This document shows positions 1 through 55,028 of a stretch of 55,028 nucleotides of DNA, in pieces. The position numbers and the translations under genes were made by a program. Position 1 is the first letter of the stretch; every line of letters begins with the position of its first letter. The stretch comes from Thioclava dalianensis (GTDB lineage Bacteria > Pseudomonadota > Alphaproteobacteria > Rhodobacterales > Rhodobacteraceae), in NCBI RefSeq assembly GCF_000715505.1, contig NZ_JHEH01000022.1, positions 1 through 55,028 on the forward strand, given 5' to 3'. The notes beneath the pieces are model-generated. The model was not told the DNA's origin. It made no database searches and saw only the letters and a program-made list of their open reading frames with translations.

Positions 1-2
1 CG

Positions 3-245
3 GATATTGGCGGCGGGCCGATTTCGGCCAAACGCAAGCTGACGCTGGTGCTACAACTCTCGCCCCCGGATGCCTATGAAGGTGGCACGCTGGAGGTGAT
101 GCCCGGTGCGCAGGTGCTCGAGGCCAGCCGGGCGCAGGGCTGTGTGACCGTGTTTCCCAGCTTCACGCTGCATCAGGTCACCCCGGTCCGCAGCGGCGTG
201 CGTCATTCGCTGACCGTCTGGGCGCACGGGCCTGCGTTCCGGTAG
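3..245 (+). CDS. 2OG-Fe(II) oxygenase, C-terminal part
   Basis: Only the last 80 codons are inside the window; the start lies upstream. The visible part carries the end of a prolyl-4-hydroxylase-type double-stranded beta-helix: RKLTLVLQLS, then YEGGTLEV, then the second iron-binding His in FTLHQVTPV, and the Arg in GVRHSLTVW that binds the 2-oxoglutarate carboxylate. Family knowledge: such proteins hydroxylate proteins or small molecules using Fe(II), O2 and 2-oxoglutarate. The first HxD motif and the substrate cannot be seen. It ends 260 bp before the convergent LysR gene. Confidence 0.75.
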   Translation, partial: DIGGGPISAKRKLTLVLQLSPPDAYEGGTLEVMPGAQVLEASRAQGCVTVFPSFTLHQVTPVRSGVRHSLTVWAHGPAFR

Positions 246-504
246 GATGGAGACAAACGTGCGGCTTGCGTCACGACAGTGATCCCGGACGGAACGCCAG
301 AGTTTCACAGCAATGCGCATCGCTTTCCGACATTCCACTGACGGTCGTGTCGAAACGTTCGATCAAGTCTTTGCGGATCTTGAGCCGGGTGCGCTGCTCA
401 CTCGCCATGTCGATGCAAATTTATCTGAAAGAGCGCGGAATGAGAGCGCCGCAGGGCACGCGCGCTGGTCAGCCCCGCCGCAGACAGCAAAGGTCGCCGA
501 TGGG

Positions 505-1326
505 TTAGCCGTCAACGCGCCCTTCACGAACCAAGTACTCGACAACGCTCGAGACGCGGGCGGGCAGTGCTGCCGCTTTGCCAAGGTAGACGACATGGAA
601 TTCTTCGCGGGCGACGGGCGCGTCCGGCACGACCTGCAAACGGCCCGTCGCAAGCTCGTCCCGCACAAGGAACCGGCCCACGCGGGCCGTCCCGTTGCCA
701 TGCCGCGCAAGGGCCGCAAGGGTATTGCCGTCGGTGGCGCGCAGCCGCGCACCGGCCTCGCGCCAGATCGGATCGCGGCGCGCATAGGCAAAGCCAAGGG
801 GCCCGACCGGGCCTTGAGGCGCGCGCACGGCGACAATCTCGCTGACACCGAGGGACCGGGCCCGCATCGTCGAATCCGGCAGCGGACCGGCTCTGATCCC
901 GAGGTCGACCGGCTGCCCGCCCATATCGATCAGACCATCCCCGATCAGCAACTCGATCTCGAGATCCGGATGCGCACTGAGCAGAGCGGGCAGGATCGGC
1001 GCAAGGATGTGGTTGGCATAGGCGGAACTGGTCGCAATGCGGACCGTACCGGCCACGGGACCGCAACCCACTTCGCGTTCCGCCTGATCCAGCGCATCCA
1101 GAATGCCGCGGGCCGAGCGCGCAAAGGCCTGCCCCTCGTCGGTGATGGAGATGCGGCGCGTTGTGCGCCGCATCAGCGTGACGCCCAGCCGCTGTTCAAG
1201 CCGGGTCATCATCTTGGACACGGCGGAGGGCGTCATCCGACGCGTGAGGGCTGCAGCGGAAAAGCTGCCCTCGTCAACAACGGCCAGAAAGACGTCCATT
1301 TCCTGCAGGCGATTGGTGTCTCGCAC
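505..1326 (-). CDS. LysR-family transcriptional regulator
   Basis: A 273-residue LysR regulator. The N-terminal winged helix is clear (GSFSAAALTRRMTPSAVSKM, then LEQRLGVTLMRRTTRR), followed by an effector-binding domain from about residue 90. It is slightly short for the family (about 300) but ends in a normal way. The start chosen is GTG at 1326, giving the usual 15 residues before the helix-turn-helix; an ATG at 1299 is possible. It is divergent from the MFS exporter gene that starts 117 bp away, the classical arrangement for a LysR protein controlling its neighbour. The ligand is unknown. Confidence 0.9.
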   Translation of the reverse strand: MRDTNRLQEMDVFLAVVDEGSFSAAALTRRMTPSAVSKMMTRLEQRLGVTLMRRTTRRISITDEGQAFARSARGILDALDQAEREVGCGPVAGTVRIATSSAYANHILAPILPALLSAHPDLEIELLIGDGLIDMGGQPVDLGIRAGPLPDSTMRARSLGVSEIVAVRAPQGPVGPLGFAYARRDPIWREAGARLRATDGNTLAALARHGNGTARVGRFLVRDELATGRLQVVPDAPVAREEFHVVYLGKAAALPARVSSVVEYLVREGRVDG

Positions 1327-1350
1327 TGGTGCAACCTATGAATTGAAGGC

Positions 1351-1361
1351 ACAAGTATTGT
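1351..1361. promoter_or_regulatory. candidate LysR operator in the divergent promoter
   Basis: The AT-richer gap between the LysR gene and the MFS gene contains the interrupted palindrome ACAA-GTA-TTGT. Its position between divergent genes fits an operator, but it lacks a clean T-N11-A spacing, so the call rests on position and symmetry only. Confidence 0.2.
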
Positions 1362-1443
1362 TACTCATCCGCCAATTTATTCACAAGAGATGACCTGCCA
1401 CTCTTTCCGTGAGCCGAGACACGCATCACAAGGAGACAGTCAG

Positions 1444-2619
1444 GTGGCACTTTCAACACAGGCAAGCCCTGCGGCAGATCCCGCGCGCTTGCCCCCGCTC
1501 ATCGCACTCGGGGTCGGGGCTTTCGGCATCGGGCTTACGGAATTCATCATCATGGGGTTGCTGCCGCAGGTGGCGCATGACCTCGGCGTCGGCCTGCCCT
1601 CTGCGGGGCTGTTGATCACGGGCTACGCACTTGGCGTGACCTTCGGGGGGCCGGTTCTGGCGATTATCGCGAGCCGCCTGCCCCATCGGGCGGTGCTGAT
1701 GCTGGTGATGGCGATCTTCACCGCAGGGAACCTGCTTTGCGCCCTCGCGCCGGGGTTCGCGCTGGTCTTGGCGGCGCGGGTGATCACCGGCTTTGCCCAC
1801 GGGACGTTCTTCGGGACCGGGTCGGTCGTGGCACAGGCCATCGTGCCGCCGCATCGCAAGGCCTCGGCCATCGCCACGGTCTTTACCGGGCTGACCTTGG
1901 CCACCGTTCTGGGCCTGCCCTTCGGCACATGGCTGGGGCAGATCTTCGGCTGGCGCGCCACGTTCTGGGCCGTCGCAGGCATCGGCGCTCTGGCCCTTGC
2001 CGCCATCGCCCTATACGTGCCGCAGACCGAGGCTGGCACGCCCCTGAAGATGCGACAGTTGGCGCTCTTCCTGCGGCCCGCACCGCGGCGCGCGCTTGCG
2101 ATGACGGCCTTGGGCTATGCCGGGGTCTTCATGGTGTTCACCTATATCACCCCGCTGCTGACCGAGGTCGCAGGCGTGCCCGAGGCGCATGTTGCGCTCT
2201 ACCTGCTGCTGTTCGGGCTGGGAATCGTCGGGGGCAATGTCGCGGGCGGACGGCTGGCGGATCGCTGGCCCGGGACTTCGGTGCCCTTGGTGCTGGCGGC
2301 TCTCGCCGCAGGGCTTCTGGTATTGCGTCTGGCGCTGGACCTGCCTGTTCTGACAGCCCCGGCGATGCTTCTGCTTGGCATGCTGGCCTTTTCGACGCTC
2401 GCCCCGCTTCAGTCCCAGATGATGGCCCGCACCCCCGCTGGCACCGACACGCTTGGGTCCACCTTGAACATCTCCGCTTTCAATCTGGGCAATGCCATCG
2501 GCGCTTGGCTCGGCGGCCTGGCGATCACGGCGGGCTTTGGCCTCTCCGCGCTGCCCCCGCTCGCCGCCCTGCTGCCCTTGACCGCTCTGGCTTTGGCCTT
2601 CCTCCCGGAAAGGAATTGA
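1444..2619 (+). CDS. MFS transporter, sugar/drug efflux type
   Basis: A 391-residue, twelve-helix major facilitator protein of the AraJ/NepI-like efflux group. It opens with GLTEFIIMGLLPQVAHDLGV, has the loop-2/3 region SRLPHRAVL and the HGTFFGTGSVVAQ segment typical of helix 5. The start is taken as GTG at 1444 because AAGGAG lies 9 bp upstream; an in-frame ATG at 1390 would add 18 residues. It probably exports a small organic molecule or drug. The next gene begins 2 bp after its stop, so it is co-transcribed with the SGNH hydrolase and the decayed SDR gene, and is probably controlled by the divergent LysR protein. Confidence 0.9.
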   Translation: MALSTQASPAADPARLPPLIALGVGAFGIGLTEFIIMGLLPQVAHDLGVGLPSAGLLITGYALGVTFGGPVLAIIASRLPHRAVLMLVMAIFTAGNLLCALAPGFALVLAARVITGFAHGTFFGTGSVVAQAIVPPHRKASAIATVFTGLTLATVLGLPFGTWLGQIFGWRATFWAVAGIGALALAAIALYVPQTEAGTPLKMRQLALFLRPAPRRALAMTALGYAGVFMVFTYITPLLTEVAGVPEAHVALYLLLFGLGIVGGNVAGGRLADRWPGTSVPLVLAALAAGLLVLRLALDLPVLTAPAMLLLGMLAFSTLAPLQSQMMARTPAGTDTLGSTLNISAFNLGNAIGAWLGGLAITAGFGLSALPPLAALLPLTALALAFLPERN

Positions 2620-2620
2620 C

Positions 2621-3919
2621 ATGCGCACGCTGACGCAAGCGACCGCCACCCTTCTGAGCATGAGCCTCGCCGCGCCCGCGCTTACCGAAAGCTGGACCCC
2701 GGTCTGGATGGCCAGCCCGCAAGCCGTCTGGAGTGACACCTCCGTCTTCGAGACAGGGCTGCCGGGCAGCATCGCCGGCGCGACGATCCGCCAGCCGCTG
2801 ACGCTTGGCCACGCGTCCGTCTTCGAGACAGGGCTGCCGGGCAGCATCGCCGGCGCGACGATCCGCCAGCCGCTGACGCTTGGCTACGCGGCGGATCGGC
2901 TGCGGCTGGTGCTGTCCAACATCCACGGCACCCGGCCCCTGCCAATTGATGCGGTGACCTTGGCCCGCAGCGGCGGCGCGGCAAGGGTCGAGGCCCCGCA
3001 ACCCGTCCTGTTCGGCGGCAGGCCCAGCGCCCTCATTGCGCCGGGGGCAGAGCTTGTCTCCGACCCGGTGCCCTATCCGGTCGAGGCCGGGGACCGGATC
3101 GCCGCCACGCTGAGATTTGGGCCGACCGCCCGGGCCGAGGACTTCCACTGGGATGCCCGCGAGACCAGTTATCTGATCGATGCGGATCTGTTGGCCCCGA
3201 AGGTGCTGGCCGAAATCCCGGCGCGGCTGACCCTCAGCGCGGTACTATCGGATCGACCGGCACGGCAGGTGGTCATCGCCATGGGCGATTCAATCACCGA
3301 CGGCAATGGCGCCCCGATGGATGCCATGGCGCGCTGGCCCGATTATCTGGCCCGCGCCCTGTCCGGGCAGGAGATCGCGGTGGTGAATGCAGGGATCTCC
3401 GGTGGCCGCCTGCTGAGCGACGGCATGGGGCGCAGCGTGCTGGCGCGGCTCGGGCAAGATGCGCTCGCCATGCCGGGGGCGGATACGCTGGTGCTGCTGA
3501 TCGGCACCAATGACATCGCATGGCCGGGCACGCCGTTCGCGCCCGAAGCGCCGCCGATGCAGCTCGACCGCCTTCAGGCCGGGTTCCTGCAGGTCGCGGC
3601 CCGCGTTCATGCGCAGGGCATGCGGCTGATCCTTGGCACCATCCCACCGTTCGAGGGCGCACTGCCGGACACGCCGATGGCGGCGAGCTACTGGAGCCCC
3701 AAGAAAGACGCGCTGCGCCGGGAGGTGAACGACTGGCTGCGCGGTGCAGATTTCCATGACGGGCTCGTGGATTTCGACCGGGTGCTGGGCGCTGAGGATG
3801 ACGACGCGCGCCTGAACCGGACCTATGACAGCGGCGATCACCTTCACCCGGGCGCCGAGGGCAACCGGGCCATGGCAGAGGCCGTGGCACCGACTCTCTT
3901 GAAAGGACCGCCCCCATGA
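2621..3919 (+). CDS. secreted SGNH/GDSL-type esterase with internal duplication
   Basis: A 432-residue exported hydrolase. Residues 1-22 form a signal peptide ending in an APA/LTE region. The family N-terminal block (WMASPQAVW, TIRQPLTLG, RLRLVLSN) is followed by the catalytic motifs MGDSITDG (nucleophile Ser), LIGTNDI (oxyanion Asn), and the C-terminal Asp and His in DHLHPG. Such enzymes de-esterify sugars, lipids or xenobiotics. A 25-residue segment beginning SVFETGLPGS occurs twice in tandem (residues about 41-90), so the protein is 25 residues longer than expected. The catalytic domain is intact, so it may still be active. It is encoded 2 bp after the MFS gene. Confidence 0.9.
   Translation: MRTLTQATATLLSMSLAAPALTESWTPVWMASPQAVWSDTSVFETGLPGSIAGATIRQPLTLGHASVFETGLPGSIAGATIRQPLTLGYAADRLRLVLSNIHGTRPLPIDAVTLARSGGAARVEAPQPVLFGGRPSALIAPGAELVSDPVPYPVEAGDRIAATLRFGPTARAEDFHWDARETSYLIDADLLAPKVLAEIPARLTLSAVLSDRPARQVVIAMGDSITDGNGAPMDAMARWPDYLARALSGQEIAVVNAGISGGRLLSDGMGRSVLARLGQDALAMPGADTLVLLIGTNDIAWPGTPFAPEAPPMQLDRLQAGFLQVAARVHAQGMRLILGTIPPFEGALPDTPMAASYWSPKKDALRREVNDWLRGADFHDGLVDFDRVLGAEDDDARLNRTYDSGDHLHPGAEGNRAMAEAVAPTLLKGPPP
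2741..2890 (+). repeat. 75-bp tandem direct duplication inside the SGNH gene
   Basis: Two adjacent 75-bp units (2741-2815 and 2816-2890) differ at one base I could find (GGCCACGCG against GGCTACGCG), which makes one His/Tyr difference. The length is a multiple of three, so the reading frame is kept. The near identity shows a recent duplication. Confidence 0.95.
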
Positions 3920-4325
3920 AAATCGATCTCAGCGGCAAGACCGCACTCGCCACCGGTTCAACCAAAGGGATCGGTCTGGCCGCAGCCAAAGGCCTCGCCG
4001 AGGCGGGGGCCGACATCATCTTGCATGGTCGAAACCCCGATGAGGTCGCCGATCTCGCCCGGACGCTCGGTGCGCGCGGCACCGCGGTTCAGCTCGACAC
4101 GGCCGAGCGCGGCGCCTAGCTTGCAGCCGTTGCCGGAGAGGTCGCGCATATGATCGTCTAGGCCTGCGCACCGCAGGCATCTGCGACCACCGGCGCCAGC
4201 CTGAGGGTCGACGGCAGGTCATGGCAATGAACCCGATGGGGGCGTTCCTTTCACGCATCCATGTCGCTGCATTTGGCAAGAACATGCTGCGCATCGCATC
4301 CTTGACGAACGCCACGAAACCCTAG
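3916..4325 (+). pseudogene. decayed short-chain dehydrogenase/reductase
   Basis: The first 67 codons are a clear SDR N-terminus: the Rossmann glycine motif TGSTKGIG at residues 13-20 and the NADP-type HGRNPDEV after the second strand. A TAG at 4117 ends the frame. Beyond it, recognisable SDR fragments continue in shifted frames: AAVAGEVAH near 4123, a second stop near 4158, and VMAMNPMGAFL near 4219 (the helix before the catalytic Ser). The catalytic Ser-Tyr-Lys region and the C-terminal third are missing. It overlaps the SGNH stop by 4 bp (ATGA), so it was once part of that operon. Confidence 0.85.
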
Positions 4326-4415
4326 GCGGGGACGGAATGTGCCAGTGCGTTGGCCTTTTCTCAGATATCGCTCAACGCCTCGGTGTCGGTTGCTGTGTAT
4401 TCTCCGATCATTGTC

Positions 4416-5492
4416 CTACTTTCGATTGTTCTTCTGGATCGCTCGGATCGCTTTCCGCAGGGCTTTGCCGTCGGATTTCCGTTCCGACAGCGAGGCCGAA
4501 TTGAACCGCTCTTCCGCCACCAGCTTGGTCCACCGAGCCAGACGATCCGGTGCGATCTCGCCTCTTTCCACGGCGTTCTTGATCGCACAGCCGGGCTCCG
4601 TGTCATGAGAACAGTCGCGAAACCGGCATTGGCCGATCAGAGCGGCAATGTCATCAAACACATCTGCGATGCCGTCTTGCGCATCCGTCAGCTGAAGCTC
4701 GCGCATGCCTGGCGTGTCCAGAACGGCACAGCCATTCGGCAAGAAGTGAAGCTGCCGCCGGGTGGTGGTGTGCCGACCCTTTGCGTCATCGTCCCGGATC
4801 GCGCCGGTCTCCACGGCCTGACCGCCCATCAGGGCATTGACCAAAGTGGATTTTCCAACGCCGGATGATCCCAGAAAAGCGATTGTCTGACCCAGCTTGC
4901 ACCAATCTTTCAGCTTCGCTGTCGGCTCTTGCCCAAGTGCATTGACCGCCAAGGCGAACACCCGCCGGGAAATTGCCGAGGCCGCTTGCACGTAAGGATC
5001 GATATCCTCGCAGAGATCGGCTTTGGTCAACAGGATCACGGGCGTGACATCCGCTTCAAACGCCATCGCCACATAGCGTTCCAACCGCGCCACGTTGAAG
5101 TCTTGATTGCAGGACGTGACGATGAAGACCGTATCCACATTTGCGGCAATCATCTGCAGCCTGCGATCCGTTCCCGGCGCACGCCGTTTGAACAGGCTCT
5201 TGCGATGAAGCACTGTGCTTTCTGCCGGATGCTCCTGATCGAGCAGCAGCCAGTCGCCCACTGTCGCATCAGGCCCGGGCGGAATGAGCTGGTCGACGCC
5301 ATCCCCAAAGACGTGCAACCCGTTGCGGTGGACTTCGGCCACGCGCACAGGCGGAGTTGCCATCAGATCATCAGTACTGGTTTGCTGGGCAAAGAACGGC
5401 TGCCATCCGAGTGTTTCCAGCTTGGACCGCGCGCGCATTACCGTTTTGCCCTCGCCAAAAGGCGGCAAAAATTGGGAATAGTCCCGTATCAT
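4416..5492 (-). CDS. rsgA: ribosome small subunit-dependent GTPase A
   Basis: A 358-residue circularly permuted GTPase that checks late 30S ribosome maturation. An N-terminal OB-fold (about 1-115) is followed by the G domain in permuted order: G4-type LLTKAD, then the P-loop GSSGVGKSTLVNAL, then the G3 motif DTPGMREL. The C-terminal zinc finger supplies Cys-Cys-His-Cys in GQCRFRDCSHDTEPGC. Length matches the family. The start at 5492 is the first reasonable one; an internal Met at codon 19 is less likely. It is a single gene with no operon partner. Confidence 0.95.
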   Translation of the reverse strand: MIRDYSQFLPPFGEGKTVMRARSKLETLGWQPFFAQQTSTDDLMATPPVRVAEVHRNGLHVFGDGVDQLIPPGPDATVGDWLLLDQEHPAESTVLHRKSLFKRRAPGTDRRLQMIAANVDTVFIVTSCNQDFNVARLERYVAMAFEADVTPVILLTKADLCEDIDPYVQAASAISRRVFALAVNALGQEPTAKLKDWCKLGQTIAFLGSSGVGKSTLVNALMGGQAVETGAIRDDDAKGRHTTTRRQLHFLPNGCAVLDTPGMRELQLTDAQDGIADVFDDIAALIGQCRFRDCSHDTEPGCAIKNAVERGEIAPDRLARWTKLVAEERFNSASLSERKSDGKALRKAIRAIQKNNRK

Positions 5493-5837
5493 TGTCTTGA
5501 ACTTTCATGTTCCGGCCATGGGCAGACGCCTAGGCAATAATAACGTGTCTGATTGGTTTAAAAACATCTTTCACCCGCGCAGCGCGGATGTTGGAGGCTG
5601 TTCAGTTTTGCACCGGGAGGACGTTCTGCCTCCCCACATTATCGGGGCATGAAATCTCCATTTCCATCAAACACGGATAGAAAATTCGCCGGAACTTAGC
5701 AAGATGGGCAGCTGTTCCCGACATTCGTGATCGTCAACGCATAAGGGAAAATGGGCTCAAGCCGACCGTCGCCGCGCTCTGCGCTCTTTCGGCCAATCAC
5801 GCGCAACGTCGCACCAAGCCAAAGAGGAACATTCCCG
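5493..5837. other. intergenic region, no gene seen
   Basis: These 345 bp separate the rsgA start from the stop of the DMT exporter gene. They contain stretches richer in A and T around 5528-5570, where the rsgA promoter must lie, and a short inverted sequence CCGCGC-AGC-GCGG near 5576. I see no convincing reading frame, terminator or RNA gene. Confidence 0.5.
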
Positions 5838-6767
5838 CTAGGCTTCTCCGGCGTGCCTTTGCTCGCGAAAGATCGTGAACATGCCGCTTGCAGCGATGAC
5901 CGCGGCGCCGATGATCGTCAGCGTGTCGGGGCTCTCACGCCAGATAAGCCAGCCGAAAAGCGTGGCCCAGAGGAGGCCCGTGTAGTCCAGCGGCGCCACC
6001 ACGACCGCCGGGGCTCGACGAAAGGCCTGCGTTATCATCGTCATCCCGGCTGTGCCGAATATGGCAATCCCAGCGAAGAGCCAGAAATCCTGAGGCCGGA
6101 CCGGGATCCAGACGAATGGTACGATAAACGCACTCACCAGCGCCCCTGCGCCCGTGATGTAGACAAGCAAGGTCCAAACGCTCTCGCGGCTGTCGACCCA
6201 TCGTGCGCTGAGCATCAGCAAAGCGTAGACGAGCGCAGTTGCCACGGGCAGCAGTGAAATCAGTTGGAAGGTTGCACCGCCCGGGCGGATGATCACAAGA
6301 ACCCCGAGAAAGCCTATCAACACCGCGAGCCAGCGACGCCAACCGACCTCTTCGCCCAAGAAAAGGGCTGAAATCAGGGTTATGAAAAAGGGCGCGACAA
6401 AAATGAGCGCGGTCGCCTCGGCCAAAGAGAGGTAGATAAAGCTGGTGAAAAACATCATCGCAGCCGCGACCCAAAGCGCGCCGCGCAGCAAATGCGCAAG
6501 CGGGCGATGCGAGCGCAATGCGGAACGCCCCTCCATGATCAATGCGATGGCGATGGTAGCAGGCAGCGCGATCACGTTGCGCAGAAAGAGGATCTGGAGC
6601 GGCGAGTAGCCGGCGGTCAGCGTCTTTGCGATCGCGTCATTGGCACTCAGGCAGGCCACCCCCAAACACATCAAGACGATGCCGCGCGTGTAGGGTCCGG
6701 GCAGATTGGAATTTGCAGAGCTCAACGACGCCTCCCCGATTGGCATGCTCCCAAGGATGGCGCACAC
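5838..6767 (-). CDS. EamA/DMT-family inner-membrane transporter
   Basis: A 309-residue, ten-helix protein made of two EamA repeats: the first begins near GIVLMCLGVACLSANDAIAK, the second near residue 170. Features include the FLRNVIALPATIAIAL and EATALIFVAPFFITLISALFLGE segments typical of S-adenosylmethionine/RhaT-like exporters. Family members export amino acids or metabolites. The start is uncertain: GTG at 6767 (used here) or ATG at 6746, which has GGGAG too close to the codon. The substrate cannot be inferred. Confidence 0.9.
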   Translation of the reverse strand: MCAILGSMPIGEASLSSANSNLPGPYTRGIVLMCLGVACLSANDAIAKTLTAGYSPLQILFLRNVIALPATIAIALIMEGRSALRSHRPLAHLLRGALWVAAAMMFFTSFIYLSLAEATALIFVAPFFITLISALFLGEEVGWRRWLAVLIGFLGVLVIIRPGGATFQLISLLPVATALVYALLMLSARWVDSRESVWTLLVYITGAGALVSAFIVPFVWIPVRPQDFWLFAGIAIFGTAGMTMITQAFRRAPAVVVAPLDYTGLLWATLFGWLIWRESPDTLTIIGAAVIAASGMFTIFREQRHAGEA

Positions 6768-6968
6768 GGTCCAGACTTACAGCGCCGATCCAAGGACCAA
6801 AAGGGACCTGGCCGAGCCGCCTTTCCTCGGCACGATATGCGGACGCACCGGAAGGCAGCTTTCGGGATCACCATTAAACCGGTTCGGATCCCAAGGGCTG
6901 ATCCCACTCTCATCGGAGACGCCATCTCGGCTGGCTGGCTCTCAGACCTGAGTACGCCCCAAGCGCCG

Positions 6969-7622
6969 CTATCCCCGGCTGGCATGCAGCCCGACGAGCC
7001 GCGACAACAAGATCACCGTATAAAGCGTCCCGCCAATGGCCTCGAAAGTGACGAAGGACTGGGCGTAGAATCCGACCGGAGTGATATCGCCATAGCCCAA
7101 TGTGGTGAGCGTAACGTAGCTGAAATAGATCATCTGCTGCCAGTCGATCGCGGCACCGGAACTGGCCACGAAGGAGCCCGGCGCGCACCATTCGATGAAG
7201 GCCAGCACGGCCGCAAAGCCCGACCCGATGACGAGATAGAGTGAGGTCGCCGAGAGAAGCACATCCGTCATCACCGTCTTGGTTCCGAATGTGTAGCGCG
7301 CCAACACGACGACCATGCCGAGATGATAGGCGATGGAGGTCGCATAAACGCTCAGCGCCGCCCCGTTCGAATGCGCATAAGAATTCAGCAGGCCCGCGAT
7401 GAACACGGCAAGCCCTGCCCCGCCCACAATGCCGCGCAAGAGGCGGTGATCTGTCAGCGCCCAAGTCGCCACCACGAAGATCGCAGCATAGAAACCATAG
7501 AATAGACCGGGCCAGATGCCCCCTGCCGCAGAGAGCGGATAGGTCAGATTGTGAAGCAGGAGCGCAGCCAGAAAGCCTGCATTGGCGACAACCTTGTAGC
7601 GGGCCGTGGGGATGGAGAGCAT
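6969..7622 (-). CDS. two-pore-helix type potassium channel protein
   Basis: A 217-residue membrane protein with about six hydrophobic segments. The last two flank a pore loop with the selectivity filter TLGYGDI, the signature of K+-selective channels (Ion_trans_2 class). No cytoplasmic RCK domain follows; the protein ends 35 residues after the filter, so any gating would have to come from the membrane part. It starts one base after the stop of the LtrA gene (TGAGATG), which implies translational coupling. Confidence 0.85.
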   Translation of the reverse strand: MLSIPTARYKVVANAGFLAALLLHNLTYPLSAAGGIWPGLFYGFYAAIFVVATWALTDHRLLRGIVGGAGLAVFIAGLLNSYAHSNGAALSVYATSIAYHLGMVVVLARYTFGTKTVMTDVLLSATSLYLVIGSGFAAVLAFIEWCAPGSFVASSGAAIDWQQMIYFSYVTLTTLGYGDITPVGFYAQSFVTFEAIGGTLYTVILLSRLVGLHASRG

Positions 7623-7623
7623 C

Positions 7624-8796
7624 TCAGGCAGCCTTCCGGTGCCCGAGCGCGGCCATGGCCAGCATGATCAGCAAGACGCCCGCACCCAGCCACAACCCGG
7701 TCAGATGCAGGCTCAGCGCGCCCCACCCCCAGCCCGCCAGCGCCGCCACCGCCAGCAGGTACAGCCCGCGCAACTGCGCTGAGGTCACGTGATGAAAGAT
7801 CGTGCAGCCCAGAAGAAACAGGGAGGGCCCGGATGCGGCGATGAGTGCGGTCTCGACATGGATCGCATCATGGGGATGCGCCACGATCATCTCGATGGCA
7901 ACCGCGGTCACGATGGCCCCGCAGACCGCGACGCCGTGCGCATAAGCCAGACCCGCGCGGGCAAGGCTGGTGTGATCCGCCGAATGTGCGAACCGGTGTT
8001 CGCCCGGCTCGGAGAGGTCAACGAAATAGATCCACCAGAGCGTCACGATCAGCAAGAACCCGATCAAGGCGGCCAGCCCCGTGTCGAAATGGATCTCGTG
8101 ACGGACCAGATATCCCCCCAAGAGAAGAATGGATTCCCCAAGCGCGATGATGAAGATCAGCTGGTTGCGCTCGAAGAGGTGCAACCCCTTCAGCGTCCAG
8201 CTCGACATCGGGGTCGCGCCCTTCCCGGGCAGCCAGAAGCCTGCATAGGGGGCTGCATAGTCGATCAGCACCGCCAAGATCCATAACTCCAGCCGGACCG
8301 GCGCAACGAAGGCTCCGAGGATCCAGAACACCCCCGAAATCGCGCTCCAAGCCCCGAGCTGCGCGTAGTTGCGCCCCATGACCTGACCGCGAAACACGAA
8401 GGCCATATACCCGGCCCGGATCAGCGCCATGGCGACATAGGCGAAAGCGAATAACTCGGCGCGTTCGCTGAACGCCTTGGGCGCTGCCACCGCCATCAGC
8501 AGCGCACAGCCCATCAGCACGATCATCAACCCGCGCCCGCTGGGATGGTCGGGGTTAACCCAATTCGCAGCCCATGCGGTGTAGTTCCAAGCCCACCAGA
8601 CGGCGGCGAAAAGCGTCACATATTCCAGCGCGCCCAACCAGCTTGCATGCTCCAGAAGGTAGTGCGAGAGCTGTATGATGGTGAAGACATAGACGAGATC
8701 GAAAAACAGCTCCATCGTGGTCACGCGGGGCGTGTCTTCGGCACTGAGGTCACGTAAGGCACCTGTCGGAACAAGGCGGTTCAATAGGCTGGACAT
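7624..8796 (-). CDS. low temperature requirement protein A (LtrA) family
   Basis: A 390-residue polytopic membrane protein. The N-terminal family signature is present: TTMELFFDLVYVFTIIQLSH, then WWAWNYTAWAANWVNPD. About twelve hydrophobic segments follow. LtrA was named from a Listeria mutant with a cold-growth defect; the biochemical role is not known. It is the first gene of a two-gene unit with the potassium channel, which hints at ion balance, but that is inference. Confidence 0.9.
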   Translation of the reverse strand: MSSLLNRLVPTGALRDLSAEDTPRVTTMELFFDLVYVFTIIQLSHYLLEHASWLGALEYVTLFAAVWWAWNYTAWAANWVNPDHPSGRGLMIVLMGCALLMAVAAPKAFSERAELFAFAYVAMALIRAGYMAFVFRGQVMGRNYAQLGAWSAISGVFWILGAFVAPVRLELWILAVLIDYAAPYAGFWLPGKGATPMSSWTLKGLHLFERNQLIFIIALGESILLLGGYLVRHEIHFDTGLAALIGFLLIVTLWWIYFVDLSEPGEHRFAHSADHTSLARAGLAYAHGVAVCGAIVTAVAIEMIVAHPHDAIHVETALIAASGPSLFLLGCTIFHHVTSAQLRGLYLLAVAALAGWGWGALSLHLTGLWLGAGVLLIMLAMAALGHRKAA

Positions 8797-8993
8797 GAAG
8801 GTTCCCTGCTGGCTTTTCGCGATTATCCCTCAAATCCGTCTCCATTCAACTACCGGAATTCTTGGGGTGATCTGCCCCCGCTCATCCAAAGCCCTTTGAC
8901 GCGGTTCGATCACAGCCTCTGTGCCTAGGCCCCATTTTGCGCGCCGCTCAGCGGTCCGGGGCATGCAGCGGTTGAGACCGACCCAGAGCAGCC

Positions 8994-9383
8994 ATGAGGC
9001 GCCGCGCCCGTCTCGTCCGCGCCCAGATCGAGAACCACGACACCCGGTCTGAGGAGAGAACATCTCGGCACCTCATCGACCCGATCACGTTCGATGATCA
9101 GAGACTCGCGGCCGGGGAGTTTATCTCGGCAGAGTGTTCCTATGTCCTCCGCCCCGTCGGGCCGAGCGATCCGACCGACAATTTCACGATCATCTTGACC
9201 AAGATCGGATGGGACGACATCGTCGGCATTACATCGCTCGGAGCTTTGCAGAAGGGCATCGGTCACCAGCTCATTTCGGGCGAAGACAGCCATCCGCAAG
9301 CCGAGGAATCCTCTCTTTATGTGTGTTTTGCGCCCGGCATCGAAATCTCGACGCCGAACAAGTGTCGGGCAACTTGCTCCTGA
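8994..9383 (+). CDS. hypothetical protein, unrecognised
   Basis: A 129-codon frame with high GC at third positions, as in real genes here. The product starts with a basic stretch (MRRRARLVRAQ) and contains FTIILTKIGWDDIVGITSLG followed by LQKGIGHQLISGE. I recognise no family, signal peptide or membrane helix. The ribosome site is weak (AGAG). A 153-codon frame runs antisense (8925-9386) but reads less like protein. It stands alone in about 1 kb of otherwise empty DNA and may be a fragment. Confidence 0.4.
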   Translation: MRRRARLVRAQIENHDTRSEERTSRHLIDPITFDDQRLAAGEFISAECSYVLRPVGPSDPTDNFTIILTKIGWDDIVGITSLGALQKGIGHQLISGEDSHPQAEESSLYVCFAPGIEISTPNKCRATCS

Positions 9384-9799
9384 CAAACGAGGCCGGTCCG
9401 CTACCGCTTGCCTGGGTCGGGCGCCGGACGCTTCATTTCAACGGGTCGAAAGCAGTTCACCGCATGATCCGAAATCCTTGGGGCGGTCTGGACGGGACCT
9501 GCACCGCCGCCACCTCGTCACGTCTCCGCAGCAGCCGATCTTGGCATGAGCAACCGCCGTCTTGTTCGGTGCCGCGGAGTTGCGCGGCATTCCAACACCG
9601 CGCAGTGGCTCCCGGTTTGGCGCCCGTCCGCTCGACCTGACGCACGGGGGCTTCGGCGGCTCCTTTCCCAGAAAACCCCCGTCTCGTACCGATCCGAGTT
9701 TCTGAGCGCCGTGCAATCCCGCCTGCCCTCGGTCTTGCCCCTTTTCCCCACCCGCGGAGGCGGGTATTGCTGGCGGCCCGACTGCATCAGGAGAGAGCC
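9384..9799. other. intergenic region upstream of tex
   Basis: About 416 bp with several short overlapping frames on both strands, none with convincing composition or a start site. The tex promoter must lie here. The stretch 9740-9770 (CCCGCGGAGGCGGG) is a short perfect-arm hairpin that would fall in the tex leader. No other structure was seen. Confidence 0.45.
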
Positions 9800-12160
9800 T
9801 TGGCCCAGAGTGATTCCGCCCCCGTCCAAGCCCGCATCGCGCAGACCATCGCCACGGATATCGCGGCGCGCCCGGCGCAGGTGACCGCGGCGATCGGCCT
9901 TCTTGATGGGGGCGCGACTGTGCCCTTCGTTGCGCGCTATCGCAAAGAGGTCACCGGCGGGCTTGATGACACGCAGCTGCGGCTGCTCTCGGATCGGCTG
10001 GGCTATCTGCGCGAGATGGAGGCGCGGCGCGAGACGATCCTCAACTCGATCCGCGAACAGGGCAAGCTGACCGACGATCTGGCCCGCGCGATCGGACGGG
10101 CCGAAAGCAAAGCCGCGCTTGAAGATATCTACCTGCCCTTCAAGCCCAAGCGCCGCACCAAGGCGATGATCGCGCGCGAAAACGGGCTCGAGCCGCTCTG
10201 CCGCGCGATTCAGGACGACCGGAGCGCCGTGCCCGAGGTCCTGGCGGCGGGCTACATCACCGAGGCCGTGCCCACGGCGAAGGACGCCCTGCAGGGCGCG
10301 CGTGACATCCTGACCGAGGAGCTGTCGGAAAATGCCGATCTGCTCGGTGCCCTGCGCGACTTCATGCGCGCCGAGGCCATCATCACCGCGCGCGTCGTTC
10401 CCGGCAAAGAAGAGGCGGGCGCGAAGTTCTCGGATTACTTCGACCACCGCGAGAAATGGGCCGACATTCCCGGTCACCGTGCGCTCGCCATTTTGCGCGC
10501 GGCGAAGGAAGAGATCGTCACGATGGAGATCGCGCCCGACCCGGAGACCGGCGAAGACCGCGCGATCAGCAAAATCTCAGCGACCCTCGACACCCAAGCC
10601 GGGCGTCCCGGCGATCTGTGGCTGCGCGATGTGGCACGCTGGGCGTGGCGCGTGAAATTCTCGGTCTCGCTTTACATCGACCTGCTGGGCGAGCTGCGCC
10701 AGCGCGCCCATGAGGAGGCGATCAAGGTCTTCGCGCGCAACCTGCATGACTTGCTGCTGGCAGCCCCCGCCGGGCCGCGCGCGACGCTGGGTCTTGATCC
10801 CGGCATCCGCACCGGGGTGAAGGCTGCGGTGGTCGATGCGACCGGCAAGCTCTTGGAGACCGCGACGCTCTATCCGTTCAAGCCGAAGATGGACCTGCGC
10901 GGGGCCGAGGCCAAGATCATCGAGATGGTCAAGCGCCACGGGGTCGAGCTGATCGCCATCGGCAATGGCACCGCCAGCCGCGAGACCGAACGGCTGGTCG
11001 TCGATACGCTCAAACTGCTGCCGCCGGGGGTGAAAGCGCCGACGCATGTGGTCGTCTCGGAAGCCGGTGCTTCGGTCTATTCGGCCTCGGAACTGGCTGC
11101 GCGCGAATTCCCCGATCTCGATGTCAGCTTGCGCGGCGCGGTCTCGATCGCGCGGCGACTGCAGGATCCGCTGGCGGAGTTGGTGAAGATCGAACCCCAA
11201 AGCATCGGCGTCGGGCAGTATCAGCATGACGTTGATCAGCGCCGCCTGTCGCAGGCGCTTGAGGCAGTCGTCGAGGATGCGGTGAACGCCGTGGGGGTCG
11301 ATCTGAACATGGCCTCTGCGCCGCTTCTGGCGCAGGTGGCGGGGCTCGGTCCCGCGCTGGCGCAGGCCATCGTCGCGCATCGGGACGCGCATGGGGCCTT
11401 CCCCTCGCGGCGCGCTCTGATGAAGGTGGGCGGGCTTGGCCCCAAAGCCTTCGAGCAATGCGCGGGCTTTTTGCGCATCCGTGACGGCGACGAGCCGCTC
11501 GATGCCTCCTCTGTCCACCCCGAAGCCTATGCGGTCGCCCGCAAGATCGTGCAAAGCTGCGGCCGCGATATCCGCGAGATCATGGGCCAGCCGACCGCGC
11601 TGAAAGGCCTGAGCGCGGAGCAGTTCGTGACCGGCGATTTCGGCCTGCCAACGATCCGCGATATCTTTGCCGAGCTGGAAAAGCCCGGTCGCGACCCGCG
11701 CCCCACCTTTAAGACCGCGCAATTCACCGACGGGGTCGAGGATATCAAGGACCTCAAGCCGGGGATGAGCCTTGAGGGAACCGTGACCAATGTCGCGGCT
11801 TTCGGCGCGTTCGTGGATATCGGAGTGCATCAGGACGGGCTGGTGCATGTCAGCCAGCTCGCCGATCGCTTCGTGAAGGATCCGCACGAGGTGGTGAAAG
11901 CGGGCGATGTCGTGCGCGTGCGCGTGACCGAGGTCGACATCCCGCGCAAACGGATCGGCCTGTCGATGCGCAAGCAATCCGAGGGTGGCACGAATGCGCA
12001 AGGGAAAGGCCCCACGCTGCAAGGTCACGACCGAGGCAAGCCCAATCCGCAAGCCCCCCGTGGCAAAGGCCCCGGCAAAGGGCAAGACAAGGCGACCGCG
12101 AAAGACAGCGGCAACGGCGCGTTGGGCGCCGCGCTGCGCGACGCGATGAACCGGCGGTAG
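9800..12160 (+). CDS. tex: Tex-family RNA-binding transcriptional accessory protein
   Basis: A 786-residue protein with the full Tex layout: an N-terminal helical domain with [20 protein letters not shown], a YqgF-like RNase H fold around residue 328 ([12 protein letters not shown]), helix-hairpin-helix repeats around 500-560 ([19 protein letters not shown]), and an S1 RNA-binding domain at about 653-725 ([16 protein letters not shown]). The last 50 residues are a Gly/Lys/Gln-rich disordered tail. Tex associates with transcription complexes and RNA. The start is a TTG at 9800 preceded by CAGGAGAG; no ATG fits. An IS5-family remnant begins immediately after the TAG stop. Confidence 0.95.
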
Positions 12161-12577
12161 GGTCAGCTCAGGACCCATTGATTTCTGTTGCGTCGCGTGA
12201 GTCACGGCTCCGAAAATGGAGCGGTGACGTGAGCGATCTCTACTGGCTGACCGACGCGCAGATGGCGCGTCTGGAGCCCTATTTCCCGACGTCCGACGGT
12301 AAGCCGCGCGTAGATGACCGCCCTGTTCTGAGCGGGATTACCTTCATCAATCGCTATGAGTTGCGGTGGCGAGATGCACCTGCGGATAAGGTCCGCCCAA
12401 GCCCCTGTACACTCGCTGGACGCGATGGAGCGAATATGGCGTATTTGGACGTATCATGTTTGGCTTGGCCGCCGAGCAGGGTGAGAAGAAGACGGCCATG
12501 ATCGACGCGACCTATCTGAAGGCACGTCGAACGGCGACCAGCATGGCCGCCAAAAAAGGGGGGCGTGGTCGTCTGAT

Positions 12578-12620
12578 CCATTGCCCGGCAGGGCATTGCG
12601 CAGCAATGGGCCGAGAGGGG
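12578..12620 (-). repeat. mini hairpin element, copy A (in IS5 transposase)
   Basis: A 43-bp segment absent from the expected IS5-family coding sequence, where KKGGRGRLI should run into the next codons (GRTKGG in relatives, as I remember them). On the plus strand it reads TGCCCGGCAGG, then the hairpin CATTGC-GCA-GCAATG, then CCGAGAGGGG. The net insertion is 41 bp (12579-12619) and shifts the frame. It is homologous to copies B, C and D. Confidence 0.85.
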
Positions 12621-12906
12621 GGCGAGCCAAAGGCGGCGTGAAAACGAAGCTGTAGGCCATCTGCGACAGCCAAGGGCGCCCACTCAGCTTCTTCGTCACC
12701 GCCGGTCAGGTCAGCGACGACATCGGAGCACGGGTATTGTTGGGTGGCTTGCCAAAGGACGGCTGGCTGCTGAGCGACCGCGGCTCCGACGCGGACTGGA
12801 TCCGGGAAGCGTTGAAAGACAAGGGGATACGCGCCTGCATCCCGGGCCGAAAGCAGCGACAAACAACTGTCAAATACGATAAGCATCGCTACAAACGCCG
12901 CAACCG

Positions 12907-12949
12907 CCCCTCTCGGCACCTCGCGTGCCGTGATGCCTGCCGGGCAGCG
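12907..12949 (+). repeat. mini hairpin element, copy C (in IS5 transposase)
   Basis: A second insert in the same IS5 copy, opposite in orientation to copy A. It begins CCCCTCTCGG (the complement of the CCGAGAGGGG end), carries the hairpin CGGCAC-CTCGC-GTGCCG, and ends with CCTGCCGGGCAGCG. The hairpin sequence differs from that in copies A and B but is still fully self-complementary. Net insertion is about 43 bp, between the codons for KRRNR and EI(I/M)FGRLKDW. Confidence 0.8.
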
Positions 12950-13225
12950 ATGCGAGATCATCTTCGGTAGGCTGAAGGACTGGCGACGCGTCGCGACCCG
13001 AGACGACAGGTGCCCCAAGGTCTTCCTCTCCGCAATCGCGCTCGCAGCTACCGTCATCTATTGGCTATGAGCCTAGCTGCGGATGTGGCCCGGATTCGAT
13101 GTCATCCCGATATCCACCCCTTATAAGCGTGATCGAGCGCAATGATTTCAAATGTCGCCGGTTTGACCCTATCCACTCCGTCCCGCGCGCGATGTCGCGC
13201 GGGCCAATATCGCAAGAGGCCTCAA

Positions 13226-15391
13226 TCAGCGGTACGGGATCAAAGACTCGCACAGGGGCGAGTTCGATCTGAAGTTGATTTCTGTCTGCGCCGAAGGCTG
13301 CAGCCATCGGGCCGAAAAGACCTTCTCGGGCAAGGGCCGGTCGAAAAAGAAGCCCTGCCCCGCGCCGCATCCTAAGCCCTGTAAGATATCGGCCTGCCTC
13401 TCATTTTCGATCCCTTCTGCGACCACCTTGCACCCCAGCCCCTTGGCCAAGGCGATGGTGGCCTCTACGATCTTCAACGTCTTGCTGTCCGTCGAGAGGT
13501 CGGCAACGAAGAAATTATCGATCTTAATCTTGTCGACCGAAAACTGCATCAAAAGGGCGAGCGAGGAATAGCCCGTGCCAAAGTCGTCGACGACCAGCTT
13601 CACGCCCATCTCCTGTAGCTGTGAGACCACCTGTTGCGCCGCCTCCGGTGCCTTCAACATGACGTTTTCCGTCAGTTCGATTTCGATCTGATCCGGGCGG
13701 ACGCCGTGGTATTCGCACATGTCGATGATATCTCGGACGATCGAGCCGTCTTCGAGTTGTTCCGCTGCCACATTGATGGAAACCGGACACGGAACGGTAT
13801 AGCCCCCCTCTTCCCATGCCTTGATCGCTCTGCAAGCTGCCCCCACAACCCACCGGCCCAGAGCACGAAGCATGCGGTATTCCTGCGCGATCGAAACGAC
13901 GTCCGCCGGGGACACCTTGCCAAGTTCGGCATCAGTCCATCGCAGCAGCGCCTCAACGCCAACCAAGCGACCGGAGTTAAGATCGACGAAAGGTTGGAAA
14001 GCCAGTCGAAGGCTACCCTCATCTAGGGCCAGTGCCAGACGCTCGGACATCCTTTGCCGCGCCTTGATGCGCTTCTTCATATCCGCGTCATAGGCCGAAA
14101 AGCCGATTTTGCGTATTTTGGCATCATACATTGCGATATCGGCGGCCTGCAGCAAGTCCCGCGTGGAGGTGCAATCTTCTGGGTAGCGCGCCATCCCGAT
14201 GCTGGCCTCGATCCGATGGCGATGACCGTCTATCACGATGGGACGGCTTAGCGTGGTCAGCATACTCCTGATGTGAATGGCGACCGCATCTGGATCGACT
14301 GCATCATGGAGCACGACGAATTCATCCCCTCCAAGCCGGGCAATAAGACGCGCGTCCGGCATGGCCGCCCTAAGACGGTGGGACGTCACTTTGAGTACCT
14401 CGTCACCGGTGGCATGCCCGAAAGTATCGTTGATCTGTTTGAACCGGTCGAGGTCGAGATAATACAGGTGCAGCCGGTTGTTGGGCTCCAAAAGGGCTTT
14501 CGCCAAGTAGTTCTGCAAATGTGCGCGGTTGGCCAACTCGGTCAGCGGGTCAAAAAGGGCCAGATGGCGCATCTTTTCTTCGTTGTCTCGACGTTGCGTA
14601 ATGTCCTGCACGAATGCGAGAAAGATCGGCGGGTTTTCATTGCGCGCGTAGTGAAGCGCAATATCGCACGGATATCGGCTGCCATCCTTGCGTTGGTGCA
14701 CGGTTTGAAACGACAGCATATCCTCCGTGCCGTCAATCAAGGGTGCGACCATCTTCCGGAAGGTCGGTTCATCAAATTCGGGTTTGATATCCACCGGGGT
14801 CAGGCACGATAACTCGTCAGCTTCATAACCAAGGTTGTCGCGTGCTCCACGGTTCACCAACATGAAATGCAGGCTCTGCGCATCAAAGACAAACACCTCA
14901 TTGGCCGAATGTTCCACCACGCGCCCCATACGAGACAAAGCACGCTCTCCGCGTTTTTGGTCGGAGACGTCGTGACGAATTGAGACGAAGCGTTCGATTT
15001 TCCCGTCAAGGCCGCGCAACGGTAGGATGACACTATCGACCCAATAGATGGATCCGTCTTTTGCACGATTGCAAATCTCACCGTGCCAGGCCTTGCCGCT
15101 CCGGATGGTTTTCCAAAACCTCTTCCAGAAATCTGAGTCGTGGGTGCCAGAACTTACAATGTTATGAAAAGAGCCGATCAGCTCCTCCTTGGAATAGCCG
15201 CTCAGCGCGCAGAAGGCAGGGTTGATATGTGTGATCCGGCCCCTCGCATCCGTCTCGCTGTAGATCATGTGCTCTTGGATCGCCGCAAGCACCGGGTCCC
15301 AACGGGTGCCTCTGGCATCTTTCGGAAAGGCCTCCACCAGAACACGCAGATTATCCGTGTCTGAACCTACCGCTTGAAATTTATGTGCCAT
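13226..15391 (-). CDS. PAS-PAS-GGDEF-EAL cyclic-di-GMP turnover protein
   Basis: A 721-residue cytoplasmic sensor with two PAS domains (about 30-125, with DARGRITHINPAFCALSGYS, and about 145-265), a GGDEF diguanylate cyclase domain (about 275-430, intact RLGGDEF and FKQINDTFGH), and an EAL phosphodiesterase domain (about 450-705, with GVEALLRW, DDFGTGYSS and KIDNFFV). Both active sites look complete, so it could make or break c-di-GMP. There are no membrane helices; the signal is presumably sensed by the PAS domains. The start at 15391 (MAHKFQAVG) has AGGCAGGG upstream and is preferred over an upstream frame extension to 15460. Confidence 0.93.
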   Translation of the reverse strand: MAHKFQAVGSDTDNLRVLVEAFPKDARGTRWDPVLAAIQEHMIYSETDARGRITHINPAFCALSGYSKEELIGSFHNIVSSGTHDSDFWKRFWKTIRSGKAWHGEICNRAKDGSIYWVDSVILPLRGLDGKIERFVSIRHDVSDQKRGERALSRMGRVVEHSANEVFVFDAQSLHFMLVNRGARDNLGYEADELSCLTPVDIKPEFDEPTFRKMVAPLIDGTEDMLSFQTVHQRKDGSRYPCDIALHYARNENPPIFLAFVQDITQRRDNEEKMRHLALFDPLTELANRAHLQNYLAKALLEPNNRLHLYYLDLDRFKQINDTFGHATGDEVLKVTSHRLRAAMPDARLIARLGGDEFVVLHDAVDPDAVAIHIRSMLTTLSRPIVIDGHRHRIEASIGMARYPEDCTSTRDLLQAADIAMYDAKIRKIGFSAYDADMKKRIKARQRMSERLALALDEGSLRLAFQPFVDLNSGRLVGVEALLRWTDAELGKVSPADVVSIAQEYRMLRALGRWVVGAACRAIKAWEEGGYTVPCPVSINVAAEQLEDGSIVRDIIDMCEYHGVRPDQIEIELTENVMLKAPEAAQQVVSQLQEMGVKLVVDDFGTGYSSLALLMQFSVDKIKIDNFFVADLSTDSKTLKIVEATIALAKGLGCKVVAEGIENERQADILQGLGCGAGQGFFFDRPLPEKVFSARWLQPSAQTEINFRSNSPLCESLIPYR

Positions 15392-15588
15392 GATCGCCCT
15401 GCCCTGCCTCTGCGTTGGAACAAAGTGGCGTAAGAGGGTAAACAATCTGATAAATCCCAAGGCAGAAATGAGCTTCCAGACAGCGAAATGGAGTCACTCT
15501 CGATCCGCGAGTGTCCCCAGCGGTCGACCTTCCGATCGAGCCGTCAGGTCGTGGGATCAATCGCCGCGCAAAGGTTCGTCTCCCGTCC

Positions 15589-15699
15589 TCAGCGTCGATC
15601 ACTTCGAGGTCGCGAAAGGCGGTAGAGGTCCGGGGAGCAGGTCATCAGACGCCAGATCAGGTACAGACCGATCGCTATGAATATGGTGGACATCGCCAT
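15589..15699 (-). CDS. possible 36-residue single-span membrane protein
   Basis: A short frame MAMSTIFIAIGLYLIWRL followed by a basic tail (LSRPRSDRR). The first half would form one membrane helix with a cytoplasmic positive tail. It begins two bases after the stop of another tiny membrane-protein frame, and no strong ribosome site is visible. The paired arrangement raises the chance that it is real, but the call is weak. Confidence 0.3.
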   Translation of the reverse strand: MAMSTIFIAIGLYLIWRLMTCSPDLYRLSRPRSDRR

Positions 15700-15701
15700 G
15701 T

Positions 15702-15806
15702 TTATTCCAAGCGAACCTGCGCGCGCGAAAAAACACCATAGACGGTAAACGCCGCCAGGGCGAACCAGCACATAGCAGCCATATATCCCAAGATTCTGTT
15801 CGCCAT
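15702..15806 (-). CDS. possible 34-residue single-span membrane protein
   Basis: The frame MANRILGYMAAMCWFALAAF continues to VFSRAQVRLE and would make a single membrane helix. The ribosome site is weak (CTGGA). It is followed after 2 bp by a second one-helix frame. No family is recognised. These lie alone between the GGDEF-EAL gene and the CPBP protease gene. Confidence 0.3.
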   Translation of the reverse strand: MANRILGYMAAMCWFALAAFTVYGVFSRAQVRLE

Positions 15807-16056
15807 ATCGGTCAATCCAGGAGCGCCAAGAGACTCGAACGATACCGCCAGGAGGTGGCCAAGCCAATCCGGGGAACAGTGAGCTCGACGGCACCGGGCT
15901 TGCCGCAAACCGGATAGGGTGGTGGCGCGAAACGGATAGCGAGAGGCTGGGGTTCCGCATATTCTTAGATGCGTCTATTGTGCTGACACGGCGAATTTTT
16001 TTCCAGTCAGATCCGTGCAGTGCGGACATGGTCGCAGAGCCGTGTGAGGTAACAAG

Positions 16057-16845
16057 ATGCCGCAGAACGTTGCCAATCTGAGAGAGGTTTCCAACCGCGA
16101 CGGGCTCTTCTTTTTCGAGCGCTCGGATTGCGATTTACCGTTTTACCGCGGAGTGCCAATCTTTCTCGGCACAGGACGTTGGTTGATTGTTCTCGCGTCT
16201 GTTGCGCTGGCTTTCACGGCTCTCATTCAGGCGCAACAGATGTTCAACACGGGCGTGGCGACCTTCATTCCCTCGTTGCTTTTCGTGCTGATCCCACTTG
16301 TGACATTGGGACTGGTCGGAGGTTGGCAGGCACCCTCTGCGCTCTTTCGTCCACTGCGCCGCCGCGATTTCCTGCTCATCATCGGGTTTCTCGTGCTGAA
16401 CTGGATCGTGACGATCATCGTGGGCCTGCTGATCGTCGGTATGTTTCAAGGCTTGGCAAACCCGGCCGTTGAGCGTGTGGCCGGTGCCTCAGGAGCGGAT
16501 CGCGCGATTTATTTCGGCGCGACGGCGATCCAATTGCTGGGCGAGGAAATTCTTACGATCCTGCCGTTCCTCGCCTTTTTGACGCTGCTCAATGGAGCGT
16601 TGGCAAGAAAGACCGCGCTCGCTCTTGCGGCGCTCGGGGCGGCCGTCATTTTCGCGCTCGTCCACCTACCGACCTACCAGTGGAACGTGCCACAAGCCTT
16701 GGTCGGACTGGTCCCGATCCGCCTCGTCCTCTTGCTGCCTTTCATCATTACACGAAACATCTGGGTCTCTACCGGCGTCCATATCCTGAACGACTGGGCG
16801 ATTTTCACCATGACAATGATCGGCGGTCCGGATGCGGCGGGCTGA
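16057..16845 (+). CDS. CPBP-family intramembrane metalloprotease
   Basis: A 262-residue protein with about seven membrane helices. The three CPBP (CAAX protease/bacteriocin-processing) motifs are visible: the glutamate pair in LLGEEILTILPFL, the zinc-type His in FALVHLPTY, and the C-terminal HILNDW. The Arg usual a few residues after the EE pair is not seen. Family members cleave within membranes or confer bacteriocin resistance. GAGGT lies 8 bp before the start. It is the first of six plus-strand genes that mostly encode envelope proteins. Confidence 0.85.
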   Translation: MPQNVANLREVSNRDGLFFFERSDCDLPFYRGVPIFLGTGRWLIVLASVALAFTALIQAQQMFNTGVATFIPSLLFVLIPLVTLGLVGGWQAPSALFRPLRRRDFLLIIGFLVLNWIVTIIVGLLIVGMFQGLANPAVERVAGASGADRAIYFGATAIQLLGEEILTILPFLAFLTLLNGALARKTALALAALGAAVIFALVHLPTYQWNVPQALVGLVPIRLVLLLPFIITRNIWVSTGVHILNDWAIFTMTMIGGPDAAG

Positions 16846-16872
16846 CAGGTCGAACCTTGAGAGGAGTGCATA

Positions 16873-17481
16873 ATGACCCTCGGAAACCTCACTCTGATCG
16901 CTCTTCTGGCGATGTCTCCCGCAGCAGTGCTGGCGCAGGACGGTCCCACGTTCGACTGCACCAAGGCTGAAAGTTCAGCGGAAAAGCTGATCTGCGACGA
17001 CCCCGAACTCGCAGCGCTCGATCGTCGGCTCGCGGAACGCTTCGCGGCGGCGGTGAAAGTGGCGGAAGGTCTCGATACCGGAGCCGAGAAAACCACCAAG
17101 ACGCTTCGCGCGATGCAGAGAGGCTGGATTTCGGGGCGTGACGAGTGCTGGAAAGAGCCCGATCTGCGCGCCTGTGTCGAGACCGCGTATCTGCGGCGTG
17201 AGGCAGAACTCGTAGCCGAATTCACTCTCGAGGCGCCGAAGTCGACGGTCGAGCTGATCTGTGGCGACGGCGCGCGTGCCCTGACCGTGGACGAATTCGC
17301 AACCGAGCTTCCCGGAATTCGGGTCGAAGAAGGCGACCACGTCGAGATCGGCGCGCAGCTTTCTGCGGATACACCCGGAACCTATTACCTGCGCGGAGCG
17401 GGCGGGATCGTTCTCGACGATGGGACCCCGCGTATTCAAGATGCCTATGGAAAAGAGACTGACTGCCGGATCTCTGGCTGA
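16873..17481 (+). CDS. secreted LprI/DUF1311-type protein, possible lysozyme inhibitor
   Basis: A 202-residue exported protein: a signal peptide (residues 1-22, ending VLAQD), then the LprI-like four-Cys helical domain (FDCTKAESSAEKLICDDPEL, GWISGRDECWKEPDLRACVE). After residue 115 there is a beta-rich part with two cysteines (VELICGDG and ETDCRI) that resembles MliC-type lysozyme inhibitor folds; that second match is weaker. LprI of mycobacteria inhibits lysozyme. GAGGAG is at good spacing. It lies 27 bp after the CPBP gene, probably in one transcript. Confidence 0.75.
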   Translation: MTLGNLTLIALLAMSPAAVLAQDGPTFDCTKAESSAEKLICDDPELAALDRRLAERFAAAVKVAEGLDTGAEKTTKTLRAMQRGWISGRDECWKEPDLRACVETAYLRREAELVAEFTLEAPKSTVELICGDGARALTVDEFATELPGIRVEEGDHVEIGAQLSADTPGTYYLRGAGGIVLDDGTPRIQDAYGKETDCRISG

Positions 17482-17569
17482 AGGGTTGCGGGCGTCCCGC
17501 TGACTTGAACTGCTGTCGCCTCGATCCGCCGCGGCAGCTCAAAAGCTATCTGACAGGGAGTATGAGACC

Positions 17570-17905
17570 ATGAGATACTACACGATCGCGCTGCCTTTGC
17601 TCGTCTTGTTGTCGGGCTGCATCGAAGGCACGCAGAGCACCACCGCAATAAACAGTTCCGGTGGCACCTCGAGCGGGACGATCATCCCGCGCAGCGACGG
17701 CGGCTATGCGCTGACCTTCTCGGCGCAAGGCAATGCGTGCTCAGCCGTTTTCGACGACCCGAGGCCACGTGGAAGAGAGCTGTCGCCGGTCACCTGCACC
17801 GGAGACGGAAGTGGTAACGCGACGATGGTCTATTCCGACGACGGCACGCCTGATCGCGTGACCTTTGGCGGTCTCGGGATTGGCAGTGGCACCTTGGTAT
17901 TCTGA
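17570..17905 (+). CDS. small outer-membrane-type lipoprotein
   Basis: A 111-residue lipoprotein. The signal peptide ends in the lipobox LLSGC (Cys at residue 17), followed by a Ser/Thr/Gly-rich linker. Residues about 36-111 form a small beta domain with GGYALTFSAQG, one Cys in each half (NACSAVF and PVTCTGDG), ending in GTLVF. The same pattern recurs at the C-terminus of the next protein, so they share a domain I cannot name. AGGGA precedes the start. Confidence 0.7.
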   Translation: MRYYTIALPLLVLLSGCIEGTQSTTAINSSGGTSSGTIIPRSDGGYALTFSAQGNACSAVFDDPRPRGRELSPVTCTGDGSGNATMVYSDDGTPDRVTFGGLGIGSGTLVF

Positions 17906-17962
17906 TATCAGACCTGGCGGGGTCTCGCCCGCCCGGCCTTGCATGGCAAAAGGGGAACCGAA

Positions 17963-18796
17963 ATGAAACGCTTGTTGCTCTTCATCAGCTTCGCGCTCGC
18001 ATGCACAGGCCTCTTTGGTCTGTCCGCTCGGGCCGATGGCGGCCCGGATTATTGGCAGGTAACAGGGGTCGCCGCCAACGACCATTTGAATATCCGCTCC
18101 GGCCCCGGCACTGCGAACCAAATTGTGGCCATCGCGCCCAATGGTGCCGTCTTTCGCAACCTTGGGTGCCGGGGCGCGGGATCCGCACGCTGGTGTCACG
18201 TCGAGACACCGGACGGGCACAGCTCGGGTTGGGTGTCCGGGCGGTTTCTGCGCGAGACTGGTGCGCCGGGTTCGGGTAGCGGTGGGACGCGGCAGGTCGG
18301 CGTGCCGGAGCTATACGAGCGCAGCAGCGGAGAGATCGAGCTGCGGTTTCCAAGCGGTTGCACCGTGCTTTATAATCCAGCCGGTCGGGTCATCACGGCG
18401 GGCGGCTCGTGTTCCCGCGCGCAACGCAGTCGCGCCGACGATGCCGTTGCGCGTCACATGCGCGAACAAGGCAATCATGCCGATCATTCGGGTGGAAGTG
18501 CTCCGGCTGCAAACGTCAATGTCTCAGGGAATGGCACTATCTATGGCGGAGGCGCGCTGAATGGCCGGATCTTCGGCCACAAAGAAGGTGCCTACGCGGT
18601 GACAATCTCCGGCGACGGCATGACCTGCACCGGGCTCTTCAAACACGCACCGGGCACGGTGCGGAGCGAAACGGCCTCGCTCCATTGCACCGATGGGGCG
18701 CACGGCACCGCAGTCCTCGTTCGTAATCGGAGTGGCAATGGGAACACCCTGACCATGACCCTGACGAATGGAACCGGTGGTTATGTGCTATTCTAA
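17963..18796 (+). CDS. secreted SH3-domain protein with a C-terminal domain shared with the neighbour
   Basis: A 277-residue exported protein. The signal peptide (about 1-24) is followed by a bacterial SH3 domain (LNIRSGPGTANQIV, WCHVETPDGHSSGWVSGRFL), which in other proteins binds peptidoglycan. The middle part is low-complexity (a Gly/Ser linker, then RSRADDAVARHMREQGNH). The last 75 residues (GAYAVTISGDG, CTDGAHGTAV, GGYVLF) match the lipoprotein encoded just upstream. The start is ATG 17963 with AGGGGAACC upstream. Confidence 0.75.
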   Translation: MKRLLLFISFALACTGLFGLSARADGGPDYWQVTGVAANDHLNIRSGPGTANQIVAIAPNGAVFRNLGCRGAGSARWCHVETPDGHSSGWVSGRFLRETGAPGSGSGGTRQVGVPELYERSSGEIELRFPSGCTVLYNPAGRVITAGGSCSRAQRSRADDAVARHMREQGNHADHSGGSAPAANVNVSGNGTIYGGGALNGRIFGHKEGAYAVTISGDGMTCTGLFKHAPGTVRSETASLHCTDGAHGTAVLVRNRSGNGNTLTMTLTNGTGGYVLF

Positions 18797-18925
18797 GCTC
18801 GGCGCAGGCGTCCGGCGGGTTCGAAATCATCTTGTCTGACAAAGCCTTTCCGGCGCCGATCTCAAAAGGTGCCGGGGGACGGGTCTTGAGGGTATGTGGT
18901 TCGGTTTTGAAGAAAGGTCTTATTG

Positions 18926-20854
18926 ATGTCTCCTGATCAGATCGTCGCCACGGTGATCACCCTCATGAGCACCACGGCAAATCCTGCTTTTGAGACGCTG
19001 AAAGCCGGCGGCTATGACACAGGTTATCCGGTCGCGATCGAGGCCTGTCCCCGACCGCTTGGGCCGCTGGAAGTCGAGGGGCAGACGGTGATCTGCGGTC
19101 GCGTCACCGTGCCGGAGGATCACGACGCACCTGACGGGGCGACGATCCCACTTGCCTTCGCGGTGCTCAAATCCCACTCCACCGCCCCCGCGCCGGACCC
19201 GGTGATCTATCTGCATGGCGGTCCGGGAGGATATACGGTGCAGACGATTCCGACGAACGCCGCGCTGTTCGATTTCCTTCGCGACAGGCGCGACATCGTT
19301 CTGTTCGACCAGCGCGGCTCGGGGATCTCGGATCAGACCATTGCCTGCTATAACGAGTTTTCCGAAGATTTCATGCAATTCGCACAAGCCGACGAGGAGA
19401 CGATGTTCGACGCCGACCAGCCATTGGCGAAATGCCTTTCGGAGACGGTCGCGACTGGCGTTGATCTGTCGCTCTACAATACGACGCAAAGCGCGCGCGA
19501 CGTGCGCGCCATCATGGATGCTCTTGGCTATCCCGACTACAACGCCTTCGGCATCTCCTACGGCACCAAGCTGGGCCAGGAGCTTTTGCGCAGCGCTCCC
19601 GAAGGCTTGCGAAGCCTCGTAATCGACAGCATCAGCCGAGTGGACAATCCGGCCTATGATACGAACGGCGTGCCAGTGGATCAGGCGCTTGGCTGGGTCG
19701 TGGACTACTGCATGGCGAATGAAGCCTGTGCGGCAGCCTATCCGGATCTGGAGGAGACCATCCACGCGGCCGGAGCCCGCTTGGCGCAAGAACCGAAGCT
19801 GACGCTCGCAGGGGAAGAGATCGATCAGAGCCTGATGTTGGATCTGATGGATGCCAGTAACACGCGGGCGATGCCGTTCACGGCTTATCTGCCGCAGGTT
19901 TTCACCGAATTGGCGGAGGGCAAAACAGCGACGCTCGAGAAGCTCCTCAAGGGGGGCTTCAACCCCGACGGCTCCCCGGAGGCGATCCTTGCCAGATACG
20001 GCGCTGCCATGGGTGAAATCGACAAGACGATTGCCGAGGTGGCGTTGATGCAGGCCGAGCAGATGCGTAGCACGCAGGCTGCGGTGGGCAAGCTGCTCTC
20101 GACCCTGTCCGACGACCTCGCAGCCTCAGGCGCTCTTAACACCGAAGCGCTTCTGGATGAACAGCTTTCCGCAGTCGCGACCACGATGGAAGCGGATGTG
20201 TTGCTGGCCTTTCTGCACGACTACGTTCAGCTTGTCGGACAAGATCCTGACCGGGAGGCGATCGAAACCCTCATCGACCGATATGTGCCCGAGGTCGAAA
20301 AAACACGGTTACTTGGGCTCGTAACGGCAATGACGCAGGAAGACGTCGCCGCCTTCTACCAGCGCGCCCGAACGGACTCGGCCAACATCACCTCGAAATC
20401 TCGGATGATCTTCACCTTGGGTATCATCGCCTGCCAGGAGGATTTCCCATTCAATTCTCGCGAGGGCTACAACGATGTAGCGGCCGGGTATCGCTTTCCC
20501 TCCATCGATACGGGTGTGCGCAAGACGACCCTGCCGCTCTATGGTTTTTGCGACCTCTTCGAGAAGCATCCACGCGCGGGCTTCCACGCCCCCGTCAGCA
20601 GCGACATCCCTGTGCTTGCGATGTCGGGAACAAAGGACACACAGACCAACCCTGATGCCGCCGCAAAGGTCGTGCGCTCCCTCACAAAGGGTCAAGCCGT
20701 GCTCTTCCCCGAGGCTGGCCATGCCGTCATCCAGTTCTCGCAATGCGCGAAGGACGTGGCGGAAGGGTTTCTGGAAGACCCCAATACCGAGGTGAACGCC
20801 GCCTGCATCGAAGGGCTGAAACCGCAATTCTATGTGCCGGCATCGACGCAATAG
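18926..20854 (+). CDS. alpha/beta hydrolase, TAP-like (peptidase S33 type), copy 1
   Basis: A 642-residue alpha/beta hydrolase. It has the oxyanion segment YLHGGPGG, the strand VLFDQRGSG, the nucleophile elbow GISYGTKLG (Ser near residue 209), a long helical cap (about 260-480), and the TAP-like C-terminal part with the acidic residue in SGTKDTQT and the His in GHAVIQFS. Relatives are proline or tripeptidyl aminopeptidases. Unlike most, it starts MSPDQIVATVI with no signal peptide. GAAAGG precedes the ATG at 18926. A paralogue follows 20 bp downstream. Confidence 0.85.
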   Translation: MSPDQIVATVITLMSTTANPAFETLKAGGYDTGYPVAIEACPRPLGPLEVEGQTVICGRVTVPEDHDAPDGATIPLAFAVLKSHSTAPAPDPVIYLHGGPGGYTVQTIPTNAALFDFLRDRRDIVLFDQRGSGISDQTIACYNEFSEDFMQFAQADEETMFDADQPLAKCLSETVATGVDLSLYNTTQSARDVRAIMDALGYPDYNAFGISYGTKLGQELLRSAPEGLRSLVIDSISRVDNPAYDTNGVPVDQALGWVVDYCMANEACAAAYPDLEETIHAAGARLAQEPKLTLAGEEIDQSLMLDLMDASNTRAMPFTAYLPQVFTELAEGKTATLEKLLKGGFNPDGSPEAILARYGAAMGEIDKTIAEVALMQAEQMRSTQAAVGKLLSTLSDDLAASGALNTEALLDEQLSAVATTMEADVLLAFLHDYVQLVGQDPDREAIETLIDRYVPEVEKTRLLGLVTAMTQEDVAAFYQRARTDSANITSKSRMIFTLGIIACQEDFPFNSREGYNDVAAGYRFPSIDTGVRKTTLPLYGFCDLFEKHPRAGFHAPVSSDIPVLAMSGTKDTQTNPDAAAKVVRSLTKGQAVLFPEAGHAVIQFSQCAKDVAEGFLEDPNTEVNAACIEGLKPQFYVPASTQ

Positions 20855-20874
20855 ACCCAGAGGAAGGATGCGAA

Positions 20875-22863
20875 ATGTCGCCTGATCAGATCATTGCTCT
20901 CATCGCTGCGCTGACGGCCGAGCCCGACCCTAACGCTTTTTCCCAACTGAAGAACGGCGGTTTCGATCCCTCCTTTCCCGTGACGATCACCGCATGCACG
21001 CGTCCGGTCGCTCCGACCGAAATCGAGGGCAAGACGGTGATTTGTGGCAAGATCCAAGTGCCGTTCGACCATCGCAAACCCGAAGGAAAGACGATCGACA
21101 TCGCCTTCAATCTTTACAAGGCGCGCTCACTGTCACCGCAGCCCGACCCGGTGATCTACCTCCACGGCGGTCCCGGAAGCGGCACCGTCAGCCGGGTGGC
21201 AAAAACCGTCAGCTACTTTGAGCACCTGCGGGAGCGGCGCGACATCATCGCGATCGACGAACGCGGCGTGGATGCGAGCGCGCCCGATATGGATTGCTAT
21301 TCGACCCTCGGAGAACAGCTTGGCCCCGTGGTTGATGCGATTGGTGGCGCCGCCATCCCGTCTCTCGGGCTGGATTTCATCAAGGGCTGCCTTAAGGAAC
21401 TCGAGGCCAAGGGCATCGACTATTCCCTCATCAACACCGAGCAGAACGCGATGGATGTCCCGGCCGTGATGTCGGCTTTGGGCTACGACCACTACAACAT
21501 CTACGGGATTTCCTACGGAACCAAGCTGACGATGGAGATTTTGCGCCAGAATCCTCCCGGCATCCGTGCGGCGGTCATCGATGGCAACGCCCCGCCGTGG
21601 CTGCCGCTTTATTCAATGTTCTGGCAGTCGCATTCCACGCCGATCCGCAAGACCCTGGAGCCTTGCGAGCGCGATCCTGTCTGCAACGCGGCATATCCCG
21701 ACATCATCCCGCGCACCTTCGCGCTCATCGACAAGCTGGGCGCCGAACCGGTGGAGGGTCCGAACGGCAAGGTCGGTCTGGAGGAGCTGTTCTTCACCAT
21801 CGACGGACGTGTGGACATGAAGGGCCATTACGCTGCGCTTTCGCCCTATCTCCCGCTGATGGTCACCCAACTCGAAAAGGGCGAGACCACGATCTACGAC
21901 GAGATCACCTCTGGGGAACTGCCGCCGAAACCGGCCAGCGCCGATGCCGATGCCGCGCGCGCCGCCGCGCAGGCGGCAGGCTTGAGCGCCTCCGAAATGG
22001 TGTTGGTTGATGCGATGTTGGCTGCCGCCGATCACATGCGGATCGCGGAGAGCACTGTGGAAAATGCCGCGCAGGCGCTCGAAGCAGACCTTGATGCCGA
22101 AGCCCGCGGCACCGATCTGGCCGAGATATTCGACGACCGTCTGGCCGACGCCATCCGCGCCCTCGATGATCCCGACGAGCGGCTGGCCGCCGGGCGCGAC
22201 TACCTCGACCTAAGATTCGTGAAGCCTTCGGTCGATCCGCTGATTGCCTTGGCGAAGACCCATTTCGATAGTGAAACCGGCGCGACCATAGCAGCCCTCG
22301 CGCGTCAGCTTGGCCCCGACGACCTGACCCGTGTCTTCGACTTGATCCGCATCGATAATCAGGCAACGGTCAAGGACGTGGAAGGCATGCTTCAACTGCT
22401 GCTTTACGCCTGCCAGGAGGATTTCGTGGACGGCTGGAACTCGCCTGAGAAGTTCCGCGCGCTGATGATCGAAGATGGCTCCTGGGGCCCGGTGATGCAA
22501 GACATCATGGTCGACTGGCTGTCCACTCCCTTCGTCGAACCCTGTGCCCTGTTCGACGAGCACCCACGCAAGGACTGGACGACCATCGGGTCATCGGACC
22601 GGCCCGTGCTGTCGATGAACGGGGAGCTCGACACGCAGACCGCCGGGATATGGGGCGCGCTTGCGGTGCAGAACTACAGCAACGCGCAGGTGGTCATGGT
22701 GCCCGAATCCGGCCACGGCACCATCCAGTTCAGCCAATGTGCCAAGGACATCACCGCCGCCTTCATCGAGGATCCGACGGGCAAGCTTGATACGTCTTGC
22801 GTCGAAGATCTTCGCCTCCCGGTGATGATGCCCGACGGAACGATGCATCCACTGCCATATTGA
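20875..22863 (+). CDS. alpha/beta hydrolase, TAP-like (peptidase S33 type), copy 2
   Basis: A 662-residue paralogue of the preceding gene. It has the same N-terminus (MSPDQIIALIAALTA), VIYLHGGPGSG, VIDERG-type strand (IAIDERGVD), nucleophile elbow GISYGTKL, acid in NGELDTQT and His in SGHGTIQF. The cap contains an Ala-rich helical insertion (about residues 350-400). Again there is no signal peptide. GAGGAAGG lies 7 bp before the ATG. Tandem duplication followed by divergence is clear; the two may act on different substrates. Confidence 0.85.
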   Translation: MSPDQIIALIAALTAEPDPNAFSQLKNGGFDPSFPVTITACTRPVAPTEIEGKTVICGKIQVPFDHRKPEGKTIDIAFNLYKARSLSPQPDPVIYLHGGPGSGTVSRVAKTVSYFEHLRERRDIIAIDERGVDASAPDMDCYSTLGEQLGPVVDAIGGAAIPSLGLDFIKGCLKELEAKGIDYSLINTEQNAMDVPAVMSALGYDHYNIYGISYGTKLTMEILRQNPPGIRAAVIDGNAPPWLPLYSMFWQSHSTPIRKTLEPCERDPVCNAAYPDIIPRTFALIDKLGAEPVEGPNGKVGLEELFFTIDGRVDMKGHYAALSPYLPLMVTQLEKGETTIYDEITSGELPPKPASADADAARAAAQAAGLSASEMVLVDAMLAAADHMRIAESTVENAAQALEADLDAEARGTDLAEIFDDRLADAIRALDDPDERLAAGRDYLDLRFVKPSVDPLIALAKTHFDSETGATIAALARQLGPDDLTRVFDLIRIDNQATVKDVEGMLQLLLYACQEDFVDGWNSPEKFRALMIEDGSWGPVMQDIMVDWLSTPFVEPCALFDEHPRKDWTTIGSSDRPVLSMNGELDTQTAGIWGALAVQNYSNAQVVMVPESGHGTIQFSQCAKDITAAFIEDPTGKLDTSCVEDLRLPVMMPDGTMHPLPY

Positions 22864-22895
22864 TGCTGGGTGCGCACGGCGCCCGCGCATGACGA

Positions 22896-23834
22896 TCAGC
22901 GTCCGCCCCGGATTGGCGCACGGGCGCGGCGCAGCGTTTTCGATGGCAACTCCCCGAAACGCTGCTTGTACGCGTGGCCCGTGCGCCCGAAGTGGAATAG
23001 ACCGCACGCGAGTGCCGCAGAGGTCACGGTGGTCGCCTCTTCCGCCGTCATGAGACGTGCGCGCAGCGCGCTCAGCCGCAAATCCGCGATATACTGCCGA
23101 GGCGATTGTCCCAGCCAGGAGGAGAACGCCCGCTGCAAGGTCCTGAGATCGACCCCGGCCGCATCCGCGACCTCCTGCACGGTGAGGGCACTCGAGTAAG
23201 ATTCTGCGATGAAGTCCCGCGCCGTCGCGAGAACTCGCTGCACGCTCTGATCTCCCGGAGTCAGTCGATCCGGGGCCGCGGGCGACATGGATTCCATGAA
23301 CATCTCGTCGATCAAGGCTTCGATCAGCGCGATTTTCGTATCGAAGACGAAATCTGCCACGTCGTGGATTTCGAACGATAACTCGAGAAGCTGCCGGAGT
23401 TGCAGGCATTTGTTATAATTCGGAACGTGTTTGCCGGGCGGCTCGCCCGGCTCGCCCATGGATCGACCCGCTGGCGCTATGACGGAGTAACTCTCATAGG
23501 CTCCCCCGTCGGACCCAGGCATGAGGCGGCTGTGCCACTCAGCTTTTCCGATGCGAAACATATCGCCGGGTTTGAGAGCATAGCGAGCTCCGGCCACCGA
23601 AACTTCGCTATGTCCTCCGCCGACGATCGTGAGGACGGTGCGGTCCGGCTCGATGAACGTGCCTTCGTGCCCGGTGGAGTTCACCGCGACGACCGTGAAC
23701 CCACGCGGCCCGGGAGGCAGGCGCCTGTGACGCAGTCTCTGCACCGGGCCAAAAAACTTGAAATCGCGGACTTTGGAAAAGATCTGCGGAAGTTCGGATC
23801 CGGGTCGAAACTCATTGATAGAAATCTGAGACAT
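22896..23834 (-). CDS. AraC-family transcriptional regulator
   Basis: A 312-residue regulator. An N-terminal cupin-like sensing part (ALKPGDMFRIGKAEWHSRL) is followed by the two-helix-turn-helix AraC domain at about 205-300: LTVQEVADAAGVDLRTLQRA and then ALACGLFHFGRTGHAYKQRF. The end converges on the second hydrolase gene, 32 bp apart. It could control the hydrolase genes, but nothing in the sequence proves it. Confidence 0.9.
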   Translation of the reverse strand: MSQISINEFRPGSELPQIFSKVRDFKFFGPVQRLRHRRLPPGPRGFTVVAVNSTGHEGTFIEPDRTVLTIVGGGHSEVSVAGARYALKPGDMFRIGKAEWHSRLMPGSDGGAYESYSVIAPAGRSMGEPGEPPGKHVPNYNKCLQLRQLLELSFEIHDVADFVFDTKIALIEALIDEMFMESMSPAAPDRLTPGDQSVQRVLATARDFIAESYSSALTVQEVADAAGVDLRTLQRAFSSWLGQSPRQYIADLRLSALRARLMTAEEATTVTSAALACGLFHFGRTGHAYKQRFGELPSKTLRRARAPIRGGR

Positions 23835-24279
23835 GAAGGCACGCCCAATTCATCACGGTTGCGTTATCGTACCACGCCTCAGCCCCGTCCGCGAAGCCGA
23901 ACTTGCCTTTTCTTCACCAAGCACATCCCGGTCTCGACGCCGATTTTTTGTGTAACGTCAGAGGGGTTGCGATGCTCCTCCATGCAGGTCGAACTCGGCA
24001 TCGGCAAGAAATCTCCGCTTGGGAGACGCACCACGAAGCAGAGGAAATCAACTGCGCGCCCTTATTGCGCGCGCAGGCGGACGATAAAATTGTTCCCAAA
24101 AGCGCAGAGGCGTTCGTTTCCTTGGTTGCCTTTTGAATGCAAGGAAAGCTCAAAAACAGGAATATTTGGCGCAAATGACTGCTTTGTCGTTGGCCTTCAA
24201 CATTGGTCACATCCGCAGCTAGCTGTTTGATCCCAGGGTTTGATGGTGTGATCCTTTCTCAGGACTGGAAGGAAGCATT
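23835..24279. other. intergenic region and IS481 left end
   Basis: About 445 bp between the AraC start and the IS481 transposase start. It is AT-richer than the surroundings (runs of A and T near 24140-24180), has no convincing gene, and its last 60 bp (from about 24220, GTTTGATCCCAGGG) resemble an IS481 left end. The AraC promoter must be in the first part. Confidence 0.4.
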
Positions 24280-24310
24280 ATGGGACAAGTTCGTCATGGC
24301 AGCGCCACGA

Positions 24311-24353
24311 TCCCGTTGACCGACAGGTGAATGCGCGCATTCACCGAGAGGGG
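24311..24353 (+). repeat. mini hairpin element, copy D (in IS481 transposase)
   Basis: An insert after the codons for MGQVRHGSAT. It reads CCGTTGACCGACAGG, then the perfect 18-bp palindrome GTGAATGCGCGCATTCAC, then CCGAGAGGGG (the blocks overlap by a few bases). The two flanking blocks match copy A (12 of 15 and 10 of 10 bases); only the hairpin sequence differs. Net insertion is 40 or 43 bp and shifts the frame by one. Confidence 0.8.
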
Positions 24354-24675
24354 CGCACGCCGTCAGAGCTGCAGTACAGCGGTCGCAAGCTTCGCTCGCG
24401 CAGCTGAGCAAGGAGCTGGGCATCAACCCCAAAACCGTCGCGAAGTGGCGCAAGCGCGCGACTGTCGAAGACTTGAAGCCCGGGCCAAAGGAGCCGCGTT
24501 CGACCGTTCTTACGGAAGCGGAGGAAGCAATGATCGCCGCCTTCCGGCGGCATACGCTGTTGCCGCTGGATGATTGCCTCTATGCCTTGCAGCCAACAAT
24601 CCCGCGCCTAACCCGGTCAGCGCTTCATCGTTGCCTGCAGCGGCATGGGATCTCGCGCTTGCCGGATATCGAGGG

Positions 24676-24718
24676 CCCCTATCGGGACATTGCTGCGCAA
24701 TACCCTGCCGGGCGGCGG
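24676..24718 (-). repeat. mini hairpin element, copy B (in IS481 transposase)
   Basis: An insert between the codons for LPDIEG and DKPKRQKF. On the plus strand it reads CCCCTATCGG, then CATTGCTGCGCAATA, then CCCTGCCGGGC. It is the reverse complement of the copy A type, and its hairpin is nearly the same as in copy A. Net insertion is 41 bp (24677-24717), which shifts the frame by two. Confidence 0.85.
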
Positions 24719-25316
24719 ACAAACCAAAGCGGCAGAAGTTCAAACGCTACCCAATCGGCTTTTTCCATATCGACATCGCGGAAGTTCAGACGGTTGAGGG
24801 GAAGCTCCATCTCTTTGTGGCCATTGATCGAACCAGCAAGTTCGCGGTCACCCAACTTGTCGAAAAGGCCGATCGCAAGACAGCCTAGGAATTTCTTGAG
24901 CACCTGCTCAAGAGGGTTCCCTACCGCATCCACACGATCCTGACCGACAATGGCATCCAGTTCGCCGAGCAACCCCGGAACAGGAACACAGCGTATTCGC
25001 GCCAGATGCGCTTCGATATGATCTGCGAGGCAAATGGGATCGAGCACCGCCTGACCAAACCGAACCATCCTTGGACCAACGGTCAGGTCGAGAGGATGAA
25101 TCGCACGATCAAAGAAGCCACAGTCAAGCGATACCACTACGACAGCCACGATCGGCTGCGCACACACCTCGCGGACTTCATGGCAGCCTACAACTTCGCC
25201 CGCCGGCTCAAGACGATCAATGGGCTCACGCCTTACGAATACATCTGCAAAATCTGGACGTCAGAGCCAGACAGATTCATCATTGATCCGATCCACCAAA
25301 TGCCGGGACTAAATAC

Positions 25317-25934
25317 CTAGGCCTTGTATTTTGCGACAAATTCCGCAGCCGGGAGCGCACGGAAATCAGCCAGCGCCGCGTGCAGGCGCTCATGCTCCCA
25401 ATCCCACCAGGCGAGGTCGAGCAGGTCCTGCGCGACCTCATCGGGAAAGCGCATTCGCAGCGGTTCGGCCGCGACCCCGGCGACGATCGTGAACGGCGCC
25501 ACATCCTTCGTCACCACCGCGCCCGATGCGACCACGGCCCCTGCCCCGATCGTGACTTCGGGCTTGATGATCGCACCATGCCCGATCCAGCAATCCGGCC
25601 CCAGTGCCGTTCGGCGCGACGCGCGTTGAACGAAGAATTCGTCCCAGTCGGCCTCATCCGCCCAATAATAGTGAGATCTGTAAAGGAAGTGATGCTGCGC
25701 CGCGTTGCGCCACGGATGATCGGTCGGCCCGATCCGGGTGAACGCCGCGATATTTGCGAATTTCCCGACACTCGTGTTCGTAATATCGGCATAGCGGTCG
25801 CAATAGGCGTAATCGCCGAAATCGGAATTCAACACGCGGCTGCCACGCCCCAGCTCGCAATAGCGCCCGAAGGTCGAATTGCTCACCTCGCAATCGGCGG
25901 GAATATGGGGCGTATCGGGATCAAGCTTGGGCAT
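25317..25934 (-). CDS. hexapeptide-repeat acyltransferase of phosphonate loci
   Basis: A 205-residue left-handed beta-helix transferase of the xenobiotic acetyltransferase type. It has hexapeptide turns ([40 protein letters not shown]) and the active-site His region RIGPTDHPW. Similar proteins are encoded next to phosphonate transport and C-P lyase genes; their acceptor is not established. It ends in a stop codon shared as CTAG with the IS481 transposase on the other strand. It is the last gene of the phn cluster here. Confidence 0.8.
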
Positions 25935-25943
25935 GGTCGCCTC

Positions 25944-26594
25944 TCAGAAAGGACGGGGGCGTCCGTCGGACTGCAGGAAAGCGCCGGTCTGCGCCAGTTG
26001 CAGCCCGGCGGCCGTGTCGAGGATTTCGCAGGCGACATCTTCGGGGTCGCGATCGGCCTCTGGCCCGCCCATATCGGTGCGCACCCAGCCGGGGTCGATC
26101 AGCGCAACGGGAATCCCTTCGGGTTCAAGCTCGGTGGCAAGCCCCTGCATCACCTTGTTGAGCGCCGCTTTCGAGGCGCGATAGGCGATCCGGTCGGGCT
26201 TGCGATACCCCATCCAGGCCATCTGCGAAGATATCGCGAGAATGCGCCCGCCCTTCCCCGCGCGCAAATTGGGCAGCAGAGCCTGTGCAAGCGCCAGCGG
26301 GGCGAGCGTATTGATCCGCATCGTCTCGGCAAAGCCGTCGAAATCCATATCCAAAGGGCTTTGCGTCGCGGGCCCGATGATGCCCGCATTGAGGATCAAG
26401 CAATCGAGCGGACCGCTCTGTGTCGCAACCCCTGCGAAGGCGTCGAAATTCGCCATGTCGAGCGTATGGAGCACGACGCCCTCTGGCGCCCCACCCCGTC
26501 GCAGCGTTCCCTGCACATCCCAACCGCGCAGGACGGCTTCCTCGGCCATAGCGCGACCGAGCCCCCGATTGACGCCGGTAATCAGCAGACGCAT
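25944..26594 (-). CDS. SDR-family oxidoreductase
   Basis: A 216-residue short-chain dehydrogenase. It has the glycine motif TGVNRGLG at residues 6-13, LILNAGI (the NAG strand), the catalytic Ser in AISSQMAWMG, and Tyr/Lys in YRASKAALN. It is shorter than typical SDRs at the C-terminus but complete in the active site. It starts 4 bp after the phnE2 stop and so belongs to the phn transcript. The substrate is unknown; a link to phosphonate metabolism is inferred from position only. Confidence 0.85.
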   Translation of the reverse strand: MRLLITGVNRGLGRAMAEEAVLRGWDVQGTLRRGGAPEGVVLHTLDMANFDAFAGVATQSGPLDCLILNAGIIGPATQSPLDMDFDGFAETMRINTLAPLALAQALLPNLRAGKGGRILAISSQMAWMGYRKPDRIAYRASKAALNKVMQGLATELEPEGIPVALIDPGWVRTDMGGPEADRDPEDVACEILDTAAGLQLAQTGAFLQSDGRPRPF

Positions 26595-26598
26595 GCGC

Positions 26599-27966
26599 TC
26601 AGCCCTTGATGAAGCGACGGCGCAACCAGCCCGAGATCGTGTCCATCGCCATCACCGTCAGGACGATCAGGATCACGTAGTAGCAGACCTCTTCCCAATC
26701 CTTCTGGGTGATGATCGCCTGCGTCAGCAGCAGGCCGATCCCGCCGCCCACCAGCGCGCCGATCACCGTGGCCGAGCGGGTATTGGATTCGAGATAATAC
26801 AGTAGCTGCGACAGGATCACCGGGGCGAGCTGCGGGATCACCCCGAAGCGCGCGCGTTGCAATCCGTTGGCCCCGGTCGAATTGACGCCCTCGACCTGCT
26901 TGCCGTCGATATTCTCCAGCGCCTCCGAGAACATCTTGCCGAAGGTGCCGGTGTCGGTCATCAGGATCGCGAGCGAGCCCGTCAGCGGCCCCGGCCCGAA
27001 GGCGCGGCTCAGGATTACCGTCCAGATCAGCCCGTCCACCCCGCGCAGGAAATCGAAAAAGCGGCGCAGGCTCAGGCGGATCGCGTTGAGCGGTGTGAAA
27101 TTGGTGGCCGCCAGGAATGCCAGCGGCAGCGCGATCATCCCTGCGCCCATCGTGCCGAGGAAAGCCATCAGGACGGTCTCGAGCATCGCCCAGGCCACCG
27201 CCGAGTGGTGCCACATGTTGTTGTGCCAGAAATCGCTCGCCATCGCCTGGATGTTGGGCATGTCCGGGTTCACCCGGTCCTTCCAGAGCGCGAGTGCGGC
27301 GAGCTGGCCGGGGCTCTTGCCATGGAACGGGCTATCGAGGGTGAAGAAGAACAGTTCCCAGCCGGGAAAGTAGCGGAAGGTCTCGGTGCGGTTGCGCGTC
27401 ATCGAGAAGCGCCAGTCGCCCTGATCCACCGAGACGCGGGTGTTCGAGACCGAAATCCATTCGGGCATCGCGCGCCCCGGTGGCAGGTCGAGCTTCACGT
27501 CACGCCCCTCCACCGAGACCGTCACGAGGCCGAAATCCGGGATCGCGAGCTTCGCGACGCGGTCGGCGAGATATGAGACATGCGCGCCGCCGGGCAGGTC
27601 GATCTCGGTGTGCTGGCCGGTGCCGCGATGCACCCATTCGGGCGGCGCATCCGCGGGGTAGGTCCCGCGCCGCTCGCCCTCGATCGCCACCACGGTCTCG
27701 TCGCTGCGCGCCTCGTAGGCCACCTGCGTCTTGTAGGACCAGAAGTCGCGCAGCAGCACACGGGCATGATCGGGCTTGGCATGGCCCAACACGGTCGCGA
27801 GGTCGAAGGCGAAGACGATGTAGATACCGTAGGCCAGCAGCACGAGCGGCACGGCGAGCGCGCGCCGCTTGCGCCAGCGGAAATTCGTCACGAGTGCGTG
27901 GGTGCGCGCCGCAAGATCGGGCTTCGCACCGGTCGCGCCCTGAAGATCGGTCGTGCTCAGGCTCAT
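26599..27966 (-). CDS. phnE: phosphonate ABC transporter permease, long form
   Basis: A 455-residue permease, much longer than the usual 260-290. A first membrane helix (about 38-58) is followed by about 165 residues that should lie in the periplasm (EARSDETVVAIEGERRGTYP through GRDVKLDLPPGR). The PhnE permease core follows from about residue 230, with the EAA-like loop GVNSTGANGLQRARFGVIPQ. It overlaps phnE1 by 4 bp (ATGA). The start at 27966 is chosen for this overlap. It should pair with the other PhnE to import phosphonates or phosphite-like compounds. Confidence 0.88.
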   Translation of the reverse strand: MSLSTTDLQGATGAKPDLAARTHALVTNFRWRKRRALAVPLVLLAYGIYIVFAFDLATVLGHAKPDHARVLLRDFWSYKTQVAYEARSDETVVAIEGERRGTYPADAPPEWVHRGTGQHTEIDLPGGAHVSYLADRVAKLAIPDFGLVTVSVEGRDVKLDLPPGRAMPEWISVSNTRVSVDQGDWRFSMTRNRTETFRYFPGWELFFFTLDSPFHGKSPGQLAALALWKDRVNPDMPNIQAMASDFWHNNMWHHSAVAWAMLETVLMAFLGTMGAGMIALPLAFLAATNFTPLNAIRLSLRRFFDFLRGVDGLIWTVILSRAFGPGPLTGSLAILMTDTGTFGKMFSEALENIDGKQVEGVNSTGANGLQRARFGVIPQLAPVILSQLLYYLESNTRSATVIGALVGGGIGLLLTQAIITQKDWEEVCYYVILIVLTVMAMDTISGWLRRRFIKG

Positions 27967-28829
27967 ATTCGCCCCTCGTCGAGCTTGCCGCCGCGCACCA
28001 GCCGCGCGCGGGCCCGGTCGGAAATTGTGTCCACCACGACGATCGTGGCGAAGAGAAGCGCAAAGATCGCGACGACCGAGTCGTAGCGTCCCGTGCCCCA
28101 TTGCAGCGCGGTCTTGAGGTCGTAGCCGATCCCGCCCGCGCCGACGAAGCCGAGGATCGCCGAGGCACGGATGTTGATCTCAAAGCGTAAGAGCGCATAG
28201 GAGGACCAGTTCGGAGCAACCTGCGGGATAACCCCCAGCCAGATCCGCTGAAACCAGCCCGCGCCCACCGATTGCAGCCCCTCCACGGGCTTGAGGTCGG
28301 AATTCTCTGCCACCTCGGAGAACAGCTTGCCCAGCGCGCCGAAGCTGTGCAGCGTGATCGCGAGCATCCCCGCCACCGGGCCGCCGCCCAGCAGGTAGAT
28401 CAGCACGAGCGCGGTCACGATCTCGGGCAGCGCGCGCATCACATCCATCATCCGGCGGAACACCGGGATCAGTCGCGGCCAGGGAGCGAGCCCGCGCGTG
28501 GAGAGCACTGCGAGGACCATCGCGCCAATCCCGCCAACCACGGTGGAGACGGCCGCGACGTTGAGCGTCTCGATCAGTGCGGGCACCGCCGCCCAGAGCC
28601 GCGCGGGCAGGTTGCGCCACTTGGTCAGCGCCTCCGCGAGGATCTCTTTGGGAAAATCGAGAATGCGGTGGAAGCCTTCGAAGAAGCCGCCCGCGTTGCG
28701 ATCATCCGCGACCGTGAACCCCGAGGCCATCAGCGCCACGAAGATCACGAGGATCAGCCCGCCATAGAGCCGCTTGCGCCGTGTCTGGGCGAGATAGTTC
28801 TCGGTCATCTGGATATCGGTGGCGCTCAT
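27963..28829 (-). CDS. phnE: phosphonate ABC transporter permease
   Basis: A 288-residue inner-membrane permease of normal length with about six helices. The cytoplasmic loop that contacts PhnC reads EGLQSVGAGWFQRIWLGVIP. GGGAGGG precedes the start. It follows phnD after 77 bp that contain a strong hairpin, and overlaps the next permease by 4 bp. With PhnC, PhnD and the long PhnE it forms one importer. Confidence 0.93.
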   Translation of the reverse strand: MSATDIQMTENYLAQTRRKRLYGGLILVIFVALMASGFTVADDRNAGGFFEGFHRILDFPKEILAEALTKWRNLPARLWAAVPALIETLNVAAVSTVVGGIGAMVLAVLSTRGLAPWPRLIPVFRRMMDVMRALPEIVTALVLIYLLGGGPVAGMLAITLHSFGALGKLFSEVAENSDLKPVEGLQSVGAGWFQRIWLGVIPQVAPNWSSYALLRFEINIRASAILGFVGAGGIGYDLKTALQWGTGRYDSVVAIFALLFATIVVVDTISDRARARLVRGGKLDEGRI

Positions 28830-28860
28830 TGGCCCTCCCGCGAGGCGTCAGGTCGTGAAA

Positions 28861-28886
28861 CGGGCCGGGAATGTGCCCCCGGCCCG
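28861..28886 (-). terminator. hairpin between phnD and phnE, likely attenuating
   Basis: A perfect 9-bp stem (CGGGCCGGG / CCCGGCCCG) with an 8-base loop lies just after the phnD stop codon. There is no U-run, so it is probably not a full terminator. It may protect the phnD mRNA end so that the binding protein is made in excess, as is common in ABC operons. Confidence 0.5.
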
Positions 28887-28906
28887 CGTGGTTCGAAGAC
28901 CGAAGA

Positions 28907-29818
28907 TTACGAGCCCTGCTCGATCTTCTTCTTACGCACCTCGATGATGGTGTCGTAGTAGTCAGGCGAAATCGGGACGAAGCCCGCGGAGTCGCCGCCC
29001 GCCACGTTATACTGGCACTCGGCGTCGGTCTGCTTGAGATCCTCGAGCAGTTTCGTGACCTTCGCCTTGGCGTCCGCGGGGACCGTATTGCGGATCACGA
29101 AAGGGCCGTTCGGGATCGGCTTCGAGCGCCAGATCTCGACGAGGTTGTTCATGTCCACGAGCCCGGCATCCACGGCCTTGCGCAGTGCGCCGTTGTTGAA
29201 GCCGTCTGCCCACGCGCCCTGGCCGTCGGCCCAGGTCACACCGGCGTCGATGTCGCCATTATAGACCGCGATGATGGTCTGCTCGTGGCCGCCGGTGAAC
29301 TTCACCTCGCCGAAGTAGTCGCCCGACTCCATCGAGTGACCGGTCGCCTTCGGGATCTCCACCGAGGGGATCAGGTAGCCCGAGGTCGAATTCGGGTCGC
29401 CGAAGCCGAAGGACTTGCCCTGCATGTCGCTCAGCGAGGTGATGCCGCTGTCCTTGCGCGTGAAACCGACCGAGTAATAGACGTAGGAGCCGTCGGGGTT
29501 CGCGGTGGTCAGGATCGGGGTCACGGCACCCGGATCGTCGAGCGCGATCTTGGCGTAACCGGAAGCGCCGAGGATGGCGAGGTCGATCGTGCCGCCCATC
29601 AGGCCCTGGAGAACGCCGTCATAGTCTGCCGGTGCGTAGAGCTTGACCGGAACGCCCAGTGCGTCCTCGACATGCTGCTGCAGACAGGCGTTATTGGCCA
29701 GGCGATCCTGGGCGTTCTCGCCGCCAAGGATGCCGATGTTGAATTCCTTGAGCTCCTCGGCCGAAGCCGCACCGGCAAGGGCGGTGGTCGCGGCCAGGAT
29801 GGCAAGCATCTGTTTCAT
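28907..29818 (-). CDS. phnD: phosphonate ABC transporter substrate-binding protein
   Basis: A 303-residue periplasmic protein. The signal peptide is MKQMLAILAATTALAGAASA. The mature part is PhnD-like: FNIGILGGENAQDRLANN, APADYDGVLQGLMGGTIDLA, and the ligand-loop residues in SKSFGFGD-type sequence (GKSFGFGDPNSTSGYLIPSV). It binds phosphonates (such as 2-aminoethylphosphonate) or related anions. GAGGGA is 6 bp before the start. Confidence 0.95.
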   Translation of the reverse strand: MKQMLAILAATTALAGAASAEELKEFNIGILGGENAQDRLANNACLQQHVEDALGVPVKLYAPADYDGVLQGLMGGTIDLAILGASGYAKIALDDPGAVTPILTTANPDGSYVYYSVGFTRKDSGITSLSDMQGKSFGFGDPNSTSGYLIPSVEIPKATGHSMESGDYFGEVKFTGGHEQTIIAVYNGDIDAGVTWADGQGAWADGFNNGALRKAVDAGLVDMNNLVEIWRSKPIPNGPFVIRNTVPADAKAKVTKLLEDLKQTDAECQYNVAGGDSAGFVPISPDYYDTIIEVRKKKIEQGS

Positions 29819-29874
29819 GGTCGTTCCCTCTTGAAGATGGCCCCGCCTCCACCGGGCTGCGGGCCGGTTGCTAC

Positions 29875-30696
29875 TCAGTCGCCCATCAGGGCGGCCGCGT
29901 ATTTGGTATCCGGGCCGAGCCCTTCGATCGCGGTCGAGGTGGCACTCTCGGAAAAGCTGGCATCGGCGCCGTAAATCTCGCGCGCAACCCCGGTGGTGAG
30001 CTGTTCGGGGCGCCCGTCGAACACCACGCGCCCGTCGCGCATCCCAATGACGCGGTCACAGTATCTGCGAGCGGTATCAAGCGTGTGGAGGTTGGCGATG
30101 ACCATGCGTCCGTCCTCGGTCTGGATGCGCTTGAGCGTGTCCATCACGACCTGCGCGTTCATCGGGTCGAGCGAGGCGATCGGCTCGTCTGCAAGAATGA
30201 TCCGGGGGTCCTGCATGAGCGCGCGAGCTATCGCGACGCGCTGCTGCTGCCCACCCGAGAGCGCCTCTGCGCGCTTACCTGCCTGCTCGGCGATGCCCAG
30301 CCGGTCGAGGATTTCCAGCGCGCGGCGGATATCGGCCTCGGTCCAGAGGTTGAACAGCGTCGAAAGCGTCGAGCGCCGCCCCAGCAGGCCATGAAGCACG
30401 TTGGAGGCCACATCCATGCGCGGCACGAGGTTGAACTGCTGGAACACCATAGCGCAACGGGCCTGCCAGTCGCGTTTGGCCTTTCCACTCAGGGCGAGAA
30501 TATCGGTCTCGTCAAAGAGGATCTGGCCCGAGCTGGCATCGCCCAACCGGTTAATCATGCGCAAGAGCGTGGATTTCCCCGCACCTGAGCGCCCGATCAC
30601 ACCGGTGAAGCCTGCCCCTTCCAGCGACAGGGAGACATTATCGACGGCCGCCTTGGCGCCAAAGACTTTGCTGACTTGTCTGAATTCGAGCCGCAT
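29875..30696 (-). CDS. phnC: phosphonate ABC transporter ATP-binding protein
   Basis: A 273-residue ATPase: Walker [19 protein letters not shown]-loop [14 protein letters not shown], signature [15 protein letters not shown], Walker [13 protein letters not shown], and His switch NLHTLDTAR. The start is ATG 30696 with GGGAGGG; an in-frame GTG at 30708 is less likely. It heads the phn transcript. No C-P lyase genes are in the window, so downstream breakdown must be encoded elsewhere or be missing. Confidence 0.95.
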
Positions 30697-30757
30697 GTGC
30701 CCTCCCACGTTTCAACGGAGGGCTTAGGCAGCCGATGTAACGACTCCATCATTATTG

Positions 30758-30775
30758 CGTGACGAAAATGTGATA
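30758..30775 (-). promoter_or_regulatory. candidate Pho box upstream of phnC
   Basis: On the minus strand, 62-79 bp upstream of the phnC ATG, two TCAC-containing half-sites (TATCACA and CGTCACG) start 11 bp apart, separated by TTTT. That is the geometry of a PhoB box (CTGTCAT-type repeats with 11-bp period). PhoB control of phn genes is established in other bacteria. The half-sites deviate from consensus. Confidence 0.4.
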
Positions 30776-31156
30776 CTCGACGGCGCCGTGTTCGTGCATA
30801 GCACCTGTGTCGCGGGCCCCGCGCGTCGTCTCCCCCAGACGTGGAGAGTAGGTGCAACCGGGCCTGACTTACGCTGGCTCCAATCATTCTGATGTGACGC
30901 GGCAAGCCCGGGACGTCGCTTATTCAATGGGCGCGGGCGAATACCGCAAGGGCCTTTTCGAAGAGGTGTGCGAAAAATCGGCTTTGAGAGCCGTCGCGTG
31001 ACCTTCTGAGCCAACAAACTCAGGGGCCTCACCTGCCAAGCGCAGCATGCGAATAATTAACCATTTATTTTCAATTACTTACACATTCACAAGGCGGACA
31101 AAAACGAGTAACATCCACCCAACAACTTCCTCCGTCCCAAGGATGACACTGCCGCC
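30776..31156. other. intergenic region between divergent phn and DUF6634-like genes
   Basis: About 380 bp. It includes a small hairpin (CGGCT-TTGAG-AGCCG near 30980) and a distinctly AT-rich stretch at 31050-31100, probably the promoter of the plus-strand set. No convincing gene was seen. The local drop in GC marks the left edge of the accessory region. Confidence 0.4.
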
Positions 31157-31690
31157 ATGACTGCCTCGAGAGCCACCCGCGCCATGCAACCCTACCTCGA
31201 ACGGATTGAGCACCTGCGCTCTCTCAGGGACCGAGGCGCAGATTCCCAGAAATTGAAACGGCACATCCGAGAGGATCCTGCCCTGAGCCCTCTCTATCAG
31301 ACCTATCTTTTCCTGATCACACTGAAGGATATGGGCATGGCTGAAACGCGCGGCGTCTTCGAAGTCGTTAACTTTGAGGATTGGATCGTTAGCCTCAGCA
31401 CATGCAACCCTTCGATTGAGGATCTTGCGGATGGCCCCCTTCTTCTAAGGTGGTGCCCGATCAAGGAAAATGGTGCTCCCTTGCTTGTCGGACAAGTCTC
31501 CGGCCACCCGCATCTGCGCGAGGGCGCGCGCGTCCAGACATCGCCTCTCATGAACTTGCAGCCTACTGAGAGTTGGGCCCGGAGTTGCAATCGGTTCTAC
31601 AATCTCGGTGAACGTGATGACGGGTTCTTGGCGGAACTTCGCAAAGACGGACGCCTCGCACCGAATGCGCAGCGTCTCGATCCCTTCTAA
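31157..31690 (+). CDS. hypothetical protein, DUF6634-like
   Basis: A 177-residue soluble protein with no signal peptide. The second half has a pattern I associate with DUF6634 proteins of Rhodobacterales: GQVSGHPHLREGARVQTSPL, then an aromatic-Arg stretch SWARSCNRFYNLGE. The N-terminal half is helical (YLERIEHLRSLRDRGADSQK). The function is unknown. It is followed after 92 bp by the metallophosphoesterase gene on the same strand. Confidence 0.6.
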   Translation: MTASRATRAMQPYLERIEHLRSLRDRGADSQKLKRHIREDPALSPLYQTYLFLITLKDMGMAETRGVFEVVNFEDWIVSLSTCNPSIEDLADGPLLLRWCPIKENGAPLLVGQVSGHPHLREGARVQTSPLMNLQPTESWARSCNRFYNLGERDDGFLAELRKDGRLAPNAQRLDPF

Positions 31691-31782
31691 GGCGAGCTCA
31701 GAACCGCGCCCTGGTGAAGCGGACCAACATCCCATCGCGCACAAGACCCGCCAGCCCTGTCCTTGAAATCGTGGAACCGATC

Positions 31783-32547
31783 ATGACCAACGCGCTAATC
31801 CTCGCTGACTTGCATCTCGACCTCTGGCATCGGGCAGGCCTCAACCCGCTCGACCAGATTGATTTCGAAGGTGTCGAGTTGATGATCATCGCTGGCGATC
31901 TGACAAACAAACCGCGGGTGCGTTGGAAACAGGCCTTCGAGTTGATCGGTGAGCGCATCCCATTGGATCGGGTGCATGTGCTCCCAGGAAATCATGATTA
32001 TTACGACTTCCGTCTGGATGGCGATGATCGGCTTGCCGAGATCGCCCGCACAGCGGGCGCCAAGTTTGCGCAGAAATCCGTGATCACCTACGGCTCCACG
32101 CGCTACCTGTGCTGCACGCTTTGGACGGATATGCGCATTGGCACTGGAACGTTGGACGAGAATGCCGCCGAGGCTGCGCGGATCATGAACGATTACCGCT
32201 ATATCCGGGTCGCGCACGCGGGCTTTCGCAAAGCGCGCCCGCTCGACACGGTTGGGTTGCATCGTGAGCATGTCGCATGGCTGGAGGCGCGGTTGTCAGA
32301 ACCGTTTGCAGGCGAGACCGTTGTCGTGACCCATCATGCGCCCCATCCTTTCGCGCTGTCGCCGGGCGGACCGGTGCCGCAAGCCTATGCTTCGGACCTG
32401 AGCGATCTGATCAAGCGATATCAGCCTGATCGATGGCTGTTCGGGCATACCCATCTTACGACAGAGTTTCAGATTGGAACGACCAAGCTGCGCAATGTCT
32501 CGGTGGGGTATCCGGCGAAGGCGGCAACCAAGCATGGAAAGCTATGA
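31783..32547 (+). CDS. calcineurin-type metallophosphoesterase
   Basis: A 254-residue metal-dependent phosphoesterase with all the metal-binding motifs in order: DLHLD (DxH), GDLTN, PGNHDY (GNHD), THHAP, and FGHTH. It is a single-domain cytoplasmic protein. The start is ATG 31783 (MTNALILADLH); an upstream in-frame start at 31714 would add an unlikely basic leader. The substrate (nucleotide, nucleic acid or protein) cannot be told. Its stop overlaps the start of a 36-codon frame (ATGA), and an antitoxin-like gene comes next. Confidence 0.9.
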   Translation: MTNALILADLHLDLWHRAGLNPLDQIDFEGVELMIIAGDLTNKPRVRWKQAFELIGERIPLDRVHVLPGNHDYYDFRLDGDDRLAEIARTAGAKFAQKSVITYGSTRYLCCTLWTDMRIGTGTLDENAAEAARIMNDYRYIRVAHAGFRKARPLDTVGLHREHVAWLEARLSEPFAGETVVVTHHAPHPFALSPGGPVPQAYASDLSDLIKRYQPDRWLFGHTHLTTEFQIGTTKLRNVSVGYPAKAATKHGKL

Positions 32548-32654
32548 AAATTACTGCTGATCGTCCGAACATTCTCGCGTCACCCGACACCCTCGGCGAT
32601 CCGGCGCAACTCGTTTGGGCCGAGGGCCGAGCCGACCCGGTCGTGTCGAAGTGA
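32544..32654 (+). CDS. 36-residue protein coupled to the phosphoesterase
   Basis: A short frame MKITADRPNILASPDTLGDP continuing to GRADPVVSK. It overlaps the phosphoesterase stop by 4 bp, so it can be translated by re-initiation. No membrane helix and no known family. The overlap and the position inside the unit are the only support. Confidence 0.45.
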   Translation: MKITADRPNILASPDTLGDPAQLVWAEGRADPVVSK

Positions 32655-32680
32655 AAACAACCTGCTTGCGGAGAGAGCGG

Positions 32681-33067
32681 ATGGAGATCGAAGGCAACAG
32701 CTTTTCTCAGGTGGAGATCGAAGTGTTCCGGAAGGCTTATTCGCGCCTTGCGAGCGCATGGGGCCTGTCGGAGCACGAAGCCTCTGGCCTCCTCGGAATG
32801 CCTGAGCCAGTTTGGAGCGGCCTGCAGGAGCCGAGCGATGCCCCATCTCTGACCGAGGATCAACTCCTCCGGCTTTCTGCCGCGCTTGGGATCTACAAGG
32901 CACTTGAACTCTATTACGCCAAGCCGCTCGCGCGCTCCTGGATGACGCGCACCAACGCCGGGCCGTTGTTTCTCGGCGCGCGCCCTGTTGATGTGGCAAT
33001 CGAAGGGGGATTGAAAAAAATCTTGGAGATCCGGAAATATCTCGATGCTTGCTTTGCTGGAGCGTGA
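32681..33067 (+). CDS. MbcA/ParS/Xre-type antitoxin-like protein
   Basis: A 128-residue protein with an N-terminal helix-turn-helix-like part (AWGLSEHEASGLLGMPEPVW) and a C-terminal toxin-binding domain of the MbcA/ParS/Xre family (formerly DUF2384): NAGPLFLGARPVDVAIEGGL then ILEIRKYLDA. Family members usually neutralise an adjacent RES-domain NAD-degrading toxin; none is adjacent here. GGAGAG precedes the ATG at 32681. It lies 26 bp after the 36-residue frame and in the same unit as the metallophosphoesterase. Confidence 0.75.
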   Translation: MEIEGNSFSQVEIEVFRKAYSRLASAWGLSEHEASGLLGMPEPVWSGLQEPSDAPSLTEDQLLRLSAALGIYKALELYYAKPLARSWMTRTNAGPLFLGARPVDVAIEGGLKKILEIRKYLDACFAGA

Positions 33068-33173
33068 GGCGTGGCCCGCACGGTCAGTGGATGGTGCCAG
33101 TTCACTTCAGCTAGTGAGCGTATACGGTTCGAAGGAAACCGGAGCTGTTACACGATGTGGGCAATTTGGGCGC

Positions 33174-33336
33174 ATTTTGTTGAAAAACTCTTCGATCAGA
33201 AAGTTGCGCCGAGGACTTGGAATTCCGTTCGCCAAACCCGCAGGTTGGGAAACACAGTTTTGTAGAGAGCTGTTTGGCAGACGAATATTCTGAAAACTAA
33301 CGGCAGCCGCTCAAGCAAAGAGTTTTTCAACAAAAT
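33174..33336. mobile_element. MITE-like element with 19-bp terminal inverted repeats
   Basis: ATTTTGTTGAAAAACTCTT at 33174-33192 is repeated perfectly in inverted orientation at 33318-33336 (AAGAGTTTTTCAACAAAAT). The 125 bp between hold no gene. The size and perfect ends fit a miniature transposable element or the two ends of a deleted IS. No target duplication could be defined. Confidence 0.55.
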
Positions 33337-33404
33337 CGGCGGAAAGCGGGAGTTCGCTGCACCTCGGACGAACGGCAGCGATACCACCAGTCGGCGCATC
33401 GAAA

Positions 33405-33430
33405 CGCCAAGGGCCCAGTAGCCCTTGGCG
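33405..33430. terminator. strong hairpin, possible bidirectional terminator
   Basis: A perfect 10-bp stem (CGCCAAGGGC / GCCCTTGGCG) with a 6-base loop between the convergent plus-strand antitoxin set and the minus-strand island. There is no clear U-run on either side, so termination is plausible but not certain. Confidence 0.35.
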
Positions 33431-33545
33431 GCCAATTATGCGTGATAAAACAGGCGTTCGGTCCATTCTTGCAAGACAGGGAGCAGAATTGCGGTGGTGC
33501 ATCAACATTAAGTGATGATTCATCGTTCAGTCGAAAATGATGTTC

Positions 33546-34607
33546 CTAGGGCTTGATCCATATTGAAAGATCAACATTCTGCAATGGGCCTTTTGCCAGG
33601 TTCGCATGAGCTAGTGCGATTCCAATCGAAGTAAGCCGGGAGTTCCTAATTATTGGCTCGTTGTATTTTGCCATTACTTCGGCGATTCTTGGGAAATGAG
33701 CATTCATCACGCCTTGGAATTCATCTCCAGAGGGCTGGGAGTGTCTGGTGACCTCTTTATATCGTTCAGAATACTCGCCATATATTCCAAATTGCGGCAA
33801 AATCTTTTCAAGTTGAGGTCCTCTGACGGCAAATGCTTTTCGACCGTTGCCATAAGGTGATTCCACAATGAGACCTCGTAGCAACAACAAGTCGTAGTCA
33901 GTGAACTTATCCCGAAGATCGGCCTCAGATACGCCCTTTGTGATGATGTCCCCATATCGAGATGAAAATATCTCGAGCGCATCTGAATAGATGCCGAGAC
34001 CGGACGGCGGGATTACACAGCCATGCGCCGCGAGATAGTTTATGGCTGATTGACTTGTTGAGATGTTGTCTAAGAGCGGCAGACAGAGACGCGAGTAATA
34101 GTCTGCGAGTTCTTGGATGTTCGTCAGCGTATTGATTTGAATATTCTGGAAGATGAACATCATGCTGAGGGTGTTAAGATCAGAATCGGGAATGGAGCCA
34201 ACCTTAGCAATTGCATCGTTCAAGGTCAGCGAAAGGCGGCTTCGCTCTGCAACCTTGGATCGCTGCGCCACGAGATCGGTTAGAACCTCCCGTAAGCCTT
34301 CGTCGCCACTTCGAGCGAATGCTTTCTGAGCATCAAGAGTTGCTGCAAGAAAGTCCGGTTCACGAAACGCCTCCGATCGAGTCGTGCCGTCGGCTGCAAA
34401 ACGCTCTAAAACGCCAGCTTCGAATATCTTTAGTCGGTCTTCGATTTGTGCTCGACAGGCATTACCCAGCGTTTCAACGTGGGCTGTCAATGCTGAAAGT
34501 ATCTCCACCATCTGAGTAGGTGAGAGCCCGCCGTTGACGGTAACATCGCCTTTTGCCTGAATTGCGGTTGAGCCTTCAGTTGCGTTCTGTTTTTGGTCGC
34601 CAAGCAT
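33546..34607 (-). CDS. LPO_1073/Vpar_1526-like protein of a defence-type pair
   Basis: A 353-residue protein without signal peptide. The N-terminus (MLGDQKQNATEGSTAIQAKG, then DVTVNGG) carries a GST-x-IQ-x3-D motif. A largely helical body follows (residues 30-340), with AFARSGDEGLREVLTDLVAQRS resembling the family NCBI names LPO_1073/Vpar_1526; the activity of that family is unknown to me. It starts in TAATG overlap with the small membrane protein gene upstream, and GC is lower than in the flanking clusters. A role in phage defence or abortive signalling is inferred from motif and context. Confidence 0.6.
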   Translation of the reverse strand: MLGDQKQNATEGSTAIQAKGDVTVNGGLSPTQMVEILSALTAHVETLGNACRAQIEDRLKIFEAGVLERFAADGTTRSEAFREPDFLAATLDAQKAFARSGDEGLREVLTDLVAQRSKVAERSRLSLTLNDAIAKVGSIPDSDLNTLSMMFIFQNIQINTLTNIQELADYYSRLCLPLLDNISTSQSAINYLAAHGCVIPPSGLGIYSDALEIFSSRYGDIITKGVSEADLRDKFTDYDLLLLRGLIVESPYGNGRKAFAVRGPQLEKILPQFGIYGEYSERYKEVTRHSQPSGDEFQGVMNAHFPRIAEVMAKYNEPIIRNSRLTSIGIALAHANLAKGPLQNVDLSIWIKP

Positions 34608-34768
34608 TATTTGATTTTCGTGTCACGGCCGGACTGAATGCCGGTTGAGCCCCCCCGCACGTCCTGATTCTGGCTTTTCCGGGACCGCGAGGCGCGAATT
34701 CCCCAAACGCCAAGAACAATTGTCACGATTAGGGCAATTCCCCAAAGGATAAGATTTGGTATATCCAT
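34607..34768 (-). CDS. 53-residue membrane protein with a GST-x-IQ tail
   Basis: A small protein: one membrane helix (about residues 5-25, LILWGIALIVTIVLGVWGI), a basic patch (RASRSRK), then the tail QNQDVRGGSTGIQSGRDTKI. The tail matches the N-terminal motif of the downstream protein (EGSTAIQAKGDV). An excellent ribosome site (AGGAGG) sits 6 bp before the ATG at 34768. Its stop overlaps the next start (TAATG), so the two are made together. It may anchor or scaffold the partner at the membrane. Confidence 0.65.
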   Translation of the reverse strand: MDIPNLILWGIALIVTIVLGVWGIRASRSRKSQNQDVRGGSTGIQSGRDTKIK

Positions 34769-35082
34769 GACGCCTCCTGCTGTTGGCGGTAGGCTATCCA
34801 AAAAATTCTGCGGAATCCACAGCGCAAGGTGGCAGACCCGATGAAAGGCCGCCTCGTCCGCACTGCTGACCTTGACCTTCCAGATCATGCTGCACAATGT
34901 CGCTGATGGCTTGTTTGAGGAAGCTGCGCCGCGGCAAGGCCGAACTTGGCGAAGGTCGGGATTGGGCCGGCCGTGCCGCTGTGCCTGGGCGACCTCGCAT
35001 GCGCCGCTGCTATGTCGCAGCATGACCGGTTCGAGTCCAAGCCGCCGTTTGTGTACACTTGCAGCAGAGAAGAGGATGCGCC
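34769..35082. other. intergenic region with diverged repeat copy 1
   Basis: About 314 bp upstream of the small membrane protein. Its centre (34851-34970) resembles 35750-35870 on the other side of the 190-residue gene. No gene is convincing; a 175-codon frame spanning it in the minus direction is merely an extension of the small protein frame. Confidence 0.45.
34851..34970. repeat. diverged intergenic repeat, copy 1
   Basis: Shared with 35750-35870, offset by 900 bp: GTCCGC-A/G-CT-A/G-CTGACCT, then GATC..ATGCTGCAC, GGAA-A/G-CTGC-A/G-CCGC, and GGGCCGG in the same order. I estimate about two thirds identity by eye. It may be a dispersed intergenic element or remains of duplicated DNA. Confidence 0.5.
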
Positions 35083-35655
35083 TTAGGACGATAGAGGGTG
35101 CAGAAGCAGCCCGTCTTCCTGCTCTACGTAACATTCGATGTTTCCACGGATTTTTTCGAAAACCTGTGGAAGGTATTCAAAAAGATCATTTATCTTCAAA
35201 TCATGCCCTGGGAAGCCATGATATCGGCTGAGGTAAGAGATCATTTCCGATCGGTCATCTGCTGGCATCGTCACCAGCGGATCAGACACCCCGTAGTTCC
35301 AAAAATTCGTTAGGTGGATGAACTTCGAACTGTATTCGTATGCCAAGGATACCCACGAGTGATTATTCTTGGCGTAAGTGTGAAATTGGACATCGCGGAT
35401 GTCCGTAAGTTTCCCCTTGGCGGTGCATCGTTGCCAGCGTGAACCCGAAAGGGCCTCCCGGCACAGTTCATCGCGATCTGCGAGGGGGACAGAGAAGGCC
35501 AAGTAATCAACCCGAATGAGGTTATCGATTTCCTGCCGTATGATCGCGGCACAGGCACCGTATAGTCCCTGAGCGTATAGCATTCCGAAGGCCTGATTGT
35601 GTTCACGCGAGCGCTTCTCGACGAGGCGCATATATGATCTGAGGTTCTCATGCAT
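35083..35655 (-). CDS. hypothetical protein of the defence-like island
   Basis: A 190-residue, mainly helical soluble protein. The N-terminal part (RLVEKRSREHNQAFGMLYAQ, then GLYGACAAIIRQEIDNLIRV) looks like a helical-bundle domain; a C-terminal stretch SRYHGFPGHDL contains an R-x6-H spacing as in some HEPN RNases, but I cannot confirm a HEPN fold. No family is recognised with confidence. Lower GC than the flanks and the minus-strand alignment with its neighbours suggest a shared accessory origin. Confidence 0.6.
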   Translation of the reverse strand: MHENLRSYMRLVEKRSREHNQAFGMLYAQGLYGACAAIIRQEIDNLIRVDYLAFSVPLADRDELCREALSGSRWQRCTAKGKLTDIRDVQFHTYAKNNHSWVSLAYEYSSKFIHLTNFWNYGVSDPLVTMPADDRSEMISYLSRYHGFPGHDLKINDLFEYLPQVFEKIRGNIECYVEQEDGLLLHPLSS

Positions 35656-35749
35656 TAGGCCTCGCCTTTCTCACCTCGATCCCGCGCAGCGACGCTGGCC
35701 TTTTGAGGTTTCACATCATTGGCTCAGGCTGCCCCACGGTGCAATGGCA

Positions 35750-35870
35750 GCTTCAGTCCGCGCTACTGACCTCGACTTCTGATCGCATGCTGCACGAGCT
35801 CACATATGACCGGTTCGGGGAAACTGCACCGCAGCGACGACCTCTGTTGCCAAGGTCAGCTTCGGGCCGG
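35750..35870. repeat. diverged intergenic repeat, copy 2
   Basis: The partner of 34851-34970. It fills most of the 220-bp gap between the 190-residue gene and the SMEK-type gene. Conserved landmarks are GCATGCTGCACGAG, TATGACCGGTTCGGGGAA and TTCGGGCCGG. Confidence 0.5.
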
Positions 35871-35876
35871 TGTGTT

Positions 35877-36932
35877 TCAGACCGGTGCTGGACCAAGGGC
35901 GGTGAAGTTCATCGTCGAGAACAAGGTCTCAGCTGAGAGTTTCCGTTCGACCAGAAAATATGGAAGTGCTTCGGGCAGGTTCGTCTTTTGCGCGCCCGGA
36001 AAGCCGATGCTGATTCGGGGTGAGGATCCGTCGCCGTCGTCGTCGTAATCGACAAACTCCCAGCTTCGCAGCAAGCGAATATCTTCCTGTAGGACCCTCG
36101 GGTCGCTGTGTTTGCGCGAAACCAAGTCAGCATTGGCGGATAACCCGTTCGAGTACATACCAGGCTTATCGAGCCCGAGCGCGAGATCGCTGTTATCAAG
36201 CAACCAGCCTAAGAACTGGCGCGTCATGCGCGGGAGCAATTCCAGCCGGTCAATAAAACCATCGAGGGCCTTCTGTGCTTCATCGCGGCTATCGAACAGC
36301 CCACGCTCCTCGTCGTCGGCAAAAAGTAGCGAGGCGTCGCTGCGTTGGACCGCTGGACGCTCCTCGACGATCCCCGCGAGCGAGGTTGGGAATTTGCCGT
36401 CAATTGCAACCTCAAGTTCGACAGTGATGCGTTGCAGCTCGGCGCGCAGTTTCTCGTAAACTGCGCGGATCGTATCAATGTCGCTGCCAATAATCTGGCT
36501 CGCCAGTTCGGTCATTCCAATGATATTGCGGCGCTTAAATCCGACCCTCGCAGCCTGAACATTATCCAATTTGTATTTTGCTTGGCGCTCGCCGATGATC
36601 AGGACGTAGATCTCGTCGTAGAGATTCGCGTCTGCGTCGCTGATCGCGGTGAGCGTTTTATTGATCTTCTGCGGCGTTGCCTGCGAAGTCACTTGGATTG
36701 CGCGTTTTCTTGCGCTGGTCGTATCACCAAGATCGAGGCCAGGCGCATTCCGCCGTGTCTCGTTGAGATTGACCAAGTTCGCCTTGTGGATGAGGTTGAG
36801 CAGGTCCTTGAAGAAATCTTCGAGAATGCGATTGAGGTCGGTAAATCCGAGCTTGCTACGTGCGCGCACGCGCCCCGAAATTGTATCAAGATCGTCGATG
36901 ATCGAGCCGATGAAAACTCCACGCGCGGTCAT
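35877..36932 (-). CDS. SMEK-domain-like protein
   Basis: A 351-residue protein. Residues about 15-125 match the pattern I know for SMEK-domain proteins: LGFTDLNRILEDFFKDLLNL, NLNETRRNAPGLDLGD, then KRAIQVTSQATPQKINKTL. The LDLGD...IQVTS pair resembles the Asp and Gln-x-Thr-Ser positions of restriction-endonuclease-like folds, so a nuclease is possible. The C-terminal half (helical, with FIDRLELLPRMTRQFLGWLL and LLRSWEFVDYDDDGDG) may be a winged-helix-type module. Such proteins occur in conflict and defence loci. It is the first gene of the minus-strand island, directly beside the IS110 element. Confidence 0.65.
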   Translation of the reverse strand: MTARGVFIGSIIDDLDTISGRVRARSKLGFTDLNRILEDFFKDLLNLIHKANLVNLNETRRNAPGLDLGDTTSARKRAIQVTSQATPQKINKTLTAISDADANLYDEIYVLIIGERQAKYKLDNVQAARVGFKRRNIIGMTELASQIIGSDIDTIRAVYEKLRAELQRITVELEVAIDGKFPTSLAGIVEERPAVQRSDASLLFADDEERGLFDSRDEAQKALDGFIDRLELLPRMTRQFLGWLLDNSDLALGLDKPGMYSNGLSANADLVSRKHSDPRVLQEDIRLLRSWEFVDYDDDGDGSSPRISIGFPGAQKTNLPEALPYFLVERKLSAETLFSTMNFTALGPAPV

Positions 36933-37092
36933 GTGAACTAATTCCTCGGATATTGTGGCTGGCCGCGCACTATACTTGCAACGTCCGCTTCAAGAAAGCC
37001 CCGCTGCAGCGAGGCCGGCCCCGGCGAATGACGGCTAATGGGATGTGCCGGCTGCTTCCCCGGGATCAACCGTGCAACAAGGAGAAGCAGCC

Positions 37093-38160
37093 ATGTGTGC
37101 AAAGAAGACAGGACGTTTGGAAGACCTTGCCGTCGTCGGGATCGACATCGGCAAGGAAGCGTTTCACCTGGTCGGGTTCGACCGGTCCGGCCAACTGGTC
37201 ATCCGAAAGCAGATCAAGCGCTTGGCCTTGAACACCACTTTCGAGCAACTTCCGCGCTGCATCGTCGGGATGGAGGCTTGCCTCAGCGCCCATTTTGTCA
37301 GCCGCACGCTGCGGAGAATGGGGTTCGAACCGCGGATCATCCCGGCGATCTACGTGAAGCCGTTCAACAAGGGCCAGAAGAACGATTACAACGACGCCGA
37401 GGCCATCGCAGAAGCCGCGTTGCGGCCTAATCTCCGGACCGTTTCGGAGAAGAACCAGGACCAGCTCGACCTTCAGGCCCTGCATCGGGTTAGGGCACGG
37501 CTGGTTTCGCGACGCACGGCCAGCATAAACCAGATCCGGGCCTTCTTGATCGAGCAGGGCATCACCGTCAGGTCGGGGCTACGGGCGCTGAAGAATTCCT
37601 TCGAAACGATCCTCGAACAGCGGCGAGACGAGATCTCGCCCCGGATGCGCGGCATCCTGATCGGACTTTACGGCGAGTGGATGTGGCTGGACAAACGGAT
37701 CGAGGATGTCTCGGGCGAGATCGAAGAGATCAGCCGCACCGAGGAGAACTGCGTCAACATCATGACGATAGCCGGCATCGGGCCAATGATCTCCACAGCG
37801 ATGGTCGCGGCCGTCGGCAAAGGCGAGGCCTTCGATCGAGGGCGCGATTTCGCAGCTTGGGTTGGCCTGGTGCCCCGACAATTCAGCACGGGCGGACGAA
37901 CGATCCTCGGCCGGATCACCAAGCGCGGCAGTCGCTACCTGAGGATGCTGTTCGTGCAGGCGGCGAAGGTGATCATGATGCGCCCACACCGCTGGTCCGA
38001 CTTCAGCTTTGGCCCGTGGCTCACTGAAGTCGTGGGACGCATGCCCAGAAACAAGGCCGCCGTAGCGCTTGCCAACAAGCTCGCCCGAACCGCCTGGAGC
38101 GTTCTGCGTCACGGCACCCGGTTCGACGCCCCACAAGACGCGGCCATGGAAGCGATCTGA
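37093..38160 (+). CDS. IS110-family transposase, intact
   Basis: A 355-residue DEDD transposase: the first Asp in VVGIDIGKEAFH, Glu in IVGMEAC, the paired Asp in NDYNDAEAIAEA, and the C-terminal transposase domain with IAGIGPMISTAMVAAVGKGE, DFAAWVGLVPRQFSTGG and KRGSRYLRML (catalytic Ser region). AAGGAG is 9 bp before the ATG. Recent work shows that IS110 elements encode a bridge RNA in a noncoding end that selects target and donor. About 150 bp upstream and 400 bp downstream are gene-free and could hold it. The element ends are not delimited. Confidence 0.93.
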   Translation: MCAKKTGRLEDLAVVGIDIGKEAFHLVGFDRSGQLVIRKQIKRLALNTTFEQLPRCIVGMEACLSAHFVSRTLRRMGFEPRIIPAIYVKPFNKGQKNDYNDAEAIAEAALRPNLRTVSEKNQDQLDLQALHRVRARLVSRRTASINQIRAFLIEQGITVRSGLRALKNSFETILEQRRDEISPRMRGILIGLYGEWMWLDKRIEDVSGEIEEISRTEENCVNIMTIAGIGPMISTAMVAAVGKGEAFDRGRDFAAWVGLVPRQFSTGGRTILGRITKRGSRYLRMLFVQAAKVIMMRPHRWSDFSFGPWLTEVVGRMPRNKAAVALANKLARTAWSVLRHGTRFDAPQDAAMEAI

Positions 38161-38577
38161 CACCCTCCACGGCCACAAAGGAGTTCGCGAAAGAGAGGAC
38201 AGCATGGAACGGAGAAGATACGCCCCCAGAGTCTGACGGCCCACTGGGTCATCATCAACCTTGCGGCTAATGAGACCACGGCGCGTGCGTAACCCCATCA
38301 AGGCCACGGCCCGCGAGCCGATCAAAAGGCCGGATACATATGAGCGATTTCCGAAGTCGTGCCAAATTCTCAATTGCGAACAGCAGCCGGCACGTACAAA
38401 GGGCCGTTCACTGCGCCCAAGCAGGAATGTGGAAGTTGAGTTCCGCTGCACACGCCACGAACGTCGGAATAGCGCGTCAAAGAAGAAAAGACCGAATATT
38501 TCTGAGATGGTGTAGAAGCTCCTTTCGGGAAACTAATGATGAAGCCACACCGCGCGACGACACCCGAAAGTTCCGCG
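38161..38577. other. IS110 right end and flanking remnants
   Basis: About 417 bp without a convincing gene. The first 180 bp (GTCTGACGGCCCACTGGG to GGCCGGATACATATGAG) look like the noncoding right end of the IS110 element. The rest consists of AT-richer sequence with short frames, probably remnants from insertion at the edge of the catabolic island. Confidence 0.45.
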
Positions 38578-39633
38578 CTAAGCCTGCGCCAGCCCCCGGT
38601 AATGCGCTACAAGTTCGCGCGCGTTGTCGGGGTGATGCCTGCGTCGGCCGGCCTCAATCTCCTTCGCCATCTCCACGACCTTGCGGTTCATCGGCGCCGC
38701 CTTGCCGCGCGCCTCGAGGAAATCGACCACCAGCCCGTTCACCTCGTCGACCTCGGCGCGACGGCCCTTGCGCCAATCCTGCAGCGAGGTCGTCAGCGTG
38801 TCGTCCCTTGAGAAGGTGCGAACGACCTCGTCGAAGATCTCGTCGACATAGCGTTCCGGGTGGTTACTCATCACCGGCGGCATCCCGATGATCGGCATGA
38901 TGGTGGCGCCGTCGGCGAGTGCTGCCTCCATTGCCTCATAGCCGGCGCGCCGCATCACTTCGAGAAACTCGGGATCGCGGACGCTGTCACGCATAGCGGT
39001 GTCGATGATCGCCGTGGGGATCAGTTCGGCTGCATTCACCACCAGCTTCATCCATTTCGCCGAGCGGATATCGTCCACCACCTGAACGGTGCCGGAATGG
39101 CGCAGGATATCGGCGACGTCGTGCACCCGCGGCTGTTGCTCGGGGTCGAGCGCGCCAAGCGCGAACCAGCTTTCGTCCGTGTCGTTCTGGCGGGTCGTGA
39201 TCCCCGGCTCCCACATGTTCGACGCGATCTGGATAACCGCGCCGATCGTGCGATGCGCGCCGACGATGTCGGCGATCGCCTCGTGAGTCATGCCGTTCTG
39301 CAGTCCCACGACGAAGCCGTGCTCCGCCAGAACCGGCTTGATCATCTCTGCCGCCCAGCGAGTGTCGTAAGCTTTCACCACCATGAAGACGAGATCAAAG
39401 GGCTCCTTGATCTCGGCGATCTCGCATAGGTGCAGCGCCTTGACCGGCGTGTGCAGTTGGCGGGTTGGCAGGTTGACCGTCAGCCCCTTCTCGCGCATCG
39501 CCTCGACATGCGCCGGCCATTGGTCGATGAAGGTGACGTCGAGCCCTGCCAGAGCGAAATCGGCCGCGACCGATGCGCCTTGCGCGCCGGTTCCGATAAA
39601 AGCGATCCGGGGGAATGGGGTTTGCTTCGTCAT
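38578..39633 (-). CDS. ketopantoate reductase-like (PanE/ApbA) oxidoreductase
   Basis: A 351-residue NADP-dependent 2-keto or beta-keto reductase. The N-terminal Rossmann motif is IAFIGTGAQGASVA, followed by the ApbA features VVKAYDT and GLQNGMTHE; the C-terminal domain carries the catalytic Lys in SAKWMKLVVNAAE. It is longer than true PanE (about 300). The start at 39633 has GAGGAG; a start at 39660 that overlaps the SDR stop by 4 bp (ATGA) is an alternative. It is the last gene of the hydroxyquinol cluster, so it probably acts on a pathway keto acid and not on pantoate synthesis. Confidence 0.85.
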   Translation of the reverse strand: MTKQTPFPRIAFIGTGAQGASVAADFALAGLDVTFIDQWPAHVEAMREKGLTVNLPTRQLHTPVKALHLCEIAEIKEPFDLVFMVVKAYDTRWAAEMIKPVLAEHGFVVGLQNGMTHEAIADIVGAHRTIGAVIQIASNMWEPGITTRQNDTDESWFALGALDPEQQPRVHDVADILRHSGTVQVVDDIRSAKWMKLVVNAAELIPTAIIDTAMRDSVRDPEFLEVMRRAGYEAMEAALADGATIMPIIGMPPVMSNHPERYVDEIFDEVVRTFSRDDTLTTSLQDWRKGRRAEVDEVNGLVVDFLEARGKAAPMNRKVVEMAKEIEAGRRRHHPDNARELVAHYRGLAQA

Positions 39634-39656
39634 CGGGCGTATCTCCTCGGTTGCGG

Positions 39657-40445
39657 TCATTGCATGATCATCCCGCCGTCGATCTGCAGGCATTGGCCGG
39701 TCATGTAATCGGAGTCCGGTGAGAGCAGGAAAGCCACCGTTCCGGCGACATCGGCGGGCGTCGAAGTCCGGCCGAGCGGGATCCCGGCGGCGAAGTTGCG
39801 CAGGGCCTCACCCGGCTCGGAGGAGACGCCCATTTCCATCAGGTCCTTGTCGAGCACCGTCCAGAGCTCGGTTTCGACCACTCCGGGAGCGAAGGCGTTG
39901 GCGGTGATTCCGTGCGGGGCAAGGGTGCGGGCCGCCGCCTGTGTCAGGCTGATGACCGCGGCTTTGCTCGCGCAATAAGGCGCGAAATCGCCGAAGCCCG
40001 CCCGGCCCGCCATCGAGGCGGTGTTGATGATCTTGCCTTTGCGTTTAGCCGCAATCATCGCCTTCGCCGCCTCCTGAATGCCGATCATCACGCCCATGCC
40101 GTTGACCGACATGACCTGCGTCCAATTTTCTTCGGTCGTCTCGAGGAACGGCTGCGGACGGTTGAAGCCTGCGTTGTTGACGATGGCATGGAGAAAGCCG
40201 AACTCCGTCTCGCAGGCGGCGATCGCCGCGCGGGTGGCAGCCCGGTCGGTCACGTCGGTCTTGCAGAAAATCGCGCGTCCACCGTCGGCGGTGAGGGCTG
40301 CGGCGGCCTCCGCGCCAGCCTCTTGATCAAGATCGGCGATCACCACGCCGTATCCAGCCGCCGCGGCGCGCCGCGCAATCTCGAGACCAATGCCCCGTGC
40401 GGCACCCGTAACGACGACGCCGCCCATTTGTTCTTGTTCAGACAT
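39657..40445 (-). CDS. SDR-family NAD(P)-dependent dehydrogenase
   Basis: A 262-residue classical SDR: TGAARGIG glycine motif, NNAGF, Ser in NTASMAGRAGFG, Tyr/Lys in YCASKAAVISL, and the C-terminal PDSDYMTGQCLQIDGG. Asp in VIADLDQEAG after the second strand suggests NAD preference. GGGGAGG precedes the start. It lies 15 bp after the dioxygenase gene and likely oxidises a hydroxyl of the imported substrate. Confidence 0.9.
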   Translation of the reverse strand: MSEQEQMGGVVVTGAARGIGLEIARRAAAAGYGVVIADLDQEAGAEAAAALTADGGRAIFCKTDVTDRAATRAAIAACETEFGFLHAIVNNAGFNRPQPFLETTEENWTQVMSVNGMGVMIGIQEAAKAMIAAKRKGKIINTASMAGRAGFGDFAPYCASKAAVISLTQAAARTLAPHGITANAFAPGVVETELWTVLDKDLMEMGVSSEPGEALRNFAAGIPLGRTSTPADVAGTVAFLLSPDSDYMTGQCLQIDGGMIMQ

Positions 40446-40460
40446 GATATCCTCCCCTGC

Positions 40461-41327
40461 TCAGGTCGCGCGGTGCAGCACGAAATCGTAGTTGGACTCC
40501 CACAGCGTTTCGCCGTTTTCGATCGGGGTGAACTCGGCGATCAGGGATTCCTTGACGCCGAACACCGCATCCGAGGTCAGGTATTTGTCGCCCGCCACGA
40601 AAGTATGGGTCGTCACCGGATCGAAGCCCTCGGCGCTGACGATAAAATGCATATGCGCCGGGCGATACGGGTGACGCCCGAGCTTGCCCAGCATCTTGCC
40701 CACCGGACCGTCGTCAGGGATCGGGTAGGAGACCGGCTTGATCCCCTCGAACCAGTAGCGCCCGTCCGGCCGCGTGGTGAACACGCCGCGATTGTTGTTG
40801 CGCGGCTGAATGTCTGGCTGCTGGACGTCGTAGAAGCCGTCCTCGCTGTCCGACCAGACGTCGATCCGCGCCCCTTCGACCGGGTTGCCGTCGAGATCGG
40901 TGACCGTGCCATAGAAGCGGCAGGTCTCGCGCCCGCCCGCTTGTGTGATGTTCGCGCCCAACTCGTATTCCGGCACGCCATCGACATGGAACGGGCCGAG
41001 CACTGTGTTCTCGGTCGCCCCGGTCGGGCGGCGGTTGTTGATCGCATCGACCAGCATCGAAACACCAAGCACGTCGGAGAGCAGGATGAACTCCTGACGG
41101 TTCTCGTCGCAGATCTGTCCGGTCTTGGTGAGGAAATCGATCGCGATATCCCACTCGGCCTGCGTGAGCTCGACGTCCTTCACGAAAGCATGCAGGTGGC
41201 GGACGAGGCTCGCCATCACGGTCTGGAGGCGCGGATCGGCGCTCTCCGAAACCCGGGCGTTGACGGTTTCGACCGAGGCGTCCTCGGTGAAATAGGCGAT
41301 CTTCGGCTCTTGGGTCATGTCATTCAT
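40461..41327 (-). CDS. hydroxyquinol 1,2-dioxygenase
   Basis: A 288-residue intradiol dioxygenase that opens 1,2,4-trihydroxybenzene to maleylacetate with a non-heme Fe(III). The N-terminal helical domain (HLHAFVKDVELTQAEWDIAI, FLTKTGQICDENRQEFILLS) and the linker SMLVDAINNRRP are typical of the hydroxyquinol subgroup. The Tyr-Tyr-His-His iron ligands are in GFYDVQQP, GRHPYRPAHMHF and the same block. It sits directly upstream of the SDR and downstream of maleylacetate reductase, the enzyme that uses its product. Confidence 0.92.
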   Translation of the reverse strand: MNDMTQEPKIAYFTEDASVETVNARVSESADPRLQTVMASLVRHLHAFVKDVELTQAEWDIAIDFLTKTGQICDENRQEFILLSDVLGVSMLVDAINNRRPTGATENTVLGPFHVDGVPEYELGANITQAGGRETCRFYGTVTDLDGNPVEGARIDVWSDSEDGFYDVQQPDIQPRNNNRGVFTTRPDGRYWFEGIKPVSYPIPDDGPVGKMLGKLGRHPYRPAHMHFIVSAEGFDPVTTHTFVAGDKYLTSDAVFGVKESLIAEFTPIENGETLWESNYDFVLHRAT

Positions 41328-41332
41328 TCCTA

Positions 41333-42397
41333 TCAGGTCGTGATGGGCCGCTGACCGGCATGGGCGCGCCTCAGCAGGGCGAGAATGCCGTCGCGCGTGA
41401 TTTCGCGCGGGTTCTTGTAGGGGCTCTGGACGGCCATATCGGCGGCGCGCGCCAGATCGCTTTCCTTGAGGCCATAGTCGGCCAGCGCGAGAGGGGCGCC
41501 GATGGAGCGCGCGAAGTCGTAGAGTCCGCCGCCCAGGTCGCCACCAAACAGCTCGGTCGCGCGCGCCAGTTCGGCAGACGCCGCCGCGGCGTTATAAGCG
41601 GCGGTATGCGGCAGCAGGATCGCGTGCGTTTCCGCGTGGGGCATGTCGAACCCGCCGCCGAGCGTATGGCAGAGCTTGTGATGCAGCGACATGGCGACCG
41701 CGCCCAGCACGGTGCCGCAGAGCCACGACCCGTAGAGCGCATCGGCCCGGGCATCTCTGTCGTCCGGCGCCTCGACGATCCGCGGCAGCGCCGATTTCAA
41801 GGCACGCAGCCCTTCGACCGCCATCAGCGACGTGACCGGGTTCGCATCGGGCGCGTAGAGCGCCTCGACCGCGTGGGCCATCGCGTTCAACCCGCTCGCA
41901 ACGCTCATCGCGACCGGCAAGCCCAAGGTCAGATCGGCGTCGTAGATCACAGTTTCCGGGCGGATCTTGGGGTCACGGACGGTCGTCTTCTGCCCCTTCT
42001 CGGTCTGGCCGAGAATGTCGGTCACTTCCGAGCCGGCATAGGTCGTCGCGATCACCACCTGCGGTGCTTCATTGCGCCAGGCGATGGCCTTGCCCAGACC
42101 GATGGTCGAGCCGCCGCCGAGCGCCACGACGCAATCGGCCTTGGTTTCGTTATAGATCTTGAGCGCAGCCTCGGTCACTGCGACGGGCGTGTGCATCGCG
42201 GCTTCGGTGAAGGTTCCGGCCGCCATCTCCCCGAGGTCTTTCGCAAGCGCCTCGGCGTCGTTTTTCTGGAACGGCGTCGACAGGATCAGCGCGCGGGCGC
42301 AGCCCAGTCTCTCCACCTCCTCGGCGACCTTCACCGAGATCCCGGAGCCAAAGACGATACGCCCGGGGCTGGATGTGTAGATGAACGCTTCAGGCAT
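41333..42397 (-). CDS. maleylacetate reductase
   Basis: A 354-residue iron-type alcohol dehydrogenase that reduces maleylacetate to 3-oxoadipate. It has the NAD motif VVALGGGSTIGLGKA, ATTYAGSEVTDILGQT, and the metal-site His residues in NAMAHAVEALYAP, SLHHKLCHTLGG and MPHAETHAILLP. The N-terminal RIVFGSGI is typical of the subgroup. GGGAGG is 5 bp upstream. It is separated by 5 bp from the dioxygenase gene. Confidence 0.92.
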   Translation of the reverse strand: MPEAFIYTSSPGRIVFGSGISVKVAEEVERLGCARALILSTPFQKNDAEALAKDLGEMAAGTFTEAAMHTPVAVTEAALKIYNETKADCVVALGGGSTIGLGKAIAWRNEAPQVVIATTYAGSEVTDILGQTEKGQKTTVRDPKIRPETVIYDADLTLGLPVAMSVASGLNAMAHAVEALYAPDANPVTSLMAVEGLRALKSALPRIVEAPDDRDARADALYGSWLCGTVLGAVAMSLHHKLCHTLGGGFDMPHAETHAILLPHTAAYNAAAASAELARATELFGGDLGGGLYDFARSIGAPLALADYGLKESDLARAADMAVQSPYKNPREITRDGILALLRRAHAGQRPITT

Positions 42398-42457
42398 GGT
42401 TCCTCCCTGCGCCTCGCACAGACGAGGCGTTGAATTGAGCCAGCGTGGTCCGCGAGG

Positions 42458-44989
42458 TTACTCCTCGCGGCGCCGACGCGCGGTCGTGTAGATGAGCGCC
42501 GCCACGAGGATCAGCACCCCTTGGAAGCCGTATTGGTAGGCCTGCGACAGCCCGAGGAAGGACACGGCGTTGAGCACTTCGGTCAGAAGCACCGCCCCCA
42601 GCAGCGAGCCAATGAAGGTGCCGCGCCCGCCGAGAAGGCTGGTGCCGCCCAGCACGACCGCGGTGATGCTGCCCAGCGTATAGTTCACGCCCTGCGCCGG
42701 ATCGCCGACGCCGATCTGAGCCATCAGCATGATCGCACCAAGTGCGGTCAGCAGCGACACGGCGATATAGCCGAGCACGAAGGTCCGATCCGTGCGTATC
42801 CCGATCCGCCGCGCGGATTCCTCGTGCGAGCCGACCGCGCGAAGCTGCCACCCTGCCCGCTTGCGGCGCAGACCCAGCTCCATCGCGATGGCGATCACGA
42901 TCATCACCACGAAGGCGATCGGGACCGGCCCGAAGCTACGGGTGAGCGTATCGATCACGTCGAAGGAGATGTAGCCGCCCGGACCTTCGCGCAGCACGAA
43001 GCTCAGGCCCTGCAGGCCGATGAACATCGCCAGTGTCGCGGCGATGGGTGTGAAATTGGCGAAACGGATCAGCACGCCGTTGATCAATCCGACGACGATC
43101 GCCGCGCCGAACATCAGCGCGAAACCGAGCGCCATTGTCGAGGCCGGGCTGCCATCGTTGATGAAGAACGACCCGATCACCACGAGGAAACCGGCGAGAG
43201 GTCCGACCGACAGGTCGATCCCGCCCATCAGCAAGGCAATGGTCTGCCCCAAGGCGATGAAGCCCAGTGCGGTGGCGAGGATCAGGATGTTCGAGACGTT
43301 GAAGGACGATAGGTAATTCTCGTTCTGCGCGCTCACGAACAACGCAAGCAGCACGGTCACCAGCGCAAGCGGCACGATCGTCGCGTTGTCGGTTTGCACG
43401 AAATGGCGCAGCTTCGCGCCGAAGCCCTCTTTCGCGCTCCGTTCCTCGGCCACGTGATGCGCATGCGTGTCGGCCTCGACCGCAGCACCGACGATGCGGG
43501 CTTCGGTGATGTCATCGCCGCGCAGCGTCTCGACGATACGGCCCCGCGACATGACCAGAACGATGTCGCAAAGCCCTTCCAGTTCCGCCGCGTCCGAAGA
43601 GTTGACAATCACCGGCGTGCCCGCATCAGACACTTCGCGCAGGATCCGGTAGATCTCGAAGCGCGCACCGACATCGACACCCTGCGTCGGCTCGTCGGCC
43701 ACGATGAAGCCCGGCTCCGACAGAAGCGCGCGGGACATCACGATCTTCTGCTGGTTGCCGCCCGAAAGCTGGGAGACCTTCGCCTCGACGCCTGCGGCCT
43801 TCACCGCCAGCGAGGAGAACACCTCCTGCACTTTCTGCATTTCCTTGCTGCGATCCAGCACGCCGCTCGAGGCATATTTGTCGAGCGAGGCGAAGGTCGC
43901 ATTTTCCCGGATCGTCAAATCCGCAGCGAGGCCTTCCGTATGGCGATCCGACGGCATGAAGGCCGCCGCGTGTTTCAGCTCTTTCGGCGAGAGCGTGCGA
44001 CCGTGGAGCTTGATCGCGCCGCGATAGGGCTGAAGGCCCACCAAGGCGCGCATCAGATCGGACTGGCCGTTGCCTTCGACACCGGCGACGCCAATGATCT
44101 GGCCGCGCCCGAAGGCGAAGGCCACATCCGAGAATTTGCGCCCGCTGAGGCCTTCGACCTCGAAATTGATCGGGGGATTGGCGTCGGCGCATTTCGGCGG
44201 GAAGGCAGAGGCCAGGCGGCGACCGACGATCAGATCCAGAAGTTGGGAATTGCTGATCTCGCTCGCAGGCGCGCTGCCCCGATGACGGCCATCGCGCAGC
44301 ACGGTCACGCGATCCGCGATCTGCCGCAACTCGGCCAGACGGTGGGTGATATAGATGACGGCGGTGCCGGAGGCCTTCAGCGCCCGAACCTTCGCGAAAA
44401 GCATATCCGTCGCGTCCTGATCGAGCGCGGCCGTCGGTTCATCCAAAATAAGCACACGGGGCTGGACGGCGAGCGCTTTCGCCAGTTCCAGCAGGTGTTT
44501 CTGCGCGATGGTTAGCGTATCGACACGCGCGTTCAGCGGCACCTCAAGGCCGACCTCTTCCAGCAGACGCTTACCAACGCGGTCTTTGCGATCGCCTTCG
44601 AAAACAGAGGCAGGCAGTGACACCTGCAGGTTCTCGAGCACTGTCATGTCAGGCAAGATCGCCGGGTGCTGATAGGAGATCGCGACGCCAAGCGCCGACG
44701 AGCTTTCCGGCGAAAGCGGCATCACGTCCCGCCCGTCGAATTCAATTCGGCCGGTGCTGGGCTGCAGAACGCCTGTAATCAGGTTCATCAGGGTCGATTT
44801 CCCGGCTCCGTTCTCGCCCAGGATCGCGTGCACTTCGCCCGCGTGAATGTCGACGCTCACATCGCTCAGGGCGCGGACCGCCCCAAAGGATTTCGACACG
44901 CCGCGCAAGCGGATCACGGGGGTGCCCGTTGACGTTTCGCGGAGCCCGTCCGCCTTCTCCATCGGTTCGATTTCAGCCAATGCTATCAT
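42458..44989 (-). CDS. sugar-type ABC importer: two ATPase domains fused to permease
   Basis: An 843-residue fusion. Residues about 25-260 are the first ATPase domain (Walker A GENGAGKSTLMNLI, Walker B VLILDEPTAALD, His switch ITHRLAELR), but its signature reads LTIAQKHLLE in place of LSGGQ. The second (about 270-505) has the signature LSGGNQQKIVMSRAL and FIVADEPTQGVD but a degenerate Walker A (GVEGNGQSDLMRAL), as is usual in RbsA-like proteins. Residues about 525-843 are an RbsC-like permease (LLMGGIDLSVGPLAGFLVVI, VLGGTSLLGGRGTF). Such parts are normally separate proteins. The second permease is encoded upstream. Confidence 0.92.
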   Translation of the reverse strand: MIALAEIEPMEKADGLRETSTGTPVIRLRGVSKSFGAVRALSDVSVDIHAGEVHAILGENGAGKSTLMNLITGVLQPSTGRIEFDGRDVMPLSPESSSALGVAISYQHPAILPDMTVLENLQVSLPASVFEGDRKDRVGKRLLEEVGLEVPLNARVDTLTIAQKHLLELAKALAVQPRVLILDEPTAALDQDATDMLFAKVRALKASGTAVIYITHRLAELRQIADRVTVLRDGRHRGSAPASEISNSQLLDLIVGRRLASAFPPKCADANPPINFEVEGLSGRKFSDVAFAFGRGQIIGVAGVEGNGQSDLMRALVGLQPYRGAIKLHGRTLSPKELKHAAAFMPSDRHTEGLAADLTIRENATFASLDKYASSGVLDRSKEMQKVQEVFSSLAVKAAGVEAKVSQLSGGNQQKIVMSRALLSEPGFIVADEPTQGVDVGARFEIYRILREVSDAGTPVIVNSSDAAELEGLCDIVLVMSRGRIVETLRGDDITEARIVGAAVEADTHAHHVAEERSAKEGFGAKLRHFVQTDNATIVPLALVTVLLALFVSAQNENYLSSFNVSNILILATALGFIALGQTIALLMGGIDLSVGPLAGFLVVIGSFFINDGSPASTMALGFALMFGAAIVVGLINGVLIRFANFTPIAATLAMFIGLQGLSFVLREGPGGYISFDVIDTLTRSFGPVPIAFVVMIVIAIAMELGLRRKRAGWQLRAVGSHEESARRIGIRTDRTFVLGYIAVSLLTALGAIMLMAQIGVGDPAQGVNYTLGSITAVVLGGTSLLGGRGTFIGSLLGAVLLTEVLNAVSFLGLSQAYQYGFQGVLILVAALIYTTARRRREE

Positions 44990-45027
44990 CCGTTTAGTTC
45001 CGCCGATCTGAGGGGTTGGCGCGGGTA

Positions 45028-45055
45028 TCTCCGGGCGGATCGCGCCGCCCGGAGA
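45028..45055 (-). terminator. hairpin after the binding-protein gene
   Basis: A perfect 11-bp stem (TCTCCGGGCGG / CCGCCCGGAGA) with a 6-base loop between the solute-binding protein stop and the ATPase-permease start. There is no U-run. It probably stabilises the upstream mRNA or partly stops transcription so that the binding protein is more abundant. Confidence 0.5.
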
Positions 45056-45064
45056 CAGGGGAGG

Positions 45065-46132
45065 TTACTGGCCGACGGCTTTCGCCTGCTCGTCACCCGA
45101 GAGCTGAGCAGAGAGATAGATCGCGCCGGGCAGATCCGAGCGACACTGGACGGGGTTCGGATCCCCATCGGTCGAGTCCTCGAAGTTCGGGGCCTTGAAG
45201 ACTTCCTCCGACGGCGGGGTGCCACCGGTCGCTTCCGCGATCGCCCATTGCACGGCGAGACGAACGTTGTCGTTGCCGGTCGCGACCGTGAAGAGCTTGA
45301 AACCGGGGTTGTCGGCGTGGACCTTCTCCCAGAAGCAGCCGAGCGAGTTGCCATCGGACGTGGCGATCGCCGGGATCGAGCGGTCGAAGTTCGCAAACAC
45401 TGGCAGCGCGCCTACGAGCGACGGACCGAAGTCGGACACGATTACGTCGATATTGTCATGCTGCGCGATGGCAGCCGACAACACCTGCTGCGTCAGGGAC
45501 GGATCCCAGTTGGTAACCGCAAAGGGGGCCGGGTTCAGGAACTTGTAGCTGTCGTCGAGGATGTTCTTCATCCCCTTCAGCTCGTCCAGACCCTGGCTGT
45601 TGCCCGCCGGGCCCGACAGGAACAGGATGTTCGCGCCGTCCGGGAAGTTCTCCTTGATCCACTTGCCCCAGCTTTCGCCGTCATAGACGAAGTCGGCACC
45701 GACGAAGCGGGTATAGTTCTTGCCGGCTTCCCCGCCGACATTCACACGGTAGGGCACGACGACGGCACCGGAGCGGTAGGCTTTGGTCAGCGCGGGCAGG
45801 ATCGCGGGACCGGCATCGCCGAAGACGACCATCGCGTCGACACCGCGTGCCGCCATCGAGTTGATGTCGGAGATCGCCTTCTGAGTGTCGCCCTGACCGT
45901 CGGCATAGTAGTAGTCGGTGATGCTCGGACACTTCGCGGCTTCCTCCTTGCCCGAAGCGGTCGTCACCAGCCGCCAACTATTGCCCCCGAAACCATCGAG
46001 CAGCGCCAGCGAGGCTTTGTTCGGGCCGCACCAGGAGGGGGCGTCCTCCGCGCTGGCCGCCGACGCCGAGAGGGCAACTCCAAGCCCCAAGGCCATATAG
46101 GCAGCGCATCCTTTCAGGTTAGACAGTTTCAT
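45065..46132 (-). CDS. sugar-type ABC transporter substrate-binding protein
   Basis: A 355-residue periplasmic binding protein of the ribose/inositol class (Peripla_BP_4). The signal peptide is about 1-28 (LGVALSASAASAED). The mature protein has DGFGGNSWRLVTT, the hinge region INSMAARGVDAMVVFGD, and NILFLSGPAGNSQGLDE. The ATG at 46132 has GAGGAGGAG and lies inside the end of the permease gene. The ligand is probably a polyhydroxylated ring or sugar-like compound, from class and neighbours. Confidence 0.9.
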   Translation of the reverse strand: MKLSNLKGCAAYMALGLGVALSASAASAEDAPSWCGPNKASLALLDGFGGNSWRLVTTASGKEEAAKCPSITDYYYADGQGDTQKAISDINSMAARGVDAMVVFGDAGPAILPALTKAYRSGAVVVPYRVNVGGEAGKNYTRFVGADFVYDGESWGKWIKENFPDGANILFLSGPAGNSQGLDELKGMKNILDDSYKFLNPAPFAVTNWDPSLTQQVLSAAIAQHDNIDVIVSDFGPSLVGALPVFANFDRSIPAIATSDGNSLGCFWEKVHADNPGFKLFTVATGNDNVRLAVQWAIAEATGGTPPSEEVFKAPNFEDSTDGDPNPVQCRSDLPGAIYLSAQLSGDEQAKAVGQ

Positions 46133-47147
46133 GGTTCTCCTCCTCTGTAGAACTTGTTTGTTCTGTCTTGAAACGGTTTGTCCATTCGATCGAGTAGACC
46201 CCGATGCCGAATACAAGAGCGAGCGCCTGCACGATGGTCTGCGCCGAGTAGGGCACACCGATCGACAGAGCGAACTGGCTTAGCTGATTGAGAAAGAAGG
46301 CGGCGATGACGACCGAGATCGGAAAGCCGCGCCCTCCCAGAAGCGATGTCCCTGCCAGCACCACGACGGCGACCGAGGGCAGAAGCAGGCTGTTGCCCTG
46401 AAATGCCGTGGGTTCGCGGGTGATGCCTGCGATCAGGATGCCCGCGGTGCAGTAAAGGATCTGCGCCGCCACATAGGCCATCGCCTGATACGGTTTGACG
46501 CTCAGACCCGCCGCGCGGGCCGCCGCCGGATTGGCCCCGATCGCCTCGAAGCGACGGCCAGCCACCGTCTTTTTCAGACCGAAGGACACGAGTGCCAGAA
46601 TGGCGAGGGCGAACAGGACCGAATGGGGAATGCCCAGGGTCTGACCGCCCGCGATATGGGCCAGAAGGTTCGTCGTGATCCGCGGCACGCCGCCGGAGAT
46701 CGCGAAGACCGCCGAGAACAGAAGCGCGTTCATCCCGATGGTCGCTACGATCGCGTTCAGGCGGAAATAGGCGACCATGATGCCGTTCAGAGTCCCCGCC
46801 GCGAGCGCAAAGCCAACCGCGATGACAAGCGCGGGCAGAAGCCCAGCATCCTGCCCGTTGGGCATGTGGGTCGCGATCACCACCGCGAGCGATACCGACC
46901 CTGGCACCGAAAGATCGAAGCCGCCCTGTTGCACCACCAGCATCTGGCCGAGCCCGACGATGCCAAGCACCGCCGCGAAAGGCAGGCTACCCATCAGCGA
47001 CCCGGCGGTGACCGCCGAGGGCGCGAAGATGACGCAAAGAAGGATGAGCGCCAGCGTCGAGGCGACGATAGTGACGAAGCCCTTCGACAAGGGCATCGAC
47101 ATCAGACCCGTCGGGCCTTCGAAGCTATGCGGCGTCGTCTCAGCCAT
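46119..47147 (-). CDS. sugar-type ABC transporter permease
   Basis: A 342-residue RbsC-like permease with about nine helices. It has GQMLVVQQGGFDLSVPGSVS, FRLNAIVATIGMNAL, and the coupling region RRFEAIGANPAAARAAGLSV. The start at 47147 has GGAGGAGAAA. Its 3' end overlaps the binding-protein start by 14 bp. With the permease part of the 843-residue fusion it gives two different membrane subunits, so the importer is probably a heterodimer in the membrane. Confidence 0.9.
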   Translation of the reverse strand: MAETTPHSFEGPTGLMSMPLSKGFVTIVASTLALILLCVIFAPSAVTAGSLMGSLPFAAVLGIVGLGQMLVVQQGGFDLSVPGSVSLAVVIATHMPNGQDAGLLPALVIAVGFALAAGTLNGIMVAYFRLNAIVATIGMNALLFSAVFAISGGVPRITTNLLAHIAGGQTLGIPHSVLFALAILALVSFGLKKTVAGRRFEAIGANPAAARAAGLSVKPYQAMAYVAAQILYCTAGILIAGITREPTAFQGNSLLLPSVAVVVLAGTSLLGGRGFPISVVIAAFFLNQLSQFALSIGVPYSAQTIVQALALVFGIGVYSIEWTNRFKTEQTSSTEEENHETV

Positions 47148-47175
47148 GATTTCTCCTCCTCCCTCGCGTCGCGTC

Positions 47176-48156
47176 TCAGCTGATTTCCAAGGTGACCTTG
47201 ACCGCCTTTTCGGGCGACTTGCCAAGCTCCAGCGCGGTCATCGCGTCATCGATGTTGTAGCTGTGGGTCTGGATCGGCGAGAGATCGAGCCCGGTGCGCT
47301 CCAGGAACCGGATCGCCGCCGGCCAGACGCCGGGAGAGCCGATGCAGCCGCGCACGTTGAGGTTCTTGATCTGGATCTTGCCCAGCTCGACCGGGAATTT
47401 CTGGCCGATATTGATGCCGACCATAGAGACATTCCCGTCGTCGCGGGCATAGTCGAAGACATTGGCCAGCGAGGCCGGATGGCCCGCGCATTCGACCACG
47501 AGATCTGCGCCGCCCTTGGTCATCTCCTGCACCGCTTCAATGGGATCGCCGTCGGTCGGATCGATCGTGCCATCCGCACCGAGCTTCCTCGCGATCTCAC
47601 GACGCAGCGGCACCGGGTCGACCACGATCACGCGGGCGCCCATGCCGATTGCGGCGGCAGCCGAGACGAGGCCGATAGTGCCGCCGCCAGAGACGACGAC
47701 CGTATCCGCCGCGCAGACGCCACCATGGCGCATCACCGCGTAATACCCGCAGGTGAAGGGCTCGATCAGCGCGCCTTTCGCGTCATCCACCGCATCGGGC
47801 AGCTTGTGCAGCCATTCGGGACGCGCGGCGAAGAATTCACGATCCGCACCGTCCATCGAGAAGCCGAAGTGGTGGATGCGCTCGGGCGTGTTGATCACGC
47901 ATTCGCCGACCACACGATCCCCGGGCTTGAGTCCGTCGACATTCTTCCCGACTTCGACGACTTCGCCGACCCATTCGTGGCCCGGAACGACCGGGTAGGA
48001 AATCGGGATGATGTATTGACCGGCCAGCAGCTCGTAATCGGAATGGCAAATCCCGACGCGGCGCGACTGGATCAGCACCTCGTTGTCGGTGATGCCGGGC
48101 GTCTGCACCTGCGTCACGATGGGCTTGTTTGGTTCGTCGAAGATCAGGGCTTTCAT
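47176..48156 (-). CDS. zinc-type alcohol dehydrogenase
   Basis: A 326-residue medium-chain dehydrogenase. Catalytic-zinc residues are in GICHSDYE and GHEWVGEV; the NAD site is VSGGGTIGLVSAAAA with Asp in VIVVDP. The structural-zinc lobe (VVGECVINTPERIHHFGFSM) has only one Cys where four are usual, so it likely lacks the second zinc. It starts 1 bp after the stop of the Gfo/Idh/MocA gene. It probably oxidises a secondary alcohol of the imported compound. Confidence 0.88.
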   Translation of the reverse strand: MKALIFDEPNKPIVTQVQTPGITDNEVLIQSRRVGICHSDYELLAGQYIIPISYPVVPGHEWVGEVVEVGKNVDGLKPGDRVVGECVINTPERIHHFGFSMDGADREFFAARPEWLHKLPDAVDDAKGALIEPFTCGYYAVMRHGGVCAADTVVVSGGGTIGLVSAAAAIGMGARVIVVDPVPLRREIARKLGADGTIDPTDGDPIEAVQEMTKGGADLVVECAGHPASLANVFDYARDDGNVSMVGINIGQKFPVELGKIQIKNLNVRGCIGSPGVWPAAIRFLERTGLDLSPIQTHSYNIDDAMTALELGKSPEKAVKVTLEIS

Positions 48157-48157
48157 G

Positions 48158-49192
48158 TCAGGCTCCAACTTTCGCTGCGGCGGGTTGCGCCACGCGTTCG
48201 ATTTGACCACTGCGGGAGGAGGCGAAGACCGCCTCGAGCAGCGCGATATTGTCGACCAGATGATCGGCGGTGATCGGGTAGGTTTCCTGTCCGCGCACGG
48301 CGCGGGCGAAACTCACCAGGTTGTCTTTCACGGGCTCGGCCTTGCCGATCTCGACCGTCTCGATCGGGCCACCGGCCATGGCCGAGGTCACGATCCAGCC
48401 GTCAGGCGCTTCCACATGCGCCTTGTCGCGAATGTCGATCCAGCCTTTCGAGCCGTAAACCGTGAAGCGGGACATGAACGGGTTCGACAGCGAGGCCGAC
48501 ACGTAGGACGTCCCTCCCCCGGCGAATTTCACATAAGCCGCCACCGTGTCGCCCTGCGGCAGTTTCGAAGACAGCTGCTCGCAGATGCACAGCACGCTTT
48601 CCGCGCGACCCAGAAGGCGGACCGACAGATCCAGCAGGTGAATGCCCGTCGCGGTCATGCCGCCTGCCGGCGCCTCGCTCGCCTGAACACGCCAGTTGCT
48701 CGGGTCCATGCCGACGAACTTGTCGTGGCTGAAATTGGCCTCGATTTGCTGGATACGGCCCAGCTCACCCGCATCGGCCTTCGCCAGCATATCGGCGATC
48801 GGCGGCTCCCACCGGCGCTCGTGGCCCATGCCCAGGACGAGCCCGGCCTCGGCACAAAGCGCAACCGAACGAGCGGCTTCTTCCGCAGTGAGCGCGAGCG
48901 GCTTTTCGCAGAAGATGTGCTTGCCTGCGGCGACCGCCTTCGCGATCTGATCCGTATGCAGCGAGTGCGGCGTTGCCAAGACGACGGCCTCGACCTCCGG
49001 ATCGTTCAGCGCATCCGCGTAATCCGCGCTGAGCGTCACGCCCTTATCGGCGCAGAGATCGCGCACCGCATCCATGTTAGGCTCCACTGCGCGGACGACT
49101 TTGATATCCTCGGGGGCGCTCGACAGAACGGAGAGCATCTTCTGCCCCCACCAGCCGAGCCCGACGAGGGCGATTTTGACCGGCCCCGACAT
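48158..49192 (-). CDS. Gfo/Idh/MocA-family oxidoreductase
   Basis: A 344-residue NAD(P)-dependent dehydrogenase of the inositol/glucose-fructose oxidoreductase family. Rossmann motif ALVGLGWWG, the EKPLAL motif with the catalytic Lys, and the GGMTATGIHLLDL motif with the catalytic His. These enzymes oxidise hydroxyls of sugars and cyclitols, or act in eliminations by transient oxidation. Its start overlaps the YciI stop (TGATG), so it is translationally coupled. Confidence 0.9.
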   Translation of the reverse strand: MSGPVKIALVGLGWWGQKMLSVLSSAPEDIKVVRAVEPNMDAVRDLCADKGVTLSADYADALNDPEVEAVVLATPHSLHTDQIAKAVAAGKHIFCEKPLALTAEEAARSVALCAEAGLVLGMGHERRWEPPIADMLAKADAGELGRIQQIEANFSHDKFVGMDPSNWRVQASEAPAGGMTATGIHLLDLSVRLLGRAESVLCICEQLSSKLPQGDTVAAYVKFAGGGTSYVSASLSNPFMSRFTVYGSKGWIDIRDKAHVEAPDGWIVTSAMAGGPIETVEIGKAEPVKDNLVSFARAVRGQETYPITADHLVDNIALLEAVFASSRSGQIERVAQPAAAKVGA

Positions 49193-49476
49193 CAGCGATT
49201 GTCCACGCGCTTCGAGAACGGACGGATCGAGACGGACTTCCACAGACCGACCTTCGCGAAGGGATCGTTGCGGTTGAAGTCTTCGACCTCTGCAAGGCTG
49301 TCAGCCTCCAGCACGAAGCAGCTGCCGATCATGGTTTCCTCGTCATCCGCGAGCAGCGGGCCCGAGATAACCGTCTTCACCGGCGCCTGAGCCAGATAGG
49401 CCTTGTGGTCCTCGTAATTCGCCAGCCGTTTGTCGACGGCGCCGTCATGGTCAAGGCAATGGATCACGTAGTGCAT
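49192..49476 (-). CDS. YciI-family protein, possible TftG-like lyase
   Basis: A 94-residue ferredoxin-like-fold protein: MHYVIHCLDHDGAVDKRLAN, the family His in YEDHKAYL, and FNRNDPFAKVGLW near the end (NDPF, conserved in YciI). The family includes TftG of 2,4,5-T breakdown, which removes HCl from chlorohydroxyquinol in a pathway that also uses a hydroxyquinol dioxygenase and maleylacetate reductase. A similar elimination step here is inferred. GAGGAG is 7 bp before the start. Confidence 0.85.
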   Translation of the reverse strand: MHYVIHCLDHDGAVDKRLANYEDHKAYLAQAPVKTVISGPLLADDEETMIGSCFVLEADSLAEVEDFNRNDPFAKVGLWKSVSIRPFSKRVDNR

Positions 49477-49486
49477 TGCGGTCTCC

Positions 49487-50563
49487 TCAGTTTCCGGCCG
49501 GAATGATCTTGCGCGCGCGCAGCTCGTCGAAGACGTCGAAGAAGCTGTCAGGCGTGCTCTGATAGGCGTCGAAGCCCAGTTTCCGGCTGTTCGTCATATC
49601 GGTGAAGCATTCCAGCTCGCGACCCAGGTCGGCGTCGCTGTGCCACCACGAGGCGAGCTTGGTCACAGGGATATCCTGCAGCCCATATTGCGCCACCATC
49701 TCGGACCAGATCGCGGGGGCATCCGCCATCTGCTCTTCGAGCGGCGTCGTGTGACCGGGGTATTCCGCGACCTCGAGGCCGAAATACTCGGCGATCCGCG
49801 CCCAGAGCCAAGTCCAGCGGAAGACGTCGCCATTCGCAGTGTTGAACGGCGTGTTCGCAGCTTCCGGCGTCGTCGCCGCCCAGTAGAACTGTTTGGCGAG
49901 GATGCGCGCATCGGTCACGTCGGTGACCGCGTTATATTGCTCGGGCGAGCCGGGATAGAGGAACGGCTTGCCAGTGTGCTTGCAGATCGACGCATAGACC
50001 GCGAGCGTGACCGCCATGTTCATGTAATTTCCGACCGTGAAGCCGATCATCGTGTGCGGGCGGTGCACCGACCAGGTGAAGCCGTATTTCTCGGCCATCT
50101 CCAGCAGCACATCTTCCTGCGCGTAGTAGAAGTTCGGCCCCGGCAGACGCGGACTTGATTCAAGGAAGGGCGTGTAGGGCGTAACTTTGGCGTAGTCGTC
50201 GAACGAACCGAGGTAATGCTTGAGGCCCGTGACCAGCGCCCCGTGCTTGATGGGCGCGCCTGCGATTCCCTCGAATAGGTTGCGCACCATCATCCCGTTC
50301 ACGCGGACGTTCTCTTCCTCGTTCGCCTGACGCGACCACGTGCAATAGAACACGTGAGTCACGTCCTTTGCCGCAGCCAGCGCGGCCTTGCTGCCCTCTG
50401 CATCGGTCAGATCGCTGGCGATATGACGGTCGGACCACTCAAGATCGACGTCGCTGCGCGACACCGTGACGACCGTCCAACCATGAGATTTCAACTCGCG
50501 CGCGGTGTAGCTGCCCGAGAGACCGGTAGCCCCAACAATCAACGCAATATTCTGTTCAGCCAT
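49487..50563 (-). CDS. PRISE-type SDR (progesterone 5-beta-reductase/iridoid synthase-like)
   Basis: A 358-residue extended SDR. It has VGATGLSGSYTARELKSHGW at the N-terminus, YCTWSRQANEEENVRVN, the PRISE catalytic Lys region VTGLKHYLGSF and the Tyr region NFYYAQEDVLLE. PRISE enzymes reduce the C=C bond of enones with NADPH. That would fit a cyclohexenone-like intermediate. GAAAGGGG precedes the start; it lies 10 bp upstream of the YciI gene. Confidence 0.88.
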   Translation of the reverse strand: MAEQNIALIVGATGLSGSYTARELKSHGWTVVTVSRSDVDLEWSDRHIASDLTDAEGSKAALAAAKDVTHVFYCTWSRQANEEENVRVNGMMVRNLFEGIAGAPIKHGALVTGLKHYLGSFDDYAKVTPYTPFLESSPRLPGPNFYYAQEDVLLEMAEKYGFTWSVHRPHTMIGFTVGNYMNMAVTLAVYASICKHTGKPFLYPGSPEQYNAVTDVTDARILAKQFYWAATTPEAANTPFNTANGDVFRWTWLWARIAEYFGLEVAEYPGHTTPLEEQMADAPAIWSEMVAQYGLQDIPVTKLASWWHSDADLGRELECFTDMTNSRKLGFDAYQSTPDSFFDVFDELRARKIIPAGN

Positions 50564-50596
50564 GGGTCTTCGCCCCTTTCTTGCAGTTCGGTTTCG

Positions 50597-51664
50597 TCAG
50601 GTGGTGACGAGAATTTTCAGATGTTCCCCAGCAGGATCGAGCAGCGCCTCGAAGCCTTTCTCCACGACGTCCTCGGCGCGGATGCGGGCCGTGATGACTT
50701 TCTCGATCGGGAAATTGCCCGAGGCGACCATACGCGCGATGCGCGGCCAGATCTGGGTCGGGTAGCACCAGGTCGCTTCGACCGTGATATCCTTGAGCGC
50801 CCAGAGCATGGCGTCGATGCTGGCGGGCTTCATGTGCAGACCGACCTGAACGACTTTGCCCTGACGGCGCACCGCCTCGACGCAGGCGTTGAGCGAGCGC
50901 TCGAGACCCACGCATTCCAGTGCCACGTCGACGCCGACGCCTTCCTCGGTCAGATCGCCCACGACTTCCTGCAGGTTGCCCGCGCCGGGATCGACGACGA
51001 AGGCATAGGGAGCAATCTCGGAGATGATCCGGCGACGGTTCGGGTTGGGCTCGGAGACGATGATCGTGCTTGCGCCCGCTGCATGGGCCGAAAGCACCGT
51101 CAGCGCGCCGATCGGACCTGCGCCCGACACCAGCACGGTGGAGCCTGCGGTCACCCCGCCCCGGTCGACGCCGTAAAGCGCAACCGCCGCAGGTTCGATC
51201 ATCGCAGCCTGCTCGTCGCTCAGCGCGTCGGGCACGGGCTGGGCGTTGTAGTCCTTGACAACGGCCTTCTCGCCCATGCCGCCCCAGGCCCAGCTGAGGC
51301 CGATGCAGCCGAGCTGCGGCGAGAGGTGATAAAGACCGCGCTTTCCGTAGTAATCATTGCGTGGCGCTACGAGCGGCTGGATCGAGATCCGATCGCCCTG
51401 CGCAACATCGCTGACCGAATCTCCGACCTTCAACACGCGGGCCGAAAACTCGTGCCCGAGGATCTGCGGGTTGCTTGCACCGGTGTAGACATGCGGCTCA
51501 GCGGGCGTGACGATCGGCCCCGCGATATACTCATGAAGATCGGTGCCGCAGATGCCCGTGATGATCGGCTCGATCAGCACGTCATCGGGGGCAAGCTGCC
51601 CGGACGGCTCCTCCACATCCTCGACGCGGATATCCTTTGCTCCGTGAAAACGAACGGCTTTCAA
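50597..51664 (-). CDS. butanediol dehydrogenase-like zinc alcohol dehydrogenase
   Basis: A 355-residue medium-chain dehydrogenase. Catalytic zinc residues are in GICGTDLHEY and GHEFSARV, with the second-sphere Glu in MIEPAAVALYGV; the NAD site is VSGAGPIGALTVLSA. The lobe that normally has four zinc Cys reads VAPRNDYYGKRGLYHLSPQL with none, so the structural zinc is absent. The start is TTG at 51664, seven bases after AGGAGGAGG; no ATG or GTG fits. It is the first gene of the catabolic transcript. Confidence 0.88.
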   Translation of the reverse strand: MKAVRFHGAKDIRVEDVEEPSGQLAPDDVLIEPIITGICGTDLHEYIAGPIVTPAEPHVYTGASNPQILGHEFSARVLKVGDSVSDVAQGDRISIQPLVAPRNDYYGKRGLYHLSPQLGCIGLSWAWGGMGEKAVVKDYNAQPVPDALSDEQAAMIEPAAVALYGVDRGGVTAGSTVLVSGAGPIGALTVLSAHAAGASTIIVSEPNPNRRRIISEIAPYAFVVDPGAGNLQEVVGDLTEEGVGVDVALECVGLERSLNACVEAVRRQGKVVQVGLHMKPASIDAMLWALKDITVEATWCYPTQIWPRIARMVASGNFPIEKVITARIRAEDVVEKGFEALLDPAGEHLKILVTT

Positions 51665-51866
51665 TTCGACCTCCTCCTGTCCTGTCTGCGCGGCGACTGC
51701 GGCCTGTGATCCGCTTGACGGACCGCGGCACCGTCGCGCTGCTTGAATTGATTCGTAGCAAACCGATCCGATCACATCAGGAAAAAAATCTCCGCTCCGG
51801 AAAAATTACTTCAGTGTTCGCCGAAGCGGCATCTTAGGGTGAGCCAAGACAAATGGAGACATATGG
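51665..51866. promoter_or_regulatory. divergent promoter region of the catabolic island
   Basis: About 200 bp between the minus-strand operon and the plus-strand dehydrogenase/regulator pair. It is AT-richer at 51740-51830 (AAAAAAATCTCCG, GGAAAAATTAC). Both promoters and the operator of the presumed regulator must be here. I found no clear long palindrome. Confidence 0.55.
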
Positions 51867-52781
51867 ATGAGCAACATGGCGAGTGCACCCCACCTCCCCC
51901 AATCCGAATCTCGCGCGGTCGGCTGGATCGGCGTCGGAAAAATGGGCGGGCCGATGGCGCGAAATCTCCTCGACAGCGGCGTCGGGCTTACCGTTGTGGA
52001 ACCCGATTCGGGCAACCGTGCGAAGCTTGCCGAGAAAGGCGCAAAAACCGCCGACTGCGCGCGCGATCTGCGCGATATGCAGGTCGTCTTCTCTACGCTG
52101 CCCAATGACGACGCGCTGATGGCGGTGGTATCGGGAGAGACCGGGCTAATTCACGGCCTACCGCGCGGTGCCTTGCTGGTGGAAATGAGCACCGTCTCGC
52201 CGGAATGTTCCGAGCGCGTTGCGCAAATCCTGAGCGAGGCGGGCCTGCGCTACTTGCGTGCACCGCTCTCCGGCAGCACGGATCTCGCCGCAAAAGCGGC
52301 ACTGACGGTTCTTGCGTCGGGCGATCGTGCGGGCTGGGACGAGGTGCTCCCCCTCATCAAGACCTTCTCGGCACGGCAGTTCTTCCTCGGAGAGGGCGAG
52401 GAAGCGCGCTATATGAAGCTCGTGCTAAATACCCTCGTCGGCGCTTTCTCGGCCGTGCTTTCGGAGGCGCTGGCCATTGGCGCGAGCGGGGGGCTGTCGC
52501 GGGCCGACATGATGGAAGTGATCTGTGAAAGCGCCGTTGCCTCGCCGCTGTTCAAATACAAGCAAGAGGCCGTGGTCAACGATGACTACACCCCCGCTTT
52601 CACCGTCTCGCAGATGATTAAGGATTTCACGCTGATCAGCAATGCCGCGCGCCGCAATGACGTGCCGGTGATGACCACCGGCCTGATCCTCGAACTCTAT
52701 CGGAGCGCGTCGAATGCTGGCATGAGGGACGAAGATTTCTTCGCATTGGTGAAATGGCAGGAAAAATTGTCGACAAGGTGA
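51867..52781 (+). CDS. 3-hydroxyisobutyrate dehydrogenase-family oxidoreductase
   Basis: A 304-residue beta-hydroxyacid dehydrogenase: GWIGVGKMGGPMARNLL (Rossmann motif), the substrate-binding APLSGSTDLAAKAALTV, and the catalytic Lys in YMKLVLNTL. The family oxidises or reduces beta-hydroxy acids such as tartronate semialdehyde or hydroxyisobutyrate. TGGAG is upstream. The gene is divergent from the operon and overlaps the following gene by 28 bp, so the two are co-transcribed. Confidence 0.9.
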   Translation: MSNMASAPHLPQSESRAVGWIGVGKMGGPMARNLLDSGVGLTVVEPDSGNRAKLAEKGAKTADCARDLRDMQVVFSTLPNDDALMAVVSGETGLIHGLPRGALLVEMSTVSPECSERVAQILSEAGLRYLRAPLSGSTDLAAKAALTVLASGDRAGWDEVLPLIKTFSARQFFLGEGEEARYMKLVLNTLVGAFSAVLSEALAIGASGGLSRADMMEVICESAVASPLFKYKQEAVVNDDYTPAFTVSQMIKDFTLISNAARRNDVPVMTTGLILELYRSASNAGMRDEDFFALVKWQEKLSTR

Positions 52782-54520
52782 CTCCGGTCGGACAGCATCC
52801 GGACGCAATGCAACCACAGGATGCTGATCTGACGAGCCACGAGCTTTCCAGAATCGTCGATTTTCTTCGGCGGTTGCGGGCGCCGTTCGACCATCAGATG
52901 CCCGGTGCCAAGCCCGACGTCTATCAGAATATCACGCTGGAACTGGTGGACGCGCATCTGCGACTAAGCCCAATCGACAAGTCAGGGCTCATCAGCCTTG
53001 CCGATGTGCCCTATAGCACCGGCAACCGCATGATCATGAAGATGATAGATGACGGGCTGATACGGCAAGTGCCGCGCGGGAACGGATTGAAGACGCATTT
53101 CCTCGAGCCTTCGGAGAGCTTGTTAAATGCCTTCATGAGCTATGCCATCCACGTCAAAGGTCACATGGCGAAAACCTTCGGCCTTCGGCAAGGCACCGAA
53201 ACGAGCGAATACTACTTCGGCGGCAGCTATTTCGCAGCTCAGATCATCTCGCCGGTGCGCGGCGAGGACATCACCGGACTCAACCTGAGCGACATCAAAT
53301 TCCTGCTCAACGATGACAACTACTTCATCGCGATGCGCAACATGTGGTCGGATTTCCGCAACGAATTCGGCAAACGTAGTAGCTTTGACCTGCAACGTCT
53401 CCCCAACCTCTACGCCAAGTCGCGCCAGACCTTCTCGGAGATGTCGCCACGCTATGACGTCATTGCGATGAACATGCCGTGGCTGGGCGAATTCGCCGAA
53501 CGCGGAGAACTCGCACCACTCGACGATCTGATCTCGGATGCCGCTATCAACTCGCTTGATTTCCACCCCTCGGTCTGGGGGACGGGCAACTGGAAGGGCA
53601 CGCAATACGGCATTCCGCTCTATTGCACGATCGAGATCCTCGCGGCGCGCAAGGACTTGTTCGATGCCGAGGGGGTCACATATCCCAAGACTTTCGACGA
53701 GACGATTGCGGCCGCCCGCGCATTCCACGATCCACAAAACGAATTCTACGGCATCGCGTGGAACGGACAACGCGGCATGCCGATCGCGAATTCCTTCATG
53801 TTCTTCCTCGCCGCCTGTCGTACCACCGTCATCGACATGCCGCTGCGCAATCAGGAGAGCTGGAGTTTCGATACGTTCGACTCGCTCAAGCTGCAGATCG
53901 ACACTGAGGACGCGCTCGAAGTGATCGAATACATGAAGCAGCTTGTGGAGGTCTCGCCCCCCGATATCGAGAGTATCGACTGGGAGCGACGCATCCATTA
54001 CTTCATGTCCGGTCAGGCTGCGATGACCTATTGTTGGACGATGCGCGCCGCCCGCTTCGAACACGAACTGAGCTCGCGGGTGGCCCGTCGCGTGGCTTAC
54101 CTTCCGCCCCCTTCGCGCCGGATGCGGCGTGTCTCCGCACCGGTCGGCGGGTTCCTGTTGACCATCCCCTCCTATGTCGAGCCGACCCGGCAGAAACAGA
54201 TCATCGACGCGATTGCCTGGATGGTGTCCCCCGAAGCGATGAAAGAGCACGTGAAAAACGGCTTCCCCGTCGCACCGCGCTTCTCGGTCTGCGCAGACCC
54301 CGAAGCCCTCGCTTCCTCGCCCATCGTCAGCATGGTGGATCGGATGGCGCGCAAGAACGAACTGGTGACTTGGGCGCGCCCCCCGGTGCCCGCCTTCAAC
54401 CTGATCGAGCGGACGTTGGGCGAGGAAATCCACGACATTGTCTTCCACGGCAAGTCTCCGCAACGCGGTTTGAGAGATGCCGAAAACCGGATCCTCTCGG
54501 CAATCAGGGCAGAGGCGTGA
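52754..54520 (+). CDS. winged-helix protein fused to a MalE-class solute-binding domain
   Basis: A 588-residue protein without signal peptide or membrane helix. Residues about 25-140 look like a MarR-type winged helix (LRLSPIDKSGLISLADVPYS, then TGNRMIMKMIDDGLIRQVPR). Residues about 155-588 resemble a family-1 extracellular solute-binding protein: YDVIAMNMPWLGEFAERGEL, GIPLYCTIEILAARKDLFDA, GVTYPKTFDETIAAARAF, and the late motif AIAWMVSPEAM. The export signal is absent, so the binding domain should act in the cytoplasm as the sensor of a DNA-binding protein. It is divergent from the catabolic operon, so it is its likely regulator. Start uncertain: ATG 52754, or a later one near 52808. Confidence 0.75.
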   Translation: MAGKIVDKVTPVGQHPDAMQPQDADLTSHELSRIVDFLRRLRAPFDHQMPGAKPDVYQNITLELVDAHLRLSPIDKSGLISLADVPYSTGNRMIMKMIDDGLIRQVPRGNGLKTHFLEPSESLLNAFMSYAIHVKGHMAKTFGLRQGTETSEYYFGGSYFAAQIISPVRGEDITGLNLSDIKFLLNDDNYFIAMRNMWSDFRNEFGKRSSFDLQRLPNLYAKSRQTFSEMSPRYDVIAMNMPWLGEFAERGELAPLDDLISDAAINSLDFHPSVWGTGNWKGTQYGIPLYCTIEILAARKDLFDAEGVTYPKTFDETIAAARAFHDPQNEFYGIAWNGQRGMPIANSFMFFLAACRTTVIDMPLRNQESWSFDTFDSLKLQIDTEDALEVIEYMKQLVEVSPPDIESIDWERRIHYFMSGQAAMTYCWTMRAARFEHELSSRVARRVAYLPPPSRRMRRVSAPVGGFLLTIPSYVEPTRQKQIIDAIAWMVSPEAMKEHVKNGFPVAPRFSVCADPEALASSPIVSMVDRMARKNELVTWARPPVPAFNLIERTLGEEIHDIVFHGKSPQRGLRDAENRILSAIRAEA

Positions 54521-54615
54521 GGCGGCCAGAGCTGTCAGAAATACCCGCTGCGAAGTCTGGCGACACTGGAGGAAGGCTTGGGGAGCTCCGAGGAAAGTGA
54601 CCTGCCATGGGTCTT

Positions 54616-55028
54616 TCATCCAGCCGCGACCGGAGCCCGGTTGGTGTTTACGCCGATCGGCGCAGGTTGAGCAATCGCCCGACGCGCGGAGCTTTCATCT
54701 CGCGCAGTGGGGCGGGCGATTGCGGTGGTTAGGGTCCGCGCGTAGTCGGCCGGGGTCTGGTAATCCAAGGCCGAATGCGGGCGTTCGGTGTTGTAGTCGG
54801 CGGCCCAAGCGGCGATCACGACGCGGGCGTGTGCCAGGTTGCGGAACATGATCTCGTTGAGCAGCTCATCTCGCATCCTGCCGTTGAAGCTCTCCACGAA
54901 ACCGTTCTGCATTGGCTTTCCCGGTGCGATGTAGTGCCATTCGACCCGGTGCGCGGAACACCACCGCAGGATCGCGTTACTGGTCAGTTCGGTCCCGTAG
55001 CACGTCAGGAAGCCGGCTGTTTTGTAAG
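54616..55028 (-). CDS. IS3-family transposase, C-terminal part
   Basis: The end of an IS3 orfB (integrase-type) transposase; the rest lies beyond the window. Visible are [20 protein letters not shown], then [20 protein letters not shown] with the last catalytic Glu, then [19 protein letters not shown]. In IS3 proteins the sequence before GTE is normally SDN-G; here it reads LTCYGTE, so the second catalytic Asp appears replaced and the copy may be inactive. The tail after residue YARTL is an Ala/Arg-rich extension. Confidence 0.85.

Follow-up and report, generated by a model that had tools for sequence, protein, structure and literature searches.

Short hairpin elements in transposase genes of Thioclava dalianensis and other Rhodobacterales

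A family of hairpins of about 41 letters occurs across the order Rhodobacterales. The element is short and non-coding. It lies in either orientation in transposase genes belonging to several unrelated IS families, and a single IS copy often holds more than one. Insertion is precise, falls between C(A/G)TC and a following G, and does not duplicate the target. Element-bearing IS copies have multiplied, among them one that also has an additional stop codon. With a probability of roughly 0.65, we regard the family as a REP-like, non-autonomous mobile hairpin that is moved in trans and preferentially ends up in mobile-element genes.

Hairpin copies and their structure

The window, i.e., the whole 55,028-nt stretch of T. 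dalianensis DNA that was analysed, contains the four inserts previously described in a sequence-only reading, each of which was located by a covariance model and in both orientations as described (Table 1). That reading saw no further copy within the 55 kb, and this stands, as the next best window position scored 12.6 bits (E 0.17). The insert size had been given as 41–43 bp; about 41 bp holds and 43 bp does not, since the unit is 41 bp (39–42 bp in the window). Pfam domains identify both interrupted genes as transposases, the second of which we take to be IS481. Removal of the inserts, which was said to put the reading frames back in register, still leaves no working gene because both genes have extra frameshifts or stops. 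The IS5 copy, which can be aligned to annotated IS5 transposases from other genera, is frameshifted close to reference residues 54 and 214 (the latter adjoining hairpin copy 2) and has a stop at residue 129 in addition to the hairpins, and the rve-type pseudogene has an in-frame stop at 24886–24888. Set against uninterrupted IS relatives, copy 1 corresponds to a clean gap of 41 bp in three of them, without target duplication, and copy 2 represents a difference of 43 bp. The site of copy 2 is also filled in a locus from another genus (L235, at 1375), where the stem is intact.

Table 1. Hairpin copies and interrupted transposase genes in the window.
Feature	Position	Strand	Pfam match or model score
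IS5-type copy, transposase pseudogene, carries hairpin copies 1 and 2	12171–13080 (ends approximate)	+	DUF4096, DDE_Tnp_1, DDE_Tnp_1_2 on pieces
Hairpin copy 1, 41 bp, sense, at CTGATC/GGG	12579–12619	+	61.4 bits
Hairpin copy 2, antisense, stem decayed	12908–12949 (ends inexact)	-	35.1 bits
rve-type (IS481-like) transposase pseudogene, carries hairpin copies 3 and 4	24280–25322 (ends approximate)	+	HTH, rve_3
Hairpin copy 3, 39 bp, sense, stem without bulged base	24314–24352	+	39.6 bits
Hairpin copy 4, 41 bp, antisense	24677–24717	-	58.7 bits

The general layout is 5'-CNYTGMCCGRCAGG-(stem-loop)-CCGAGAGGG-3', in which the stem-loop varies and usually has a single bulged base; the commonest length is 41 bp and the consensus ends are CNYTGM...GAGAGGG. 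In an alignment (A2) of 36 distinct 41-nt copies, chosen in a manner that favours well-formed ones, 98.1% of cells were paired, 7 of the 9 pairs were changed on both sides, and covariation reached 0.595 compared to 0.161 in shuffles; the pair at model columns 14/33, for example, is also seen as T-A, C-G, and A-T. Such strong compensatory change supports the earlier proposal of a selected stem structure. When single copies were folded as DNA, two of four were no stabler than shuffles (z -0.79 and -0.18). A comparison with Rfam (window positions 12000–25500 and seven loci) gave nothing above the gathering score at any element, and a weak match to isrB (27.2 vs. 35 bits) spans the L093 copy.

Distribution and insertion sites

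Over the complete genome (4.18 Mb), the covariance model identified six strong copies, all within three IS copies that hold two each; the third pair is inside another IS5 copy (C36:19735–19889). One degenerate copy (C14, 25.5 bits) lies outside any recognised transposase, and two further matches (21.2 and 18.1 bits) are taken as chance. A spaced pattern gave four matches in the same genome and none for its reversed control. Among 394 genomes of the family, 102 were matched by the pattern, mostly 1–14 times per genome, and none by the reversed control.

Target, site, and placement counts are based on a set of 309 copies (250 distinct) from alignments A4 (best 150 of 151 matches) and A5 (best 150 of 174), from which 25 weak matches may be missing; IS5 frameshift counts are left aside for that reason. 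Before counting, L009, L026, and L032 were dropped for want of a palindrome, and of 31 viral stretches 8, chosen by eye, were kept. Some of the transposase seeds were proteins taken from these loci, and their family names were in part assigned by eye; with them, 181 of the 250 distinct copies are inside or between matching transposase pieces, 12 are only within 1.5 kb of a match, and 26 are near none. Some are clearly intergenic, located in a dispersed intergenic repeat or between other genes. In three finished related genomes, whose loci were not chosen for clusters, 31 of 32 copies are within IS copies. The suggestion that the hairpins occur only inside transposase genes is thus right for most copies and slightly too strong for a minority. 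The host genes belong to several unrelated IS families in many genera (the Pfam tally covers 122 of 126 fragments from 38 loci, four L045 fragments being excluded), and one copy (L108) presumably sits in a tyrosine integrase gene, judging by eye from its motifs. Several elements per IS copy are common among the multi-element loci, which had been picked because clusters were present, and up to six (one of them weak) were found in one IS3 copy (L224).

Among 17 insertions compared with uninterrupted relatives, ten are clean 41-bp gaps without duplication, two are 40 bp, and three are 43 bp, while the flanks of the remaining two (L231) align poorly. The clean empty sites and the many IS families and genera support the previous view that a mobile mini-element inserts itself into IS elements. 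The target composition over 247 copies is C (.55), A/G (.54/.26), T (.64), and C (.73) before the insertion point and G (.84) after it, and C(A/G)TC is a pre-existing target sequence and not a part of the element. It is tempting to pair the GAGG tail with C(A/G)TC, but no such pairing is claimed here because GATAGGG-tailed copies show no matching change in the target.

The insertion sites are numerous and distinct. At one IS3 site, the transposase of L231 differs from the other two with dS > 1.1, although the elements differ at only 0–1 of 41 positions; recent re-insertion is preferred there and an old inherited insertion is disfavoured. At IS5 site 129 (L071, L229, and L230), a common compensatory variant suggests inheritance. 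Two places (L202/L236 and L230) lack the stretch of IS5 that separates two insertion sites and have a single element where the ends meet, an arrangement expected from recombination between two elements.

Fate of the interrupted genes and origin of the placement

Only 36 of 247 element lengths are multiples of three; the other 211 shift the frame, and the transposase gene as read is therefore usually broken. Of the copies inside a transposase match (n = 159; by the same seeds), 69 are sense and 90 antisense. Element-bearing IS copies often carry other disabling mutations, and Dinoroseobacter shibae has three identical IS copies, each with two hairpins and a stop, meaning that a dead copy multiplied. 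These observations together argue against splicing or translational bypass, which the sequence-only reading had considered and by which the insert would be excised from the RNA or passed over by the ribosome and the transposases would remain functional. This intron-like alternative does account for the frames that are intact when inserts are left out computationally (a 283-aa IstB with three inserts, a 327-aa IS5 with two, and a 465-aa IS1182 with one), for the multiplied carriers, and for the finding of no close element-free copy in D. shibae or G075. The intact frames, however, are also explained by recent insertion, and two G075 copies, L083 and L086, have a stop and are separated from L082 by mainly nonsynonymous changes. 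With the antisense copies, the frame-shifting lengths, and the additional stops and frameshifts of several carriers, including those of the window and the multiplied D. shibae copy, we reject bypass and give it almost no credence.

The concentration in IS genes may also arise from survival alone, whereby elements inserted at random over C(A/G)TC/G sites would be purged from useful genes, kept in dispensable IS genes, and spread by the IS. Transposases are, as is generally known, dispensable, some copies do lie outside IS genes, and carriers multiply even when their own transposase is not intact. The target motif, however, occurs at 8.2 per kb around insertions in IS genes, 7.5 in unannotated gaps, and 9.5 in sampled host genes; motif density is rejected as the cause of the IS preference since sampled host DNA is no poorer in it, and with equal density survival alone should leave many intergenic copies, in contrast to the 31 of 32 within IS copies in the finished genomes. 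The many distinct sites and the gathering of several elements in single IS copies are also against survival as the whole explanation, which we consider improbable. A host system that recognises transposase genes and actively writes inactivating hairpins into them is less probable still. Such a defence is consistent with the concentration in unrelated IS families and the integrase gene, the usual frame shift, and the several inserts per gene, but the target motif is short and general, interrupted IS copies multiply nonetheless, copies occur in the dispersed intergenic repeat and between other genes, and a search limited to PF01797 found no such enzyme. More broadly, the hairpins may be written into transposases of many kinds of IS by a dedicated order-wide process, either a transposon parasite or a silencing genome defence, with a new enzyme and a new means of recognising transposons; we regard this as less likely than not.

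As a REP-like mobile hairpin, the element would have no enzyme of its own, and a recombinase whose gene lies elsewhere would move it in trans. By analogy with the action of Y1 (HUH) transposases on IS200/IS605 and REP hairpins, this recombinase may recognise the folded single strand through its constant arms, stem, and bulge. Mobile-element genes would be favoured at insertion and not via survival alone, perhaps with single-stranded or gapped IS copies arising during transposition as the target, and interrupted IS copies, mobilised in trans by relatives, would provide a second vehicle. The Y1 transposase (PF01797) is missing from the T. dalianensis genome and from 20 of 25 element-bearing genomes in all, whereas the five genomes that have it are all element-bearing (0 of 23 other genomes). 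No element lies beside any of four Y1 genes examined, and mobilisation by RAYT/Y1 is unlikely for most carriers, although every Y1 genome is a carrier.

If insertion is aimed at transposons, the hairpins would represent a layer of transposon biology in which a 41-bp parasite or disabler acts on several unrelated IS families. We did not find the phenomenon described in the open-access literature searched. Any tally of IS elements still active in Rhodobacterales should allow for hairpin inserts.

Comparison with known mobile and palindromic repeats

IS200/IS605 elements insert beside a short fixed tetranucleotide without duplication and have an imperfect hairpin with an unpaired base. The hairpins described here are similar in their insertion at a fixed short motif without target duplication and in their imperfect stem with one unpaired base, but are 41 bp long and geneless, and the PF01797 enzyme is missing in most carriers. 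IS200/IS605-type single-strand transposition (PMC5934647) is one of the closest known systems. GTAG REPs and REPINs with RAYT are also non-autonomous hairpin repeats with lineage-specific stems and number hundreds per genome (PMC3116915; PMC3733652), unlike the mostly 1–14 pattern matches found here. Moreover, the hairpin has no GTAG at either end or flank by composition, no hairpin flanks the four Y1 loci examined, and T. dalianensis has no Y1 gene.

The CGTC-tagged REPs are short palindromes common in Alphaproteobacteria, with 8–9 bp stems starting with AT, a CCA tail, mostly intergenic positions, and no dedicated transposase known, according to PMC3733652, which also poses the question of how they move. 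The likeness lies in short alphaproteobacterial palindromes adjoining a C-G-T-C-like tetranucleotide. In the hairpins, however, CNYTGMCCGRCAGG and CCGAGAGGG form the constant arms, C(A/G)TC belongs to the target, the consensus has no terminal CGTC tag, AT-starting stem, or CCA tail, and most copies are in transposase genes (181 of 250, as above). The family bears on the movement of the CGTC palindromes because its empty sites and target motif are directly readable. A MITE of a DDE transposon does not fit, as the clean empty sites show no target-site duplication.

Rickettsia palindromic elements are read in frame within host proteins. The hairpins resemble them as palindromes in alphaproteobacterial protein genes (PMC3733652). 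They differ in that most of their lengths (211 of 247) shift the frame. The small dispersed repeats of cyanobacteria are reportedly very small mobile palindromic repeats (Elhai, 2008), for which we know of no preference for transposase genes. The hairpins are likewise very small, palindromic, and mobile, in another clade.

Structure and extent of the hairpin family

The sequence-only reading had reported four hairpin inserts in the window and no further copy; all four are present, and under the covariance model the remaining positions score at most 12.6 bits. Copies 1 and 2 break an IS5-type transposase, and copies 3 and 4 an rve-type (IS481-like) transposase, as identified by Pfam.

Hairpin copies in the window, with edges from the covariance model
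Feature	Positions
Hairpin copy 1	12579-12619
Hairpin copy 2	12908-12949
Hairpin copy 3	24314-24352
Hairpin copy 4	24677-24717

The unit is organized as 5'-CNYTGMCCGRCAGG, then a stem-loop, then CCGAGAGGG-3', and is exactly 41 bp long in 139 of the 247 copies with both flanks (range 33 to 45). Among 36 distinct 41-nt copies, 98.1% of stem cells are paired, seven of the nine stem pairs have changed in both partners, and covariation scores 0.595 vs. 0.161 in shuffles and ≤0.113 when slid; the search pattern behind these copies constrained the outermost two stem pairs and left the inner sequence free. Copies found with the model add T-A, C-G, and A-T as further forms of the pair at columns 14/33. 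In most 41-nt copies a single base on the 3' side, usually T, is unpaired. Folding of four single copies as DNA was mixed (two lay about two standard deviations below shuffles, the other two did not), and the structural case therefore rests on covariation. The hairpin with its fixed arms is under selection. The elements at loci L027, L082, L120, L224, L239, and L240 form a subfamily in which the right end is TGAGAGGG and the stem is either TGGTTTGC/GCAAACCA or TCGTTTGC/GCAAACGA; it spans IS3, IS5, and IS21 genes in different genomes.

A spaced search pattern matched four times in the 4.18-Mb T. dalianensis genome, every time in the window, and the reversed-pattern control gave 0 matches. The covariance search of this genome yielded six strong copies, two in each of three IS copies; one degenerate copy lies outside, and the claim of exclusive occurrence in transposase genes is a slight overstatement. 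A similar pattern matched 102 of 394 genomes sampled from the family, and the reversed pattern gave zero in these genomes among the matches listed. Two 43-letter queries matched 78 and 97 plasmid records, which include many near-identical strains of one species; nearly all genera named in them belong to the Rhodobacterales, with exceptions such as Shinella. Species genomes, when scanned, gave at least 120 stretches, and the titles of the 80 listed are Rhodobacterales, except one Labrenzia and three MAGs labelled only Alphaproteobacteria.

Insertion sites and occupied genes

Window copy 1 and the copy in genome G134 both have unoccupied counterparts in annotated IS5 transposases of other genera. 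Comparison of 17 insertions with uninterrupted relatives gave a clean gap of 41 bp in 10, 40 bp in two, and 43 bp in three; the remaining two (L231) have poorly aligning flanks. No target duplication was seen at the clean empty sites. The target, in element orientation, is C (.55), A (.54) or G (.26), T (.64), C (.73) and, across the junction, G (.84). Insertion is precise, without duplication, and beside a short motif. C(A/G)TCG has a similar density per kb in sampled host genes (9.5, n = 11), in gaps (7.5), and around the IS insertions (8.2).

The reading frame is broken in most cases. A transposase match contains 159 of the 250 distinct copies, and 22 sit between two matching pieces; a match lies within 200 bp of 31 and within 1.5 kb of 12, and 26 have none near. 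Several copies of the last two classes, read by eye, also involve mobile-element genes (IS30, IS110, IS256, IS66, IS630, IstA, and IS3 OrfA), and a further copy of these classes is in the integrase gene at L108 (below). In 122 fragments that flank copies at 38 loci, the Pfam matches are chiefly to transposase families, with single matches to RelE, Phage_cap_E, DNA_methylase, Beta_helix, and DUF6638. A less biased census of three finished or nearly finished genomes gave 32 copies: 27 overlap a transposase match or are no more than 60 bp from one, a further two are in the reading frame of IstA, two fall by position inside mapped IS3 copies, and one is outside.

Genome G377, where five copies belong to a dispersed repeat between genes, and genome G108, with four intergenic copies, provide clear exceptions; these are chance samples from the pattern search. 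In G377 (L012, L072, L073, L074, and L075), the hairpin occupies one position in five ~250-bp repeat copies that are 83-90% alike, and the element may travel with the repeat. The G108 copies (L092-L095) have ~25 bp upstream in common, like TTCATCTTGCAAAATAAACTC, as if they were part of a larger unit or had selected a particular target. At L108, a tyrosine integrase gene (Pfam) carries the hairpin close to its 3' end, and thus transposases are not the sole genes struck.

The concentration in IS genes might arise through survival alone, but survival should leave more intergenic copies, and several elements gather in single IS copies; six are present in one IS3 copy (L224), with 16.6 bits for the lowest-scoring. 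For these reasons, we favour a real insertion preference for IS genes.

History and spread of carriers

Insertion sites recur across genera, usually with orientation kept; window copy 2 is decayed, and the same site in L235, from another genus, is occupied by an element with an intact stem. At one IS3 site in L231, L029, and L124, the frames are intact with the element left out. The IS3 of L231 differs from those of L029/L124 at dS 1.17-1.29 (dN/dS 0.11-0.13), whereas the elements show 0 or 1 difference in 41 bases, a contrast that points to the element having re-inserted recently at a conserved target. L071, L229, and L230 have a compensatory variant in common at IS5 site 129, and the element may have been inherited there.

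Interrupted IS copies have spread: D. shibae has three identical IS5 copies with two elements apiece, G340 three IS3 copies (~98%) with two elements, G075 four carrier copies with three to five, and G302 two IS21 copies with three. Beyond these carriers, the most similar IS5 copies of D. shibae share 75% identity, no close element-free copy was seen in G075, and relatives in G340 at 76 and 69% have lengths consistent with absence of the element. The numerous G340 family of ~1217-bp IS3 copies, at 69% likeness to the interrupted one, seems from its lengths to be free of the element and makes a natural comparison. The D. shibae carriers additionally contain a stop codon and so multiplied while lacking a functional transposase themselves. 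L202/L236 and L230 are missing the stretch of IS5 that separates two insertion sites and have one element at the junction, the arrangement that recombination of one element with another would produce.

Proposed mobilization and comparison with known repeats

The element would be moved in trans by an enzyme that reads the single strand in its folded form. A Y1 transposase is the obvious candidate; it is absent from 20 of 25 carriers, including T. dalianensis itself, and no element was found beside the four Y1 genes inspected. All five Y1-positive genomes are carriers, however, and Y1 is lacking from all 23 pattern-negative genomes, so it may have a partial role.

Searches of open-access literature turned up no description of the element. 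Among named groups, the CGTC REPs of Alphaproteobacteria come closest and likewise have no dedicated transposase (PMC3733652); their tag, stem, and tail are unlike those of the element, and they are chiefly intergenic. RPEs lie in frame within proteins, whereas the hairpin elements mostly do not.
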